From Streptomyces rapamycinicus NRRL 5491 (GTDB lineage: Bacteria > Actinomycetota > Actinomycetes > Streptomycetales > Streptomycetaceae), in contig NZ_CP085193.1 of assembly GCF_024298965.1 (NCBI RefSeq), positions 9,238,001 through 9,302,000 on the forward strand: a stretch of 64,000 bases of DNA, read 5' to 3'. A model generated the notes under the pieces. It did not search any database, had not been told where the DNA came from, and saw nothing but the letters and a program-made list of their open reading frames with translations. Below, piece by piece: positions 1 through 64,000 of this stretch. Positions within the stretch are counted from its first letter, which is position 1. Each line of letters starts with the position of its first letter. The translations under genes and the position numbers were made by a program.

Positions 1-826
1 ACGCCGAGATCTTCCGCATGTCGTCGTTCTGCCGCACGCCCATCTGCGCGAGATGGGCGGAGAGGATGTCCGACAGCAGCCGGTCCAGCCCCTCAACATG
101 CTCGTTCACCCGGGTCAGATGGTCGCTGACATCGCGGAAGAACGGCCGGGAGCCCTCGTGCACGAACGGCACCCCGGCGCCGGTGAGCCGCTCCATCGGC
201 TCCCCCAACGGCCCGGCCGAGCGGCGGAATTCCATCACCTCGCGCTTGAAGGCGTAGATCCGCCCGGCGGTGTTCTGCCCGGCGCCCGAGTTCGGGGCGA
301 AGACCTCCGTCTCCAGCTCCTCCAGGTCCCCGTGCAGATCGTCGGCCACGTCCAGGTAATGGTCCACGACCGCGTCGGAGACCGCGTACATCACCGCCGT
401 AGGGCCGTGCTGGAGCACCTCGGGCATCTTCTCCAGCCGGTCGCGCACCGAGCCGAGCGGATTGGCCTCGCCGTGCCTTACGGTCACCACGAAGGAGTCA
501 CCTACGAAGACCATCAGCTCACCCGCGGTGACGGTCCCGGCCTTGTCGTCGTACTGCACCGGCTTGAGCACCAGGAACAGCGAATCGTCATAGACCTCCA
601 GCTTCGGCCTCTGGTGGGCGCACAGGGCGTCCTCGACGGCCAGCGGATGCAGTCCGAACTCGCTGGTGACCAGCTCGAACTCCTTCTCGGTCGGCTCATG
701 CAGCCCGATCCACAAGAAGGCGTCCCCACTCGCCCGCGCCTCGTCCAGGGCGTCGGAGAAGTCAGCGGGTCCCTCGGTGCGGGCCCCGTCCCGGTAGATG
801 GCACAATCCACGATCACGCTGCGCAT
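1..826 (-). CDS. CorA-family magnesium/divalent cation transporter, truncated by window edge
   Basis: The reading frame opens at an ATG (MRSVIVDCAIYRDG) and stays open to base 1, giving 275 codons without a stop. It reads as the cytoplasmic N-terminal funnel of a CorA-type Mg2+/Co2+ channel: WIGLHEPTEKEFE, a HPLAVEDAL segment, KPVQYDD, then the long helical part (DHYLDVADDLHGDLEELETEVF, LDRLLSDILSAHLAQMGVRQNDDMRKISA) that leads into the first membrane helix. The two C-terminal transmembrane helices and the GMN selectivity motif lie beyond the window. The start is chosen because it matches the usual CorA N terminus in Streptomyces; no strong ribosome site is evident. It is divergent from the phosphatase gene to its right. 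Confidence 0.85.
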   Translation of the reverse strand, partial: MRSVIVDCAIYRDGARTEGPADFSDALDEARASGDAFLWIGLHEPTEKEFELVTSEFGLHPLAVEDALCAHQRPKLEVYDDSLFLVLKPVQYDDKAGTVTAGELMVFVGDSFVVTVRHGEANPLGSVRDRLEKMPEVLQHGPTAVMYAVSDAVVDHYLDVADDLHGDLEELETEVFAPNSGAGQNTAGRIYAFKREVMEFRRSAGPLGEPMERLTGAGVPFVHEGSRPFFRDVSDHLTRVNEHVEGLDRLLSDILSAHLAQMGVRQNDDMRKISA

Positions 827-909
827 TGTGCCTCGCGCGATGCCGATCGGCACAGGGGACCCCGTGCGGGATCGGTGCGCATCCCCGCTGAGCGGCGCCG
901 GAGGGGTCG

Positions 910-915
910 TAGGGT
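910..915 (+). promoter_or_regulatory. -10 box TAGGGT of a leaderless transcript
   Basis: TAGGGT ends 7 bases before the ATG of the histidine phosphatase gene. With the usual 6-7 base distance from -10 to transcription start, the RNA would begin at or next to the start codon. There is no purine-rich ribosome site between them. Inference from sequence only. Confidence 0.5.
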
Positions 916-922
916 GGCAGCC

Positions 923-1618
923 ATGCCCATGCTGATCCTCGTACGGCACGGCCGGTCCACCGCCAATACCGCGGGCGTCCTCGCGGGCTGGACGCCCGGT
1001 GTCGCCCTCGACGAGCGCGGTACGGCCCAGGCCGCGGCGCTGCCCGGCAGGCTGGCCGGACTGCCGCTCGCCGCCGCCGTCACCAGCCCGCTGCAGCGCT
1101 GCCGGGAGACACTGGCCCCGCTGCTCGCCGCCCGCCCCGAACTGCCGCTGCACCCCGACGACCGGATCGGGGAGTGCCACTACGGCGACTGGTCCGGCCG
1201 GAAGCTGGCCGAGCTCGCCGATGAACCATTGATGAACATCGTCCAGCAGCATCCGTCCGCGGCCGCCTTCCCCGGCGGTGAGTCCATGCGCGCCATGCAC
1301 GCGCGCGCGGTCGAGGCGGTGCGCGACTGGAACGCCCGGATCGAGCGGGAGCACGGCGCCGACGCGGTCTATCTGATGTGCTCCCACGGGGACATCATCA
1401 AGGCGCTCGTCGCGGACGCCATCGGACTCCATCTCGATCTGTTCCAGCGGATCTCGGTCGAGCCCTGCTCGGTCACCGCGATCCGGTACACCCCGACCCG
1501 GCCCTTCCTCGTGCGGCTCGGGGACACCGGGGACTTCGCCGGACTGGCGCCGCGTGAGGCGAACTCCGGCAACCGCGGCGGGGACGCGGCGGTGGGCGGC
1601 GACACGGGAGCACCGTGA
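923..1618 (+). CDS. Histidine phosphatase family protein (MSMEG_4193-type phosphomutase)
   Basis: 231 residues. The N terminus carries the phosphohistidine motif RHG (LILVRHGRSTAN, His9), followed by TSPLQRCRETL with the conserved Arg, a GECHYGDWSGR segment, and the second histidine in CSHGDIIKAL. Together these define the histidine phosphatase (phosphoglycerate mutase-like) fold; the actinobacterial subfamily is annotated MSMEG_4193 and its substrate is unknown. It is the first gene of a tight run with DUF3090, SCO1664-family and mshC genes, a set that recurs in actinobacteria, so its substrate may be shared with those partners. The ATG is favoured because TAGGGT lies 7 bases upstream, which fits leaderless expression. 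Confidence 0.88.
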   Translation: MPMLILVRHGRSTANTAGVLAGWTPGVALDERGTAQAAALPGRLAGLPLAAAVTSPLQRCRETLAPLLAARPELPLHPDDRIGECHYGDWSGRKLAELADEPLMNIVQQHPSAAAFPGGESMRAMHARAVEAVRDWNARIEREHGADAVYLMCSHGDIIKALVADAIGLHLDLFQRISVEPCSVTAIRYTPTRPFLVRLGDTGDFAGLAPREANSGNRGGDAAVGGDTGAP

Positions 1619-1741
1619 TCGCCGTGCGCAGTAGGGTGGTGCCGCGGTGCGAGGGCGCCGTGACAGCCGTGACCGGGCGGTCGTGACACCCAGCGGTCAG
1701 CAGTCAGTCAGCAGAGCAGTCGAACCAAATGGAGCAGGACG

Positions 1742-2332
1742 TTGTCCCGTCAGGTGTTCCTCTATGACCCGCCGGACCGTTTCGTCGCCGGTACGGTCGG
1801 GCTGCCTGGTCGCCGTACCTTTTTCCTGCAAGCGTCCGCCGGTGGCCGGACCACCAGTGTCGCGTTGGAGAAGACGCAGGTCGCCGCGTTGGCCGAGCGG
1901 ATAGACGAGCTGCTGGACGAGGTGGTGCGGCGCACCGGCGGAAACGCCCCGGTCCCGGCCGTCGCACCGACCGAACTCAGCGACACCGGACCGCTGGAAG
2001 TCCCCGTCGAGGAGGAGTTCCGGGTCGGCACCATGGCACTCGCCTGGGACGGCGAGGAACAGCGGATGATCGTCGAGGCGCAGGCGCTGGTCGAGCTGGA
2101 GGCCGAGTCCGAGGAGGACCTGGCCGAGGCCGAGGAGCGGCTGCTCCAGGACGATGTGAACGGCCCGCCCATGCTGCGGGTGCGGCTGACCGGGACGCAG
2201 GCGCGCGCGTTCGCCAAGCGCGCCCTGGAGGTCGTCAACGCCGGCCGGCCGCCCTGCCCGCTGTGCAGTCTGCCGCTCGACCCGGAGGGACACGTATGTC
2301 CGCGCCAGAACGGATACCGCCGCGGAGCCTGA
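1742..2332 (+). CDS. DUF3090 domain-containing protein
   Basis: 196 residues starting at TTG (SRQVFLYDPPDRFVAGTVG), with a GGAGCAGGA ribosome site just upstream. The body has RTFFLQA and a long acidic helical stretch (ELEAESEEDLAEAEERLLQ). The C terminus carries [16 protein letters not shown], a half zinc ribbon with three cysteines and one histidine, so metal binding is likely. This is the actinobacterial DUF3090 family; no biochemical role is known to me. It lies between the histidine phosphatase and the kinase-like SCO1664-family gene and overlaps the latter by 37 bases, which suggests translational coupling. Confidence 0.88.
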   Translation: MSRQVFLYDPPDRFVAGTVGLPGRRTFFLQASAGGRTTSVALEKTQVAALAERIDELLDEVVRRTGGNAPVPAVAPTELSDTGPLEVPVEEEFRVGTMALAWDGEEQRMIVEAQALVELEAESEEDLAEAEERLLQDDVNGPPMLRVRLTGTQARAFAKRALEVVNAGRPPCPLCSLPLDPEGHVCPRQNGYRRGA

Positions 2333-3225
2333 CGCCCGCCCGTCTCCCACCACCCTCAACGGAGGCTTCGCGCCTTTTGCCCGCGGCCGAGCTGCTGGCT
2401 CTCGGTGAGCTGACGGTGCGCGGCCGGGTCCGCGAGGCGTCCAACGCGGTGCTGTACTGCACGGTCGAGTACGAGGGCCACAGCGCCCCTTGTGTCTACA
2501 AGCCGGTGGCCGGGGAGCGGCCGCTGTGGGACTTCCCGGACGGCACGCTCGCCCAGCGCGAGGTCGCGGCGTACGAGATCTCCGAGGCCACCGGCTGGGG
2601 CCTGGTGCCGCCCACGGTGCTGCGCGACGGGCCGTACGGGCAGGGGATGTGCCAGCTCTGGGTGGAGGTCGAGACGGCCACCGACGGGCCGGACGGGGCC
2701 GACGGCGGGCCGGACGGTGACGGCTCGGCGGAGACCGGGGGAGCGGAGCTGCTCGCGCTCGTCGAGGGCGATGAGCCGGGCCCCGGCTGGAAGGCCGTGG
2801 GCTACGCCGAGGTGGGCGAGGGCCGTACGGCGCTGCTGGTCCACGCCGACGACGTACGGCTGCGCCGGCTGGCCGTCCTCGACGCGGTGATCAACAATGG
2901 CGACCGCAAGGGCGGCCATCTGCTGCCCGCGGCCGGTGGCCGGCTCTATGCGATTGATCACGGAGTGACCTTCAACGCCGACGACAAGCTGCGCACGCTG
3001 CTGTGGGGCTGGGCCGGGGAGCCGCTGCCGGACGATGTGCTGGAGGTGCTGCACCGGCTGGCGGGCGAGCTGGCCGACGGCGGCCCGCTGAGCGCCCGGC
3101 TGGCGGAGCTGATCACCGGGGCCGAGATCGAGGCCCTGCGGGCCCGTGTCGCCGCGCTGTTGCGCTCGGGGATCCACCCCGAGCCCAGCGGCCAGTGGCC
3201 CGCCATCCCCTGGCCGCCGGTCTGA
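2296..3225 (+). CDS. SCO1664-family protein, distantly kinase-like
   Basis: 309 residues from the ATG at 2296, which lies inside the end of the DUF3090 gene. The sequence has features of a phosphatidylinositol-kinase/HipA-like fold: an N-terminal [18 protein letters not shown] segment with an invariant Lys, an AAYEI helix, then [11 protein letters not shown] resembling a catalytic loop and [11 protein letters not shown] resembling the metal-binding Asp segment. An insertion rich in Asp and Gly lies near the middle. The family is conserved beside DUF3090 and the MSMEG_4193 phosphatase. Whether it phosphorylates a small molecule or a protein cannot be told from sequence. Confidence 0.85.
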
Positions 3226-3365
3226 CCGGACGGGGGCCGCCGGGTCCCCGTCCGCAGCCCCCGGAACGCGGATCGGGCAGCTCAAGCAGCTCGTGGGCGT
3301 CCGCGCAAGACCGCCCATCCGGCCAACACCACTGGTCCGGTTCGTATACGGACGCTGCATCCGGT

Positions 3366-3371
3366 TACGCT
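3366..3371 (+). promoter_or_regulatory. -10 box TACGCT before mshC, leaderless spacing
   Basis: TACGCT (TANNNT pattern) ends 6 bases before the mshC ATG. No ribosome site lies between it and the start codon. This suggests that mshC has its own promoter and is translated from a leaderless message. Confidence 0.4.
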
Positions 3372-3377
3372 CATTGC

Positions 3378-4607
3378 ATGTATGCCTGGCCCGCTTCTGA
3401 GGTTCCCGCCCTGCCCGGCAGTGGCCGCGACCTGAGCATTCACGACACCGCGACCGGGGGAAGGATCACTCTGACCCCCGGTCCCGTCGCGCGCATCTAC
3501 GTCTGTGGGATCACCCCGTACGACGCGACCCACATGGGTCATGCCGCGACCTACAACGCGTTCGACCTCGTTCAGCGCGTATGGCTCGACACCAAGCGCC
3601 AGGTGCACTACGTCCAGAACGTCACCGATGTCGACGATCCCCTGCTGGAGCGGGCGCGGGAGAACGGCGACGACTGGACGGCCCTCGCCGAGCGCGAGAC
3701 CGCCCTCTTCCGCGAGGACATGACGGCCCTGCGGATGCTGCCCCCGCAGCACTACATCGGCGCCGTCGAGGCGATACCGGGGATCGTGCCGCTCGTGGAG
3801 CGGCTGCGCGACCTGGGCGCCGCCTATGAACTCGAAGGCGACATCTACTTCTCCGTGGAGTCCGACCCCTCCTTCGGCTCGGTCAGCCGGCTCGACGCCG
3901 AGGCCATGCGGCTGCTGTCCGCCGAGCGCGGCGGCGACCCGGAGCGCCCGGGCAAGAAGAGCCCCCTCGACCCGATGCTGTGGATGGCCGCCCGTGACGG
4001 CGAGCCGAGTTGGGACGGCGGATCGCTCGGCCGCGGCCGCCCCGGCTGGCACATCGAATGCGTGGCCATCGCCCTGGACCACCTCGGCATGAGCTTCGAC
4101 GTGCAGGGCGGCGGATCCGATCTGGCCTTCCCGCACCACGAGATGGGCGCCTCGCACGCCCAGGTCCTCACCGGTGAGCGGCCGTTCGCCAAGACGTACG
4201 TACACGCCGGGATGGTCGCCCTGGACGGCGAGAAGATGTCCAAGTCCAAGGGCAACCTGGTCTTCGTCTCGGCGCTGCGCCGCGACGGCGTCGACCCGGC
4301 GGCCATACGGCTCGCGCTGCTGGCCCGCCACTACCGCTCGGACTGGGAGTGGACGGACGGGCTGCTGAGGGAGGCCGAGGAGCGCCTTGCCCGCTGGCGT
4401 GCCGCCGTCTCGCGGCCCGACGGGCCCTCGGCCGACGGGCTGGTGGGCGAGATCCGCGAGGCGCTCGCGGACGACCTGGACTCCCCGGCCGCCCTGGCCG
4501 CCGTCGACCGCTGGGCCGCCGCGCAGTCGGCCACCGGCGGTACGGACGAGGGGGCGCCAGGACTGGTCTCGCGCGCCGTGGACGCGCTGCTGGGCGTGGC
4601 CCTCTGA
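3378..4607 (+). CDS. mshC: Cysteine:1-D-myo-inosityl 2-amino-2-deoxy-alpha-D-glucopyranoside ligase (mycothiol biosynthesis)
   Basis: 409 residues, a class I cysteinyl-tRNA synthetase relative. The zinc-binding Cys and HIGH-equivalent are in [18 protein letters not shown], further zinc-site residues in WHIECVAIA and [12 protein letters not shown], and the KMSKS loop in [14 protein letters not shown]. The protein is shorter than CysS (about 460 residues) and starts with the [14 protein letters not shown] sequence typical of MshC. In mycothiol synthesis MshC joins cysteine, activated as Cys-AMP, to GlcN-Ins in the cytosol. It follows the phosphatase/DUF3090/SCO1664 genes after about 150 bases and converges with parJ. 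Confidence 0.95.
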
Positions 4608-4646
4608 CGCGCCGTCGGGGCGCCGCGCCGCGACGGTGAACGCATG

Positions 4647-4677
4647 AGCCCGCGCCGGGGTCCTCCCGGCGCGGGCT
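4647..4677. terminator. Bidirectional hairpin between mshC and parJ
   Basis: A perfect 13-bp stem (AGCCCGCGCCGGG with its complement, loop GTCCT) lies between the two convergent genes. There is no strong T-run, as is common in Streptomyces. Confidence 0.7.
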
Positions 4678-4780
4678 TCGCGCTGTGTCGTGCGGGGCGT
4701 GCGGGGCGTACGCGGCGTGCGGGGCGTACGCGGTGTGGCGCGCGTGGTGTGACGTCGGCCGCCGTGTGTGGCGGTCGTGG

Positions 4781-5992
4781 TTACCGGTCGGAGCCGGACC
4801 CCTCGTCCCCGTCGCCGCCCCGGTCCGTGCCGCCCTCGTCGCGGCGGGAGGCGTCCCGGTCCTCGGTGCCCCGGCCGTCGTCCGCCTCCTTGGCGTCGTC
4901 CGCCCCCTTGGCGCTGTCGGCGTCCTCGGCTTTGCCCGCGTCCTTGGCCTCGTCCGCGTCCTTGGCCTCGTCCTCGGCGCCGCCGGTGTCCTCGGCGTCG
5001 TCCTCCTTGGCCGGCTCGTCCTTGGGGGACGGCTTGCGCGGCCGCCCGTGGCCGGTGGAGGGGTCGCGCAGATAGGGGGCGCCCGGGCCTCCCGAGCCGC
5101 CCTCCAGGCCGCCGCTCTCGGTCGCGTGGCCGCCGGCGGGGCCGGGCTGGCCGTCGCGCCGCCGCAGATAGCGCTCGAACTCGCGGGCGATGGCCTCGCC
5201 GGACGCCTCGGGCAGCTCGGCGGTGTCCCGCGCCTCCTCCAGCGACTGGACGTACTCGGCGACCTCGCTGTCCTCGGCGGCCAGCTGGTCCACGCCCAGT
5301 TGCCAGGCCCGCGAGTCCTCGGTCAGCTCGCCGAGGGGGATGCGCACCGTGATGAGGTCCTCGAGGCGGTTCAGCAGCGCCAGGGTGGCCTTCGGGTTCG
5401 GCGGCTGCGAGACGTAGTGCGGTACGGCCGCCCACAGGCTCACCGCCGGGACGCCGGCGTGGGCGCACGCCTCCTGGAGGACGCCGACGATCCCGGTCGG
5501 GCCCTCGTAGCGGGTCTCCTCCAGATCGAGGCTGCGGGCCAGGTCCGGGTCGGAGGTGACCCCGCTGACCGGCACCGGCCGGGTGTGCGGGGTGTCGCCG
5601 AGCAGTGCGCCGAGGATGACGACCATCTCCACGCCCAACTCATGGGCGTAGCCGAGGATCTCGTTGCAGAACGACCGCCAGCGCATGCTCGGCTCGATGC
5701 CGCGCACCAGCACCAGGTCCCGGGACTTCTCCCCGGTGTCCGCCCGGACCACCGAGAGCCGGGTCGTCGGCCAAGTGATCTTGCGCACACCGCCCTCCAG
5801 GGCGACGGTGGGCCGGTTCACCTGGAAGTCGTAGTAGTCCTCCGCGTCGAGCGAGGCGAAGACCTCGCCCTTCCACTCCCGGTCCAGGTGCCCGACCGCG
5901 GTCGAGGCGGCGTCTCCGGCGTCGTTCCAGCCCTCGAAGGCACAGATCATGACCGGGTCGATCAGCTCGGGAACCCCCTCAAGCTCGATCAC
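4781..5992 (-). CDS. parJ: PAC2-family protein ParJ, regulator of ParA assembly
   Basis: 403 residues from GTG at 5992, which has AAGGAGG six bases upstream; a further ATG at 6052 is less likely. The PAC2 fold is read from MICAFEGWNDAGDAAST, DYYDFQVNRPTV and VILGALLGDTPHTRPVPV. From memory, the S. coelicolor orthologue SCO1662 (ParJ) binds ParA, controls its polymerisation and affects chromosome segregation in sporulating hyphae. The C-terminal 85 or so residues are a low-complexity acidic tail of repeated KDA/EDA/DDA tripeptides that is unlikely to fold. In S. coelicolor parJ neighbours glpD; here about 10.8 kb separates them. Confidence 0.9.
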   Translation of the reverse strand: MIELEGVPELIDPVMICAFEGWNDAGDAASTAVGHLDREWKGEVFASLDAEDYYDFQVNRPTVALEGGVRKITWPTTRLSVVRADTGEKSRDLVLVRGIEPSMRWRSFCNEILGYAHELGVEMVVILGALLGDTPHTRPVPVSGVTSDPDLARSLDLEETRYEGPTGIVGVLQEACAHAGVPAVSLWAAVPHYVSQPPNPKATLALLNRLEDLITVRIPLGELTEDSRAWQLGVDQLAAEDSEVAEYVQSLEEARDTAELPEASGEAIAREFERYLRRRDGQPGPAGGHATESGGLEGGSGGPGAPYLRDPSTGHGRPRKPSPKDEPAKEDDAEDTGGAEDEAKDADEAKDAGKAEDADSAKGADDAKEADDGRGTEDRDASRRDEGGTDRGGDGDEGSGSDR

Positions 5993-6121
5993 CCAGCGCC
6001 TCCTTCCGACCGGGGCGGACGGATGGTGCCGCCTCCAGCTGCAGTTTCCCATTGCGTGCCACCCAAGCCTACGGCTTTCCGGGGCCCCGGCCGCAGCCCC
6101 TGTCCAGGAGTACTAAGAGAT

Positions 6122-6214
6122 TCATCCGATCTGTCCTTCGAAAGTTCCGACGCACCTCTGGACGAAACCCTTAGGGCAGCGCTATACATCGGATCATCGC
6201 GAAAGGTCCGATGT
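6122..6214 (+). promoter_or_regulatory. Three imperfect copies of a palindromic operator upstream of the fucose operon
   Basis: TCATCCGATCT (6122-6132), ACATCGGATCA (6186-6196) and AGGTCCGATGT (6204-6214) each match at least 9 of 11 positions of the perfect palindrome ACATCCGATGT found before the FadR-type regulator gene (15063-15073). The two proximal copies are centred 18 bases apart and lie within 60 bases of the start of the fuconate dehydratase gene. I infer binding by that regulator. Confidence 0.5.
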
Positions 6215-6246
6215 TCTCTCTCGCGCATCGTTTCAGGGAGCCCCCA

Positions 6247-7680
6247 TTGAGTCAGCGTCCATCCGTCACCGAGCTCGAGGTCCATGACATCCGGTTTCCC
6301 ACCTCGGAGCAGCTCGACGGCTCGGACGCCATGAACCCGGACCCCGACTACTCCGCCGCCTACGTCGTGCTGCGCACGGAAGCGGGGGAGGGCGCGGCGG
6401 CCTCCGAGGGACACGGCTTCGTCTTCACCATCGGCCGCGGCAACGATGTCACCGCGGCCGCCATCCGCTCCCTGCGCCCCCATGTGGTGGGCCGCCCCGC
6501 GCCGTTGACGGCCGCCGATCTCGCCGCCCTGCACCGCGAACTGACCCATGACTCGCAGCTGCGCTGGCTCGGGCCCGAGAAGGGCGTCATGCACATGGCC
6601 GCGGGTGCGGTGGTCAACGCCGCCTGGGACCTCGCCGCCCGGCAGGCCGGAAAGCCCCTGTGGCAGTTCCTCGCCGAGATGTCGCCCGAGGAACTGGTCG
6701 AGCTGGTCGACTTCCGCTACCTCAGCGACGCGCTCACCCCGGAGGAGGCGCTCGCCATCCTGCGCGCCGCCGAGCCCGGCCGCGCCGAGCGCGCCGCGCG
6801 GCTGCGCGAGCGGGGCTACCCCGCCTACACCACCTCGCCCGGCTGGCTCGGCTACTCCGACGAGAAAATGATCAAGCTGGCGCAGGAGGCTGTCGCCGAC
6901 GGCTTCGGCCAGATCAAGCTCAAGGTCGGGTCCGATCTGGACGAGGACCTCAGACGGATGCGGCTCGCCCGCGAGGCCGTCGGCCCCGATGTGCGCATCG
7001 CCGTGGACGCCAACCAGCGCTGGGACGTGGCGGAGGCGGTGCGCTGGATGAGCGCCCTCGCGCCGTACGACCCGCACTGGATCGAGGAGCCCACCAGCCC
7101 GGACGACGTCCTCGCCCACGCCGCCATCCGCGCCGGACAGCCGGTCAAGGTGGCCACCGGTGAGCATGTCGCCAACCGCGTGGTCTTCAAGCAGCTGCTC
7201 CAGGCCGAGGCGGTGGACTTCGTCCAGATCGACGCGGCACGGGTCGCGGGGGTCAACGAGAACCTCACGATCCTGCTGCTCGCCGCCAAGTACGGACTTC
7301 CGGTGTGCCCGCACGCGGGCGGCGTCGGGCTGTGCGAACTCGTCCAGCACCTGGCCATGTTCGACTTCGTGGCCGTCTCGGGCAGCTGGGAGGACCGGGT
7401 CATCGAGTATGTCGACCACCTCCACGAGCACTTCGCCGATCCCGCGGTCGTCGAGTCGGGCCGCTACCGGGCTCCGACCGCGCCGGGCTTCTCCGCCCGT
7501 ATGTACCCAGAGTCGATCGCCGCCTACCGCTATCCGGACGGGCCCGAATGGCGGGCCCGCCTCGCACGGCCCGTACCGGCACCGTCCGCACCGGCTCAGC
7601 CCGTACCGGCACCGTCCGCACCGGCTCAGCCCGTACCTGCACCGTCCGCACCCGCACAGCCTCAGGAGGACCACAAGTGA
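6247..7680 (+). CDS. L-fuconate dehydratase (enolase superfamily)
   Basis: 477 residues from TTG at 6247, preceded by CAGGGAG. The ENOSF1/FucD-type mandelate-racemase-subgroup motifs are present in order: catalytic IKLKVG lysines, metal ligands in [17 protein letters not shown] and ATGEHVANR, and the His-Asp dyad segment [15 protein letters not shown]. FucD dehydrates L-fuconate to 2-keto-3-deoxy-L-fuconate. It is the first gene of the block and overlaps the next (SDR) start by 4 bases. The C terminus ends with three copies of a Pro/Ala/Ser-rich decapeptide not needed for the fold. Confidence 0.85.
7570..7659 (+). repeat. Three tandem 30-bp repeats in the end of the fuconate dehydratase gene
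   Basis: Units 7570-7599 and 7600-7629 are identical and 7630-7659 differs at a few bases. They encode three copies of the decapeptide [10 protein letters not shown] at the C terminus of the dehydratase. Confidence 0.9.
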
Positions 7681-8453
7681 CCACCGGCGACTTCGAAGGG
7701 CTGGCCGCGCTCGTCACCGGCGGCGCCTCCGGCATCGGCGCCGCCATCGCCGTCGCGCTGCGCGACCGGGGCGCGCGGGTCGCCGTGCTCGACCGCGATC
7801 CGTCGGGCGCCCCGGACGGCACGCTGCCGCTCAAGGCCGATGTCACCTCCGACGAGGGGGTCAGGACGGCGGTGGACGCGGCCGTAGCCGAGTTCGGCGC
7901 CCTGCACACCCTCGTCGGCAACGCGGGCATCGGCGCGATCGGCAGCGTGGAGGACAACTCCGACGAGGAGTGGCACCGGCTGCTGGACATCAACGTGCTG
8001 GGCCTGGTCCGCACCGCGCGGGCCGCGCTGCCCCACCTGCGCGCCGCCGCGGCCGACCGGCCCGGCGCCGTCTCCATCACCCACACCTGCTCGATCGCCG
8101 CCACCGCGGGGCTTCCGCAGCGCGCCGCCTACAGCGCCAGCAAGGGCGCGGTGCTGTCGCTGACCCTCGCCATGGCGGCGGACCACGTCCGCGAGGGGGT
8201 GCGCGTCAACTGCGTCAACCCCGGCACCGTGGACACCCCGTGGGTCGGCCGGCTGCTCGGCCAGGCCCCCGACCCGGCGGCCGAGCGCGCCGCCCTGGAG
8301 GCCCGGCAGCCCACCGGACGGCTGGTCTCCGCCGACGAGGTGGCCGCCGCCGTCGCGTACCTCGCCAGCCCCGCCGCCGCGGCCGTCACCGGCACCGCGC
8401 TGGCCGTCGACGGAGGGATGCAGGGGCTGCGGCTGCGCCCCGCCTCCTCCTAG
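7677..8453 (+). CDS. SDR-family dehydrogenase, probable 2-keto-3-deoxy-L-fuconate dehydrogenase
   Basis: 258 residues from GTG, which overlaps the dehydratase stop and has AGGAGGA seven bases upstream. Classical short-chain dehydrogenase features: the nucleotide-binding TGGASGIG near the N terminus, NAGIG, the catalytic Ser in [15 protein letters not shown] (Tyr-x3-Lys), and the C-terminal VDGG. The position directly after FucD and before the importer suggests oxidation of 2-keto-3-deoxy-L-fuconate to the 2,4-diketo acid. It could instead be the L-fucose dehydrogenase, since some L-fucose dehydrogenases are SDRs; the aldo/keto reductase downstream is a rival for that step. Confidence 0.75.
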
Positions 8454-8552
8454 ACAACCGCCCCACCGCTTGAGACAACCGCACAACCGCCTCTGCCCGA
8501 GGCCGGTACCACCCGCACGACTCGACCCAGGAACGACCAAGGACGGGACTCG

Positions 8553-9587
8553 ATGACGAGACTCCGCACCACCGGCACCGCCGCCTGCGCCGTGCTGCTG
8601 GCCGTCGCAGCGCTCACCGGCTGCAACCGAGAGAGCAATGGCGCCGGCGGCGGCAAGGTCGGCATCGACATGCCGCGGACGGACACCGACTTCTGGAACT
8701 CCTACCAGCAGTACCTGGAGAAGGGCATCGACAAGGGCACGGTCTCCGCGCTCCCGCTGTCCAACTCGCAGAACGACATCGGCAAGCTGGTCGCCAACGT
8801 CCAGGCGTTCACCGACCAGGGCGCCAAGGCGGTCATCATGGCGCCCCAGGACACCGGGGCCATCTCCTCCACCCTGGAGCAACTGGAGGAGAAGAAGATC
8901 CCCGTCATCAGCGTGGACACCCGGCCCGACTCCGGCAAGGTCTACATGGTGGTGCGCGCCGACAACCGGGCGTACGGCACCAAGGCGTGCGAGTACCTCG
9001 GCGAGAAGCTGGGCGGCAAGGGCCGGATCGCCGAGCTCCAGGGCGACCTCAGCTCCATCAACGGCAGGGACCGCTCGCAGGCGTTCGCCTCCTGCATGAA
9101 GAAGAAGTACCCCGGCATCAAGGTGCATGAGCTGCCCACCGACTGGAAGGGCGATGTCGCCTCGGCCAAGCTGCAGAGCCTGCTGGCCCAGCACAAGGAC
9201 GTGAACGGCATCTACATGCAGGCGGGCGGCGCCTTCCTGCAGCCCACGCTCGCCCTGCTGGAGCAGAAGCGGCTGCTGAAGCACGCCGGTTCGGCCAAGC
9301 ACATCACGATCATCTCCAACGACGGGATACCCGAGGAGCTGGACGCGATCCGCTCCGGGAAGATCGACGCCACGCTCTCCCAGCCCGCCGACCTCTACGC
9401 CCAGTGGGCCCTGAACTACGCGAAGGCCGCTCTGGACGGCAAGACGTTCAAACCCGGCCCGACCGACCACGACTCCAAGATCGTCAAGATCGGGAGCGGC
9501 CTGGAGGACCAGCTTCCGGCGCCGCTGGTCACCAAGGAGAACGTCGACGACAAGAAGTTGTGGGCCAACCAGCTCGAGAAGAAGTGA
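8553..9587 (+). CDS. Sugar ABC transporter substrate-binding lipoprotein
   Basis: 344 residues with a lipoprotein signal ending in the lipobox LTGC (Cys24), so the mature protein is anchored outside the membrane. The mature part is a periplasmic-binding-protein type 1 (ribose/rhamnose-like) domain: TDFWNSYQQYLEKGI, QGAKAVIMAPQDTGAI, VISVDTRPDSGKVYMVVRADN and ISNDGIPEELDAIRSGKIDATLSQP. Followed after 2 bases by the ATPase gene. Given the catabolic genes around it, L-fucose or a related 6-deoxyhexose is the likely ligand; this is inference. Confidence 0.85.
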   Translation: MTRLRTTGTAACAVLLAVAALTGCNRESNGAGGGKVGIDMPRTDTDFWNSYQQYLEKGIDKGTVSALPLSNSQNDIGKLVANVQAFTDQGAKAVIMAPQDTGAISSTLEQLEEKKIPVISVDTRPDSGKVYMVVRADNRAYGTKACEYLGEKLGGKGRIAELQGDLSSINGRDRSQAFASCMKKKYPGIKVHELPTDWKGDVASAKLQSLLAQHKDVNGIYMQAGGAFLQPTLALLEQKRLLKHAGSAKHITIISNDGIPEELDAIRSGKIDATLSQPADLYAQWALNYAKAALDGKTFKPGPTDHDSKIVKIGSGLEDQLPAPLVTKENVDDKKLWANQLEKK

Positions 9588-9589
9588 CC

Positions 9590-11176
9590 ATGGCGGAGGC
9601 CGAGCAGCCCGCCGTCGTACGGGCCCAGGGCATCGTCAAACGGTTCGGGCCCACCGTCGCCCTGGACCACGCCCGGCTGGCGGTGCGGCCCGGGGAGGCC
9701 CACGCGCTCGTCGGGCGCAACGGGGCGGGCAAGTCCACGCTGGTGTCCGTCCTGACCGGGATGGAGCGCCCGGACGAGGGCGAGGTGACCTTCGCGGGCG
9801 AGTCCGCCCCCGGCTACGGCGACACCGCCGCCTGGCAGCGCAAGGTGGCCTGCGTCTACCAGAAGTCGATGGTGGTCCCGGACCTGACGGTCGCCGAGAA
9901 CCTCTACCTCAACCGCTTCCCGGGCGCGGGGCGCATCCGCTGGCGCGCCCTGCGCGAGGACGCCCGCGCGCTGCTGGCCGAGTACGGGGTGGAGGTGGAT
10001 CCGCAGACGCGGGCGAAGGATCTCAGCGTGGAGCAGCGGCAGTTCGTGGAGATCGCCCGCGCGCTCTCCTTCGGCGCCCGGCTGATCATCCTCGACGAGC
10101 CCACCGCCCAGCTCGACGCGGGCGGGATCGACCGGCTCTTCGCCAAGCTGCTGGAGCTGCGCCGGCAGGGGGTCGCCTTCCTGTTCATCTCGCACCATCT
10201 GCAAGAGGTCTACGAACTCTGCGACACCGTCACCGTCTTCCGCGACGCCCGCCATGTGCTGACCGCCCCGGTCGCCGGCCTCCCCAAGGAGGAACTGGTG
10301 GCGGCGATGACCGGGGACGACGGCGGGGCGCCCGAGGGCGACTCCCGTGCCGGCGTCCGCGCCCCCGTCGCCCGTAAGGAGGCCGACCCGGACGGGGAGC
10401 CGGTGCTGCGCACCGAAGGGCTCGCCCTGGAGGGCGAGTTCGACCCGCTGGACCTGGTGGTGCGCCCCGGCGAGGTGCTCGGCCTGGCCGGGGCCACGGC
10501 CAGCGGCAACACGGCGGTCGGCGAGACCCTGGTGGGCTTGCGCAAACCGGCCGGGGGGCGGCTGTCGGTGCGCGGCCGGCCGGTGCGCCCCGGCAGTGTG
10601 CCGCACGCCATCGACGCGGGCATCGGCTACGTCCCGGAGGACCGGCACGACCAGGGCCTGGTCCTGGGCCGCAGCGTCGCCGAGAACGCCACGCTGACCG
10701 TCACCGACCAACTCGGGCCCTACGGCACGGTGCTGCCCTCCCGGACCCGCGCCTTCGCCCAGCGGATGATCACCTCCCTGGACATCAAGACCTCGGGGCC
10801 TTCGCAGCCCGTTTCGGGTTTGTCCGGCGGAAATCAGCAGAAGGTCGTCATCGCGCGGGCGCTGGCCCGTGAGCCCAGCGTCCTGGTCGCGATCCGCCCG
10901 ACCGCCGGGGTGGACGTGAAGTCCAAGGACGCGCTGCTCGGCGTCGTACGGGACGTGGCCGCGTCCGGGAGCGGCGCGGTCATCGTCTCCGACGAACTGG
11001 ACGATCTGCGGGTCTGCGACCGGATCCTGGCGTTCTTCCACGGGCGGGTGGTCGCCGAGTTCGGCAGCGGCTGGAGCGACCGTCAGCTCGTGGCCGCCAT
11101 GGAGGGCATCACGGAGCCGGGCACCAACGGCACGGCGGGGGACACCGAAGACCGCACAGAAGGAAGGCAGACATGA
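9590..11176 (+). CDS. Sugar ABC transporter ATP-binding protein, two ATPase domains
   Basis: 528 residues, the RbsA-like double-ATPase type. Domain 1 is complete: GRNGAGKST (Walker A), LSVEQRQFVEIARAL (signature), LIILDEPTAQLD (Walker B), ISHH (switch His). Domain 2 (from about residue 265) has the usual degenerate P-loop (GATASGNT) and a good signature LSGGNQQK, but its Walker B reads VAIRPTAGVDV, so both the Asp and the catalytic Glu of the usual DEPTRGVDV are lost. Domain 2 is therefore probably structural. The stop overlaps the permease start (ATGA). Confidence 0.88.
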   Translation: MAEAEQPAVVRAQGIVKRFGPTVALDHARLAVRPGEAHALVGRNGAGKSTLVSVLTGMERPDEGEVTFAGESAPGYGDTAAWQRKVACVYQKSMVVPDLTVAENLYLNRFPGAGRIRWRALREDARALLAEYGVEVDPQTRAKDLSVEQRQFVEIARALSFGARLIILDEPTAQLDAGGIDRLFAKLLELRRQGVAFLFISHHLQEVYELCDTVTVFRDARHVLTAPVAGLPKEELVAAMTGDDGGAPEGDSRAGVRAPVARKEADPDGEPVLRTEGLALEGEFDPLDLVVRPGEVLGLAGATASGNTAVGETLVGLRKPAGGRLSVRGRPVRPGSVPHAIDAGIGYVPEDRHDQGLVLGRSVAENATLTVTDQLGPYGTVLPSRTRAFAQRMITSLDIKTSGPSQPVSGLSGGNQQKVVIARALAREPSVLVAIRPTAGVDVKSKDALLGVVRDVAASGSGAVIVSDELDDLRVCDRILAFFHGRVVAEFGSGWSDRQLVAAMEGITEPGTNGTAGDTEDRTEGRQT

Positions 11177-12207
11177 CCGATACCGCACGGCAGCGGACCG
11201 CCGAGGCGGTGGCTGACGACCCGGCGGGGGGCCGGCCGCGGATCGACATCGCGCGCTGGCGCGATCTGTCGCTGGTCCCCGTGATCTTCGTCCTCGGGGT
11301 GATCGGCTTCATCGTCTCGCCCGCCTTCCTCACCGAGGACAACCTGATCGGCGTCGTCCAGCAGTCCACCGAGCTGGGGCTGCTGGTGCTGGGCGAGGCG
11401 CTGATCCTGATCAGCGGGCGGATGGACCTCTCCCTGGAATCGACCATCGCCGTGGCGCCGGTGATCGCCCTGTGGTTGGTGCTGCCCGCGCACGGGGCGC
11501 GGTTCGAGGGCCTGGGGCTGCTGCCGGTGTGGACCGCGATACCGCTGTGCCTGGCGGTCGGGGCGCTGATCGGCGCGGCCAACGGCTTCCTGATGCTCAA
11601 ACTGCGCGTCAACGGCTTCATCGCGACCCTGGGCATGCTCACCATGCTGCGCGGCCTCCAGGTCGGCATCGCCGAGGGCCAGTCGATCGTCAACGTCCCC
11701 GAGTCCTTCCGCTACCTCGGCAAGGCCGAGTGGCTGGGCGTGCCCGCCGCCGTGTGGATCTGCCTGGGGCTGTACGCACTCGGCGGCCTGGCGCTGGGCT
11801 ATCTGCGGCACGGGCGCTCGCTGTACGCGATCGGCGGCAACCCCGAGGCCGCGCGCGCGGCGGGCATCCGGGTGGACCGGATCACCTGGATCGTGCTGAG
11901 CGTCGGCGGACTGCTGGCCGCCTTCGCGGGCATCCTGTACACGGGCCACTACGGCTCGGTCGCCGCGACCCAGGGCAACGGCTGGATCTTCCAGGTGTTC
12001 GCCGCCGCGGTCATCGGCGGGATCAGCCTCAAGGGCGGCCGCGGCACCCTCTTCGGCGCGCTCACCGGTGTGCTGACGCTGCAGCTGGTCGTCAATGTGA
12101 TGACCCTCGGCGGGGTACCGCCCCTGTGGAACCAGTTCATCAACGGCTCGATCATCATCGTCGCGCTGATCATCTCCCGCTACGCCAGCGGCGAGAAGCA
12201 GGACTGA
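11173..12207 (+). CDS. Sugar ABC transporter permease
   Basis: 344 residues with about ten hydrophobic segments, of the RbsC/AraH branched-chain-type permease family. Diagnostic segments are GRMDLSLESTIAVAPVI, GAANGFLMLKLRVNGFIATLGMLTMLRGL, YAIGGNPEAARAAGIRVDR and the EAA-like VIGGISLKGGRGTLFGALTGV. Starts inside the ATPase stop codon, indicating translational coupling. It would form the channel for the sugar taken up by the importer encoded at 8553-12207. Confidence 0.9.
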   Translation: MTDTARQRTAEAVADDPAGGRPRIDIARWRDLSLVPVIFVLGVIGFIVSPAFLTEDNLIGVVQQSTELGLLVLGEALILISGRMDLSLESTIAVAPVIALWLVLPAHGARFEGLGLLPVWTAIPLCLAVGALIGAANGFLMLKLRVNGFIATLGMLTMLRGLQVGIAEGQSIVNVPESFRYLGKAEWLGVPAAVWICLGLYALGGLALGYLRHGRSLYAIGGNPEAARAAGIRVDRITWIVLSVGGLLAAFAGILYTGHYGSVAATQGNGWIFQVFAAAVIGGISLKGGRGTLFGALTGVLTLQLVVNVMTLGGVPPLWNQFINGSIIIVALIISRYASGEKQD

Positions 12208-12223
12208 GAGCCGGGAGGAAGCC

Positions 12224-13231
12224 ATGGCGGACGACGGCGGACGGGCCCCGAGCGGCCCGCGCGAACTGGGGCGCTCGGGGGTGTGCGTACCACCCCTGGG
12301 GCTGGGCTGCGCGCCGCTGGCCAATCTCTACGAGGCGGTGCCGGAGGAGCGCGCGCTGGACACCGTAAGGGCGGCGTTCGACACCGGCCTCACCTATATG
12401 GACACCGCGCCGCACTACGGCGTCGGGCTGTCCGAGGAGCGGCTGGGGCGGGTGCTGGCCGGGCGCGACCGCGCCGGGTACACGCTCTCCACCAAGGTGG
12501 GGCGGCGGCTGCGGCCGCGCGCCCCCGGGGAGCCCGTCCAGGCGGACGGGTTCGCCGACACCCCCGACCGGGTCCGGGAGTGGGACTTCACCCGGGACGG
12601 CATCCGCGCGAGCCTCGAGTCCTCCCTGGAGCGGCTCGGCGTCGACGCCGTGGACATCGTCTACCTCCACGATCCGGAGGACCACGTCCCCGAGGTCTAT
12701 GAGACGGCCTTCGCGGCGCTGGCCGAGCTGAAGCGGGAGAAGCTCGTCCGGGCCATCGGCTTCGGCATGAACCACAGCGACCTCCTCGCCCGGTTCGTCG
12801 CCGACTTCGACGTGGACGTCGTGCTGTGCGCCGGGCGCTGGACGCTGCTGGAGCGCACCGCCTTCGACGATCTGCTGCCGGTGTGCGAGCGGCGCGGCAC
12901 CTCCGTGGTGGCCGCCGGGGTCTACAACTCCGGGCTGCTCGCCGACCCCGCCCCCGGGGCCCGCTACGACTACCAGCAGGCTCCGCCCGAACTCCTCGCG
13001 CGGGCCCGGCGGCTGGCCGAGGTGTGCGCCGAGTTCGGGGTGCCGCTGCGGGCCGCCGCACTGCGCTTCCCCTTCGGCCACCCCGCGGTGGCCGCCGCGG
13101 TCGTCGGCTGCGCCTCCGCGGCCGAGGTCCGGGACAATGCCGAGCTGTTCGCCCACGACATCCCCGACGAGCTGTGGCAGGCCCTGGTCCGGCGCGGTCT
13201 GCTCGACGACGACATCCCGCTGCCGGTCTGA
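12224..13231 (+). CDS. Aldo/keto reductase, probable L-fucose 1-dehydrogenase
   Basis: 335 residues, ATG preceded by GGGAGGAAGCC. The catalytic tetrad of the aldo/keto reductase fold is visible: FDTGLTYMDTAPHYG (Asp and Tyr), STKVGR (Lys) and VYLHDPED (His). The sequence resembles the bacterial D-threo-aldose/L-fucose dehydrogenase branch (GRSGVCVPPLGLGCAPLANLYEAV at the N terminus). It would oxidise L-fucose at C1 to L-fucono-lactone, the substrate for the next gene product. The cofactor preference cannot be decided from sequence. Confidence 0.82.
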   Translation: MADDGGRAPSGPRELGRSGVCVPPLGLGCAPLANLYEAVPEERALDTVRAAFDTGLTYMDTAPHYGVGLSEERLGRVLAGRDRAGYTLSTKVGRRLRPRAPGEPVQADGFADTPDRVREWDFTRDGIRASLESSLERLGVDAVDIVYLHDPEDHVPEVYETAFAALAELKREKLVRAIGFGMNHSDLLARFVADFDVDVVLCAGRWTLLERTAFDDLLPVCERRGTSVVAAGVYNSGLLADPAPGARYDYQQAPPELLARARRLAEVCAEFGVPLRAAALRFPFGHPAVAAAVVGCASAAEVRDNAELFAHDIPDELWQALVRRGLLDDDIPLPV

Positions 13232-13250
13232 ACCCCCGAGGAGTGCCCGA

Positions 13251-14108
13251 GTGCCCTTGCCGCGCCGTATCGACGCCCATCACCACCTGTGGGACCTGAC
13301 CCGCCGTGAGCAGCCGTGGATGGACGGCGCGTGGGCCGAGCCCATCCGCCGCACCTTCACCCCGGACGACCTCGCCCCGCATCTGGACGCCCATGGGATC
13401 GATGCCACCGTCGTCGTCCAGTCCAGCTCCTCCGTGGCGGAGACCCGGGAGCTCCTCGCCCTGGCCGGCGGGTCGGACCGGATCGCGGGCGTCGTCGGCT
13501 GGGCCGACCTCACCGACCCCGGGGTGGGCGAGGTGCTCGCGGAGCTGGCCGCCGGACCCGGCGGCGACCGGCTGGTGGGCCTGCGCCACCAGGTGCAGGA
13601 CGAGCCGGACCCGCGGTGGCTGGACCGCGAGGACGCCCGCCGGGGACTGGCCGCCGTGGCCGGCGCGGGGCTGGTCTACGACCTGCTGGTCACCCCGCGC
13701 GAGCTGCCCGCGGCCGTGGACGCCGTCCGTGAGCTGCCGCAGCTGCGCTTCGTCCTGGACCACGCCGCCAAACCGCCGGTGGCGAGCGGTGAGCGCGACC
13801 CCTGGGCGTGGCAGCTGGCCGCGCTCGCGGCCCTGCCGAACGTCGACTGCAAGCTGTCCGGTCTGGTCACCGAGGCCGACTGGGAGGGCTGGAAGCCCGA
13901 GCAGGTGCTCCCGTACGCCTGGCACGTGCTGGACGCCTTCGGGCCCGGCCGGGTGCTCTTCGGCTCCGACTGGCCGGTGTGCCTCCTGGCCGCGACCTAC
14001 GACGAGGTGGTGGCCCTCGCGGACCGGGCCGCCCTCCGGCTCGGCGAGGACGAGCGCGCCGCCGTCTTCGGCGGCAACGCGGCCCGCGCGTACGGTCTGG
14101 GAACCTAG
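13251..14108 (+). CDS. Amidohydrolase-family lactonase, probable L-fuconolactonase
   Basis: 285 residues from GTG with GAGGAG ten bases upstream. TIM-barrel amidohydrolase of the L-fuconolactonase/PDC-hydrolase group: metal-binding DAHHHLWD near the N terminus, RHQVQDEPDPRWL, LDHAAKPPV and the catalytic-Asp segment FGSDWPVCL. Family members open aldonolactones such as L-fucono-1,4- or 1,5-lactone. It lies 19 bases after the aldo/keto reductase, which supplies such a lactone. It is the last gene of the operon before a complex inverted-repeat region. Confidence 0.85.
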   Translation: MPLPRRIDAHHHLWDLTRREQPWMDGAWAEPIRRTFTPDDLAPHLDAHGIDATVVVQSSSSVAETRELLALAGGSDRIAGVVGWADLTDPGVGEVLAELAAGPGGDRLVGLRHQVQDEPDPRWLDREDARRGLAAVAGAGLVYDLLVTPRELPAAVDAVRELPQLRFVLDHAAKPPVASGERDPWAWQLAALAALPNVDCKLSGLVTEADWEGWKPEQVLPYAWHVLDAFGPGRVLFGSDWPVCLLAATYDEVVALADRAALRLGEDERAAVFGGNAARAYGLGT

Positions 14109-14143
14109 GGGGTTTCCGGCGGTACGCGTACGCCTGCGGCGGG

Positions 14144-14226
14144 CCCACGCGGCGGAGCCGCATATCGACGCTGTCCCCTACCCGCCCCTTCCCGACACCT
14201 GACGATATGCGGCTCCGCCGCGTGGG
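14144..14226. repeat. Long inverted repeat, possible terminator or intergenic mobile repeat
   Basis: Perfect 24-bp arms at 14144-14167 and 14203-14226 flank a 35-base loop. The outer repeat at 14225-14340 adjoins it. Its place after the last gene of the fucose operon and before the convergent regulator suits a bidirectional terminator. Confidence 0.65.
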
Positions 14227-14340
14227 GGGCTCCGCCCCAGACCCCGCTCCTCAAACTCCCCCGGCTACCGCTGGGAGGTGCCCCCCCCCGAGCGGCTGGA
14301 AGGCGGGGCCCGCCGACGGGGGTCTGGGGGCGGAGCCCCC
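14225..14340. repeat. Second inverted repeat of the gggctccgcccc type
   Basis: A roughly 21-base arm at 14225-14245 (GGCTCCGCCCCAGACCCC) is complementary, apart from an extra G, to 14319-14340. This sequence style is common between convergent Streptomyces genes. The 95-base stretch in between includes a run of nine C residues. Confidence 0.6.
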
Positions 14341-14370
14341 GGCGGGGGCCGGGGCGCGGCCCCGGTGGGC

Positions 14371-15042
14371 TCACAGCGTGGAGCGCAGCCACTGCTCCAC
14401 GCTCGCGATGTGCACCGTCGCCCAGGACCGTGCCGCCTCCGCGTCACGGTCCCGCAGGGCGGCCAGGATCGCCCGGTGCTCGTGGAGGGTGCGGCTGACC
14501 GCGTCCTCCTGCGTCAGACCGCGCCACACCCGGGCCCGGGTGGTGGGCCCGGAGAGCCCGTCGAGCAGCGAGCACAGCACCGAGTTGCCGGAGGTCTGGA
14601 CGATGCCGCGGTGGAACTCCAGATCGCAGGCGACCAGCTCCTCCACCGAGGGCTCCTGCCCGAGCGCGTCCAGCTGCTCCTGGAGCCGGTCCAGCTCGGC
14701 GTCGCTGATCCGGGTGGAGGCCAGCGCGGTGGCCGCGGGCTCCAGGATCCGCCGCACCGCCAGGAACTCCAGTACCGTGTCGTCGCGGTGGAAGTCCACC
14801 ACGAAGCTCAGCGCCTCCAGCAGCAGCTGGGGATCGAGGCTGGTCACATAGGTGCCGTCGCCCTGCCGTACGTCGAGGATCCGGATCAGCGACAGCGCCC
14901 GGACGGCCTCCCGCAGCGAGTTGCGCGACAGCCCCAGATCGGCGGCCAGCTCACTCTCCTTGGGGAGCCGGTCACCGGGGCGCAGCGCGCCCGAGACGAT
15001 CATGCCCTTGATTTTTTCGATCGCCTCGTCGGTGACCGCCAT
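14371..15042 (-). CDS. FadR-subfamily GntR transcriptional regulator (FCD domain), probable fucose-operon repressor
   Basis: 223 residues from ATG at 15042 with GGGAGG six bases upstream. The N-terminal winged helix-turn-helix (IEKIKGMIVSGALRPGDRLPKESELAADLGLSRNSLREAVRALS) is the GntR signature. The C-terminal FCD ligand domain has the metal-binding residues in VACDLEFHRGIVQTSGN and LHEHRAILAALRDRD. It is convergent with the fucose operon. A perfect palindrome 21 bases before its start codon recurs imperfectly three times before the operon, which points to autoregulation and control of the operon. Confidence 0.9.
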   Translation of the reverse strand: MAVTDEAIEKIKGMIVSGALRPGDRLPKESELAADLGLSRNSLREAVRALSLIRILDVRQGDGTYVTSLDPQLLLEALSFVVDFHRDDTVLEFLAVRRILEPAATALASTRISDAELDRLQEQLDALGQEPSVEELVACDLEFHRGIVQTSGNSVLCSLLDGLSGPTTRARVWRGLTQEDAVSRTLHEHRAILAALRDRDAEAARSWATVHIASVEQWLRSTL

Positions 15043-15062
15043 GGTGGACCTCCCCGGGTCAA

Positions 15063-15073
15063 ACATCCGATGT
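15063..15073. promoter_or_regulatory. Perfect palindrome ACATCCGATGT, candidate operator
   Basis: The palindrome (5-base arms around one base) lies 21-31 bases upstream of the FadR-type regulator start. The longer string ATACATCGGAT (read on the minus strand) is also present at 6184-6194 before the fuconate dehydratase gene. Confidence 0.55.
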
Positions 15074-15189
15074 ATCAGGTCCATTATGACGTGCTTGGAC
15101 CGGCGGCGTCTGCCGGGGACGCCGCCGGTCCGCTGTGACCTTTTACCAGGAGGGCCCGAAGCGGGCTCGGAGCTGGTTCATCGGATGGC

Positions 15190-15660
15190 TCAGAAGGTGA
15201 ACGGCCCCGGGGACTGCGGCGAGGTGGCGGTGCAGTTCACCGTGATCAGACCGAAGATGACCAGCTTGAGCGACTTGGCCTCCAGGACGTCGCCCGCGGC
15301 CACCGTGCCCTTGAGCGGGCCGGTGGTCACATCGGAGCCGGTCGGGATCGCCGGATTGGCGTTCCCGGTGAAGGTCTTGGTTCCGCCGCCGCTCTTCGAC
15401 AGCGTCAGCGTCGAGCTCACCGAGCCCGCCGGAACGTCGATCGGGGCCTTGATCGCCCCCGACGACAGGGTGATGGTCGCGGAGGTCCCGCTCTGCGTGG
15501 CGGTCAGGGTGGCCAGGCCCGACCCGTACGTCCCGCAGTCCGCCGTGAGGGTGGCGGACGTGGGGTCGACCGCGGACGCGGTCGGTGCCAGCGCCAGCGC
15601 GCCGGCGGCCAGTGCTGCTGTTCCCATTGCCGTGCCGATCCCGAGCTTGAACCGTCTCAT
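15190..15660 (-). CDS. Small secreted protein of unknown function
   Basis: 156 residues from ATG, preceded by GGAAGG. A clear Sec signal peptide (MRRFKLGIGTAMGTAALAAGALALAPTASA) is cleaved after ASA at about residue 30. The mature part of about 125 residues is rich in Thr, Ser, Gly and Ala, looks all-beta, and has two cysteines (in TADCGTYG and VNCTAT) that could form one disulphide joining the two ends. I do not recognise a named family. The gene stands alone, between the fucose regulator and the decayed oxidoreductase. Confidence 0.75.
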   Translation of the reverse strand: MRRFKLGIGTAMGTAALAAGALALAPTASAVDPTSATLTADCGTYGSGLATLTATQSGTSATITLSSGAIKAPIDVPAGSVSSTLTLSKSGGGTKTFTGNANPAIPTGSDVTTGPLKGTVAAGDVLEAKSLKLVIFGLITVNCTATSPQSPGPFTF

Positions 15661-15821
15661 GGGATTGCCTTCCGGAGTGGGGGAAAGTGCGGCTGATGTG
15701 TGGGGGGTTCCCGCCCGTCATCCACGGGCGATGTCATTGATGCGCGCACCGCCGAAGAAGGCAAGAGCGATTCAGTTGATTTTTAACGCGCGAGTAAGTT
15801 CAAAGGCCCCCGGCGGCTCGG

Positions 15822-15856
15822 TCGCCAACTGCCCTCCGTGAGCGACCAGTTGGTGA
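15822..15856 (-). terminator. Hairpin after the decayed oxidoreductase
   Basis: A 10-bp stem, TCGCCAACTG against CAGTTGGTGA with one G-T pair and a 15-base loop, immediately follows the end of the oxidoreductase remnant on the minus strand. Confidence 0.4.
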
Positions 15857-15861
15857 GACCC

Positions 15862-16508
15862 TCAGCTCCAGAGCGCGCTGGGCGCCGCCCGGCGCACCAC
15901 CGGGGCGATCTCCTCGGCGAACCTCTGCAAGGTCTCGATCTGCCGGGACCGGCTCAGCCCGATCCCGTCGACCGTGATCGACTGGCGGCCAGCTCGGGTG
16001 AGTTCCGGCTGGTGGCCGAGCCGTGCCAGATCCTGGGCAGCCCGTCGTAGGGGCGCGGCACGGTCGTCACCTCCTTCAGCGGCGGCCGGAACTCCCACTT
16101 CCAGGTGACCTTTTCCTCGCTCCACAGCCGCCGCAGCAGCTCGTACTTCTCGGCCTGGAGATCCCGCTGCCGGTCCTCGTCGAGGCCGAAGAGGCCGAAG
16201 TGCCCGGCCTCCGCGCCCTTGCCCACCACCAGCTCGATCCGGCGCCGGGAGATCTGGTCCAGCGTCGCGTAGTCCTCGGCGACCCGCACCGGGTCCAGGA
16301 TCGCCACCACGGTCACACCGGTGAGCAGCCGGATCCGGGAGATGCGGACCGGGAGCGCGCCCAGCACCACCGTCGGGCTCGAGGACAGGAACGGCCCGGC
16401 GTGCCGCTCCCCGACGGCGTACGCGTCGAAACCGAGCCGCTCGGCGGCCACCCCCGTCTCCACTACGTCCTCGAACCACTCGGCGGCGGACGGCAGCTCA
16501 CCGGTCAA
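15862..16508 (-). pseudogene. LLM-class flavin-dependent oxidoreductase, internally deleted and frameshifted
   Basis: From TTG 16508 the frame reads a good luciferase-like N-terminal domain (ELPSAAEWFEDVVETGVAAERLGFDAY, AVGERHAGPF, LLTGVTVVAILDPVRVAEDYATLDQIS, GLPRIWHGSATSRNSPELAAS). After about base 15985 it runs into junk and stops at 15954. In another frame the family's C-terminal helix resumes (QSITVDGIGLSRSRQIETLQ, RFAEEIAPVVRRA) and stops at 15862. About 120 residues of the normal middle are missing and the usual first residues before the GELP segment are also absent. This is a dead gene, unless the N-terminal part alone is kept. Confidence 0.75.
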
Positions 16509-16595
16509 GGCGTGAGCCGAGCATGGGGAGGTCTCCAGGCAGAACGAATCGAAAGAGAGGCGAAAAGGAGAAAGGGCCGGGCGGCGGAGAAGCCG

Positions 16596-16685
16596 TCAGC
16601 GGCCCTGACAGATCGCGCTGGAGACGCGGTGCAGATCGATATGGCGGCGGGCGGTGAGCGAGATGGCGTGCTCCCGGTAGGACAT
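16596..16685 (-). CDS. Putative leader peptide (RRHIDL family)
   Basis: 29 residues (MSYREHAISLTARRHIDL followed by HRVSSAICQGR), ATG preceded by GAGGAGGGGG. It matches the short Streptomyces leader peptides with the ARRHxDLxR core and a cysteine near the end, usually found before sulphur-related and flavin oxidoreductase genes and thought to sense cysteine supply through ribosome stalling or attenuation. Here it precedes the broken oxidoreductase by about 90 bases on the same strand, so it has probably lost its target. Function is inferred from the family. Confidence 0.7.
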   Translation of the reverse strand: MSYREHAISLTARRHIDLHRVSSAICQGR

Positions 16686-16731
16686 CGCGCGCTCACCCCC
16701 TCCTCGAATTGATTGCTGCCTCAAACTAGCA

Positions 16732-16781
16732 GTCCGGGCGGCCGGGTGAGAAGACGTTTCCTCTCACCCGGCCGCCCGGAC
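16732..16781 (-). terminator. Terminator of the glycerol operon
   Basis: Perfect 20-bp stem at 16732-16751 and 16762-16781 with a 10-base loop, 24 bases past the glpD stop codon. Confidence 0.75.
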
Positions 16782-16804
16782 CTGGGAAGGCGGCCCTGCG
16801 GGGG

Positions 16805-18418
16805 TCAGGGTCGCTTGGCCAGCAGATCCTCGACCCGGCTCCGGATGTCCTCGGAGTCCAGGCCGCGGATGGTCAGGGTGGTGCGGCGGCGCAGGACGTC
16901 ATCCGCCGTGCGCGCCCACTCGTAGTCCCGGGCGTAGGCGACCTGCGCCCAGATCTCCGGGGCGTCCGGGTGGATCCGCTCCGCGAGCGCCGGGTCGCCG
17001 CCGGCCAGCCGGGCGATGTCGAAGGAGAGCGAGCCGTAGTGGGTCGCCAGATGGCGGGCGGTGTCGGCGGCCATGCGCGGGCCGGGGGTGCCGCCGTCCA
17101 CCAGCAGCCGGTGCTCTACGGCGTGCGGATTGGCCAGGCCCGGCAGCGGCATGTGCCGGGGCAGCAGCTTGACCGGCTCCATGTCGTCGGCGAGCGGACG
17201 GCCCGGCAGCTCGGCCAGCTTCTGCATCACGGTGCGGCCGATGTGGCGGAAGGTGGTCCACTTGCCGCCGGCTATGGAGAGCATCCCGCCCTTGCCCTCG
17301 GTGACCACGGTCTCCCGCTTGGCCTTGGCGGTGTCGCCCGGGCCGCCGGGCAGCACCCGCAGCCCCGCGAAGGAGTAGGTGATCAGATCGCGGGAGAGCT
17401 GCTGGTCGCGGATGGAGAAGGCGGCCTCGTCCAGGATCTGGGAGATGTCCGCCTCGTTGACCGCGACATCGGCCGGGTCGCCCTCGAACTCCTCGTCCGT
17501 GGTGCCCAGCAGCAGCATGTCCTCCCAGGGGAGGGCGAAGGTGATGCGGTACTTGTCGATGGGGGTGGCCAGCGCCGCCCGCCAGGGGGAGGTGCGCTTG
17601 AGGACCAGGTGGGCGCCCTTGGACAGCCGGATCGACGGCGCCGCGCCCGGGTCCTCCATCCGGCGCAGATGGTCCACCCAGGGGCCGGTGGCGTTGAGCA
17701 CCAGACGGGCGCCGACCCCGAACTCGGTGCCGTCGGTACGGTCCCTGAGCTCGGCTCCGGCGACCCGGCCGTCGTTCTTGCGCAGGCCGATGACCTCGGC
17801 GTGGTTGAGGACGGTGGCACCCGCCTCCACGGCCGCCCGGACCGTCATCAGGGCCATGCGGCTGTCGTTCATCTGGCCGTCGCCGTAGACCGCGACCGCC
17901 TTGAGGCCCTCGGTGCGCAGCTCGGGGACGTCGCGCGCGGCCCGCTCGGCGCCGATCACATGGCCCACGCCGTCACGGAACGCGGAGAGCGCCGAGTAGG
18001 CGAAGACGCCCGCGCCCAGCTTGGCCGCGCCGTGCGGACCGCCCTTGTAGACCGGCAGGTAGAAGGTGAGGGGGTTGGACAGGTGCGGGGCGACGGTACG
18101 GGAGACCGCGCGCCGCTCGAAGTGGTTCTCGGCGACCAGCTTGACCGCGCCCGTCTGGAGGTAGCGCAGGCCGCCGTGGAGCAGCTTGGAGGAGGCCGAG
18201 GAGGTGGCACCGGCGAAGTCACCGGCGTCCACCATCGCCACCCGCAGCCCGGACTGCGCGGCGTGCCAGGCAGTGGTGATGCCCAGGATTCCGCCGCCGA
18301 TCACCAGGAGGTCGTACGTCGCCTTGGAGAGCTGTTCCCGGGTTTCGGCTCGGCTCGGGTTCGAACCGGCAGCCGGGTGCGTTCCGAGGGAGGACGGAAC
18401 GCTCTGCAGGGTGGTCAT
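16805..18418 (-). CDS. glpD: Glycerol-3-phosphate dehydrogenase, FAD-dependent
   Basis: 537 residues. N-terminal FAD-binding motif DLLVIGGGILGITTAWHAA, the GATSSASSKLLHGGLRYL flavin/substrate segment, and a C-terminal domain typical of GlpD. It oxidises sn-glycerol 3-phosphate to dihydroxyacetone phosphate at the inner face of the membrane, passing electrons to quinone. Starts 3 bases after the glpK stop, last gene of the glpF-glpK-glpD operon. A stretch of about 15 residues before the flavin motif (SNPSRAETREQLSKATYD) is usual for Streptomyces GlpD. Confidence 0.95.
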   Translation of the reverse strand: MTTLQSVPSSLGTHPAAGSNPSRAETREQLSKATYDLLVIGGGILGITTAWHAAQSGLRVAMVDAGDFAGATSSASSKLLHGGLRYLQTGAVKLVAENHFERRAVSRTVAPHLSNPLTFYLPVYKGGPHGAAKLGAGVFAYSALSAFRDGVGHVIGAERAARDVPELRTEGLKAVAVYGDGQMNDSRMALMTVRAAVEAGATVLNHAEVIGLRKNDGRVAGAELRDRTDGTEFGVGARLVLNATGPWVDHLRRMEDPGAAPSIRLSKGAHLVLKRTSPWRAALATPIDKYRITFALPWEDMLLLGTTDEEFEGDPADVAVNEADISQILDEAAFSIRDQQLSRDLITYSFAGLRVLPGGPGDTAKAKRETVVTEGKGGMLSIAGGKWTTFRHIGRTVMQKLAELPGRPLADDMEPVKLLPRHMPLPGLANPHAVEHRLLVDGGTPGPRMAADTARHLATHYGSLSFDIARLAGGDPALAERIHPDAPEIWAQVAYARDYEWARTADDVLRRRTTLTIRGLDSEDIRSRVEDLLAKRP

Positions 18419-18421
18419 TGA

Positions 18422-19969
18422 TTACTCCTCGTCTTCGATCCAGCCCATGGTCCGCTGCACGGCCTTGAGCCAGCTCTTGTACTCGCGGTCGCGGACGTCC
18501 GCGTCCATTCGGGGGGTCCATTCGGCCGCCCGGCGCCAGTTCGCGCGCAGGGCGTCGGTGTCCGGCCAGAAGCCGACGGCGAGACCGGCGGCGTAGGCGG
18601 CGCCCAGGCAGGTGGTCTCGGCGACCATCGGGCGCACCACGGGTGCGTCCAAGGCGTCCGAGAGGGTCTGCATCAGGAGGTTGTTGGAGGTCATGCCGCC
18701 GTCGACCTTGAGCGAGGCGAGCTCGACCTCGGAGTCCTTGGTCATCGCGTCGACGATCTCGCGGGTCTGCCAGGCGGTGGCCTCGAGCACGGCGCGGGCG
18801 ATGTGCGCCTTGGTGACGTAGCGGGTCAGGCCCGCGATCACACCGCGGGCGTCGGACCGCCAGTACGGGGCGAACAGGCCCGAGAAGGCGGGCACGAAGT
18901 ACGCGCCGCCGTTGTCCTCGACCGAACTCGCAAGGGTCTCGATCTCGGCGGCGCTGTTGATCAGGCCCATCTGGTCCCGCATCCACTGCACCAGCGAACC
19001 GGTGACCGCGATCGAGCCCTCCAGGGCGTAGACCGGCTTCTCGTCGCCGATCCGGTAGCCGACGGTGGTCAGCAGCCCGTTGTAGGAGTTGACCGGCTTC
19101 TCGCCGGTGTTCATCAGCAGGAAGGTGCCGGTTCCGTAGGTGGACTTGGCCTCGCCCTCGGAGTAGCAGGTCTGGCCGAACAGGGCCGCCTGCTGGTCGC
19201 CGAGCGCGGAGGCCACCGGCACGCCCGCCAGGACGCCCCGGGCGGTGTGCCCGTAGACCTCGGCGGAGGAGCGTATCCGCGGCAGCACGGCGGCCGGGAT
19301 GTCCATCGAGGCCAGGATCTTCTCGTCCCAGTCCAGGGTGTGCAGGTTCATCAGGAGGGTGCGGGAGGCGTTGGTGACGTCGGTGACGTGCACGCCGCCG
19401 TTGACACCGCCGGTCAGGTTCCAGATGACCCAGGAGTCCATGGTGCCGAAGAGGATGTCGCCCGCCTCGGCCCGCGCGCGCAGCCCCTCGACGTTGTCGA
19501 GCAGCCAGCGGATCTTGGGACCGGCGAAGTAGGAGGCCAGCGGGAGGCCGGTCTCGCGGCGGAAGCGGTCCTGGCCGACGTTGCGGCCGAGCTCGCGACA
19601 GAGGGCGTCGGTGCGGGTGTCCTGCCAGACGATGGCGTTGTGCACCGGCTCACCGGTGTTCTTGTCCCACAGCAGGGTGGTCTCGCGCTGGTTGGTGATG
19701 CCGATCGCCTTGACGTCGACGGCGGTGATCTCGGCCTTGGTGATGGCGCCGGCGACCACCTCCTTGACGTTCTCCCAGATCTCGGTGGCGTTGTGCTCCA
19801 CCCAGCCGGGCTTGGGGAAGATCTGCTCGTGCTCCTTCTGGTCGACCGCGACGATGCGGCCGTCGCGGTCGAAGACGATGCAGCGGCTGGAGGTGGTGCC
19901 CTGGTCGATGGCCGCGATGAACGGTCCCTGGCCGTGGGACGAGGCGCTGGTGGTGTGGGTGTCGGTCAT
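18422..19969 (-). CDS. glpK: Glycerol kinase
   Basis: 515 residues. FGGY carbohydrate-kinase signatures: [14 protein letters not shown] (phosphate loop 1), [31 protein letters not shown] [19 protein letters not shown], and [14 protein letters not shown] (adenosine site). Converts glycerol and ATP to sn-glycerol 3-phosphate. Lies 33 bases after glpF and just before glpD. A 15-residue polar N-terminal extension precedes the kinase fold. Confidence 0.96.
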
Positions 19970-20002
19970 GATCTGCTGCTCTCCTGCGAGTGGTGGGGTG
20001 GA

Positions 20003-20800
20003 CTAGGCGAAGGCGATCTCGTAGATCCCGCCGGCGATGGCGCCGCCGATGAGCGGGCCGACGACCGGGATCCAGGCATAGCCCCAGTCCGAGCCGCCCT
20101 TGTTGGGCAGCGGCAGGAGGGCGTGGGCGATCCGGGGGCCGAGGTCACGCGCCGGGTTGATGGCGTAACCGGTCGGGCCGCCGAGCGAGAGGCCGATGCC
20201 GACCACCACGAACGCGGTGATCATGACGCCGATGACGCCTAGGCCCTTGCCGTCGCCGTTGAGCCCCTGGGTGAGGATGGCGAGCACCAGCACGGCCGTG
20301 GCGATGATCTCGGTGGCCAGGTTCTGACCGACGTTCCGGATCTCCGGGCCGGTGGAGAAGACGCCCAGCACCGGGCCGGCGCCGGTGGCCTGCTGCTGCC
20401 GGTCCGCCGCCACCGTGTCCTGGGCGCCCGGGCCGCCGACGATCTCGCGGTCGGTGAGATGGGCGTGGAAGTGGCCGAGGTAGGCGAGCCACACCAGCGA
20501 CGCGCCGATCACCGCGCCGAGCATCTGGCCGAGGAAGTAGATGGGCACCTTGTTCCACTCGACGCCGCCCTCGATGGCGAGGCCGATCGTCACCGCCGGG
20601 TTGAGATGCGCTCCCGAGAGCGGTGCGGAGATATAGGCGCCGGTGAGCACGGCGAAGCCCCACCCGAGGGTGATGGCGACCCACCCGGCCTCGAACGCCT
20701 TGGATTGCTTCAAGACAACGCCGGCGACGACACCGCAGCCGAGCAGAATGAGAACGGCGGTACCGATGGTCTCGCCGATGAAGATGTCGGAGCTGGACAC
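20003..20800 (-). CDS. glpF: Glycerol uptake facilitator (MIP/aquaporin family)
   Basis: 265 residues from GTG, with AAAGGAG six bases before it. Two half-pores: [11 protein letters not shown] carries the first NPA box and [13 protein letters not shown] the second, with the extra Asp after the second NPA that marks glycerol-conducting members. Six transmembrane helices plus two half helices are expected. A longer periplasmic/cytoplasmic loop ([18 protein letters not shown]) sits mid-protein. First gene of the glycerol operon. Confidence 0.94.
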
Positions 20801-20926
20801 CCGCGACTCCTTTGTCCTTCGTCCAGGGGAAGGCGAACCCCCGGGGCTGTCCGGTGGTCCGCGCCCTCGTGGGAGGGCGTTGGTCGGCCCGCGGCGAGTC
20901 CACCATAGCGAATATTGTCGTCAGGT

Positions 20927-20943
20927 GTTCGACAATGCCGACC
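20927..20943. promoter_or_regulatory. Candidate GylR operator upstream of glpF
   Basis: GTTCGACAATGCCGACC matches 15 of 17 positions of the site before gylR (21860-21876). It forms part of a wider inverted repeat ATTGTCG-N9-CGACAAT (20914-20936). It lies about 127 bases upstream of the glpF start. Binding by GylR is inferred. Confidence 0.55.
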
Positions 20944-21075
20944 GATGAACGGCAGTTTTCTTCACGCCGAAGACCCCGTCAAGGGTCGTGTGAAGGAAAA
21001 ATCGCGCGTATGTGAAACCGTGATGAAGCAGGTCATGCCGGGATATGGGGGCAGATCCACCCGCGTTGGCGCGAT

Positions 21076-21840
21076 TCAGAAACGCAGGGCACCCAGGTCC
21101 CGGGAGACGGCACGCGCACAGTCCCGTACGGCGGCCACGAGCTCCGAGCGCAGCACCCCGCCCTCGCACACCCGCTCGACCGCGCCCGTTATCCCCACCG
21201 CGCCCACGGGCAGCCGGCGCCGGTCGTGGATGGGCGCCGCGACCGAGGCCACGCCCTCCCAGGTCTCCTCCACGTCGCAGCCCCAGCCGCGCGCCCGGGT
21301 CAGGTCCAGCACGCCCTCGAACTCGCGCTCACCGGTCACCGTGCGCGGCGTGAACGCCTTACGGTCGCCGTCGGCCACCTCGCTGTGCGCGACCGGGTCA
21401 TAGGCGGAGAGCACCTTGCCCAGGGCCGTGGAGTGCAGCGGGTGCATGGCGCCGACCTCCAGCACCTGGCGGCTGTCGTCCGGCCGGAAGACATGGTGGA
21501 CGATCAGCACGCCCTGCTGGTGCAGCACGCCCAGGTACACGCTCTCGCCGCTGGAGCGGGCCAGGTCGTCGGTCCACACCAGGGCGCGGGCGCGCAGCTC
21601 GTGCACGTCCAGATAGCTGTTGCCCAGGCGCAGCAGCTCCGCGCCGAGCTGATAGCGGCCGGACGCCTCGTCCTGCTCCACGAAGCCCTCCTGCTGGAGG
21701 GTGCGCAATATGCCGTGCGCGGTGCCCTTGGCCAGCCCCAGAGTGGAGGCGATGTCGGACAGTCCCAGACGTCGCTCACCACCGGCGAGCAGGCGTAGCA
21801 TCGCGGCGGCGCGCTCCAACGACTGGATGTTCCGGGCCAT
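21076..21840 (-). CDS. gylR: IclR-family glycerol operon regulator GylR
   Basis: 254 residues from ATG (MARNIQSLERAAAMLRLLAGG); although the frame is open further upstream, the ATG fits the family and has AGGAGG eight to ten bases before it. N-terminal winged helix (LGLSDIASTLGLAKGTAHGILRTLQQEGFV), C-terminal IclR effector domain (MHPLHSTALGKVLSAY, VTGEREFEGVLDLTRARGWGCDVEETWEGVASVAAPI). GylR represses the glycerol genes and its own gene until glycerol or glycerol 3-phosphate is present. It lies upstream of glpFKD in the same direction. Confidence 0.95.
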   Translation of the reverse strand: MARNIQSLERAAAMLRLLAGGERRLGLSDIASTLGLAKGTAHGILRTLQQEGFVEQDEASGRYQLGAELLRLGNSYLDVHELRARALVWTDDLARSSGESVYLGVLHQQGVLIVHHVFRPDDSRQVLEVGAMHPLHSTALGKVLSAYDPVAHSEVADGDRKAFTPRTVTGEREFEGVLDLTRARGWGCDVEETWEGVASVAAPIHDRRRLPVGAVGITGAVERVCEGGVLRSELVAAVRDCARAVSRDLGALRF

Positions 21841-21859
21841 CACCAACCTCCTGACTGCG

Positions 21860-21876
21860 GTTCGACAATGCTGAAC
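21860..21876. promoter_or_regulatory. Candidate GylR operator before gylR
   Basis: GTTCGACAATGCTGAAC, an inverted repeat with GTTC/GAAC ends, lies 20 bases upstream of the gylR start codon. It shares GTTCGACAATGC with the site before glpF. Confidence 0.6.
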
Positions 21877-22077
21877 ACTATCGGTCCATGTCGACTGCGT
21901 GGTACCTGGTGCCGCGTGTCGGTGATCGACGGACTCGCCGGGCCCCGATCGGCCGTGCCCATCCCGGCTGATGGAACGACCATCGTGAAATGACCACTGG
22001 CAGCTACCCTGGCGTGGTGCGCCGTCCCCAGGGGAGGGCGCAAAGCCGACAGCCGTCGCACTCCAGGGAGCACATCC

Positions 22078-25581
<3,504 letters not shown>

Positions 25582-25675
25582 ACGCGCGGTAGCCCCCCGG
25601 CGGCCTTCTGTGACCGCCTTGGGCTCTCACCGGGCGCGTCGGCGCGGCGCGACGTAGACTGGTCGATCCGGTAGA

Positions 25676-25712
25676 GGCCGGTCGCCTTCCCAACAGCGGA
25701 AGGGGGCCGGCC
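25676..25712 (+). terminator. Imperfect hairpin between metH and the HAD phosphatase
   Basis: Arms 25676-25690 and 25698-25712 pair at 14 of 15 positions (one G-T) around a 7-base loop. It ends 28 bases before the next start codon, so it may act as a terminator for metH or as a leader structure. Confidence 0.4.
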
Positions 25713-25740
25713 TTCGTGCCCCTTATCCGGAGGTGTTTGG

Positions 25741-26442
25741 ATGACCAGCAGCATCCCCGCCGTCGACACCCGTACGGCCGAAGGCTCGGCCCTGCAGGCC
25801 GTTCTGCTCGACATGGACGGCACCCTGGTCGACACCGAGGGCATCTGGTGGGACGCGGAGGTCTCCATCTTCGCCGAGCTCGGGCACGCCCTCGCCGAGG
25901 AGTACCGCCAGGTCGTGGTGGGCGGTCCGATGTCCCGCAGCGCCCAGTTCCTGATCGAGGCCACCGGCGCCGAGATCGCCCTCGCCGAGCTCACCGGCCT
26001 GCTCAACAGCCGTTTCACCGAGCTGATCGACGGCAGCGTGCCGATGCTGCCCGGCGCCCACCGGCTGCTCACCGAGCTGGCCGCGCACGGTATCCCCACC
26101 GCCCTGGTCTCCGCCTCCCACCGGCGGGTGATGGACCGCGTCCTGCGCTCGCTCGGCCCGGCGCACTTCGCCCTGACGGTCGCGGGCGACGAGGTCGAGC
26201 GGACCAAGCCGCATCCGGACCCCTATCTGTTCGCCGCGGCCGGGCTGGCCGCCGAGCCGGGGCGGTGCGTGGTCATCGAGGACACCGACACGGGCGTACG
26301 GGCCGCGGAGGCGGCCGGGTGCCGGGTGGTCGCGGTGCCGTCCGTGGTGCCGATCGAGCCCGTGGCGGGGCGTACGGTCATCGGCTCGCTCGAAGAAGTC
26401 GATCTCGATTTCCTGCGCACTCTGGTCACGGCGGTGCACTGA
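25741..26442 (+). CDS. HAD-superfamily phosphatase (beta-phosphoglucomutase-like)
   Basis: 233 residues, ATG with GGAGG upstream. HAD motifs: I, LLDMDGTLVDTEGIWW (nucleophile and acid Asp); II, ALVSASHRRVM; III, Lys in ERTKPHPDPYLFA; IV, VVIEDTDTGVRAAEAAG. A helical C1 cap (LIEATGAEIALAELTGLL) follows motif I. Such proteins dephosphorylate sugar phosphates or other small metabolites; the substrate is not predictable. It follows metH after about 160 bases with its own leader. Confidence 0.88.
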   Translation: MTSSIPAVDTRTAEGSALQAVLLDMDGTLVDTEGIWWDAEVSIFAELGHALAEEYRQVVVGGPMSRSAQFLIEATGAEIALAELTGLLNSRFTELIDGSVPMLPGAHRLLTELAAHGIPTALVSASHRRVMDRVLRSLGPAHFALTVAGDEVERTKPHPDPYLFAAAGLAAEPGRCVVIEDTDTGVRAAEAAGCRVVAVPSVVPIEPVAGRTVIGSLEEVDLDFLRTLVTAVH

Positions 26443-26780
26443 TCGCGCACCGAGCGTATTCCTGTAAATTACAAACTGAATAGCGCGGGCGGACTTTTCA
26501 CGTTCCGTTGGCGACAACGGAACGTGATGTTTATCACTGCATATGCCGTAGACGAGTGCGACGGATGACTGTCGCGCGTCCCGTCTGGTGCGTTTTGGGT
26601 GAGCCCTTGTGTCCGGATTGGTGGCATGGCGTACGAATCGCGGCCACGTCCGAATATCGGTCGATGATCGCGCGTTATCGGGGCGTGATATCGCCTCAAC
26701 TTCGTTGTGTCTGAGCATCACTGGCGCCGCGGACTAATCTCGTCGCGAGTAGTTGATCGATGGCAGGGAGACTCCCGACA
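26443..26780. other. Intergenic region without a gene
   Basis: Relatively A+T-rich for this genome. It contains a perfect 11-bp hairpin (26499-26509 with 26516-26526, loop GGCGAC) that may end the HAD transcript. A possible -10 box TAATCT (26735-26740) lies 40 bases before the first binding-protein gene, with a weak -35 at 26712-26717. No coding frame in it looks real. Confidence 0.5.
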
Positions 26781-28379
26781 ATGACGCGCAAGTCGCTGGT
26801 GCTGCCGGCTGTGGCCGGCCTCCTGATCTCCACGCTCGCCGCGTGCGGTGGTACCGACGGCTCGGGCTCGGACGGCAAGACGCTCGTCCTGGGCAGCACG
26901 GACCGCATAGAGGCGTCGAAGGCGGCGCTCGCGCCGCTGGACCCCGCCCTGGCCTACGACTTCGCGTCCTGGAGCGTGCTGCACAACGCCTTCCAGACGC
27001 TGATGCGGCTGCCCCGCTCGGGAACCGAGCCGATACCCGACGCCGCCGAGAAATGCGGCTTCCAGGACAGACAGAGCGAGCAGTACCGCTGCACCCTGCG
27101 GGACGGGCTGAAGTTCTCCAACGGCCACGACCTCACCTCGAAGGACGTCAAGTTCTCCCTCGAGCGGGTGCTGCGCATCGACGACCCCAACGGCACCAAG
27201 TCCTTGCTGTCCAACGTGGACAAGATCGAAACTCCCAGCGACCGCGAGATCGTCATCCACCTCTCGCAGCCGGACGCGACCTTCCCGTCGAAGCTCACCA
27301 CCCCGGCCGCCGCGATCGTGGACAGCGAGGTCTACAAGCCCGACGCGCTGCGCAACGGCTTCGACATGACGGGCTCGGGCCCGTACAGCGCCAAGACCGA
27401 GGTGCGCGACAACCGGCTGACGAAGGTCGTCTTCACCAAGAACTCCCACTACAAGGGCGATGTCGAGCCGAAGGCCGGCAAGGTGGAGATGCGGTTCTAC
27501 GACTCCGCGTCGACCATGGAGCGGGCGCTGGTCAAGGGCGACATCGACGTGGTCCACCGCGGCTTCTCGCCCGAGCAGATCGACAAGCTCAACAAGGGCG
27601 ATGTCAAGGGCGTCCGCCTCTTCGAGTCTTCCGGCCAGGGCATCCGCTACCTGGTGTTCAACACCTCCGACCCGACGGTGAAGAACAAGGCGGTCCGGCA
27701 GGCCATCGCCCATCTCGTGGACCGCCAGGCGCTGGTGCGAGATGTGTACAAGCGGACCGCCGAGCCCCTGTACTCGATGATCCCCACCAGCATCTCCTCG
27801 CATATCAACTCGTTCCACAACGAGTACGGCGACCCGGATCCCGCGGAGGCCCGGCGCGTGCTGAGCGAGGCCGGTATCAACACCCCGGTGAAGCTGACGC
27901 TGACCTACACCACCGACCACTACGGCCCGGAGACGGCCGGGGAGTTCAAGGAGCTGCGCAAGCAGCTCAACGGCAGCGGACTGTTCTCCGTCAAGATCAA
28001 GGGCTACCCGTGGCGGGACTTCCGGCCCGAGCTCGTCAAGCGCCAGTTCTCCGTCTCCGGGATGGGCTGGCTGCCCGACTTCCCGGACCCCGACAGCTAC
28101 ACCGCGCCGTTCCTCACCAAGGACAACTTCCTCAACTCGCCCTACAGCAACAAGACCATCCAGGACGAGTTGATCCCCAAGACCCGGCAGGAGGCCCAGC
28201 GCAGCCTCGCCGACAAGGACTACCAGTCCATCCAGAACGCCGTCGCCAGCGATGTGCCCTACCTTCCGCTGTGGCAGGGCAACACGTACGTGGCCGCCCG
28301 CGGGAACGTGACGGGCGCCGAGTACGCCTTCGACTCCTCGACCATGCTCCAGCTGTGGGAGCTCGGCAAGGGCGACTGA
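26781..28379 (+). CDS. Oligopeptide-type ABC substrate-binding lipoprotein (family 5), copy 1
   Basis: 532 residues from ATG at 26781 with GGGAG upstream; the lipobox is LAAC (Cys22). Solute-binding family 5 features: FQTLMRLPRSG, CTLRDGLKFSNGHDLTSKDVKFSLERVL, YLVFNTSDPTVKNKAVRQAIAHLVDRQALVRDVYKRTAEPLYSMIP, and GYPWRDFRPELVK followed by MGWLPDFPDPDSYTAPF. These proteins bind peptides or similar ligands outside the membrane for an ABC importer. No permease or ATPase gene is nearby; the next gene is a close paralogue. Confidence 0.9.
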   Translation: MTRKSLVLPAVAGLLISTLAACGGTDGSGSDGKTLVLGSTDRIEASKAALAPLDPALAYDFASWSVLHNAFQTLMRLPRSGTEPIPDAAEKCGFQDRQSEQYRCTLRDGLKFSNGHDLTSKDVKFSLERVLRIDDPNGTKSLLSNVDKIETPSDREIVIHLSQPDATFPSKLTTPAAAIVDSEVYKPDALRNGFDMTGSGPYSAKTEVRDNRLTKVVFTKNSHYKGDVEPKAGKVEMRFYDSASTMERALVKGDIDVVHRGFSPEQIDKLNKGDVKGVRLFESSGQGIRYLVFNTSDPTVKNKAVRQAIAHLVDRQALVRDVYKRTAEPLYSMIPTSISSHINSFHNEYGDPDPAEARRVLSEAGINTPVKLTLTYTTDHYGPETAGEFKELRKQLNGSGLFSVKIKGYPWRDFRPELVKRQFSVSGMGWLPDFPDPDSYTAPFLTKDNFLNSPYSNKTIQDELIPKTRQEAQRSLADKDYQSIQNAVASDVPYLPLWQGNTYVAARGNVTGAEYAFDSSTMLQLWELGKGD

Positions 28380-28431
28380 GAACGACTTACGGGGGTCGGG
28401 TACGAAGACGTCGAGTGTGTGAGGAATACCG

Positions 28432-30027
28432 TTGAGGAAACGTGATCAGTGGCTGGCAGCTCCCCTCGGGGCAGGACTGGCCGCCGCCCTGCTCACCGGC
28501 TGCGGCAGTGAGGACGGCGACGCGGCGGGCACCGGTGAGCACGTGGTCATGGGGATGTCGGACGAGGTGCTCGCCACCGACCCGGCGTCGGGCTACGACC
28601 CGGGCTCCTGGCTGCTGTTCAACAACGTCTTCCAGTCGCTGCTGAGCTTCCCGAAGGGCAGCACCACACCGCAGCCGGAGGCGGCGGAGAAGTGCTCCTT
28701 CAAGGACGACACCAGCCGGGTCTACTCCTGCACGCTGAAGGACGGCCTGAAGTTCTCAAACGGTCATCCGCTCACCTCCGAGGACGTCAAGTACTCCTTC
28801 GAGCGCACCAAGCGGATCAATGACCCGAACGGTCCGGCGCTGATGCTCACCTCCATCGGGAGCATCGACGCCCCGGACAAGCGGACCGTCGTCTTCCATC
28901 TGAAGGACTCCGACGCGACCTTCCCGCAGAAGATCGCCTCCGGCGCCGGGTCCATCGTGGACCACGCGGAGTACCCGGCCGACAAGCTGCGCACGGACCA
29001 CAAGGCGGTCGGCTCCGGCGTCTACAAGCTGGACTCCTTCACCAAGGGCGAGGCGGACTTCTCCGTCAACGACGGCTACCAGGGGCCCGCCAAGCCGAAG
29101 AACTCCGGGCTGACCCTGAAGTTCTTCCACGGCGGGCAGGCGCGGCTCAAGTCCGCCGTGCAGAAGGGCGATGTGGACCTCGCCTACCGCGGACTGGCCA
29201 TGCGCGACCTCGCCGACCTCCAGGCGCGGAGCCTCGGCGGCGGCAAGAGCCTGAACGTGGTCGAGGGCACCGGCGCCGAGGTCCAGCACCTGGTCTTCAA
29301 CATGAAGGACCCGGTGGCGGGCAAGCTCGGAGTGCGCAAGGCCATGGCGTACCTCATCGACCGCTCCACCCTGGTGCGGGACGTCTACAAGCGCACCGCC
29401 GAACCGCTGTACTCGGTGGTCCCGGCCGGTATCACCGGCCACAACACCGCCTTCTACGACAAGTACGGCGACCGCCCGCAGCCCGGGAAGGCCAAGCAGG
29501 CGCTGCGGGACGAGGGGATCACCGGCAAGGTCAAGCTGACCCTGTGGGGCACCCCGATCCGCTACGGCCCCGGCACCGTTCCGGGCCTGCGCCGGATCGC
29601 CGCGCAGCTCAACGCCAGCGGACTGTTCGACGTCGACGTGAAGAGCGCGGACGTCGCCACGTACGAGAAGGGCGTCGCCGGGGGGAAGTACGGCGTCTAT
29701 GTGAAGGGCTGGGTTCCGGACTACCCGGACCCGGACAACTTCGTCGCCCCGTTCTTCGGCGCCGGCAATGTCCTGGCCAACCACTACACCTCGCCGCGGC
29801 TGACCGCGCAGCTCATCCCCGCCACCGCCGAGCAGCCCAGCCGCGAGGCCACGGTCGGCGACTTCCAGCGGATCCAGGACATCGTCGCCGACGAGGTGCC
29901 GATGCTCCCGCTGTGGCAGGGCAAGCAGTACGCGGTGGCCCAGGACGACATCACCGGACTGCAGTGGACCCTCGACTCCTCGACGGTCTTCCGCTTCTGG
30001 GAGATCGGCAAGTCGTCCGACGGCTGA
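28432..30027 (+). CDS. Oligopeptide-type ABC substrate-binding lipoprotein (family 5), copy 2
   Basis: 531 residues from TTG with GAGGAA upstream; lipobox LTGC (Cys24). Paralogous to the preceding gene along its length: shared LKDGLKFSNGHPLTSEDVKYSFERT, RKAMAYLIDRSTLVRDVYKR followed by TAEPLYSVVP, and GWVPDYPDPDNFVAPF. The gap to copy 1 is about 50 bases, so the pair is probably cotranscribed. Like copy 1 it lacks neighbouring transporter subunits, so it must serve a system encoded elsewhere or act as a sensor. Confidence 0.9.
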   Translation: MRKRDQWLAAPLGAGLAAALLTGCGSEDGDAAGTGEHVVMGMSDEVLATDPASGYDPGSWLLFNNVFQSLLSFPKGSTTPQPEAAEKCSFKDDTSRVYSCTLKDGLKFSNGHPLTSEDVKYSFERTKRINDPNGPALMLTSIGSIDAPDKRTVVFHLKDSDATFPQKIASGAGSIVDHAEYPADKLRTDHKAVGSGVYKLDSFTKGEADFSVNDGYQGPAKPKNSGLTLKFFHGGQARLKSAVQKGDVDLAYRGLAMRDLADLQARSLGGGKSLNVVEGTGAEVQHLVFNMKDPVAGKLGVRKAMAYLIDRSTLVRDVYKRTAEPLYSVVPAGITGHNTAFYDKYGDRPQPGKAKQALRDEGITGKVKLTLWGTPIRYGPGTVPGLRRIAAQLNASGLFDVDVKSADVATYEKGVAGGKYGVYVKGWVPDYPDPDNFVAPFFGAGNVLANHYTSPRLTAQLIPATAEQPSREATVGDFQRIQDIVADEVPMLPLWQGKQYAVAQDDITGLQWTLDSSTVFRFWEIGKSSDG

Positions 30028-30063
30028 CGGGTGCTACCGGCCCATCGGCAGGTAGCACCCGTC
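30026..30063. terminator. Bidirectional hairpin between copy 2 and the response regulator
   Basis: Perfect 13-bp stem (GACGGGTGCTACC with its complement) and 12-base loop, beginning within the stop codon of the binding-protein gene. Confidence 0.7.
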
Positions 30064-30080
30064 AACCGCCCCGGTGACGC

Positions 30081-30752
30081 CTACTGCGCGCCGGGGCGGA
30101 CCAGCCCGCTCTCGTAGGCGTAGACGGCGGCCTGCACCCGGTCGCGCAGCCCCAGCTTGGTCAGCACATGGCCCACATGCGTCTTGACCGTGGTCTCGCT
30201 GACGAACAGATCGGCGGCGATCTCCGCGTTGGACAGCCCCCGGGCCACCAGCTTCAGCACCTCGACCTCGCGCTCGGTCAGCGTGTGCAGGGTGTCCGGC
30301 ACCGGCTCCTCACCCGACGGCAGATGCCCGGCGTACTTGTCCAGCAGCCTGCGGGTGATGCTGGGCGCCAGCATCGCCTCGCCCGCCGCCACCACGCGGA
30401 TGGCCTGCACCAGCTCGGTGGCGGGCGCGTCCTTCAGCAGGAAGCCGCTGGCCCCGGCGCGCAGCGCCTCCACCACGTACTCATCCAGGTCGAAGGTGGT
30501 CAGCACCAGCACCTTGGCCGGGCCGTCCCGCCCCGGACCGGTGATCTGACGGGTCGCCTCCACGCCGTCCATCCGCGGCATCCGGATGTCCATCAGGACC
30601 ACATCGGGCTGCAGCGCCCGCACCTGATCGAGGGCCTGCAGACCGTCCCCGGCCTCACCGACGACCGCCAGATCCTGCTCCGCCTCCAGAATCATCCGGA
30701 AGCCGGTGCGCAGCAGCGGTTGATCATCGACCAGTAGGACGCGGATCGCCAC
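30081..30752 (-). CDS. NarL/FixJ-family response regulator, orphan
   Basis: 223 residues from GTG at 30752, which has GGAGAAGGAG upstream; longer open frame before it is not used. Receiver domain with acidic pocket VLLVDDQPLL, phospho-Asp in PDVVLMDIRMPRMDG, conserved Thr in VLVLTTFDLD, and Lys in GFLLKDAPATELV. C-terminal LuxR-type helix-turn-helix LTEREVEVLKLVARGLSNAEIAADLFVSETTVKTHVGHVLTKLGLRDRVQA. No sensor kinase gene is adjacent; the upstream gene on this strand, 14 bases away, is the RecB-like nuclease. Confidence 0.92.
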   Translation of the reverse strand: MAIRVLLVDDQPLLRTGFRMILEAEQDLAVVGEAGDGLQALDQVRALQPDVVLMDIRMPRMDGVEATRQITGPGRDGPAKVLVLTTFDLDEYVVEALRAGASGFLLKDAPATELVQAIRVVAAGEAMLAPSITRRLLDKYAGHLPSGEEPVPDTLHTLTEREVEVLKLVARGLSNAEIAADLFVSETTVKTHVGHVLTKLGLRDRVQAAVYAYESGLVRPGAQ

Positions 30753-30766
30753 GGGAACTCCTTCTC

Positions 30767-31672
30767 CTAGACCGCGTCCATTCTGCCGGACTGCCCCGGA
30801 AGGACCGCCAGCGGATAAGGCGGCGGCGTACCCCCGAATTCCGGACAGTGCGCCTGGTGGTCGCACCAGCCGCAGAGCCTGGTCTGCCGGGGCACGAAGG
30901 CACCGGTCTCCGTGGCCAGCCGGATCGCCTCCCACAGGGCCAGCACCTTGCGCTCCACGGCCCGCAGATCCCGCTCCTCCGGGTCGTACGTCAGCACATC
31001 CCCGCTGCCCAGATAGACCAGCTGGAGCCGCCGCGGGATCACCCCGCGCAGCCGCCACAGCACCAGGGCGTAGAACTTCATCTGGAACAGCGCCTCGCCC
31101 GCGTACTGCGGCGCGGGGGCCTTGCCCGTCTTGTAGTCCACGATCCGCACATCACCGGTGGGGGCGATGTCGATCCGGTCGATGATTCCACGGAGCGTCA
31201 GCCCGGACTCGAGCTCGGCCTCCACGAACAGCTCGCGCTCCGCGGGCTCCAGACGGGTCGGATCCTCCAGCGAGAACCACTGCTCCACCAGCGTCTGGGC
31301 CCCCGTCAGCCACTCGGCCAGCCGGTCCGGCGCCGGAGCGCCGTCCTCCTCCTGGAACAGCTCCGCCAGCTCCGGCTTGGCCGCCAGCAGCCGCTCCCAC
31401 TCGCCCGGCACCATCGACCGGGCCCGCGGGGCGGTGCGGTCGGCGGCCGGGGCGTCGAAGAGCCGCTCCAGCACCGCGTGGACCACCGTGCCGCGGGTGG
31501 CCGCCGCGCTGGGCTTCTCCGGCAGTTTGTCGATCACTCGGAAGCGGTACAGCAACGGGCACCGCATGAAATCGGCCGCCCGTGAGGGTGACAACGAGGC
31601 GGCGGGGCCGGACTTCGGTGGCCCGTCGGAGGGTTCGGCCTTCCCGGTGGTGGTTCCCGTGGTGGTTCCCAT
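30767..31672 (-). CDS. RecB-family PD-(D/E)XK nuclease with iron-sulphur cluster
   Basis: 301 residues from ATG at 31672. The nuclease core shows GTVVHAVLERLFD, then IIDRID, GDVRIVDYKTGKAP (catalytic Asp and YKTG Lys) and LFQMKFYALVLWR. Four cysteines of an AddB/Cas4-type [4Fe-4S] site: one in FMRCPLLYR near the start and three in CGWCDHQAHC at the end. Usually annotated as RecB-family exonuclease in actinobacteria, with a likely role in DNA repair. The start is supported by TAGGGT 7 bases upstream, a leaderless arrangement. It is probably cotranscribed with the response regulator. Confidence 0.88.
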   Translation of the reverse strand: MGTTTGTTTGKAEPSDGPPKSGPAASLSPSRAADFMRCPLLYRFRVIDKLPEKPSAAATRGTVVHAVLERLFDAPAADRTAPRARSMVPGEWERLLAAKPELAELFQEEDGAPAPDRLAEWLTGAQTLVEQWFSLEDPTRLEPAERELFVEAELESGLTLRGIIDRIDIAPTGDVRIVDYKTGKAPAPQYAGEALFQMKFYALVLWRLRGVIPRRLQLVYLGSGDVLTYDPEERDLRAVERKVLALWEAIRLATETGAFVPRQTRLCGWCDHQAHCPEFGGTPPPYPLAVLPGQSGRMDAV

Positions 31673-31679
31673 GGCGAAG

Positions 31680-31685
31680 ACCCTA
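31680..31685 (-). promoter_or_regulatory. -10 box TAGGGT before the RecB-like gene, leaderless spacing
   Basis: Read on the minus strand, TAGGGT ends 7 bases before the ATG at 31672, with no ribosome site in between. Confidence 0.5.
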
Positions 31686-31801
31686 CGACCCGCCACCGAC
31701 AGCCGGACGCATACCATCGACGTTCGAGCCCCCGGCACTGCATGATCGTGGGGACCGTATCAAAAAGAAGGGTGCGATCGAGCATCCGACGAGGGGACAC
31801 C

Positions 31802-33052
31802 GTGGACAACAGCGGGCAGCGGCAGTCCGACAACGGGGAATCGGACCGCGCGACCGAGCCCGAGGGCGGCAAGCCGCCGCGCCCACGCGACGTGGGCGGC
31901 GGCATTCTCATGGGCCGGCCCTTCGGCGTGCCCGTGTACGTCTCGCCCAGCTGGTTCCTGGTCGCCGCCCTCATCACCTGGGTCTTCGGCGGCCAGCTCG
32001 ACCGGGTGCTGCCCGAGCTCGGCGCGGCCCGCTATCTGGTCTCGCTCTTCTTCGCGGTGGCCTTCTACGCCTCGGTGCTGGTGCACGAGCTCGCCCACAC
32101 CGTGGCCGCGCTCCGCTTCAAGCTGCCGGTGCGCCGGATCCAGCTGCAGTTCTTCGGCGGTGTCTCGGAGATCGAGAAGGAGACCGAGACCCCCGGCCGG
32201 GAGTTCGTGCTCGCCTTCGTCGGCCCGCTGCTCTCCCTGGTCCTGTCGGGCGTGTTCTACCTCGGCATGATGGTCGTGGAGCCCGGCACGGTGCCCGGGG
32301 TGCTGCTCGCCGGGCTGATGATCTCCAACCTGATCGTGGCCGCGTTCAACCTGCTGCCCGGGCTGCCGCTGGACGGCGGGCGGATGCTGCGGGCCGTCGT
32401 CTGGAAGATCAGCGGCAGGCCCATGACCGGCACCGTCGCCGCCGCCTGGAGCGGCCGCGCGCTCGCCGTCGCGGTGCTCGTCGGGCTGCCGCTGCTCACC
32501 CAGGCGGGCGGGCTCGGCGAGGAGCCCAAGAGCTTCGGCAGCGTCGACTCGCTCACCGACGCGCTGCTGGCCGCCATACTCGCCGCGATCATCTGGACCG
32601 GCGCGGGCAACAGCCTGCGGATGGCCCGGCTGCGGGAGCGGCTGCCGGACCTGCGCGCCCGTACGCTCACCCGGCGCGCCGTCCCCGTGGCGGCCGACAC
32701 CCCGCTCTCCGAGGCGCTGCGCCGGGCGAACGAGGCGGGGGCCCGGGCCCTGGTCGTGGTGGACGGCCACGGCGCCCCGACCGCCGTGGTGCGCGAGGCG
32801 GCCATCGTGGGGATCCCCGAGCACCGCCGCCCCTGGGTCGCGGTCAGCGGTCTCGCCCAGGACCTCAAGGACGGTATGCGGGTCTCCGCCGAGCTCACCG
32901 GCGAGGAACTGCTGGACACCCTGCGTGCCACCCCCGCCACCGAGTACCTGGTGGTGGAGGAGACCGGCGAGATCTACGGGGTGCTCTCCACGGCCGATGT
33001 CGAGCGCGCCTTCGTGGCGGCCATGGCCAGGACCCCCTCGGGCCGCTCCTGA
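31802..33052 (+). CDS. Site-2 protease family (M50) membrane metalloprotease with CBS domains
   Basis: 416 residues from GTG at 31802 with GAGGGG upstream. After a polar 40-residue N terminus the membrane part carries the zinc site HELAH in SVLVHELAHTVAAL and the third ligand region in NLLPGLPLDGGRMLR. Around six transmembrane segments are predicted by eye. Two C-terminal CBS repeats (about residues 290-410, RAVPVAADTPLSEALRRAN and TPATEYLVVEETGEIYGVLSTADVERAF) probably sense a nucleotide. The actinobacterial family cleaves membrane proteins within the bilayer; the substrate is unknown. Divergent from the RecB-like gene. Confidence 0.92.
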   Translation: MDNSGQRQSDNGESDRATEPEGGKPPRPRDVGGGILMGRPFGVPVYVSPSWFLVAALITWVFGGQLDRVLPELGAARYLVSLFFAVAFYASVLVHELAHTVAALRFKLPVRRIQLQFFGGVSEIEKETETPGREFVLAFVGPLLSLVLSGVFYLGMMVVEPGTVPGVLLAGLMISNLIVAAFNLLPGLPLDGGRMLRAVVWKISGRPMTGTVAAAWSGRALAVAVLVGLPLLTQAGGLGEEPKSFGSVDSLTDALLAAILAAIIWTGAGNSLRMARLRERLPDLRARTLTRRAVPVAADTPLSEALRRANEAGARALVVVDGHGAPTAVVREAAIVGIPEHRRPWVAVSGLAQDLKDGMRVSAELTGEELLDTLRATPATEYLVVEETGEIYGVLSTADVERAFVAAMARTPSGRS

Positions 33053-33089
33053 GGCCCCGGGCGTGGTCCGGGCACGGCGAAGTGCCCGG

Positions 33090-33095
33090 TAGGCT
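33090..33095 (+). promoter_or_regulatory. -10 box TAGGCT before the TrmI-type gene, leaderless spacing
   Basis: TAGGCT ends 6 bases before the ATG at 33102; only GTTCAC lies between. Confidence 0.5.
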
Positions 33096-33101
33096 GTTCA
33101 C

Positions 33102-34115
33102 ATGTCCGAACCGACCGGTGCCGCCCGCCGTCGCGGGCCCTTCCAGGTCGGGGACCAGGTCCAGCTCACCGACCCCAAGGGACGCCACTACACCTTCACG
33201 CTCGAGTCAGGGAAGAACTTCCACACCCACAAGGGATCCTTCCCCCATGACGAGCTGATCGGTGCCCCCGAGGGAACCGTCGTGCGCACCACGGGAAACG
33301 TCGCGTATCTCGCGCTGCGCCCCCTGCTCCCCGACTATGTCCTGTCCATGCCACGAGGCGCCGCCGTGGTCTACCCCAAGGACGCGGGGCAGATCCTGGC
33401 GATGGCCGACATCTTCCCCGGCGCGCGCGTCGTCGAGGCGGGCGTCGGCTCCGGCTCGCTCTCCACCTTCCTGCTGCGGGCCATCGGCGACCAGGGCATG
33501 CTGCACTCCTACGAGCGCCGGGCCGACTTCGCCGAGATCGCCGCCCAGAACGTCGAGCGCTACTTCGGCGCCCCGCACCCCGCCTGGCGGCTCACCGTCG
33601 GCGACCTCCAGGACAACCTCAGCGACACCGACGTGGACCGCGTGATCCTGGACATGCTCGCCCCCTGGGAGTGCCTGGAGCCGGTGTCCAAGGCGCTCGT
33701 CCCCGGCGGCATCCTGTGCGCGTACGTCGCCACCACCACCCAGCTCGCCCGCACCGTGGAGGCCATCCGCGAGCACGGCACCTTCAACGAGCCGTCGGCC
33801 TGGGAGACCATGGTGCGCACCTGGCACGTGGAGGGCCTGGCGGTACGGCCCGACCACCGCATGATCGGCCACACCGGCTTCCTGCTCACCGCCCGTCGGC
33901 TCGCGGACGGTGTAGAGCCCCCGATGCGCCGCCGCAGGCCCGCCAAGGGCGCCTACGGCGAGGACTACGTGGGCTGGGGCACCGCCAAGGACAGCGGCAC
34001 CGCCAAGGACAACGGCACCGCCAAGGGCACAGGCGCCACGGAAGGCTCAGGAGCCGACAGGCGCCCCTCCGGCGGCCAGGACACCCAGGCGGACACCCCC
34101 TCCGGCGACGTCTGA
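33102..34115 (+). CDS. tRNA (adenine-58-N1)-methyltransferase, TrmI family
   Basis: 337 residues. N-terminal small domain (FQVGDQVQLTDPKGRHYTFTL followed by ESGKNFHTHKGSF) and a class I SAM-binding domain: motif I VVEAGVGSGSLSTFLL, acidic loop YERRADFAEIA, then DRVILDMLAPWECLE. TrmI methylates A58 in the T-loop of tRNAs and is present just before arc in many actinobacteria. The last 50 residues are a low-complexity tail with repeats of GTAKD. The start is supported by the leaderless -10 box. Confidence 0.92.
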   Translation: MSEPTGAARRRGPFQVGDQVQLTDPKGRHYTFTLESGKNFHTHKGSFPHDELIGAPEGTVVRTTGNVAYLALRPLLPDYVLSMPRGAAVVYPKDAGQILAMADIFPGARVVEAGVGSGSLSTFLLRAIGDQGMLHSYERRADFAEIAAQNVERYFGAPHPAWRLTVGDLQDNLSDTDVDRVILDMLAPWECLEPVSKALVPGGILCAYVATTTQLARTVEAIREHGTFNEPSAWETMVRTWHVEGLAVRPDHRMIGHTGFLLTARRLADGVEPPMRRRRPAKGAYGEDYVGWGTAKDSGTAKDNGTAKGTGATEGSGADRRPSGGQDTQADTPSGDV

Positions 34116-34186
34116 CGGCCGTCCGGGATCCGTCCGGCGGCCGCCCGAGGGCCCGCCCCCGGCGGAGACCGGCACCACAACGGCTC

Positions 34187-34229
34187 GGCGCGGCCACCGA
34201 ATTCCTCGTGTGAGGGCGGTGGCCGCGCC
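34187..34229 (+). terminator. Hairpin after the TrmI-type gene
   Basis: Perfect 11-bp arms 34187-34197 and 34219-34229 around a 21-base loop, 70-115 bases past the stop codon. Confidence 0.45.
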
Positions 34230-34278
34230 CCTGTGAGATGTGGCACCATGCGGGTCATCTCCCGCCTCAGCCCCTCAC

Positions 34279-34881
34279 ATGGAGTCATCCCGCGTGCAGC
34301 CTCTGGGCCCGGATCTCGCGCACACCCAACCCCGTCCGGTGCACTGGGTGGCGACCGCGGCCGCCGTGGCCGCCGTCATCGCCGGAGGGTCGTTCTTCCA
34401 GCCCTCCGACGCCAAGGCCACCACGTCCACCACCGCCTCCGCGCCGGGCACCGGGGGGCTTCCGGCCGCCAAGGCCCCCGACCCCCGCGCCGCGGACTAT
34501 CCGATGAACTGCGGACGGGCCCGGCCCGACGTCATCGACCGGGGCTCGGCGGACCTGGACGGGGACGGGCGGCCGGAGACCGTCGCCGTGGTGCGCTGCC
34601 CGACCGCCTTCGGCACCCCGCCCAGCGGCGTCTATGTGCTCTCCCAGCCGACCGGCCGCGCGGGCGCCGCGCCCCGTGTGGTGTCCACCTTCGTGGATCC
34701 GAAGGAAGGGATGAGCATCAGCGATTTCGCGGTGCGCGGAAAGAGGGTTTCGGCCACGTTGCTGGGATACTCGTCGGCCAAGGTCCCGCGGTGCTGTCCG
34801 GATCTGCAGCGCAAGGTCAACTGGCAGTGGCGGGACGGAAAGTTCGTACTGAAGGCGCTGCCGGTCCCGGGGAGTGTGTGA
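34279..34881 (+). CDS. Membrane-anchored or secreted protein of unknown function
   Basis: 200 residues from the ATG at 34279; an in-frame ATG at 34240 is an alternative. One hydrophobic segment (HWVATAAAVAAVIAGGSFFQ) near the N terminus acts as signal anchor, followed by a Thr/Ala linker. The outer domain has DLDGDGRPETVAVVRC, like a calcium-binding FG-GAP/VCBS loop, and several cysteines (MNCGRARP, VRCPTAF, PRCCPDL). No catalytic family recognised. It lies between the TrmI gene and the convergent ferredoxin gene. Confidence 0.7.
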   Translation: MESSRVQPLGPDLAHTQPRPVHWVATAAAVAAVIAGGSFFQPSDAKATTSTTASAPGTGGLPAAKAPDPRAADYPMNCGRARPDVIDRGSADLDGDGRPETVAVVRCPTAFGTPPSGVYVLSQPTGRAGAAPRVVSTFVDPKEGMSISDFAVRGKRVSATLLGYSSAKVPRCCPDLQRKVNWQWRDGKFVLKALPVPGSV

Positions 34882-34899
34882 GCGGTTACTCGCGGCGTG

Positions 34900-35190
34900 T
34901 CACCCCGCGTCGGGTCCGTAGACCTCGACCCGGTCCGTGACGCGGCGTACATGGATGCAGTCGCCGGGGCACTCCTTGGCGGAATCCCTGACCTCGGTCA
35001 GCAGGGCCAGGGGGACCGGGGTGGTCGCGCCCTTGTCCTGCAGCAGCTCATCGTCGGCGCTCTTGACGTAGGCTAGACCGTCGATGTCGAGTTCGAAGAC
35101 CTCGGGAGCGTACTGGGCGCAGATGCCGTCCCCGGTGCACAGATCCTGGTCGATCCAGACCTCAAGACCGCCGAGCTCCTCGTTCCGCAC
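34900..35190 (-). CDS. Ferredoxin, [3Fe-4S] type
   Basis: 96 residues from GTG with AGGAGGGGG upstream. Cluster cysteines in DQDLCTGDGICAQYAPEVF, where Gly replaces the second Cys of a 4Fe motif, and in AKECPGDCIHV. This is the pattern of the single-cluster 3Fe-4S ferredoxins that feed electrons to actinobacterial cytochromes P450. The central insertion (SADDELLQDKGATTPVPLALL) is longer than in minimal ferredoxins. It is conserved beside arc; a functional link to the proteasome is not known. Confidence 0.9.
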   Translation of the reverse strand: MRNEELGGLEVWIDQDLCTGDGICAQYAPEVFELDIDGLAYVKSADDELLQDKGATTPVPLALLTEVRDSAKECPGDCIHVRRVTDRVEVYGPDAG

Positions 35191-35381
35191 GGTGTGCCCC
35201 CTCCTGTTCCTTCGATACGCGATTCAACATTGTCTAAATATCGCCAACCCTGGCGGGTGTTGACCGTGTCGACGATACAACCGCTCGCTTTCCGATGTTG
35301 TTGGGTGGGTATTCACCTGGCGTGAGGGAGTGCGCAAGGGTGAAGATCGGACACACGCCGACCGGGTTTGTGATCTAGGGG

Positions 35382-35409
35382 TTTCAACCCGCACCGGCCC
35401 AGGTAGGGT
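35382..35409 (+). promoter_or_regulatory. Probable housekeeping promoter of arc
   Basis: TTTCAA (35382-35387) and TAGGGT (35404-35409) are separated by 16 bases and lie 39 bases before the arc GTG. The rest of the 257-base ferredoxin-arc gap shows nothing else definite. Confidence 0.45.
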
Positions 35410-35447
35410 CAGGAAGCGTCCAGCTCCCCTTGGAGGAGGTGAGGACC

Positions 35448-37214
35448 GTGGCAGCCCACGACGACGACATCAACCGCGGCATCCGGCCGGGGCGGGGGTC
35501 TGACGACCCTGCCGGCCAGGTTGCCTATCTCGAGCAGGAAATCGCCGTCCTGCGCCGCAAGCTCGCCGACTCTCCGCGTCATACGAGGATTCTCGAAGAG
35601 CGGATCGTCGAGCTGCAGACCAATCTGGCGGGAGTCTCCGCACAGAACGAGCGGCTCGCGAACACACTCCGTGAGGCCCGCGATCAGATCGTGGCCCTCA
35701 AGGAGGAGGTCGACCGGCTCGCGCAGCCGCCGGCCGGTTTCGGTGCCTTTCTGCAGGCGAACGAGGACGGTACGGCGGACATCTTTACCGGGGGCCGTAA
35801 ACTCCGGGTGAATGTCAGCCCAAGCGTCGAGCTCGACGACCTCAGGCGCGGCCAGGAGGTCATGCTCAACGAGGCGCTCAATGTGGTCGAGGCCATGGAG
35901 TTCGAGCGCGCCGGGGACATCGTCACCCTCAAGGAAGTCCTTGAGGACGGCGAGCGCGCCCTGGTGATCGGGCACACCGACGAGGAGCGGGTGGTGCGGC
36001 TGGCGGAGCCGCTGCTGAGCACCACCATCCGGCCCGGTGACGCCCTGCTGCTCGAGCCCCGGTCCGGCTATGTCTACGAGGTGGTACCGAAGAGCGAGGT
36101 CGAGGAGCTCGTCCTCGAAGAGGTGCCGGACATCGACTACAACAAGATCGGCGGTCTGGGAAACCAGATCGAGCTGATCCGCGACGCGGTCGAGCTCCCG
36201 TATCTCTATCCCGACCTCTTCAAGGAGCACGAACTGCGGCCGCCCAAGGGTGTGCTGCTGTACGGCCCGCCCGGCTGCGGTAAGACGCTGATCGCCAAGG
36301 CCGTGGCCAACTCCCTTGCCAAGAAGGTCGCCGAGGTGACCGGCAAGCCCGCGGGGAAGAGCTTCTTCCTCAACATCAAGGGCCCCGAGCTCCTCAACAA
36401 GTACGTCGGCGAGACGGAGCGGCACATCCGGCTGGTCTTCCAGCGGGCTCGGGAGAAGGCCAGCGAGGGCACGCCCGTCATCGTCTTCTTCGACGAGATG
36501 GACTCCCTGTTCCGCACCCGTGGCTCCGGGGTCAGCTCGGACGTGGAGAACACCATCGTCCCCCAGCTGCTCTCCGAGATCGACGGTGTGGAGGGCCTGG
36601 AGAACGTGATCGTCATCGGTGCCTCCAACCGCGAGGACATGATCGACCCCGCGATCCTGCGCCCCGGCCGCCTCGATGTGAAGATCAAGATCGAGCGTCC
36701 GGACGCCGAGGCCGCCAAGGACATCTTCTCGAAGTACCTGACGGAGTCCCTGCCGATCCACGGCGACGACCTCTCCGAGCACGGCGGGTCGCCGAAGGCC
36801 GCGATCGGCGGGATGATCCAGTCGGTGGTCGAGCAGATGTACACCGAGTCCGAGGAGAACCGCTTCCTGGAGGTCACCTACGCCAATGGCGACAAGGAAG
36901 TCCTCTACTTCAAGGACTTCAACTCCGGCGCCATGATCCAGAACATTGTGGACCGCGCCAAGAAGATGGCGATCAAGGACTTCCTGGACCACAACCAGAA
37001 GGGCCTTCGCGTCTCCCATCTGCTCGCCGCCTGCGTGGACGAGTTCAAGGAGAACGAGGACCTGCCCAACACCACGAACCCGGACGACTGGGCCCGGATC
37101 TCCGGTAAGAAGGGCGAGCGGATCGTGTACATCCGCACCCTGGTCACCGGAAAGCAGGGCGCGGACACTGGACGCTCCATCGACACGGTGGCGAACACCG
37201 GTCAGTACCTGTAA
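35448..37214 (+). CDS. arc: Proteasome-associated AAA ATPase ARC (Mpa)
   Basis: 588 residues from GTG, with GGAGGAGG upstream. N-terminal coiled coil ([20 protein letters not shown] through [17 protein letters not shown]) that binds Pup, tandem OB folds (about 90-230), then the AAA module: GPPGCGKT (Walker A), [12 protein letters not shown] (Walker B), [18 protein letters not shown] (sensor and arginine finger). The C terminus ends in GQYL, the penultimate-Tyr tail that opens the 20S gate. ARC unfolds pupylated proteins and feeds them to PrcBA. First gene of the proteasome locus. Confidence 0.97.
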
Positions 37215-37223
37215 CACCGCGGT

Positions 37224-37261
37224 CCGGCTGCGGATGTCCTGGACGGGGCATCCGCAGCCGG
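37224..37261 (+). terminator. Hairpin after arc
   Basis: Perfect 13-bp stem (CCGGCTGCGGATG and complement, 12-base loop) starting 10 bases after the arc stop and followed by ATGCGCTTTT. It suggests that dop has its own promoter; TAGGCT at 37354-37359 is a candidate -10. Confidence 0.65.
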
Positions 37262-37473
37262 ATGCGCTTTTCGGACCGCATTCTTCGTATGAGTCCTACG
37301 AGCCCTACCGGAGCAATGACTGTAATGATCTCCGCAGCACCGCTTGGCCGTTCTAGGCTCTTCGGTACCGCAGTATCGCGGCACGGGGGATCGGGGGCCG
37401 CAGATGGACCGGGAGCGCAGCGGTACTTGAGCGCCGATCCCAGCCGGGGGCGGCGCCGGGCAAGGAGGGCCGC

Positions 37474-38985
37474 ATGACCGTACGGCGCGTAATGGGAATC
37501 GAGACGGAGTACGGGATCTCCGTCCCGGGGCACCCGAACGCCAATGCCATGCTCACCTCATCCCAGGTCGTCAACGCCTACGCGGCGGCGATGCACCGGG
37601 CGCGCCGCGCCCGCTGGGACTTCGAGGAGGAGAACCCGCTGCGGGACGCCCGCGGATTCGACCTCGCACGCGAGTCCGCGGACGCCAGCCAGCTCACGGA
37701 CGAGGACATCGGCCTGGCCAATGTGATCCTCACCAATGGCGCGCGGCTCTATGTGGACCATGCCCACCCCGAGTACTCCGCCCCCGAGGTCACCAACCCC
37801 CGGGACGCGGTGCTCTGGGACAAGGCCGGTGAGCGCATCATGGCCGAGGCCGCGCTGCGCGCCGCCGAGCTGCCCGGCGGCCAGCCCATCCACCTCTACA
37901 AGAACAACACCGACAACAAGGGCGCCTCCTACGGCACGCATGAGAACTACCTGATGAAGCGGGAGACCGCCTTCTCGGACATCGTGCGCCACCTGACGCC
38001 CTTCTTCGTCTCCCGCCAGGTCGTCACGGGCGCGGGCCGCGTCGGCGTCGGCCAGGACGGCCATGAGCACGGCTTCCAGATCAGCCAGCGGGCGGATTAC
38101 TTCGAGGTCGAGGTCGGCCTGGAGACCACGCTCAAGCGCCCGATCATCAACACCCGCGACGAGCCGCACGCCGACGCCGAGAAGTACCGCCGGCTCCATG
38201 TGATCATCGGCGACGCCAACCTCTCCGAGCTGTCGACGTACCTCAAGCTCGGCACCACCGCCCTGGTGCTGTCGATGATCGAGGACGGCTTCATCGCCGT
38301 GGACCTCGCGGTGGACCAGCCGGTGCGCACCCTGCACCAGGTCTCGCACGACCCGACGCTGCGCCGTCTCGTCACGCTGCGCAGCGGCCGTACGCTTACC
38401 GCGGTGCAGCTCCAGATGGAGTACTTCGAGCTGGCCCGCAAATACGTCGAGGACCGCTACGGGGCGGACGCCGACGAGCAGACCCGGGACGTCCTGGCCC
38501 GCTGGGAGGACGTGCTGAACCGGCTGGAGCGCGATCCCATGAGCCTGTCCGGCGAGCTGGACTGGATCGCCAAGCGGGAGCTGCTCGAGGGCTACCGCCG
38601 CCGCGACGCCCTGGAGTGGGACGCGGCCCGGCTCCATCTGGTGGACCTCCAGTACGCCGACGTGCGCCCGGACAAGGGCCTGTACAACCGGCTGGTGGCC
38701 CGCGGCAAGATGAAGCGGCTGCTGGACGACCAGGACATCGCGCGCGCCCAGAACAAGCCCCCGGAGGACACCCGCGCCTACTTCCGCGGCCGCTGCCTGG
38801 AGCAGTACGCGGACGACGTGGCCGCGGCCTCCTGGGACTCGGTGATCTTCGACCTGCCGGGTCGTGACTCTCTGCAACGGGTTCCCACCCTGGAGCCGCT
38901 GCGCGGCACCCGCAACCACGTCAAGGAGTTGCTGGACCGTTGCCGCACGGCCGAGGACCTGGTCCGGGTGCTGTCCGGAGGCTGA
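37474..38985 (+). CDS. dop: Deamidase/depupylase of Pup
   Basis: 503 residues. Glutamine-synthetase-like fold of the Dop/PafA family: [13 protein letters not shown] (metal-binding Glu near the N terminus), the Dop-specific insertion [35 protein letters not shown] with the catalytic Asp, [20 protein letters not shown] and [19 protein letters not shown]. Dop converts the Pup C-terminal Gln to Glu and removes Pup from tagged proteins. Needed here because Pup ends in GGQ. Downstream of arc and 135 bases before pup. Confidence 0.96.
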
Positions 38986-39063
38986 AATGCCCTTGGGCCG
39001 GGAATCATCGAGGTGGCCTCCGTACGTTGTAGCGAGTGGGAGGCCGATGTCGGACCCTGCTTG

Positions 39064-39069
39064 TAGGGT
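39064..39069 (+). promoter_or_regulatory. -10 box TAGGGT before pup
   Basis: TAGGGT lies 51 bases upstream of the pup ATG, in the 135-base gap after dop. No good -35 box is visible 17 bases upstream. Confidence 0.4.
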
Positions 39070-39120
39070 CTGATCTTGAGACCGATCGAATCAGCGGGCG
39101 AACCGAGCGGGGTGAGGGAA

Positions 39121-39339
39121 ATGGCGACCAAGGACACCGGCGGCGGTCAGCAGAAAGCGTCGCGCTCGACCGAAGAGGTCGAGGAGCAGACGCAGGACGC
39201 ACAGGCCGCGGACGACCTCAAGGAGCGGCAGGAGAAGCTCTCGGACGACGTCGACTCCGTGCTGGACGAGATCGACGACGTGCTCGAGGAGAACGCGGAG
39301 GACTTCGTGAGGTCTTTCGTCCAGAAGGGCGGACAGTAA
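39121..39339 (+). CDS. pup: Prokaryotic ubiquitin-like protein Pup
   Basis: 72 residues, ATG with GGTGAGGG upstream. Disordered, highly acidic, with the ARC-binding helix region [20 protein letters not shown] and the conserved C terminus [13 protein letters not shown]. The final Gln must be deamidated by Dop before PafA can attach Pup to lysines. A hairpin separates it from prcB. Confidence 0.98.
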
Positions 39340-39351
39340 GGCGCGTCTTCT

Positions 39352-39386
39352 CCGTCCTGCGTCCCCGCGGAGGGGACGCAGGACGG
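39352..39386 (+). terminator. Strong hairpin between pup and prcB
   Basis: Perfect 15-bp stem (CCGTCCTGCGTCCCC and complement) with a 5-base loop, 13 bases after the pup stop and 62 bases before prcB. There is no T-run. It may stop part of the transcription or protect the end of the pup message. Confidence 0.6.
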
Positions 39387-39448
39387 ATGACTTCCATGGC
39401 CAGGGGTATGGTCCGTGCATCATTTCAAGATCTGGTGGAAGGAAACGT

Positions 39449-40294
39449 GTGGAAGCCAACACTCGTAGCACAGGGCGTCTGCCGGCTGCCTTCCTGACGC
39501 CCGGCTCCTCGTCGTTCATGGACTTCCTGGGCGACCACTCGCCCGAGCTGCTTCCGGGGAACCGTCCACTGCCTCCGGTGCAGGGCGCCATCGAGGCCCC
39601 CCACGGCACCACCATCGTGGCGGTGACCTTCTCCGGCGGCGTGGTGCTCGCCGGTGACCGCCGCGCCACCATGGGCAATGTCATCGCGCAGCGTGACATC
39701 GAGAAGGTCTTCCCCGCCGATGAGTTCTCGGCGGTCGGGATCGCGGGGACCGCCGGTATCGCGGTGGAGATGGTCAAGCTCTTCCAGCTGGAGCTGGAGC
39801 ACTTCGAGAAGGTCGAGGGCACCGTGCTCTCGCTCGAGGGCAAGGCGAACAGGCTGTCGACCATGATCCGCGGCAACCTCGGCATGGCGATGCAGGGCCT
39901 TGCCGTGGTCCCGCTCTTCGCGGGGTGGGACGTCGACCGGGAGAAGGGCCGCATCTTCTCCTACGACGTGACCGGGGGGCGTTCGGAGGAGCGCGGCTTC
40001 GCCGCCACCGGCTCGGGCTCGATGTTCGCCCGGGGCGCGCTCAAGAAGCTCTATCGCGAGGATTCGACCGAGGAGCAGGCCGCCACGACCGTGCTCCAGG
40101 CGCTCTATGACGCCGCCGACGACGATTCGGCCACCGGAGGGCCGGATCTCGCCCGCCGTATTTATCCGATCATCACCTCCCTCACCGAGGACGGTTTCAA
40201 GCGGTTCAGCGAGGACGAGGTGTCCGAACTCGCCCGCGCCATCCATGAACGGCGCCTCGAAGAGCCGGACGGCCCCCGCGCCGCCCTGCTCTGA
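39449..40294 (+). CDS. prcB: 20S proteasome beta subunit
   Basis: 281 residues from GTG with GGAAGG upstream. A 53-residue propeptide ends at HG, and autocleavage exposes Thr54 ([12 protein letters not shown]), the catalytic nucleophile; the Asp and Lys partners lie in [12 protein letters not shown] and [10 protein letters not shown]. Inner rings of the 20S barrel. Followed by prcA after 54 bases. Confidence 0.97.
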
Positions 40295-40348
40295 TCAGGA
40301 CGGTCCTACCGGAATGCATTCGCCAATGACAGAAGGGACGGACAGCCG

Positions 40349-41116
40349 GTGACGACGCCGTTCTATGTTTCTCCTCAGCAGGCCATGGCCGACCGCGCGG
40401 AATACGCCCGCAAGGGCATCGCACGCGGCCGCAGCGTGGTCGTGCTGCAGTACGCCGACGGCATCGTCTTCGTTGCGGAGAACCCGTCCCGCGCGCTGCA
40501 CAAGGTCAGCGAGATCTATGACCGGATCGCCTTCGCGGCGGTCGGTAAGTACAACGAATTCGAGAATCTGCGCATCGGCGGTGTCCGTTACGCCGATCTG
40601 CGTGGCTATACCTATGACCGTGAGGATGTCACCGCCCGCGGGCTGGCGAACGTCTACGCCCAGACCCTGGGCACGATCTTCTCCAGCGCCGCCGAGAAGC
40701 CGTACGAGGTCGAGCTGATCGTCGCCGAGGTCGGGGAGGGCCCCGAGGACGACCAGATCTACCGGCTTCCGCACGACGGCTCCATCGTGGACGAGCACGG
40801 CTCGGTCGCCGTCGGTGGCAACGCCGACCAGATCAGCAGCTACCTCGACCAGCGCCACCGCGACGGCATGACCCTGGCCGAGGCCCTCAAACTGGCCGTC
40901 GACTCGCTCTCCCGTGACAACAACGGCGGGGAGCGCAGCCTCACCGCCGAGCAGCTCGAGGTGGCGGTCCTGGACCGCACCCGCCCCCAGAAGCGCAAGT
41001 TCAAGCGCGTCCTGGGCGGCCAGCTCTCCCGGCTCCTGGAGTCCGGAGAGGGCGGGGCCGACGCGGAGGCGCCGGCCGAGTCCTCGGAGGAGTCCTCCTC
41101 GGAGTCCGAGGACTGA
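40349..41116 (+). CDS. prcA: 20S proteasome alpha subunit
   Basis: 255 residues from GTG. N-terminal gating segment [23 protein letters not shown] and the NTN-hydrolase fold without a catalytic Thr ([44 protein letters not shown]). The outer rings control entry and dock ARC through its C-terminal tail. The last 20 residues form an acidic Ser/Glu tail ([15 protein letters not shown]). Confidence 0.97.
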
Positions 41117-41142
41117 CCCACCCGCCGCCGTTTCGTCTCACC

Positions 41143-41180
41143 GCCCACCGCCGCCCCGGCCCACCGGGGCGGCGGTGGGC
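41143..41180. terminator. Bidirectional hairpin between prcA and the LacI-type regulator
   Basis: Perfect 17-bp stem with a four-base loop (CCCA) between convergent genes, 27 bases after the prcA stop. Confidence 0.8.
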
Positions 41181-41201
41181 GTTATGGGTCCCGGGCCCGG
41201 G

Positions 41202-42428
41202 TCAGAGCCGTGGGGGAGGGGCCGTGGAGCCCCGGCGGAGCAGGTCGACGGGGAGCACGGTGTCCTGGGGCGTCTCGCCGTCCAGGAGCGTCATCAGGGC
41301 CCGCATGCCCGCCGCGCCCACCGCCTCCGCCGAGAGCCGGACCGTGGTCAGCTCCGGCTCCACCGCCGTGGCCAGGGCCAGATCGTCGAAGCCGGTCACC
41401 GAGATGTCGTCCGGGATCCGCAGCCCCAGCCGCCGGGCCGCCTTGCAGGCGCCCGCGGCCAGGATGTCGTCGTCGCAGACGAGCGCGGTCGGCCGGGGCC
41501 CGGGGCGGGCCAGGACGCGCTCGGCGGCCCGGCGGCCCTCCTCGACACTCAGCCCCGCCGGTTCCGCGCTCAGCGCGGCGCCCGGAACCCCGTCCACCGT
41601 CTCCGCCAGGGCCCGGGCGCGGACCCGGAAGGTCCAGGAGTCCACCGCCGCCGCCAGATGGGCCACCCGGCGGTGCCCGAGCCCCAGCAGATGCTCCGCC
41701 ACCTGCCGTGCCCCGTCCGCGATGTCGAGGTTGACCGTGGCCGCCGCGGCCGCGTCGTCCGGGTCGCTGTCGAGCATCACCAGCGGCAGCCCGCCGCCGC
41801 GCACCGCGACCAGGGCGTCGGCCGCCATGGAGGAGGCGATCACCCCGTCCAGCGAGGCGCGCGCCGAGTCGAACGGGTCGCGGGCCGGGCCCACGCCCTC
41901 GGGGGACGGGTAGAGCACCACACCGAAGCCGTTGTCGGCGGCGACCCGCTCGGCGCCGGTGTAGACGCGGGCGAAGAACTCGGTCGTGAGGGCGGGCACC
42001 ACCAGCAGCACGGTCCTGGTGCGGCCCAGGCGGAGGCTGCGGGCCGCGAGGTTGGGGCGGTAGCCGAGGTCCCGCGCGGCGGCGCGCACGGTCTCCACGG
42101 TGCGCTCGGAGACCCGTCCGGGCCACTTCTCCCCGAGCACCAGGGAGACGGTCGCCTGGGACACGCCCGCCGCGCGCGCCACATCCCGGCTCGTCGCCGG
42201 CCGTCCCGCGGCCTCCCCGCCGCCGCCCGGAGCCGCTCCGCGGCTGCCTGGACCTGCTCCGCCGCCGCCCGCTGTCGCCCCACCGCCCGGAGCCGTCCCG
42301 CGGCCCGGACCTGCCCCGCCGTCGCCCGGACCGCCGCGCCGCGCCCGCTCACCCGTCCGGCCGGTTCCCCGGGAACCTTTCCCGGCGGCCCCGCCCGCCG
42401 TGTGGGGGCGGTCCGCGCTCGCCACCAT
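41202..42428 (-). CDS. LacI-family transcriptional regulator with long Gly-rich N-terminal extension
   Basis: 408 residues from ATG at 42428 (MVASADRPHTAGG) with GGGGAGCGGAG upstream; ATG 42476 is a longer option. The helix-turn-helix begins only at about residue 77 (TSRDVARAAGVSQATVSLVLG), followed by the hinge (LGYRPNLAARSLRLGRT) and the periplasmic-binding-like effector domain (DGVIASSMAADALVAV, HRRVAHLAAA, PTALVCDDDILAAGA, VTGFDDLALA). The first 75 residues are almost only Gly, Ala, Pro, Arg and Thr, with no alternative start between them and the helix-turn-helix. Divergent from an MFS exporter, its likely target. Confidence 0.85.
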   Translation of the reverse strand: MVASADRPHTAGGAAGKGSRGTGRTGERARRGGPGDGGAGPGRGTAPGGGATAGGGGAGPGSRGAAPGGGGEAAGRPATSRDVARAAGVSQATVSLVLGEKWPGRVSERTVETVRAAARDLGYRPNLAARSLRLGRTRTVLLVVPALTTEFFARVYTGAERVAADNGFGVVLYPSPEGVGPARDPFDSARASLDGVIASSMAADALVAVRGGGLPLVMLDSDPDDAAAAATVNLDIADGARQVAEHLLGLGHRRVAHLAAAVDSWTFRVRARALAETVDGVPGAALSAEPAGLSVEEGRRAAERVLARPGPRPTALVCDDDILAAGACKAARRLGLRIPDDISVTGFDDLALATAVEPELTTVRLSAEAVGAAGMRALMTLLDGETPQDTVLPVDLLRRGSTAPPPRL

Positions 42429-42512
42429 CGTCTCCGCTCCCCTCGGTCGCCGTACGGCTGACCGCAGGCTGCTCATTCCGGCCCCGCGAGTGGACCCGCG
42501 GTGGCGGCCATG

Positions 42513-42547
42513 GTACGTATGACGCTGGACGTTATACGTACAACGTC
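42513..42547. promoter_or_regulatory. Overlapping palindromes between LacI-type regulator and MFS gene
   Basis: GTACGTAT (42513-42520) pairs with ATACGTAC (42534-42541). Overlapping it, GACGTT (42528-42533) pairs with AACGTC (42542-42547) across ATACGTAC. A candidate operator for the divergent regulator. Just downstream (42585-42620) GGAACCACC repeats three times. Confidence 0.55.
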
Positions 42548-42634
42548 ACTCACGACCCGCGACGCGCTCGCGACAACCCGGCGGAACCCACCGGAACCAC
42601 CGGAACCACCGGAACCCGCAGGAAGGGGCAGGCA

Positions 42635-43918
42635 ATGGCGGCTGGCTACGGGGAACTGCTGCGCACCCCGCACGCGGCACGGCTGCTCACCGGCACGCTG
42701 CTGGGGCGGCTTCCGAACGCCACCGCCGCCCTCGCCGTGCTGCTCTTCGCCCGCGCCGAGGGCGGCAGCTACGCCCTCGCCGGGGCGCTCTCGGCCGTCT
42801 ACGGCGCGGCCAACGCGGTGGGCCAGCCGCTGCTGGGCCGGGCCGTGGACCGCCTCGGCCAGCCCCGGGTGATGCTCCCCGCCGCCGTGGCCTCCGCGCT
42901 CGGGATGGTCCTCTTCGCCGTCGTCGGGCTCGAGCCGCTGCCCGTGGCGTACGCGGCGATGCTGATCGCCGGCGTGTTCACCCCGCCGCTGGAGGGCGGG
43001 CTGCGGGCGCTGTGGCCCACGGTGCTGCGGCGCGAGGACCAGGTGCACGCGGCGTACGCGCTGGACGCCGTGGCCCAGGAGGTGATGTTCGCGGTCGGCC
43101 CGCTGCTGGTCACCCTGTCCGTGGCCGTGTGGTCCGAGGCGGCCGCGCTGCTGGTCATCAACGCCGTCGGGGTCGCGGGCGCGCTCTCCGTCGTGGTCTC
43201 GCGGCCTTCGCGGCAGTGGCGCTCCGCGCCGCGCGAGGCGCACTGGCTGGGCGCGCTGCGCTCGCCCGGGCTGCTGGTGCTGCTCGGCTCGTTCTTCTTC
43301 ATCGGGCTGGCCCTCGGCGCCATCGCGGTGGCCGCCGTGGCGTACGCCGACGAGCACGGCGGTGGCGCGGTCTCCAGCGCGCTGCTCTCCGCCCTCGGCG
43401 TGGGCGCGCTGATCGGCGGCATCGTCTACGGCGGCCGCACCTGGCCCGGCGCGCCCGAACGGCGGCTGCGGCTGCTGGTGGCCGCGCTGGCGCTGGGCTA
43501 TCTGCCGCTGATACTGGTGCCGGGCGTCGTCGCGATGACCGTCCTCGCCGGGGTGGCGGGCGTGTTCCTCGCCCCGGCGCTGGCCTGTGCCTTCGTCGTA
43601 GTGGACCGCCATGCGCCGTCCGGCACGGTCACCGAGGCGTTCTCCTGGCTGGTGACCACCTTCGTGGTGGGCAACGCGGTCGGCACCGCCGTGGCCGGGC
43701 CCGCCGTCCAGTTCGGCGGGGTGGCCCCCGGATTCACGGTGCCCGCGGCCGGTGGCGCGGCCGCGCTGGCGGTGCTGCTGGCGGCCCAGCGGTTCCTCCT
43801 GGACGGGCCGCGGCCCGTCGTTCAGCCCACCACGTACCGAACACCGGATGAACCTCGTGCGGAAAATGATCGCAACCATGCCGCCGAACCCGGTTTCAGA
43901 GCACGCCATCAGGCGTAA
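42635..43918 (+). CDS. Major facilitator superfamily transporter
   Basis: 427 residues with twelve hydrophobic segments, MFS exporter-like: GTLLGRLPNATAALAVLLFARAEGG in helix 1, the loop-2 signature region GAANAVGQPLLGRAVDRLGQPRVM, and a second half starting at GLLVLLGSFFFIGLALGAIAV. AGGCA lies before the ATG; the ribosome site GGAAGGGG is 12 bases upstream. The last 40 residues are polar (PDEPRAENDRNHAAEPGF). It stops 9 bases before pafA. Substrate unknown. Confidence 0.88.
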   Translation: MAAGYGELLRTPHAARLLTGTLLGRLPNATAALAVLLFARAEGGSYALAGALSAVYGAANAVGQPLLGRAVDRLGQPRVMLPAAVASALGMVLFAVVGLEPLPVAYAAMLIAGVFTPPLEGGLRALWPTVLRREDQVHAAYALDAVAQEVMFAVGPLLVTLSVAVWSEAAALLVINAVGVAGALSVVVSRPSRQWRSAPREAHWLGALRSPGLLVLLGSFFFIGLALGAIAVAAVAYADEHGGGAVSSALLSALGVGALIGGIVYGGRTWPGAPERRLRLLVAALALGYLPLILVPGVVAMTVLAGVAGVFLAPALACAFVVVDRHAPSGTVTEAFSWLVTTFVVGNAVGTAVAGPAVQFGGVAPGFTVPAAGGAAALAVLLAAQRFLLDGPRPVVQPTTYRTPDEPRAENDRNHAAEPGFRARHQA

Positions 43919-43927
43919 TGTTCAGGC

Positions 43928-45289
43928 ATGGACCGCCGCATTTTCGGGCTGGAGAACGAGTACGGCGTCACGTGCACATTCAGGGGACAGCGCCGGTTGT
44001 CTCCTGACGAAGTGGCGCGGTACCTCTTCCGCCGTGTTGTCTCCTGGGGCCGCAGCAGCAATGTCTTCCTGCGCAACGGCGCCCGCCTCTATCTGGACGT
44101 GGGCTCGCACCCGGAATACGCGACACCCGAGTGTGACAACGTGACCGAGCTGGTCACCCACGACAAAGCGGGCGAGCGCATTCTCGAAGGTCTGCTCGTG
44201 GACGCGGAGCGCCGCCTGCACGAGGAGGGAATCGCGGGCGACGTCTATCTCTTCAAGAACAACACCGACTCCGCGGGCAACTCCTACGGCTGCCACGAGA
44301 ACTATCTGGTGGCACGGCACGGGGAGTTCTCCCGGCTCGCCGACATTCTCATCCCGTTCCTGGTGACGCGACAGCTCCTGTGCGGCGCGGGCAAGGTCCT
44401 CCAGACCCCCCGCGGCGCGGTCTACTGCGTCAGCCAGCGCGCCGAGCACATCTGGGAGGGCGTCAGCTCCGCCACGACCCGCTCCCGGCCGATCATCAAC
44501 ACCCGCGACGAACCCCACGCCGACGCCGAGCGGTACCGCCGGCTGCATGTCATCGTGGGCGACTCCAACATGTCCGAGACCACCATGCTGCTCAAGGTCG
44601 GCGCCACCGACCTGGTGCTCCGCATGATCGAGGCGGGCACGGTGATGCGCGACCTGACCCTGGAGAACCCCATCCGGGCGATCCGCGAGGTCAGCCACGA
44701 CATCACCGGGCAGCGCAAGGTGCGGCTCGCCAGCGGGCGCGAGGCGTCCGCCCTGGAGGTGCAGCAGGAGTACTACGAGAAGGCCGTCGACTTCTGCGAG
44801 CGCCGGGGCATCCGCACCGGCATGGTCGAGCGCGTCCTCGAACTGTGGGGCCGCACCCTCGACGCGATCCGCACCGAGGAGCTCGACCGCATCGGCACCG
44901 AAATCGACTGGGTGATGAAGTACCAGCTCATCGAGCGGTACCGGGCGAAGAACAACATCACCATGTCGCATCCCCGCATCGCCCAGATAGACCTCGCCTA
45001 CCACGACATCCACCGCCGCCGCGGCCTCTACTACCTGCTGGAGAAGCGCGGCCAGGCGGCCCGGGTCTGCAACGACTTGAAGATCTTCGAGGGCAAGTCG
45101 GTGCCACCGCAGACCACCCGCGCCCGGCTGCGCGGCGACTTCATCCGCCGGGCCCAGGAGCAGCGCCGCGATTTCACCGTCGACTGGGTGCATCTGAAGC
45201 TCAATGACCAGGCGCAGCGCACCGTGCTGTGCAAGGACCCGTTCCGCTCGGTCGACGACCGGGTGGAGAAGCTGATCGCCGGTATGTGA
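43928..45289 (+). CDS. pafA: Pup-protein ligase
   Basis: 453 residues. Carboxylate-amine ligase fold related to glutamine synthetase: [16 protein letters not shown] (metal-binding Glu), [22 protein letters not shown] (catalytic Asp), [20 protein letters not shown] and [22 protein letters not shown]. It activates the Glu-terminated Pup with ATP and joins it to substrate lysines. It lies only 9 bases after the MFS gene, so it may be partly read from that promoter. Confidence 0.97.
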
Positions 45290-45311
45290 CCGGCGTACGG
45301 CTTACCTTCCC

Positions 45312-45346
45312 CTCGGGCCCCGTGCGTTCTCCGGACGGGGCCCGAG
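45312..45346 (+). terminator. Hairpin after pafA
   Basis: Perfect 12-bp stem CTCGGGCCCCGT with its complement and an 11-base loop. It is followed by a -10-like TAGAGT (45355-45360) for the next gene. Confidence 0.65.
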
Positions 45347-45402
45347 TCACGTCGTAGAGTGGCGCGCACTGGCCATCTCAAGATCTACCTAACGAGGACT
45401 CC

Positions 45403-46398
45403 GTGCGTCGACGCTCCGTACTCCTTGCCGTGCCCGCGGGCCTGCTGACACTCGCGGGCTGCGGTGACGATGAATCAGGGTCCGACAAGACCAAGCCGTC
45501 CCAGGAGCCGACGAGCCCGAGTCCCTCACCGGCCCCCACCGGCAAGATCGTCTCCGGCCCGGTGCCGGCCATTACCGCGGGTAAGAAGTTCGGTGAGAAA
45601 CCGAAGGTCGCCAAGGGCACGGGGAAGCCCTCGCAGAGTCTCGCGGTCAAGACGATCAGCCAGGGCGACGGCAAGAAGACAGCCAAGGGCGACTGGCTCC
45701 AGATCAACTACCTGGCGCAGATCTGGGACACCGGGAAGGTCATCGACAACACCTTCGACAAGAAGAAGACCGCGGCCTTCCCCGTCGGCAAGGGCCAGGT
45801 CCTCCCGGGCTGGGACCAGGGACTGCTGGGCCGGAACCTCGGCAGCCGGCTGGAGCTGGCCGTCCCGCCCGCGTACGCCTACGGCAAGCAGGGGCAGCCG
45901 CAGGCCGGTATCAAGGGCACCGACACGCTGGTCTTCGTCATCGACCTCGTCGGCGCCTACAACGCCAAGAGCGCGGCCAAGGGCAGCAAGGTGGACCAGA
46001 CCGACGCCGACCTGCCCAAGGTGTCCACCAACACCGACGGCAAGGCGCCCAGCATCACCGTCCCCAAGAAGTCCGCGCCGAAGAAGCTGGTCTCCGAGTA
46101 CGTCATCGAGGGTGACGGCAAGGAGGTCAAGAAGACCGACGCGCTGCTCGTCAACTACAAGGGCGTGCTGTGGGACGGTGGCAAGGAGTTCGACTCCAGC
46201 TACAAGCGCGGCGAACTCGCCCAGTTCTCGCTCCAGCAGGTCGTCAAGGGCTGGTCGCAGGGGCTGACGGGGAAGAAGGTGGGCAGCCGGGTGCTGATCG
46301 TCGTGCCCCCGGACCTGGGCTACGGCAAGGCGGCCCAGAAGGGCATCCCGGCCAACTCCACGCTGGTGTTCTCGGTGGACATCCTGGCGGTTCTGTAG
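45403..46398 (+). CDS. Lipoprotein with two FKBP-type prolyl isomerase domains
   Basis: 331 residues from GTG with ACGAGG upstream. Lipobox LAGC at the end of a short signal. A Ser/Pro linker is followed by FKBP domain 1 (about residues 85-185; DWLQINYLAQIWDTGKVIDNTF, VLPGWDQGLLGRNLGSRLELAVPP) and FKBP domain 2 (about 225-331; DALLVNYKGVLWDGGKEFDSSYKRG, VVKGWSQGLTGKKVGSRVLIVVPP). Probably folds exported proteins on the outer membrane face. Next to a single-domain cytosolic FKBP. Confidence 0.92.
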   Translation: MRRRSVLLAVPAGLLTLAGCGDDESGSDKTKPSQEPTSPSPSPAPTGKIVSGPVPAITAGKKFGEKPKVAKGTGKPSQSLAVKTISQGDGKKTAKGDWLQINYLAQIWDTGKVIDNTFDKKKTAAFPVGKGQVLPGWDQGLLGRNLGSRLELAVPPAYAYGKQGQPQAGIKGTDTLVFVIDLVGAYNAKSAAKGSKVDQTDADLPKVSTNTDGKAPSITVPKKSAPKKLVSEYVIEGDGKEVKKTDALLVNYKGVLWDGGKEFDSSYKRGELAQFSLQQVVKGWSQGLTGKKVGSRVLIVVPPDLGYGKAAQKGIPANSTLVFSVDILAVL

Positions 46399-46437
46399 CC
46401 TGTGCGGGTTGCCCACCACGTCACAAGGAGCAATTTC

Positions 46438-46812
46438 GTGAGCATCGAGAAGCCCGAGGTCGACTTCCCGGGCGGCGAGCCGCCGGCCGAGCTGGAGATC
46501 AAGGACATCTGGGAGGGCGACGGGCCCGCGGCCAAGGCCGGCGACAACATCGCCGTGCACTATGTGGGCGTGTCCTTCAGCACGGGCGAGGAGTTCGACG
46601 CGAGCTACAACCGCGGCACCCCGCTGCGGATCCAGCTCGGCGTGGGCCAGCTCATCTCCGGCTGGGACCAGGGTCTGCAGGGGATGAAGGTCGGCGGCCG
46701 CCGCCAGCTCATCGTCCCGCCGCACCTCGGCTACGGCGACCGGGGCGCCGGTGGTGGCCGGATCAAGCCGGGCGAGACGCTGATCTTCGTCTGCGACCTG
46801 GTCTCCGTCTGA
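46438..46812 (+). CDS. FKBP-type peptidyl-prolyl cis-trans isomerase
   Basis: 124 residues from GTG with AAGGAG seven bases before it. A single complete FKBP domain: DNIAVHYVGVSFSTGEEFDASYNRG, QLISGWDQGLQGMKVGGRRQLIVPPHLGYG and TLIFVCDLVSV, with the FK506-pocket Trp, Tyr and Phe residues. No signal peptide, so cytosolic. Follows the two-domain lipoprotein after 39 bases. Confidence 0.95.
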   Translation: MSIEKPEVDFPGGEPPAELEIKDIWEGDGPAAKAGDNIAVHYVGVSFSTGEEFDASYNRGTPLRIQLGVGQLISGWDQGLQGMKVGGRRQLIVPPHLGYGDRGAGGGRIKPGETLIFVCDLVSV

Positions 46813-46828
46813 GACGGCCGTCCGTCGC

Positions 46829-46868
46829 GCCGAGGGCTCCTGCCGGTGAGCGGGGGCCCTCGGCTTTT
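46829..46868 (+). terminator. Terminator after the FKBP gene
   Basis: 9-bp stem GCCGAGGGC with its complement, followed by TTTT, 17 bases past the stop codon. TACGGT at 46889-46894 is a candidate -10 for pafB. Confidence 0.7.
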
Positions 46869-46926
46869 GCCGCGCGTCCCGGTAGCGGTACGGTCACGTG
46901 CGTAAGGTCACGAAGAAAGGGCGTCG

Positions 46927-47892
46927 ATGGCGATTGCCAAGGCCGAGCGGTTGATGAACCTGGCCCTGTGCCTGCTGGGAACGCGGCGTCCGCTGACCAA
47001 ACGGGAGTTGCGGGGCTCCATAGAGGCGTACCTCCAGACCGACACGGCCAACGACGAAGCGTTCAACCGCATGTTCGAACGCGACAAGGACGATCTGCGT
47101 GAACTCGGCCTGATCATCGAGACGGTGGAGGGCCTCGACGGCGAGATCGGCTATCTCGCCCGCCGGGACAGCAACCGCCTCCCGCCGATCACCCTGGACG
47201 CCGAGGAGGCCGCCGCCCTCGGCCTCGCCGCCAAGGTCTGGCAGCAGGCCCGGCTCGCGGGCGCCGCCAGCGGCGCCCTGCAGAAGCTGCGCGCCGCCGG
47301 GATGCCGGTCGCCGAGGATCCGTACGACACGCCCGGGCACAGCGCGCTGGAGCCGCGCATCCCGGTCCATGAGAGCGCCTTCGAACCGCTGATGCTCGCC
47401 TGCCGCGACCGCCGCCCCGTCGTCTTCGACTACCGCAAGGCGAACGCCGCGCGCCCCGGGCAGCGGCAGGTCGAGCCCTGGACCCTGGAGTGCTGGCGCG
47501 GCCACTGGTATCTCGCCGGATGGGACCGCGAGCGCGCCGCCGAGCGGGTCTTCCGGCTCTCCCGGATCACCGGCCGGGTCCGGCTGCGGTCCGGCGCGTT
47601 CACCGCCGAGGTGCCCGACCACGTCACCGTCCGGGAGACCGTGGAGAGCTGGGCGGGCGAGACCGCCAACGGCACCGCCCGGATCCGGCTGCGCTCGGGC
47701 CACGGCTATCCGCTGCGGGCGAAGGCGCTGTCCACCCGGGAGGCCGGCGACGGCTGGGACGAGCTGGAGATTCCCTACGGGCACGGCCTGGACGCCTGGC
47801 TCGTGGAGTTCGGCCCGGATGTGGTCGTACTGGCGCCCGAGGAACTGCGGGCGGATGTCGTGGACCGGCTGCGCGCGGTCGCCAAAGGCTGA
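46927..47892 (+). CDS. pafB: WYL-domain transcriptional regulator PafB
   Basis: 321 residues. N-terminal winged helix (AERLMNLALCLLGTRRPLTKRELRGSI, FERDKDDLRELGLII), WYL domain (RRPVVFDYRKANA, QVEPWTLECWRGHWYLAGWDRER) and the C-terminal WCX extension. PafB and PafC form a heterodimer that switches on LexA-independent DNA damage genes in mycobacteria. It is followed at once by pafC. Confidence 0.95.
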   Translation: MAIAKAERLMNLALCLLGTRRPLTKRELRGSIEAYLQTDTANDEAFNRMFERDKDDLRELGLIIETVEGLDGEIGYLARRDSNRLPPITLDAEEAAALGLAAKVWQQARLAGAASGALQKLRAAGMPVAEDPYDTPGHSALEPRIPVHESAFEPLMLACRDRRPVVFDYRKANAARPGQRQVEPWTLECWRGHWYLAGWDRERAAERVFRLSRITGRVRLRSGAFTAEVPDHVTVRETVESWAGETANGTARIRLRSGHGYPLRAKALSTREAGDGWDELEIPYGHGLDAWLVEFGPDVVVLAPEELRADVVDRLRAVAKG

Positions 47893-47912
47893 GGGGACGG
47901 ATCTACTTCACC

Positions 47913-48872
47913 ATGGCCGGAAACGCCATTGACCAGACTCGGCGGATGCTCTCCCTGGTGACGTATCTGCGCGAGCGCCCCGGCGCCCGCGTCGCCGACG
48001 TCGCCCGGGCCTTCGGCATCAGCGAGGACGAGCTGATCGCCGACCTGGATGTGCTGCCGCTGTGCGGCACCAGCTTCCGCGGCGGCGACCTGCTGGACAT
48101 CGACACCGACGGAGAGCGGATCTGGTGGCACAACCCCGATGACGTGGCCGAGCCGCTGCGGCTGGCCGCCGACGAGGCCACCGCGCTGCTGGTCGCCGCC
48201 CGCGCCGTCGCCACCCTCCCCGGGCTGCGCGAGGGCGACCGGGACGCGCTGCTGCGGGCCACCGCCAAGCTGGAGGCCGCGGCGGGCGAGGCGGCGGGCG
48301 CCAGCTCCCGGCTCTCGGTGATCTTCGAATCGGAGGGCGGGGTCTTCGCCGACGTCGACCGCGCCATCTCCGAGCGCCGCAGGCTGTGGCTGCGCTACTA
48401 CTCACCCGCGCGTGACGAGGTCACCGAGCGCGAGGTCGACCCGATCCGGCTCTTCGCCGTCGGCCGCACCTACATGGAGGCGTGGTGCCGCCTCTCCGAG
48501 GCGCGGCGGACCTTCCGGCTGGACCGGGTCGTCGAGATCAAGCTGCTGGACGAGGCGTCCGACCCGCCGCCGATCGAGCTGCGCGACCTGTCGGAGCTGT
48601 CCTCCGCCCTGGTGCAGACCGGCGCCGAGGACCCCGAGGTGGTCGTCGAGGTCGGCCCCGGCGGGCGCTGGGTCGCCGAGTACTACCCGCACGACAGCGC
48701 CGATGAGCTGCCCGACGGCGGCCTCCGGATCACGCTGCGCGCGCCCGACCCCGGCTCGCTGCGGCGCCTGGCGCTGCGGCTGGGCAGGGACGGCAGGATC
48801 GTCTCGCCGCAGGAGCTGTCGGACAGTGCTCGGGACGCGGCGCGGCAGGCGCTCGCGGCGTACGGTGAGTGA
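47913..48872 (+). CDS. pafC: WYL-domain transcriptional regulator PafC
   Basis: 319 residues from ATG at 47913. Same architecture as PafB: N-terminal helix-turn-helix (RMLSLVTYLRERPGARVADVARAFGISEDELIADLDVL), WYL domain (RRLWLRYYSPARDEVTEREVDPIRLF, GRTYMEAWCRLSEARRTFRLDRV) and a WCX domain. The spacing from GAGGGG (47891) to the ATG is long, so initiation may rely on coupling to pafB. Confidence 0.94.
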   Translation: MAGNAIDQTRRMLSLVTYLRERPGARVADVARAFGISEDELIADLDVLPLCGTSFRGGDLLDIDTDGERIWWHNPDDVAEPLRLAADEATALLVAARAVATLPGLREGDRDALLRATAKLEAAAGEAAGASSRLSVIFESEGGVFADVDRAISERRRLWLRYYSPARDEVTEREVDPIRLFAVGRTYMEAWCRLSEARRTFRLDRVVEIKLLDEASDPPPIELRDLSELSSALVQTGAEDPEVVVEVGPGGRWVAEYYPHDSADELPDGGLRITLRAPDPGSLRRLALRLGRDGRIVSPQELSDSARDAARQALAAYGE

Positions 48873-48885
48873 AGGGACGCACACA

Positions 48886-49128
48886 GTGACCGCACGGGGG
48901 AGTGCCACGTCGGTGATCTTCAAGGCAGCCTGTCCGCAGTGCCGCGGCCGGTTCGAGCTGGCCGCGGGCGCCCTGCGGCTGGCCATTGGGGCCAGCCACC
49001 GCACCACCTTCTACTCCTTCACCTGCCCCGACTGCGGAACCGCGGTGCGCAAACCGGCGGGGGAGCGGATCGTGGAGCTGCTCACCGGTGGCGGGGTGCG
49101 TACACTGAGGCTGCACTCCACCGTCTAG
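48886..49128 (+). CDS. Small zinc-ribbon protein of unknown function
   Basis: 80 residues from GTG at 48886 with GAAGGG upstream; GTG 48865, inside pafC, is a less likely start. Two CxxC knuckles (ACPQCRGRFEL and TCPDCGTAVRKP) about 35 residues apart form a rubredoxin-like zinc ribbon. The end (ERIVELLTGGGVRTLRLHSTV) is a short helix and strand. It starts 14 bases after pafC stops, so probably belongs to the pafBC transcript. Confidence 0.75.
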   Translation: MTARGSATSVIFKAACPQCRGRFELAAGALRLAIGASHRTTFYSFTCPDCGTAVRKPAGERIVELLTGGGVRTLRLHSTV

Positions 49129-49131
49129 GCT
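49126..49131 (+). promoter_or_regulatory. -10 box TAGGCT overlapping the previous stop codon
   Basis: TAGGCT contains the TAG stop of the zinc-ribbon gene and ends 7 bases before the ATG at 49139: leaderless spacing for the small membrane protein gene. Confidence 0.4.
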
Positions 49132-49138
49132 CTGCCGC

Positions 49139-49342
49139 ATGCTCTGGCCGATGCTCGCCCTCGCCCTCGCCTTCTGCGGAATCGCCGTTCTCGCCGTGCT
49201 CTCGGTGCGGGTCTACGCCGAGGTCCGCCGGCTGGCCCGGCAGGTGTCGGACAGCTCGGAGCGGATCACCCGGGCCGCGGAGGACCTGGAGCGGGCCTCG
49301 GCTCCGCTGGGGTCGACCGTCGACGCGCTGCGTCGGCAGTGA
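49139..49342 (+). CDS. Small single-pass membrane protein
   Basis: 67 residues. One N-terminal transmembrane helix (MLWPMLALALAFCGIAVLAVLSV) followed by an amphipathic, charged helix (EVRRLARQVSDSSERITRAAEDLERASAP), resembling the DUF948-like small membrane proteins. It lies between the zinc-ribbon gene and tatA. Function unknown. Confidence 0.65.
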   Translation: MLWPMLALALAFCGIAVLAVLSVRVYAEVRRLARQVSDSSERITRAAEDLERASAPLGSTVDALRRQ

Positions 49343-49413
49343 CAGCCGCTCTGCGTCGGCAGTGAGGGGTCGCTCTGCGTCGGCGGTGAGGGCTCGCGCC
49401 GCGTCGGCGGTGA
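49328..49413 (+). repeat. Tandem copies of the 3' end of the small membrane protein gene
   Basis: The 15-base end of the gene with its stop (49328-49342, CTGCGTCGGCAGTGA) recurs exactly at 49351-49365 and with one to three changes at 49375-49389 and 49399-49413, at 23-24 base spacing. The rest of the gap before tatA holds a possible promoter (TTGCTT 49523-49528, TACGAT 49548-49553). Confidence 0.75.
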
Positions 49414-49636
49414 GGTTCGCCGCTGATGGGCACTCTGCTGCCCCACAGCCAAGCGGGGTACGCTGAGATTTCGTGGCCCCGGAAACGAGGCGGAGGGCCG
49501 CAACCCGGAGTCCGCACGGGGATTGCTTCCGGTTTACCCCCGCGCGCTACGATCGCTGACAGCACGGCTGCCGGACACCTGTCCGACCGGTCGGGCAGCC
49601 CCACCCCCAGCCGCCTCGGTGAGAAGGTAGACGCTT

Positions 49637-49930
49637 ATGCTGTTCGGAAAGATCGGCGTTCCCGAGATTCTCCTCATCCTTGTCGTCGTGCTGCTGCTGT
49701 TCGGTGCCAAGAAGCTTCCGGACATGGCGCGCTCGCTGGGCAAGTCGGCCCGGATCCTCAAGAGCGAGGCGAAGGCCATGAAGTCGGACGGTCAGCAGCA
49801 GCAGAACGCTCCGGCCGACCCGCCCCACCCCGGTCAGGACGACGCCACTCACCGCACCATCCAGGCCGCGCCCGGAGACGTGACCAGCTCGCGCCCGGTG
49901 TCGGAGCCGAGCGACACCACCAAGCGCTGA
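49637..49930 (+). CDS. tatA: Sec-independent protein translocase subunit TatA
   Basis: 97 residues. MLFGKIGVPEILLILVVVLLLFGAKKLPDMARSLG carries the membrane helix, the Phe-Gly hinge and the start of the amphipathic helix. The tail of 50 residues is polar and glutamine/proline rich. TatA forms the pore for folded proteins with twin-arginine signals. tatC follows 62 bases later. Confidence 0.95.
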   Translation: MLFGKIGVPEILLILVVVLLLFGAKKLPDMARSLGKSARILKSEAKAMKSDGQQQQNAPADPPHPGQDDATHRTIQAAPGDVTSSRPVSEPSDTTKR

Positions 49931-49992
49931 CCCAGGGCCACTTGAAGGCGGCGCGAAGGGCCGCCACCGGACGCACGAGATGAGGACGTGGG

Positions 49993-50955
49993 TTGCTCAA
50001 GTCTGCCCGCAAAAAGGAGAAGGACCCCGAGGGGCGGATGCCCCTCTCCGAGCATCTGCGTGAGCTGCGCAACCGGCTGCTCAAATCGGTCCTGGCGATC
50101 TGTGTGGTCACCATCGTCGCGATGTTCTACTACATGGACATCGCCGAGTTCCTGATGCAGCCGGTGCTGGACTCCGTCGGCTGTGGCGATGTCACGCTCT
50201 CCAGCCTCTCGGACAAGGGGAGTGGCGGTGGCCCCTGTGCGAACTTCACCACCAATGGTCTGCTGTCGCCGTTCACGATCATGCTGAAGGTCTCCTTCAT
50301 GACCGGTGTGGTGGTGGCCACCCCGATCTGGCTGTACCAGTTGTGGGCCTTCCTCGCACCCGGGCTCCACCGCAATGAGAAGAAGTACGGCCTGTTCTTC
50401 GTCGGACTCGGCGTACCGCTCTTCGTCTGTGGCGCGTACTTCGCGTACATGATCCTGCCGACCAGCGCCAAGGTCCTCCTCGGCTTCACCCCGGGCGGGG
50501 TCAGCAACCTCCTCCCACTGGACGACTTCCTCGATCTGCTCGCCCGGATGGTCGTCGTCTTCGGGCTCGCCTTCGAGCTCCCGCTGCTGCTGATACTGCT
50601 GAACTTCACCGGCGTCCTCAGCGGACGCCGGATGCTCGGCTGGTGGCGCGCCATGATCATGGGGATCACGGTCTTCGGCGCCATCGCCACTCCCAGCACC
50701 GACCCGATCGGCATGTTCGCCCTGGCCGGGCCGGTCGTCGTGCTCTACTTCGGTGCCGTGGGCGTCTCGCTGCTCAACGACCGGCGCAGGGCGCGCCGCC
50801 GGGCCGCCGACCCGGACTTCGGGCTGAGCGACGACGAGGCGTCCCAGCTGGATCTGACCCCCGAGGCCGTGGCCGCGCCCAGCGCCGCGCCGGAGCTCAC
50901 CGACGGGGACGACTCCGGCCCCGCCCGGCGCAACGGCTACGACGACGTCACATAG
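49993..50955 (+). CDS. tatC: Sec-independent protein translocase subunit TatC
   Basis: 320 residues from TTG with GAGGACG upstream. Six membrane segments with the signal-receptor region PLSEHLRELRNRLLKS, the periplasmic stretch with the family glutamate, FLAPGLHRNEKKYGLFF, and FGLAFELPLLLILLNFTGVL. The last 60 residues are a cytosolic tail. TatC recognises twin-arginine signals and recruits TatA. Confidence 0.95.
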   Translation: MLKSARKKEKDPEGRMPLSEHLRELRNRLLKSVLAICVVTIVAMFYYMDIAEFLMQPVLDSVGCGDVTLSSLSDKGSGGGPCANFTTNGLLSPFTIMLKVSFMTGVVVATPIWLYQLWAFLAPGLHRNEKKYGLFFVGLGVPLFVCGAYFAYMILPTSAKVLLGFTPGGVSNLLPLDDFLDLLARMVVVFGLAFELPLLLILLNFTGVLSGRRMLGWWRAMIMGITVFGAIATPSTDPIGMFALAGPVVVLYFGAVGVSLLNDRRRARRRAADPDFGLSDDEASQLDLTPEAVAAPSAAPELTDGDDSGPARRNGYDDVT

Positions 50956-51014
50956 CCGTACCCGGCTGTACGCAGTCATATCCGGTCATATCCGGCCGTA
51001 CCCGCCCATACCCG
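50955..51014 (+). repeat. Six tandem 10-bp repeats after tatC
   Basis: Decamers related to GCCGTACCCG follow one another from the tatC stop: two are identical GTCATATCCG (50975-50994) and two are GCCGTACCCG (50955-50964, 50995-51004). An 8-bp hairpin GGCCGTCC-ATC-GGACGGCC lies just after. Confidence 0.7.
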
Positions 51015-51141
51015 CCCGCCCGCGGCCGTCCATCGGACGGCCCGGCGGGCGGCTCGGTGAGCGGCCCGGCCGGTGGGCCGAACAAAGCCCCGATAAAGAT
51101 CGCGTGCGCTGTCGGAGGTGGCCGGTAGGCTCGTAGATACG

Positions 51142-53964
51142 ATGACCGACGAGCTATCTCCCGCCGAGCGCTATGCGGCGTCCCGCGACCGGGCCGCCGA
51201 GCAGGCCACCGCGCTGGCCCCCTTCCGCGAGATGTACGACTTCGAGCTGGACCCGTTCCAGATCGAGGCGTGCAAGGCCCTGGAGAGCGGCAAGGGTGTG
51301 CTGGTCGCCGCTCCCACCGGCTCGGGCAAGACCATCGTGGGCGAGTTCGCCGTCCACCTGGCGCTGACCCAGGGCCGCAAGTGCTTCTACACCACGCCCA
51401 TCAAGGCGCTGTCGAACCAGAAGTACACCGACCTGGTGAAGCGCTACGGCGCCGACCAGGTCGGCCTGCTCACCGGCGACAACAGCGTCAATTCCGAGGC
51501 ACCGGTGGTCGTGATGACCACCGAGGTGCTGCGGAACATGCTCTATGCCGGCTCCCAGTCGCTGCTCGGCCTCGGCCATGTGGTGATGGACGAGGTCCAC
51601 TACCTCTCCGACCGGTTCCGGGGCGCCGTCTGGGAGGAGGTCATCATCCACCTCCCCGAGTCGGTGACGCTGGTGTCACTCTCCGCGACCGTCTCCAACG
51701 CCGAGGAGTTCGGCGACTGGCTGGACACCGTCCGCGGCGACACCGAGGTCATCGTCTCCGAGCACCGTCCGGTGCCGTTGTGGCAGCACGTGCTGGCCGG
51801 GCGCCGGATGTACGACCTGTTCGAGGAGAAGAGCGGCCAGGACGGCGACCAGGGCGGACGCCGCGAGGTCAACCCCGATCTGGTCCGGCTGGCCCGGATG
51901 GAGAACAGCCGCCCCTCCTTCGGCCGTGACAAGCGCCGCGGCCGCAATATGCGCGAGGCCGACCGGGAGCGCGAGCGCCGCCAGCGCAGCCGGATCTGGA
52001 CCCCCGGCCGCCCCGAGGTGATCGACCGGCTCGACGCCGAGGGGCTGCTTCCGGCCATCACCTTCATCTTCAGCCGGGCCGGCTGCGAGGCCGCCGTCCA
52101 GCAGTGCCTCCACGCGGGGCTGCGGCTCAACGACGAGTCGGCGCGCTCCCAGGTGCGGGCCGTCGTCGAGGAGCGCACCGCCGGGATCCCCGACGAAGAC
52201 CTCCATGTGCTGGGGTACTTCGAATGGCTGGAGGGCCTGGAGCGGGGCATCGCGGCCCACCACGCCGGAATGCTCCCCACCTTCAAGGAAGTCGTCGAGG
52301 AGCTCTTCGTCCGCGGCCTGGTCAAGGCGGTCTTCGCCACCGAGACCCTCGCCCTCGGCATCAACATGCCCGCCCGCTCGGTGGTGTTGGAGAAGCTCGT
52401 CAAGTGGAACGGCGAGCAGCACGTCGACATCACCCCCGGTGAGTACACCCAGTTGACCGGCCGCGCCGGGCGGCGCGGTATCGACGTCGAGGGCCATGCG
52501 GTGGTGCTGTGGCAGCGCACCATGGACCCCGCGGCGCTCGCCGGGCTGGCCGGCACCCGCACGTATCCGCTGCGCTCCTCCTTCAAGCCGTCGTACAACA
52601 TGGCGGTCAACCTGGTCTCCCAGTTCGGGCGGCACCGCTCGCGCGAGCTGCTGGAGACCTCCTTCGCGCAGTTCCAGGCCGACAAGGCGGTCGTCGGGAT
52701 CTCCCGTCAGGTGCAGCGCAACGAGGAGGGCCTCGAGGGCTACCGCGCCTCCATGACCTGCCACCTCGGCGACTTCGACGAGTACGCGCGACTGCGCCGC
52801 GAGCTCAAGGACCGCGAGACCGAACTGGCCCGGCAGGGCGCGGCCCAGCGGCGCGCGGCCGCCGCGGTCGCCCTGGAGAAGCTCCGCCCCGGCGATGTCA
52901 TCCACGTGCCCACCGGCAAGTTCGCCGGGCTCGCCCTGGTGCTGGACCCCGGGCTGCCCGCCGGGCGGGTGGGCGGCCACCGCGGCATGGAGTACCACGA
53001 CGGGCCGCGGCCCCTGGTGCTCACCGCCGAGCGGCAGGTCAAGCGGCTGGCGTCGATCGACTTCCCGGTCCCGGTCGAGCCGCTGGACCGGATGCGGATC
53101 CCCAAGTCGTTCAATCCGCGCAGCCCCCAGTCGCGCCGCGACCTGGCGTCCGCGCTGCGCACCAAGGCCGGCCACCACGATATGCGGCGCCACCGCAAGG
53201 AGCGCTCAGCCGCCGCCGACGACACCGAGATCAGCAGGCTGCGCGCGGCCATCCGCGCCCACCCCTGCCACGGCTGCAGCGACCGCGAGGACCACGCCCG
53301 CTGGGGCGAGCGCTACCACCGGCTGCTGCGCGACACCCGGCAGCTGGAGCGGCGCATCGAGGGCCGTACGAACACCATCGCCCGCACCTTCGACCGGATC
53401 TGCTCCCTGCTGAGCGAGCTCGGCTATCTGCGCGGCGACGAGGTCACGGACGAGGGCAGACGGCTGGCGCGGCTGTACGGCGAGCTGGACCTGCTGGCCA
53501 GCGAATGCCTGCGGGAGGGCGTCTGGGAGGGGCTGCCCCCCGCCGAGCTCGCGGCCTGCGCCTCCGCGCTGGTCTACGAGGCGCGGACGGCCGATGACGC
53601 GCTGCCGCCCAAGCTGCCCACGGGCCGGGCCAAGGACGCGCTCGGCGAGATGGTGCGCATATGGGGGCGGCTGGACGCCCTGGAGGAGCAGCACAAGATC
53701 AACCAGGCGGAGGGCGTCGGCCAGCGCGAACCGGACCTGGGCTTCGCCTGGGCCGCCTACCGCTGGGCCTCCGGCCATGGGCTCGACGAGGTGCTGCGCG
53801 AAATCGACGTGCCAGCCGGTGACTTCGTGCGCTGGACCAAGCAACTGATCGATGTGCTCGGCCAGATCGCCGCGGCGGCCCCCGAGGGCACCGTGGCGCG
53901 CAGCGCCCGCCGTGCGGTCGACGGGCTGCTGCGCGGAGTCGTGGCGTACTCCTCGGTCGGCTGA
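51142..53964 (+). CDS. Ski2/Mtr4-like DEAD/DEAH-box RNA helicase (HelY type)
   Basis: 940 residues from ATG at 51142 (MTDELSPAERYAASRDRA); GTG 51118 is an alternative with GGAGG near it. Helicase motifs: Q-like FELDPFQIEACKAL, I APTGSGKT, II VMDEVHYL, III LSATVSN, V ALGINMPARSVVLEKL, VI QLTGRAGRRGID. The C-terminal half carries the DSHCT-like helical region (GLPPAELAACASALVYEAR, VLREIDVPAGDFVRWTKQLIDVLGQI). This is the actinobacterial relative of the exosome-associated helicases, probably involved in RNA turnover. A TAGGCT box ends 10 bases before the ATG. Confidence 0.93.
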   Translation: MTDELSPAERYAASRDRAAEQATALAPFREMYDFELDPFQIEACKALESGKGVLVAAPTGSGKTIVGEFAVHLALTQGRKCFYTTPIKALSNQKYTDLVKRYGADQVGLLTGDNSVNSEAPVVVMTTEVLRNMLYAGSQSLLGLGHVVMDEVHYLSDRFRGAVWEEVIIHLPESVTLVSLSATVSNAEEFGDWLDTVRGDTEVIVSEHRPVPLWQHVLAGRRMYDLFEEKSGQDGDQGGRREVNPDLVRLARMENSRPSFGRDKRRGRNMREADRERERRQRSRIWTPGRPEVIDRLDAEGLLPAITFIFSRAGCEAAVQQCLHAGLRLNDESARSQVRAVVEERTAGIPDEDLHVLGYFEWLEGLERGIAAHHAGMLPTFKEVVEELFVRGLVKAVFATETLALGINMPARSVVLEKLVKWNGEQHVDITPGEYTQLTGRAGRRGIDVEGHAVVLWQRTMDPAALAGLAGTRTYPLRSSFKPSYNMAVNLVSQFGRHRSRELLETSFAQFQADKAVVGISRQVQRNEEGLEGYRASMTCHLGDFDEYARLRRELKDRETELARQGAAQRRAAAAVALEKLRPGDVIHVPTGKFAGLALVLDPGLPAGRVGGHRGMEYHDGPRPLVLTAERQVKRLASIDFPVPVEPLDRMRIPKSFNPRSPQSRRDLASALRTKAGHHDMRRHRKERSAAADDTEISRLRAAIRAHPCHGCSDREDHARWGERYHRLLRDTRQLERRIEGRTNTIARTFDRICSLLSELGYLRGDEVTDEGRRLARLYGELDLLASECLREGVWEGLPPAELAACASALVYEARTADDALPPKLPTGRAKDALGEMVRIWGRLDALEEQHKINQAEGVGQREPDLGFAWAAYRWASGHGLDEVLREIDVPAGDFVRWTKQLIDVLGQIAAAAPEGTVARSARRAVDGLLRGVVAYSSVG

Positions 53965-53987
53965 GCCCGTCGCCCGCAGCGGTGCGC

Positions 53988-55250
53988 TCAGGCCGGATCG
54001 TAGGTGAAGGGGAGGGTGTTGCTGTTGCCCGCGGGGGTGTGGAGCTGAACATTGACGGTTCCGGCCGCGTGCGCCGGAGCCGTCGCCACGGTCAGGTTGT
54101 CCGAGAGGACGCTGAAGGAGGCCGGGACTCCCCCGAAGGTCACGGAGTCGGTGTAGGTGAGGTTGGAGCCGTTGATCGTGACCGAGTCGCCGCCCAATGA
54201 CGAACCCTCGTCCGGGATCAGCGAATTGATCACCGGGGTGCCGAGATAGGTGTAGTACGGGTTTCCCGGGCCCAGGGTGCTGGTGCCACCCGGCGTGGTC
54301 ACGGTGACCACGACCGTGCCGGTGCCGGGAGGAGCGGTCGCCGTCAGCTGGTTGTCGGAGATCACGGTGAAGCCGGTGGCGAGGCTGGGGCCGAAGTTGA
54401 CGGCGCTGGCCAGGGCCAGGCCGCTGCCGGTGATGGTGACGGAGTTACCGCCGGTGTCCGGACCGAACTGCGGGCTCACACCGGTGACGACCGGGGCGGC
54501 GACATAGATGTACGACAGCGGATTGCTGATGCCCCCCGGCGTGGTGACGGTCACGTTCACCACCGACGCCGGTCCCGCCGGCGCGCTGACGGTGATCTGG
54601 GTGGGGGTGTTGGTGAGGATGGTGGCGGGGGTGGCGCCGAAGAGGACTTGGGTGGCGCTGGTGAGGTTGGTGCCGGTGATGGTGATGGTGTTTCCGCCGG
54701 AGGTGGGTCCTGAGGTGGGGGTGAGGTTGGTGAGGGTGGGGGCGGGGGTGGTGGTGTAGGTGTAGGGGAGTGGGTTGCTGGTGCCGGCTGGGGTGGTGAC
54801 GGTGACGTTGATGGTGCCGGTGCCTGCGGGGGCGGTGGCGGTGAGTTGGGTGGGGGTGTTGGTGAGGATGGTGGCGGGGGTGGCGCCGAAGAGGACTTGG
54901 GTGGCCCCGGTGAGGTTGGTGCCGGTGATGGTGACCGTATTGCCGCCGCCGGTGGGCCCCGAGGCCGGGCTGAGCGCGGTGAGCACCGGAGCCGCGACCG
55001 TCGTATAGGTGAAGAACACGTTCTGGGTGCTGGTGCCCGTCGGCCCCGTGACCGTGACCTTGGCCGTGCCGCTTCCCGGCGGAGTCCTTGCCGTGATCTG
55101 TGTGGCGCTCACGACGACCACATTGGAGGCGAGATTCGGGCCGAACCTGACCACGGTGGCGCCTATGAAGCCGGAACCATTGATGGTGACAGGGGTGCCC
55201 CCGGCCGGATTGCCTTGTGTGGGGCTGACGCTGGTCACTACGGGGGCCAT
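53988..55250 (-). CDS. Protein of five tandem IPT/TIG domains
   Basis: 420 residues starting at ATG (MAPVVTSVSPTQGNPAGGTPV). Five immunoglobulin-like IPT/TIG repeats of about 83 residues, each with the core P-x-G-x-x-x-G-G-N/T-x-V/I-T-I-x-G-x-x-L, and linked by TYTT-like ends. No signal peptide or membrane segment is visible and there is no catalytic domain, so it is probably a structural or adhesive protein exported by another route or retained in the cell. The second and third repeats are nearly identical in protein and DNA. It is followed downstream by the helicase stop 23 bases away (convergent) and preceded by a related IPT gene. Confidence 0.85.
   Translation of the reverse strand: MAPVVTSVSPTQGNPAGGTPVTINGSGFIGATVVRFGPNLASNVVVVSATQITARTPPGSGTAKVTVTGPTGTSTQNVFFTYTTVAAPVLTALSPASGPTGGGNTVTITGTNLTGATQVLFGATPATILTNTPTQLTATAPAGTGTINVTVTTPAGTSNPLPYTYTTTPAPTLTNLTPTSGPTSGGNTITITGTNLTSATQVLFGATPATILTNTPTQITVSAPAGPASVVNVTVTTPGGISNPLSYIYVAAPVVTGVSPQFGPDTGGNSVTITGSGLALASAVNFGPSLATGFTVISDNQLTATAPPGTGTVVVTVTTPGGTSTLGPGNPYYTYLGTPVINSLIPDEGSSLGGDSVTINGSNLTYTDSVTFGGVPASFSVLSDNLTVATAPAHAAGTVNVQLHTPAGNSNTLPFTYDPA
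54598..54905 (-). repeat. Recent duplication of an IPT domain
   Basis: 59 bases at 54598-54656 recur exactly at 54847-54905, and similarity continues beyond both ends; the offset is 249 bases, one domain (83 codons). This part uses more CAA, ACC and CCC codons than the flanking repeats. Confidence 0.85.
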
Positions 55251-55284
55251 GATGCCCTTCTCCTTCTTGAGCCGTGCGGACGGC

Positions 55285-55319
55285 CGTGCCCTGACCGGCG
55301 GGACGTCGGTCAGGGCACG
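55285..55319 (-). terminator. Hairpin between the two IPT genes
   Basis: Perfect 13-bp stem (CGTGCCCTGACCG and complement, 9-base loop) between the stop of the upstream IPT gene and the start of the next. Confidence 0.6.
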
Positions 55320-55405
55320 GGGGATCGGAAATCACCGTGTGCCATGCGGGGTACTGACTGACCCGGGGATGACCGTGCGGGGCTTGCCCGCCCACGGTCG
55401 GTGGA

Positions 55406-56188
55406 TCAGGTGACGGTGAAGGCGCCGGGGCCGGATGTGCCGCCACAGGTGGTGATCGTGAAGGCTCCCGCGCCCGCGGCCGCCGCGGCGGGCACCGCGG
55501 TGACGATGGACGTGGCGTCGATGGGCGTGAAGGGCAGACCCGTGAACGCGGTGGCGGCCGAGTCGGTGAACGTGACGTCGGTGATGCCGATGAGGCAGGT
55601 GGCGCCGGAGATGGTGGTCTCGGTCCCCGCCGCGCCCGTGGCAGGGGTCAGCGTGGCGGCGGTCAGAGTCGGCGCGTTGTAGTAGTCGATCAGGGTGGTG
55701 CCCGCGGTGCCCGTGCCGCCGACCGTGGTGACCGTCACCTGCTGGGTGTCGAAGCAGCCGGCCGGGGTGTGGGCCGGGGCCGTGACGGTGACCTGGGTGT
55801 TGCTGCCGCCGGCGGCGAACGCGACCGGAGTGAGCGCGCCCACGTTGACGGTGCCCCCGGCCGCGAAGCCGGTGCCGAAGACCGTGATCGAGCCACCGGC
55901 GGCGGGCAGGCAGGTCTCGTCCAGCCCGGTGGTCGTCGGCCGCACGATGACGAAGAACGGCACCGCGTTGGTCCTGGTCCCGTTCGACAGGTTGGTACTG
56001 ACCGAGACCTGACCCGAACACGGCGCGGAGGAGGGAACCACGAAGGTGACCACGGTGTTGGAGACCGCCGTCGGGCTGACGACGGCGCCGCCGAAGTTCA
56101 CCGAGATGGTCGTGCCCAGCGATGTGCCATTGATGTTGACAGTGGTGCCGACCGTGCCCTGGCTGGGGGTGAGGGAGGTGATGGGCAT
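55406..56188 (-). CDS. Second IPT/TIG-domain protein
   Basis: 260 residues from ATG at 56188, AGGAG seven bases upstream. Three Ig-like repeats: MPITSLTPSQGTVGTTVNIN (a typical IPT opening), then a variant (GLDETCLPAAGGSITVFGTGFAAGG) and a third (TLTPATGAAGTETTISGATCLI). Five or six cysteines are spread through the variant repeats, absent from the larger IPT neighbour. No signal peptide. Probably cotranscribed in part with the five-domain gene downstream. Confidence 0.8.
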   Translation of the reverse strand: MPITSLTPSQGTVGTTVNINGTSLGTTISVNFGGAVVSPTAVSNTVVTFVVPSSAPCSGQVSVSTNLSNGTRTNAVPFFVIVRPTTTGLDETCLPAAGGSITVFGTGFAAGGTVNVGALTPVAFAAGGSNTQVTVTAPAHTPAGCFDTQQVTVTTVGGTGTAGTTLIDYYNAPTLTAATLTPATGAAGTETTISGATCLIGITDVTFTDSAATAFTGLPFTPIDATSIVTAVPAAAAAGAGAFTITTCGGTSGPGAFTVT

Positions 56189-56809
56189 GAGTTTTCTCCT
56201 GTTCGATCGTCTTGCTGTGGGCGGGTGTGCCGAGAGAGGAGGGATGGGCACGTGGCCGTTGCCCGCACCGGCTTCCGTCGCGCGGAGGGGTGGAAGCGGA
56301 GGGGTGGAAGGGGAGACGGATCCTCGGGGGCCTGGGACGCCACGGCTTTCAGCGGGGACCGCAAGACCGGTGATGGCGACTTGAGAGGGACTCGACTCGT
56401 GCCCGGGTGCCGGCCGTAATGGGGCGAGTCATGCGTGGAACGGGTCGGCGCCGAGGTCACCGTGGTGCCGAAACTCTCGCTCGATGTGAGTGAACCAAAA
56501 GTGGGATAGGTGCGGAAGGTGCGAAAAAGGCTCGAACGGAGCTCATATGACGATATGTCAAGCCTCCGTGGTGGGCTCCCGTGAGCCGGAGTGCGCCCTC
56601 CGCGCCGCCGGAGCGATGCCGGTTGCTCTGCCGTCCCCGCCGAGGCCGGGATACGCGACGGCCCCGGCTCGTCACCGGGGCACGCGAAGGCCCCGGCCGG
56701 ATGCTCCCGGCCGGGGCCTGACGGTCGTACGCGCCGCTTCGCCTACGCGACGGCCTCCTGTGCCGCGCCCCCCCCGCGCGACGACTTCGACTTCCTGGGC
56801 GGCGTCCCC
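56189..56809. other. Intergenic region without a gene
   Basis: 621 bases between the IPT gene (start at 56188) and the flavoprotein gene stop. The open frames across it are composition artefacts without ribosome sites. It holds the promoter side of the IPT gene, a small palindrome CATATGACGATATG near 56546, and a terminator hairpin at 56689-56718. The stretch around 56480-56570 is less G+C-rich than its surroundings. Confidence 0.5.
56689..56718 (-). terminator. Terminator after the siderophore-interacting protein gene
   Basis: Perfect 12-bp stem GGCCCCGGCCGG with its complement and a 6-base loop, about 90 bases past the stop codon. Confidence 0.65.
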
Positions 56810-57691
56810 CTACGCGGCGGCCTCCTCGGGCCCCGCGCTCTCCTGCTCCGCCTCGACCTGCTGGTTCCACTCCCGCTTCGACGCCTGCCAGCCGTCCTCG
56901 TCATGGCCGCGCCGCCAGTACCCGGAGATGGACAGCCACTCGCGCGGGATCTGGCGCTCCAGGCGCAGATGGCGGCGGATCTCCTTCACGAAGCCCGCCT
57001 CGCCGTGAACGAAGGCGTGCATCTGCCCGGGCGGGAACTCCAGCCCCCGTACGGCCGCCACCAGCGTCTCGCCGACCGGCGCGGCGCCCCGGTGCAGCCA
57101 GCTCACCTGGACCCCCTCGGGCGCGGTGACCTTGAGCTCCTCCGTCTCGTCCGCCACCTCGATGAACACGTGCACCGGTACCTCGGCCGCGCCACCCGCC
57201 CGGCTGTCGGTGAGCCGCTCCAGCGCCGTGGCGATCGCGGGCAGCGCGCTCTCGTCGCCCGCGAGCAGATGCCAGTCGGCCTCGGTGCTGGGGGCGTAGG
57301 CGCCGCCCGGCCCCATGAAGTGGATCTCCTCGCCGGGCCGGACCCGGGCGGCCCACGGCCCGGCCAGCCCTTCGTCGCCATGGGTCACGAAGTCCACCGT
57401 CAGCTCGCGGGCGGCCGGGTCCCACGCCCGCACCGTGTACGTCCGCGTGACCGGCCACTGCTCGCGCGGGAACTCGGCACGGATCCGCTCCAGGTCGAAC
57501 GGCTCGGGGTAGACGGCGCCCCCGGTCGGGAACAGCAGCTTGATGTAGTGATCGGTCCACTCGCCCGCATGGAAGTCCGCGAGGCCGTCGCCGCCCAGGA
57601 CGACCCGCACCATGTGCGGGGTCAGCCGGTCGGTGCGCACCACCTGTGCGCGATGCGGCGTGCGCGTCTTACGGGCCGGACGGTCCGCCAT
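56810..57691 (-). CDS. Siderophore-interacting FAD protein (ferric-siderophore reductase family)
   Basis: 293 residues from ATG at 57691. N-terminal FAD-binding barrel (VVRTDRLTPHMVRVVLGGDGL, YTVRAWDPAARELTVDFVTHG with the RxYT-like flavin motif, GPWAARVRPGEEIHFMGPGG) and C-terminal NAD(P)H domain of the ViuB/SIP type (WHLLAGDESALPAIATAL, FVHGEAGFVKEIRRHL, SGYWRRGHDEDGW). These proteins reduce Fe(III)-siderophores in the cytosol to release iron. The iron box directly upstream means iron-repressed expression. The downstream terminator lies at 56689-56718. Confidence 0.93.
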   Translation of the reverse strand: MADRPARKTRTPHRAQVVRTDRLTPHMVRVVLGGDGLADFHAGEWTDHYIKLLFPTGGAVYPEPFDLERIRAEFPREQWPVTRTYTVRAWDPAARELTVDFVTHGDEGLAGPWAARVRPGEEIHFMGPGGAYAPSTEADWHLLAGDESALPAIATALERLTDSRAGGAAEVPVHVFIEVADETEELKVTAPEGVQVSWLHRGAAPVGETLVAAVRGLEFPPGQMHAFVHGEAGFVKEIRRHLRLERQIPREWLSISGYWRRGHDEDGWQASKREWNQQVEAEQESAGPEEAAA

Positions 57692-57715
57692 GGAGACCTC
57701 CCTGATCAACAAGAG

Positions 57716-57734
57716 TTAGGTTTACCTAACCTAA
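57716..57734. promoter_or_regulatory. Iron box, DmdR1/IdeR binding site
   Basis: TTAGGTTTACCTAACCTAA matches 16 of 19 positions of the actinobacterial iron box TTAGGTTAGGCTAACCTAA and begins 25 bases upstream of the siderophore-interacting protein start codon. Confidence 0.88.
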
Positions 57735-57738
57735 CAGC

Positions 57739-58665
57739 TCATTCCTCAAGAGTGGACAGCAACCTGCGCAAAGATCCGCCCAATCCCCAGCGCTCCGCCA
57801 GCGCCGCCACGGCTCCAGGGTCGCGCGGCGTCCTCGGCAGCGCCGGGTCGAAGGCGGGAAGCGCCACGTCCGAGGCGACACGGACCACCTTCGGGGCGAC
57901 CTCGACATACGCCCGCGCCTCGGCCAGCCGCTTGCGCTGGGCGGGGGTCAGCTTGGCGGCGGGGTCGTCGACGGCGGCCATGATCCCGGCCAGGTCACCA
58001 TGGGCGGCCAGCAGCTTGGCGGCGGTCTTCTCGCCGACGCCTGGCACCCCCGGCAGGCCGTCGCTGGGGTCGCCGCGCAGCAGCGCCAGCTCCGCGTACC
58101 CCCGGCCGGTCACTCCGTACTTCTCGCGCACATAGGACTCGTCGACGAGCTGCAGGGTGCCCACGCCCTTGACGGGGTAGAGCACCCGCACCCCGCGCTC
58201 GTCGTCCACCAGCTGGAACAGATCGCGGTCGCCGGTGACGATGTCGACCGGGCCGGCCGCCCGGCCGGTGAGCGTGCCGATCACATCGTCGGCCTCGTAG
58301 TCCGCGGCGCCGACCCGGGCGATGCCGATCGCGTCCAGCACCTCGTCGATCACCGGGACCTGCGGGGAGAGGGTGTCCGGCACCTCCTCCTGGTCCACCC
58401 CGGCCCCCTCCGGGGCCTCCTCGGCCACCCGGTGGGCCTTGTAGGTGGGGATCAGGGCGACCCGCCAGGCCGGGCGCCAGTCGAAGTCCATGCAGGCCAC
58501 CAGGTCGTCCGGGCGGTGGTCCTGGACGAGCCGGGCGATGAAGTCCAGGAGCCCCCGCACGGCGTTCACCGGCGTGCCGTCGGGGGCCCGGACCGAGTCC
58601 GGGACCCCGAAATAGGCTCGGAAGTAGAGAGAGGCGGTGTCGAGGAGCATCAGGCGTCGCGTCAC
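57739..58665 (-). CDS. 5'-3' exonuclease (PolA N-terminal/FEN-like domain)
   Basis: 308 residues from GTG. A stand-alone flap nuclease domain: LMLLDTASLYFRAYFGVP (metal Asp), MDFDWRPAWRVALIPTYKAHR, DYEADDVIGTL, DIVTGDRDLFQLV, and the helix-hairpin-helix SDGLPGVPGVGEKTAAKLLA. Likely acts in Okazaki-fragment or repair processing as a second copy beside DNA polymerase I. It is just upstream of the iron-boxed gene in the same direction, with 48 bases between them. Confidence 0.93.
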   Translation of the reverse strand: MTRRLMLLDTASLYFRAYFGVPDSVRAPDGTPVNAVRGLLDFIARLVQDHRPDDLVACMDFDWRPAWRVALIPTYKAHRVAEEAPEGAGVDQEEVPDTLSPQVPVIDEVLDAIGIARVGAADYEADDVIGTLTGRAAGPVDIVTGDRDLFQLVDDERGVRVLYPVKGVGTLQLVDESYVREKYGVTGRGYAELALLRGDPSDGLPGVPGVGEKTAAKLLAAHGDLAGIMAAVDDPAAKLTPAQRKRLAEARAYVEVAPKVVRVASDVALPAFDPALPRTPRDPGAVAALAERWGLGGSLRRLLSTLEE

Positions 58666-58784
58666 GAACCCGACTATGCACTACCCCACTGACACCGATC
58701 CCGAGGATAATGTGAAGTGGATCACCGTTTGGTTTACGCCAAACCGATCGGGGCAGGCGCGCCCCCGGAGCGAACCCGTTCAGT

Positions 58785-58810
58785 GATTCAACTATTGGAT
58801 TCAACTATTG
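58785..58810 (+). repeat. Perfect tandem 13-bp repeat in the betaine operon leader
   Basis: GATTCAACTATTG occurs twice back to back, in an A+T-rich patch 90-110 bases before the ATPase gene. It may be a promoter or regulator site. Confidence 0.7.
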
Positions 58811-58843
58811 CGGCGGTCAGCGGTCCGATGCCGTACCGCTCCA

Positions 58844-58876
58844 CGACCCGCCGGCGGGGGTGGCGGGTCGTTTTTT
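58844..58876 (+). terminator. Intrinsic terminator in the leader of the betaine transporter operon
   Basis: 9-bp stem CGACCCGCC (58844-58852) with GGCGGGTCG (58862-58870) followed by six T residues, ending 21 bases before the ATPase start codon. The only gene to its left is divergent, so it can act only on transcripts that begin in the leader. An upstream hairpin AGCGGT/ACCGCT overlaps the approach to the stem and could be part of a switch. Confidence 0.7.
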
Positions 58877-58897
58877 GGTGCGATCTGAGAGGTACAT

Positions 58898-60046
58898 GTG
58901 GCCAAATTGCGAGCCGAGCACCTGTACAAGGTGTTCGGCAGACGACCCGATGAGGCGGTGGCGCAGCTGGAAGGCGGCGCGGACCGCGAGGAGCTCCGAG
59001 CGAACGGTACGACCGCAGCGGTCATCGATGCCTCCTTCGCCGTCGAGGCGGGCCAGATCTTCGTCGTCATGGGTCTGTCCGGGTCCGGCAAGTCCACCCT
59101 GCTGCGGATGCTGAACGGGCTGCTGGAGCCGACCGCGGGGCGCGTGCTCTTCGACGACGACGACCTGACCGCGCTCACCCCCAGGGGTCTGCGCGAGGTC
59201 CGGTCCCGCAAGATCAGCATGGTCTTCCAGCACTTCGCCCTCTTCCCGCACCGCAGCGTCCTGGAGAACGCCGCCTACGGCCTCGAGGTGCAGGCCGTGC
59301 CGCGCGAGGAGCGCATCCGGCGCGCCACCGAGGCGCTGGAGCTGGTGGGCCTGGCCGGCTGGGAGAAGTCCTGGCCCGACGAGCTCTCCGGCGGTATGCA
59401 GCAGCGCGTCGGCCTCGCCCGGGCCCTGGCCACCGACGCCGACATGCTGCTGATGGACGAGTCCTTCAGCGCGCTGGACCCGCTGATCCGCCGCGATATG
59501 CAGGATCAGCTGCTCCAGCTCCAGAAGCGGCTCAAGAAGACCATCGTCTTCATCACCCACGACCTGAACGAGGCCATGCGGCTCGGCGACCACATCGCCG
59601 TGATGCGCGACGGCCAGATCGTCCAGATCGGCACCGCCGAGGACATCCTGGTCACCCCCGCCAACGACTACGTCGCCTCCTTCACCCAGGACGTGGACCG
59701 CAGCCGGGTGCTCACCGCCGGCGCGATCATGTCCGAGCCGGACGAGGTGCTGGGCACCAAGACCGACGACGGCACCACGCTCCGCACCGCGGAGGACGTG
59801 CTGGCCGCCGCGCCCGCCACCGTCACCGAGGGAACCCCGATCATCGAGCTGTTCCAGCCCTGCTCGCGCAGCGGCGTCGCGGTCGCCGTGATCGGCGACG
59901 ACGGCGCGCTCACCGGCGTCGTCACCCGCGCCCGGCTGCTCGCCGCCCTCGGCGAGCCGGACGGCGGGCCCGACGGGGCCCAGCCGCCGTCCGGTGGCTC
60001 TCCGGACGCGCCCGAGACCACCAAGAAGGTGATCACCGGTGCCTAG
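58898..60046 (+). CDS. Glycine betaine/L-proline ABC transporter ATP-binding protein
   Basis: 382 residues from GTG with GAGAGG upstream. QAT-family ATPase (ProV/OpuAA): [16 protein letters not shown] with the family N terminus, GLSGSGKST (Walker A), [15 protein letters not shown] (signature), [27 protein letters not shown] (Walker B), ITHD (switch His). A C-terminal CBS-like region with [14 protein letters not shown] (about residues 285-360), which in OpuA-type importers senses ionic strength or c-di-AMP. Overlaps the next gene by 8 bases. Confidence 0.93.
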
Positions 60047-62660
60047 GCTTCAGCTCGGCGACTGGATCAACTCCGGCGTCAACTGGCTCCGAGACAATCT
60101 GAGCTGGCTCTTCGACTTCATCTCCAGCGTCGTCCAGGGCATGTACGACGGGTTGAACACGGTGCTCAGCGGCCCCGAGCCGCTGCTGCTCGCGGGCATC
60201 CTGGCGCTGCTCGCCTGGTGGCTGCGCGGGCTGCTGCCCGCCGTGCTCGCCTTCCTGGGATTCGCCCTCATCGACTCGATCGAGTTGTGGGGCGAGGCGA
60301 TGAACACCCTCGCACTGGTGCTGGTCGCCGGTGTGATCACCATCGTGTTCGCGGTGCCGCTCGGCATCTGGGCCTCGCGCAACCGCGCGGTGAGCGCCGT
60401 GATCCGTCCGGTGCTGGACTTCATGCAGACGATGCCCGCCTTCGTCTACCTGATCCCCGGCATCTTCTTCTTCGGCCTCGGGGTGGTCCCCGGTGTCGTC
60501 GCCACCGTCATCTTCTCGATGCCTCCGGGCGTCCGCATGACGGAGCTGGGTATCCGGCAGGTGGATGCGGAGCTGGTCGAGGCGGCCGACGCCTTCGGCA
60601 CCCATCCGCGCCGCACCCTGATGCGCGTCCAGCTTCCGCTGGCCCTGCCCACCATCATGGCGGGCGTCAACCAGGTGATCATGCTGGCACTGTCCATGGT
60701 CGTCATCGCCGGTATGGTCGGCGCCGAGGGCCTGGGCTCCACCGTCTTCCAGGCGATCAGCTCCGTCGACGTCGCCATGGGCTTCGAGGGCGGCATCGCG
60801 GTGGTCATCCTGGCCATGTACCTGGACCGGATGACCAGCGCGCTCAATCAGCGCGTCTCCCCGCTGGCCCGCCGCGCGCTGGCCAAGGAGAAGGTCAAGG
60901 CGCTCAGCGGTCTGAAGGTGCTGCACTGGCGCCCCGCGACCTCCGTCGCCATGGTCGGCGTGGTCGTCCTGGCGCTGGTCGCCGGCGGCATGAGCATGTT
61001 CGGCAGCGACGACGAGGGCCCCAAGGTCTCCGCCAACGTCGGCAAGGGCCAGTCGGTCAACATCGGCTACATCAACTGGGACGAGGGCGTCGCTTCCACC
61101 TTCCTGTGGAAGGAACTCCTGGAGCAGCGCGGCTTCAAGCCCAAGGTGCAGTCGTACGACGTCGGCGCGCTGTACACCGGTATGGCCGCGGGCAACATCG
61201 ACTTCGAGACGGACTCCTGGCTGCCCACCACCCACGCCTCGTACTGGTCGAAGTACAAGAGCAAGCTGGAGAACCTCGGCTCCTGGTACGGCCCCACCTC
61301 CCTGGAGGTCGCGGTCCCCTCGTACGTCAAGGGTGTGAAGACCCTTGAGGACCTCGAGAAGAAGTCCAGCACCTTCAAGAAGAAGATCGTCGGCATCGAG
61401 CCCGGTGCCGGTGAGATGAAGCTGATGCAGGACAAGGTCATGCCGGGCTACGGGCTGAACAAGAACTTCAGCCTGGTCAAGGGCTCCACCGCGGCCATGC
61501 TCTCGCAGCTGGACCGCTCCTACTCCAAGAAGGAGCCGATCGCGGTCACCCTGTGGTCCCCGCACTGGGCGTACGACAAGTACAAGCTCACCAAGCTGAA
61601 GGACCCCAAGGGCGCCTTCGGCAAGGGCGACCGCATCGACTCCCTCGCGCGCAAGGGCTTCTCCAAGGAGAACCCGCAGGTCGCCAAGTGGATCAAGAAC
61701 TTCAAGCTGGACGAGAAGCAGCTCACCAGCCTGGAGTCGGCCATCCAGGACGCCGGTAAGGGCAAGGAGCAGCAGGGCGTGCGCGCCTGGCTGAAGCAGA
61801 ACCCGGGCATCGCCAACAAGCTCGCCCCGGTGCCCGGCGGCGCCGACCAGAAGGGCAAGGACGCGGGCGCCGCGCCGATGATCGGCTACTTCCCGTGGGA
61901 CGAGGACATCGCCACCACCTACCTGTGGAAGAACGTCCTCGAACGGCGTGGCTACAAGCCGGAGATCAAGCAGTACGACGTCGGCTCGATGTTCACCGGT
62001 ATGAGCACCGGACAGGTCGACGTCGAGTTCGACGGCTGGCTACCGGTCGCCCAGAAGCAGTACTGGGACAGATACAAGAAGAACCTGGTCGACGTCGGGT
62101 CGTGGTACGACAAGACCTCTCTGGAGATCGCGGTGCCGTCCTACGTCAAGGACGTGAAGTCGCTCGCCGACCTCAAGGGGAAGTCCGGCACCTTCGACGG
62201 CAAGATCGTCGGTATCGAACCCGGGACCGGTGAGATGAAGCTCCTGAAGGGCAAGGTGCTCAAGGAGTACGGCCTGGACAAGGAGTACAAGGTCAGTGAC
62301 GGCTCCTCGCCGGCGATGCTGGCCGAGCTGGAGCGGTCGTACGCCAAGAAGGAGCCGGTGGCCGTGGTCCTGTGGACCCCGCACTGGGCCTACAGCAAGT
62401 ACAAGCTGACCAAGCTCGCCGACCCGAAGAAGGCGTTCGGGGCCAGCAACCAGCTCCACACTCTCGCCAACAAGTCCTTCCCGAAGAAGTTCCCCGAGTT
62501 CAACGGGTGGCTGAAGAAGTGGCACATGACCGAGAAGGAGCTGGCGAGCCTGGAGCAGGCCATCCAGGACGCCGGTAAGGGCAACGAGGAGAAGGGCGTC
62601 CAGAAGTGGATGGACGCCCACCCCGGCATCGTCGACAAGATGGCGCCGGTGGCTTCCTGA
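60039..62660 (+). CDS. Glycine betaine ABC permease fused to two tandem substrate-binding domains
   Basis: 873 residues from GTG, overlapping the ATPase stop. Residues about 1-300 are the permease (five to six helices, coupling loop EAADAFGTHPRRTLMRVQLP). After one further helix (SVAMVGVVVLALVAGGMSMFG) follow two OpuAC-type binding domains: about 335-605 (IGYINWDEGVAS, ETDSWLPTTH, SPHWAYDKYKL) and about 613-873 (IGYFPWDEDIAT, EFDGWLPVAQ, TPHWAYSKYKL). Both keep the tryptophans that make the betaine cage. The fusion means that each assembled importer would carry four binding domains. The two domains are about half identical by eye. Confidence 0.93.
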   Translation: MPRLQLGDWINSGVNWLRDNLSWLFDFISSVVQGMYDGLNTVLSGPEPLLLAGILALLAWWLRGLLPAVLAFLGFALIDSIELWGEAMNTLALVLVAGVITIVFAVPLGIWASRNRAVSAVIRPVLDFMQTMPAFVYLIPGIFFFGLGVVPGVVATVIFSMPPGVRMTELGIRQVDAELVEAADAFGTHPRRTLMRVQLPLALPTIMAGVNQVIMLALSMVVIAGMVGAEGLGSTVFQAISSVDVAMGFEGGIAVVILAMYLDRMTSALNQRVSPLARRALAKEKVKALSGLKVLHWRPATSVAMVGVVVLALVAGGMSMFGSDDEGPKVSANVGKGQSVNIGYINWDEGVASTFLWKELLEQRGFKPKVQSYDVGALYTGMAAGNIDFETDSWLPTTHASYWSKYKSKLENLGSWYGPTSLEVAVPSYVKGVKTLEDLEKKSSTFKKKIVGIEPGAGEMKLMQDKVMPGYGLNKNFSLVKGSTAAMLSQLDRSYSKKEPIAVTLWSPHWAYDKYKLTKLKDPKGAFGKGDRIDSLARKGFSKENPQVAKWIKNFKLDEKQLTSLESAIQDAGKGKEQQGVRAWLKQNPGIANKLAPVPGGADQKGKDAGAAPMIGYFPWDEDIATTYLWKNVLERRGYKPEIKQYDVGSMFTGMSTGQVDVEFDGWLPVAQKQYWDRYKKNLVDVGSWYDKTSLEIAVPSYVKDVKSLADLKGKSGTFDGKIVGIEPGTGEMKLLKGKVLKEYGLDKEYKVSDGSSPAMLAELERSYAKKEPVAVVLWTPHWAYSKYKLTKLADPKKAFGASNQLHTLANKSFPKKFPEFNGWLKKWHMTEKELASLEQAIQDAGKGNEEKGVQKWMDAHPGIVDKMAPVAS

Positions 62661-62680
62661 CCCACCGTCCGCACCACACA

Positions 62681-62716
62681 CACCGCGGCCCGGAGCGCAT
62701 GCTCCGGGCCGCGGTG
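62681..62716 (+). terminator. Terminator of the betaine operon
   Basis: Perfect 16-bp stem (CACCGCGGCCCGGAGC, loop GCAT) 21 bases after the stop codon. Confidence 0.8.
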
Positions 62717-62759
62717 CCGTGCTGTGCGGGCGGTGCCGCGCAGCGGGGCGGAAAACCGG

Positions 62760-62789
62760 ATGACGGCCTGGGAGGCGGCCCCCTACTGT
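62760..62789 (+). promoter_or_regulatory. Promoter of the Y RNA candidate
   Basis: ATGACG (62760-62765) and TACTGT (62784-62789) are separated by 18 bases; transcription would begin near 62796, just before the outer stem of the RNA candidate. Confidence 0.55.
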
Positions 62790-62801
62790 CGTATCCGTGA
62801 A

Positions 62802-62919
62802 CGCACCTCCCGGTGCGAAGACGACGGTTACTTCGGTCGATTTGGGTTCGATTCCTGAAACACTCCGCCCGGTGCGGGGTGGGAAACACACCGTCGTCGA
62901 CTGTGATCTCGGGAGGCGC
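62802..62919 (+). ncRNA. Candidate bacterial Y RNA (YrlA-like), partner of the Ro protein downstream
   Basis: About 118 bases with nested pairing. Outer stem CCTCCCG (62806-62812) with CGGGAGG (62910-62916), extended by CGC/GCG around one mismatch. The middle stem is GACGACGGT (62820-62828) with ACCGTCGTC (62890-62898). Inside them are a T-arm-like hairpin with 5-bp stem and 7-base loop TTCGATT (62842-62858) and an 8-bp hairpin CACTCCGC/GCGGGGTG (62861-62881). The 5' strand between the stems reads GGTGCGAAG, like the Ro-binding strand GGUCCGAAGG of Y RNAs. A promoter lies directly before it and the Ro60-like gene 145 bases after. Ends and exact folding are estimated by eye. Confidence 0.72.
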
Positions 62920-63064
62920 GCGCACGGCATCGGAGCGCCTGGTGCGCGGGCCGCGGTTACTTCCCTTCCAGAACGGTCCGCCGCCCACTCCTGACCTCAG
63001 GCGCTGCCGACGCACCGGCGCGCCGCCTCCTCCCAATGCCCACTCGGGGGAGAGGCATGACCGC

Positions 63065-64000
63065 ATGACCAAGTTCAACCGCGTCCTCCGGCGCACCAGG
63101 GCCACGACGACCACCTACGAGGGCGGCGCCGCCGTCACCCGCGACAGCAAGTCCGAACTGGTGCTGCTGGCCGTGGTGAACATGGCCGGCGAGCAGACCT
63201 TCTACGAGCCCTCCGGCGACCGCGACGACCGCTTCCGCACTCTCGTCCGCACCGTCGCCGTCGAGGACGCCGACTGGACCGCCCGTTTCATCGGCTGGCT
63301 GCGCGCCGAGGCCCTCATGCGCACCGCGGCGCTGGTCGCCGCGGCCGAGGCCGTCGCGGCACGTCTCGCGGCCGGGCTGCACGGCGGCAACCGTCCCATC
63401 GTCGCCGCCGCGTGTCTGCGCGCCGACGAGCCCGGTGAGTTCCTCGCCTACTGGACCGCCCACCACGGCCGCGCGCTGCCCAAGCCGGTCAAGCGCGGCC
63501 TCGCCGACGCCGTCCGCCGCCTCTACTCCGAGCGCTCGCTGCTCAAGTACGACACCGAGAGCCACGGCTTCCGCTTCGCCGACGTCCTGGAACTGGTGCA
63601 CGCCGCCCCGGACCCCGACAAGCCGTGGCAGAGCGAGCTGTTCCGGCACGCCATCGACCGCCGCCACCAGCGGGACGCCGCGCCCCCGGTCTCGCTGCGC
63701 ACCCTGCGCGCCCGCGCCCGGCTGACGGCCCTGCCGCAGTGGGAGCGCCGCGCCGTGCTGGAGCGGCCGGACGCCGCCGACGCGCTCCGTACGGCGGGCA
63801 TGACGTGGGAGGCGCTCGCGGGCTGGCTTCAGGGGCCGATGGACGCCCCGGCCTGGCAGGCCGTGCTGCCCTCCATGGGCTACATGGCGCTGCTGCGGAA
63901 TCTGCGCAACTTCGACCAGGCCGGGCTGCCGGACGCGGTCGCCGAACGGTTCGCGGCACGGCTGGCCGACCCGGCGGAGGTGGCCCGCTCCCGCCAGTTC
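63065..64000 (+). CDS. TROVE-domain RNA-binding protein, Ro60/Rsr orthologue, truncated by window edge
   Basis: 312 codons from ATG (GGGGGAGAGG upstream) without a stop. The N-terminal part matches the Ro60 HEAT-repeat ring: TTTYEGGAAVTRDSKSELVLLAVVNMAGEQTFYEPSGDRDDRF, the DWTARFIGWLRAEALMRTAALVAAAE segment, KPVKRGLADAVRRLYSERSLLKYD and LPSMGYMALLRNLRNFDQAGL. The C-terminal von Willebrand A domain with its metal site lies outside. Ro proteins bind Y RNAs and misfolded or 3'-ended RNAs for quality control and, in bacteria, work with polynucleotide phosphorylase. The RNA candidate just upstream is the expected partner. Confidence 0.93.
   Translation, partial: MTKFNRVLRRTRATTTTYEGGAAVTRDSKSELVLLAVVNMAGEQTFYEPSGDRDDRFRTLVRTVAVEDADWTARFIGWLRAEALMRTAALVAAAEAVAARLAAGLHGGNRPIVAAACLRADEPGEFLAYWTAHHGRALPKPVKRGLADAVRRLYSERSLLKYDTESHGFRFADVLELVHAAPDPDKPWQSELFRHAIDRRHQRDAAPPVSLRTLRARARLTALPQWERRAVLERPDAADALRTAGMTWEALAGWLQGPMDAPAWQAVLPSMGYMALLRNLRNFDQAGLPDAVAERFAARLADPAEVARSRQF

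Follow-up and report, generated by a model that had tools for sequence, protein, structure and literature searches.

Y RNAs are an already known kind of RNA, and several described systems offer points of comparison for the element that we study here. The closest of them, YrlA (RF02553; Salmonella, Mycobacterium smegmatis), is encoded beside an orthologue of Ro60, a protein of RNA quality control; on its foot stem sits a head made of a T-arm and a loop-closed acceptor helix, after which comes a D-arm. YrlB and other short Y RNAs are without the tRNA-like domain. Enzymes of the TruB type recognise a T-arm together with an acceptor-like helix. According to PMC7790460, the Y RNA genes of Salmonella sit with rtcBA, and the operon name rsr-yrlBA-rtcBA includes yrlB; YrlA is also described as a substrate of DusA and TruB, and the Y RNA of Deinococcus radiodurans as a tether that joins Ro to PNPase for the decay of structured RNA (RYPER; PMC4726728). 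Further background is given in PMC9569102, PMC8394870 and PMC8628891. A literature search on Y RNAs or TROVE in Streptomyces returned no paper among the matches listed; the 2014 survey of bacterial Y RNAs lies outside that search.

We analysed a stretch of 64,000 nucleotides of Streptomyces rapamycinicus (hereafter, the window), near whose end a first-pass annotation had placed a probable Y RNA beside a gene for a Ro60 orthologue. That proposal is well supported by a TROVE match in the neighbouring reading frame, by matches to a covariance model of related RNAs (R1), by covariation and by linkage to Ro, and every sequence element that the annotation named is present in its place. Like YrlA, the window RNA lies beside a Ro60 orthologue and has a foot stem, a T-arm and a loop-closed acceptor; YrlA has a D-arm after the acceptor helix, whereas the window RNA has GGAAAC instead. 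The tRNA mimic that had been proposed is therefore only half there, since its T-arm and acceptor are present but its D-arm is missing. Taking the evidence as a whole, we consider it very probable that this element is a Ro-bound Y RNA with half a tRNA at its effector end. What is new, as far as we know, is the half-tRNA form as the sole tRNA-like Ro ligand found in a genome, together with its graded relatives and the natural deletion. The features of the locus are collected in Table 1.

Table 1. Features of the Y RNA locus, in window coordinates.
Feature	Position	Strand	Basis
Possible promoter ATGACG-18-TACTGT	62760..62789	+	Conserved first box; no consensus match
Y RNA gene with half tRNA mimic (T-arm and acceptor hairpin, without D-arm)	62803..62919	+	R1 match; clade matches
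Presumed Ro-binding stem, 5' strand GCACCTCCCG	62803..62812	+	Pairs with 62910-62919, one A.C mismatch; invariant in 8/8 distinct clade rows
GGTGCGAAG, presumed Ro-binding internal loop, 5' side	62812..62820	+	Invariant in 8/8 clade rows
Second stem, 5' strand	62820..62828	+	Pairs with 62890-62898; family covariation (helix 2)
TACTTC motif after second stem	62829..62834	+	In nearly all printed family members, long and short; variants, e.g. TCCTTC
tRNA-like T-arm, stem TTTGGG/CCTGAA, loop TTCGATT	62841..62859	+	Clade and family conservation
Acceptor-stem equivalent, loop-closed, CACTCCGC-CCGGT-GCGGGGTG	62861..62881	+	Pairing in all cells
GGAAAC linker at D-arm place	62882..62887	+	Invariant in 8/8 distinct clade rows
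GATCTC and GGGAGGCGC, presumed Ro-binding stem, 3' side	62905..62919	+	Clade and family conservation
Short Y RNA gene, no tRNA mimic	62933..63006	+	R1, 53.5 bits, E 7e-11
Ro60/Rsr orthologue, 546 aa	63065..64000, past window end (L002:3066-4706)	+	TROVE matches

The protein encoded downstream matches the Pfam TROVE domain at 2.6e-12, with a VWA match below its cut-off, and it matches the TROVE chains 9l5y/9kop of the PDB at 2.4e-23. It is the sole TROVE match found in the 12.5-Mb window genome. Ro matches occur in 84 of 150 Streptomyces genomes, the window's own included; three others are close to it (81-91% identity) and most of the rest lie near 53-61%. Salmonella keeps its Y RNA genes with rtcBA, whereas the RtcB family match of the window genome is elsewhere, far from Ro. 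At G000:C1:5488052-5490558 a full RtcB match has two short RtcB fragments next to it, one of them with an in-frame stop.

The foot of the window RNA is formed by its paired ends, which make a 7-bp stem CCTCCCG/CGGGAGG (62806-62812 with 62910-62916), and by the strands GGUGCG/GAUCUC, which do not vary within the clade and are conserved across the family, and which we infer to be the Ro-binding site. Inside the foot stands a 9-bp stem GACGACGGT/ACCGTCGTC (62820-62828 with 62890-62898), and this in turn encloses the T-arm (62841-62846 with 62854-62859, loop 62847-62853; two of the six pairs of the G-U type) and an 8-bp hairpin CACTCCGC/GCGGGGTG (62861-62868 with 62874-62881). The string GG-TTCGATT-CC at 62845-62855 amounts to a T-arm with a tRNA-type T-loop, as in YrlA (RF02553). 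The region 62790-62930 folds at -65.3 kcal/mol (z -3.10), an energy that none of 200 shuffled sequences equals; the fold of 62802-62919 alone is less clear (z -2.33, equalled by 5 of 200 shuffles).

The T-arm named by the first-pass annotation is there, and it is conserved in both clade and family, but it is absent from the minimum-energy fold. That is, RNAfold omits it and draws a rival hairpin of TTCGGTCGA with TCGATTC..CTGAA. In the eight distinct clade sequences every T-arm cell is paired (100%), and two changes occur on one side only (G-U to A-U and U-A to U-G), whereas the inner helix of the rival is paired in 90.6% of cells, and three of its four pairs break in one clade sequence. The most divergent clade sequence does not support the rival, which we have rejected. 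The comparison of pairing within the clade gives the T-arm modest support, and stronger support comes from the conservation of T-loop and T-stem across the wider family, whose rows, as far as the T-loop is concerned, were themselves chosen by the T-loop pattern.

The hairpin that stands for the acceptor stem (62861-62881) is paired in 100% of cells in the same eight sequences, and two of its pairs show changes on both sides. The covariation of the stems, on which the first-pass annotation had proposed to rely, is slight within this close clade, since 57 of 500 shuffles reach the same count of two pairs, but it is very strong across the wider family.

To describe that family, we scanned 87 regions upstream of Ro matches in Streptomyces, seven partial or weak Ro matches being left out. 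The foot pattern (stem, GGTGCG ... GATCTC, stem) marks at least one RNA in 78 of these regions and two or three in 70, and the tRNA-type T-arm motif GGTTCRANNCY occurs at most 900 nt upstream of Ro in 75. A typical Streptomyces array holds two RNAs of about 140 nt, in which T-arm, loop-closed acceptor and D-arm follow one another, and a third of about 72 nt without these. The common full head corresponds to a circularly permuted tRNA whose opening lies at the anticodon and whose acceptor end is closed. Usually at least one RNA per array holds this permuted tRNA, and GGUGCG/GAUCUC is the foot common to the RNAs of the arrays. Similar arrays are found in Planotetraspora, Nonomuraea, Actinomadura, Kitasatospora, Nocardia, Micromonospora and others. 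Short members that have a T-arm, and whose D-arm is degenerate or missing, occur in other actinobacteria as well, usually next to a full one. At six loci (L009, L012, L019, L021, L024, L035) some of the mimics nearest to Ro have another type of D-arm, TGTGGCGGAACGG followed by A or C and then AGACGC, and a longer stretch precedes their T-arm, as though a different class of tRNA were being imitated.

We aligned 47 full mimics, chosen by hand for diversity from 172 candidates (84 + 88), with the window clade excluded (alignment A2; Streptomyces, Nonomuraea, Actinomadura, Kitasatospora, Nocardia). These RNAs share with the window RNA the Ro foot, TACTTC, the T-arm and the acceptor, and they differ from the window clade in having a D-arm. 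Because candidates were picked by foot complementarity, by a T-loop pattern that fixes the closing pair and by a D-arm pattern, the pairing of foot and D-arm is partly by construction. GGTGCG is invariant or nearly so in A2 and in alignment A4, and, like GATCTC-like motifs, it belonged to the search pattern that yielded the wider set; a TACTTC-like motif was required by the pattern for other actinobacteria, not by the Streptomyces foot pattern. The choice of rows did not depend on the second stem, the acceptor or the outer T-stem pairs. In A2, 98.0% of 1329 cells are paired, compared with 78.4% in shuffled versions, none of 500 being as high; 20 of 29 pairs show changes on both sides. The covariation score reaches 0.484, compared with 0.147 for shuffled versions and no more than 0.103 for slid ones. 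Because the D-arm pairs are constant in A2, they are uninformative by themselves.

R1 is the covariance model made from these 47 RNAs, with a short calibration and hence rough E-values. Within the 64-kb window it finds 62804-62918 (52.8 bits, E 1e-10) and, at the score given in Table 1, the short RNA; the third-best match has an E of only 0.27. By a count made by eye, 79 of the 80 named loci have a match at E 0.001 or better upstream of Ro (L150, which stands apart, has no upstream sequence), and 72 have a match of at least 60 bits. The eight loci that lack the latter are those of four window-clade species, Streptomyces sp. AJS327, two Catenulispora and L150. For 18 of the 80 loci the linkage to Ro is partly by construction, because they gave rows to R1. 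Six matches each occur at two Nocardia loci (L175, L186), and five at one of Catellatospora (L197); these large arrays extend across more than 1.4 kb upstream of Ro.

Twelve of the 87 scanned regions are without the motif GGTTCRANNCY. Ten of these fall in one run (L079-L089, with Ro 53-57% identical to the window's), and the other two (L026, L045) both contain a short RNA by R1. Nine of the ten in the run (L079-L086, L088) are Streptomyces Ro loci with only a short R1 match of about 80 nt; at L089, R1 gives no match even at E 10, and a similar element is visible by eye at -237.

The first-pass annotation likened the window RNA to YrlA. Membership is not borne out by the Rfam YrlA model (RF02553), which gives no match in the window at the gathering score and none in 62660-63070 even at E up to 10. 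At the gathering score, Rfam likewise gives no match in 20 Streptomyces loci, the window's own among them. Kinship fares better, although it runs through the relatives and not directly. Below threshold, YrlA matches the relatives' full RNAs 11 times, in six of seven loci (L205 has none), with a best match of 54.9 bits (E 6.4e-10) against the gathering score of 69; two printed alignments show the full heads covering the T-arm, acceptor and D-arm of RF02553; and the model of such relatives finds the window RNA. The family is therefore related to YrlA, with the window RNA one step further off. Since YrlA at its own threshold reported none of the actinobacterial loci on which it was run (20 Streptomyces; 7 loci), such RNAs may well stand unannotated.

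R1 is also matched by tandem tRNA genes, and these are false positives; an example is the tRNA-Asn pair at L214. A tally of 136 of 150 genomes is therefore not a measure of Y RNA prevalence, and one may ask whether the window RNA is itself the relic of a tRNA gene, or a tandem-tRNA artefact that resembles a permuted tRNA. The false matches cover only positions 33-115 or 31-115 of the model, whereas the window matches span the whole of R1, the Ro foot included; moreover, ARAGORN finds no tRNA within the 64-kb window, and Rfam gives no tRNA match there either. We regard this explanation as scarcely credible, and we retain the reading as a Ro-bound Y RNA. In the whole genome, matches at E <0.001 comprise the two Y RNAs and a tandem tRNA-Asn pair, which matches in the core only; next, at E 0.002, comes a tandem tRNA-Asp/tRNA-Phe pair, and no full mimic was found in this R1 search of the genome. 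Confusion in the other direction occurs as well. ARAGORN labels Y RNAs as tRNA-SeC, tRNA-Asp and tRNA-Asn at three of 30 loci (L019, L020 and L022), and therefore genome annotations may list some Y RNAs as odd tRNAs.

The start codon of Ro60 lies on the same strand, 145 bases downstream of the window RNA, and no terminator was found between the RNAs and Ro. This arrangement would also suit a cis-acting leader of the Ro mRNA, that is, a tRNA-like 5' region with a regulatory role instead of a free RNA. However, R1 finds two or more separate matches in the majority of the 80 named Ro loci; for 13 strong matches, fetched as distant from Ro, no Ro was found in the surrounding 7 kb; and S. endocoffeicus has an intact Ro without the element. 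A leader thus seems very unlikely to us, and a free Y RNA remains the preferred reading. The 13 distant loci (L222-L234, of 7 kb each, from other Streptomyces) have matches of 62-137 bits, and tblastn with two Ro proteins found no Ro in any of them. At L224 and L231 two RNAs stand immediately ahead of a reading frame with a PriA 3' DNA-binding domain; at L226 ARAGORN calls the match tRNA-Cys; and at L222, on a 191-kb contig of a window-clade species (G055), a reading frame of the RNA ligase family adjoins the match.

Eight full-length matches to the window RNA, its own included, are found in 392 Streptomyces genomes, and all are without the D-arm. When the window RNA is aligned with relatives that share the GCACCTCCCGGTGCG foot, GGAAAC stands where Nonomuraea and genome G244 have their D-arm. 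In the Ro tree, the window clade, genome G298 and S. sp. AJS327 form a group of 14 rows (SH-aLRT 96), in which two row pairs are identical, probably one genome in two collections; G244 is the sister of this group (87). The D-arm is missing in all 13 of the 14 rows that keep the RNA. In G298 the acceptor hairpin is missing as well. For S. endocoffeicus (Ro 93% identical), there is no match to the window RNA at the locus or in the whole draft genome, and the RNA is therefore dispensable there. By contrast with the group, G244 (Ro 71%) joins the same CCTCCC foot to a full head, D-arm included (106.4 bits with R1). Related Ro proteins thus go with a graded series: a full head in G244, T-arm and acceptor in the window clade and AJS327, the T-arm only in G298, and no RNA in S. 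endocoffeicus. Because D-arms are widespread in the family, the simpler reading of these sequences is that the D-arm was probably lost in the window branch, not gained in G244; exchange between members of an array may also lie behind the difference. A half mimic that arose by lineage-specific loss would let the purpose of tRNA imitation be tested, and a comparison of Ro partners across the graded strains would reveal directly what each part of the mimic recruits.

The short RNA at 62933-63006 had been overlooked by the first-pass annotation. It consists of a foot (AGCGCCT/AGGCGCT and GGTGCG/GACCTC), a second stem and TACTTC, and in its architecture it resembles YrlB and other short Y RNAs, which likewise have a Ro foot but lack a tRNA-like head. 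Over 11 sequences, 93.9% of its cells are paired, a level that none of 500 shuffles attains, and four of 15 pairs show changes on both sides, as in two of 500 shuffles; two of these four pairs lie in the second stem of G298, the most distant sequence. On the other side, the number of further pair types does not exceed that in shuffles, nine of the 11 sequences have a mismatch at one stem pair, and the folding energy is unremarkable (z -1.53, equalled by 13 of 200 shuffles). At the corresponding position G244 has an RNA of 112 nt (55.9 bits) whose T-arm is accompanied by an acceptor-like hairpin and by a further hairpin at the place of the D-arm, which suggests that the window clade may have lost the mimic from its short RNA too.

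The losses just described could mean that the Y RNA is decaying, in other words that the tRNA mimic is being lost in the clade and that the T-arm left behind is functionless. Decay would account for the D-arm missing in all 13 RNA-bearing rows, for the lack of the acceptor hairpin too in G298, for the absence of the whole gene from S. endocoffeicus, and for a neighbouring short RNA without a mimic while its G244 counterpart has a T-arm. It does not sit well with what has been kept: the core of the Ro foot, TACTTC and GGAAAC are invariant in all eight distinct clade rows, the T-loop shows one change, and the acceptor hairpin varies yet retains its pairing. We therefore think decay unlikely, and prefer a Ro-bound Y RNA whose half-tRNA head would still serve as its effector end.

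How might such an RNA work? Once transcribed, it would dock by its foot (the CCTCCCG stem and the GGUGCG/GAUCUC core) on the Ro60 orthologue encoded downstream. The head would be a reduced tRNA mimic, from which the D-arm has presumably been lost and of which a T-arm/acceptor 'minihelix' and the fixed GGAAAC linker remain. By analogy with the Deinococcus Y RNA, this head might tether or gate a partner such as PNPase, and so specialise that partner for structured RNA; the likeness to Deinococcus radiodurans lies in the proposed function, a link between Ro and a 3' exonuclease. The short RNA would act as a second Ro ligand without a tRNA-like head, and therefore two kinds of Ro particle would exist in the cell.

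The first-pass annotation had also suggested that the mimic could be a substrate for tRNA-modifying enzymes, and here the missing D-arm divides the suggestion in two. The end of the minihelix would still offer a T-arm and an acceptor-like helix, so that modification by TruB-type enzymes is plausible, but the D-loop substrate is gone, and modification by Dus-type enzymes is therefore unlikely. Matches to both the TruB and the Dus families are present in the window genome.

GGAAAC is invariant between variable stretches, and this pattern suggests that it has a role. One tentative and rather doubtful idea is that it is a minimal stand-in for the D-loop, in which both G would dock in the T-loop as G18 and G19 do in tRNA, making an elbow-like knot without a D-arm. 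If true, this would be the smallest natural tRNA mimic that still forms the effector end in a Ro particle; TruB-type enzymes would modify it and Dus-type ones would not, and it would stand in a genome in which the search turned up no full mimic.

As for the promoter that had been proposed just before the RNA, its letters are present but the case is weak, since a consensus scan of 62660-63070 found neither a sigma-70-type promoter nor a terminator. In the four clade loci compared, GGATGACGG is kept, and at 17-18 nt, as measured by eye, follows a second box that reads TACTGT, TACTGT, TAGGGT and TACCGT.

Upstream of the locus, a single reading frame of 873 aa (60039-62660, + strand) joins a glycine-betaine ABC permease domain to two OpuAC binding domains. 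Right after it stands a long G+C-rich palindrome (62680-62717), perhaps its terminator, though without a T-run; this palindrome causes spurious Rfam matches to microRNAs. At the gathering score, the only Rfam match in the 64-kb window is to an unrelated element, the Streptomyces-metH RNA (RF03076), at 21959-22080 on the + strand (101.2 bits).
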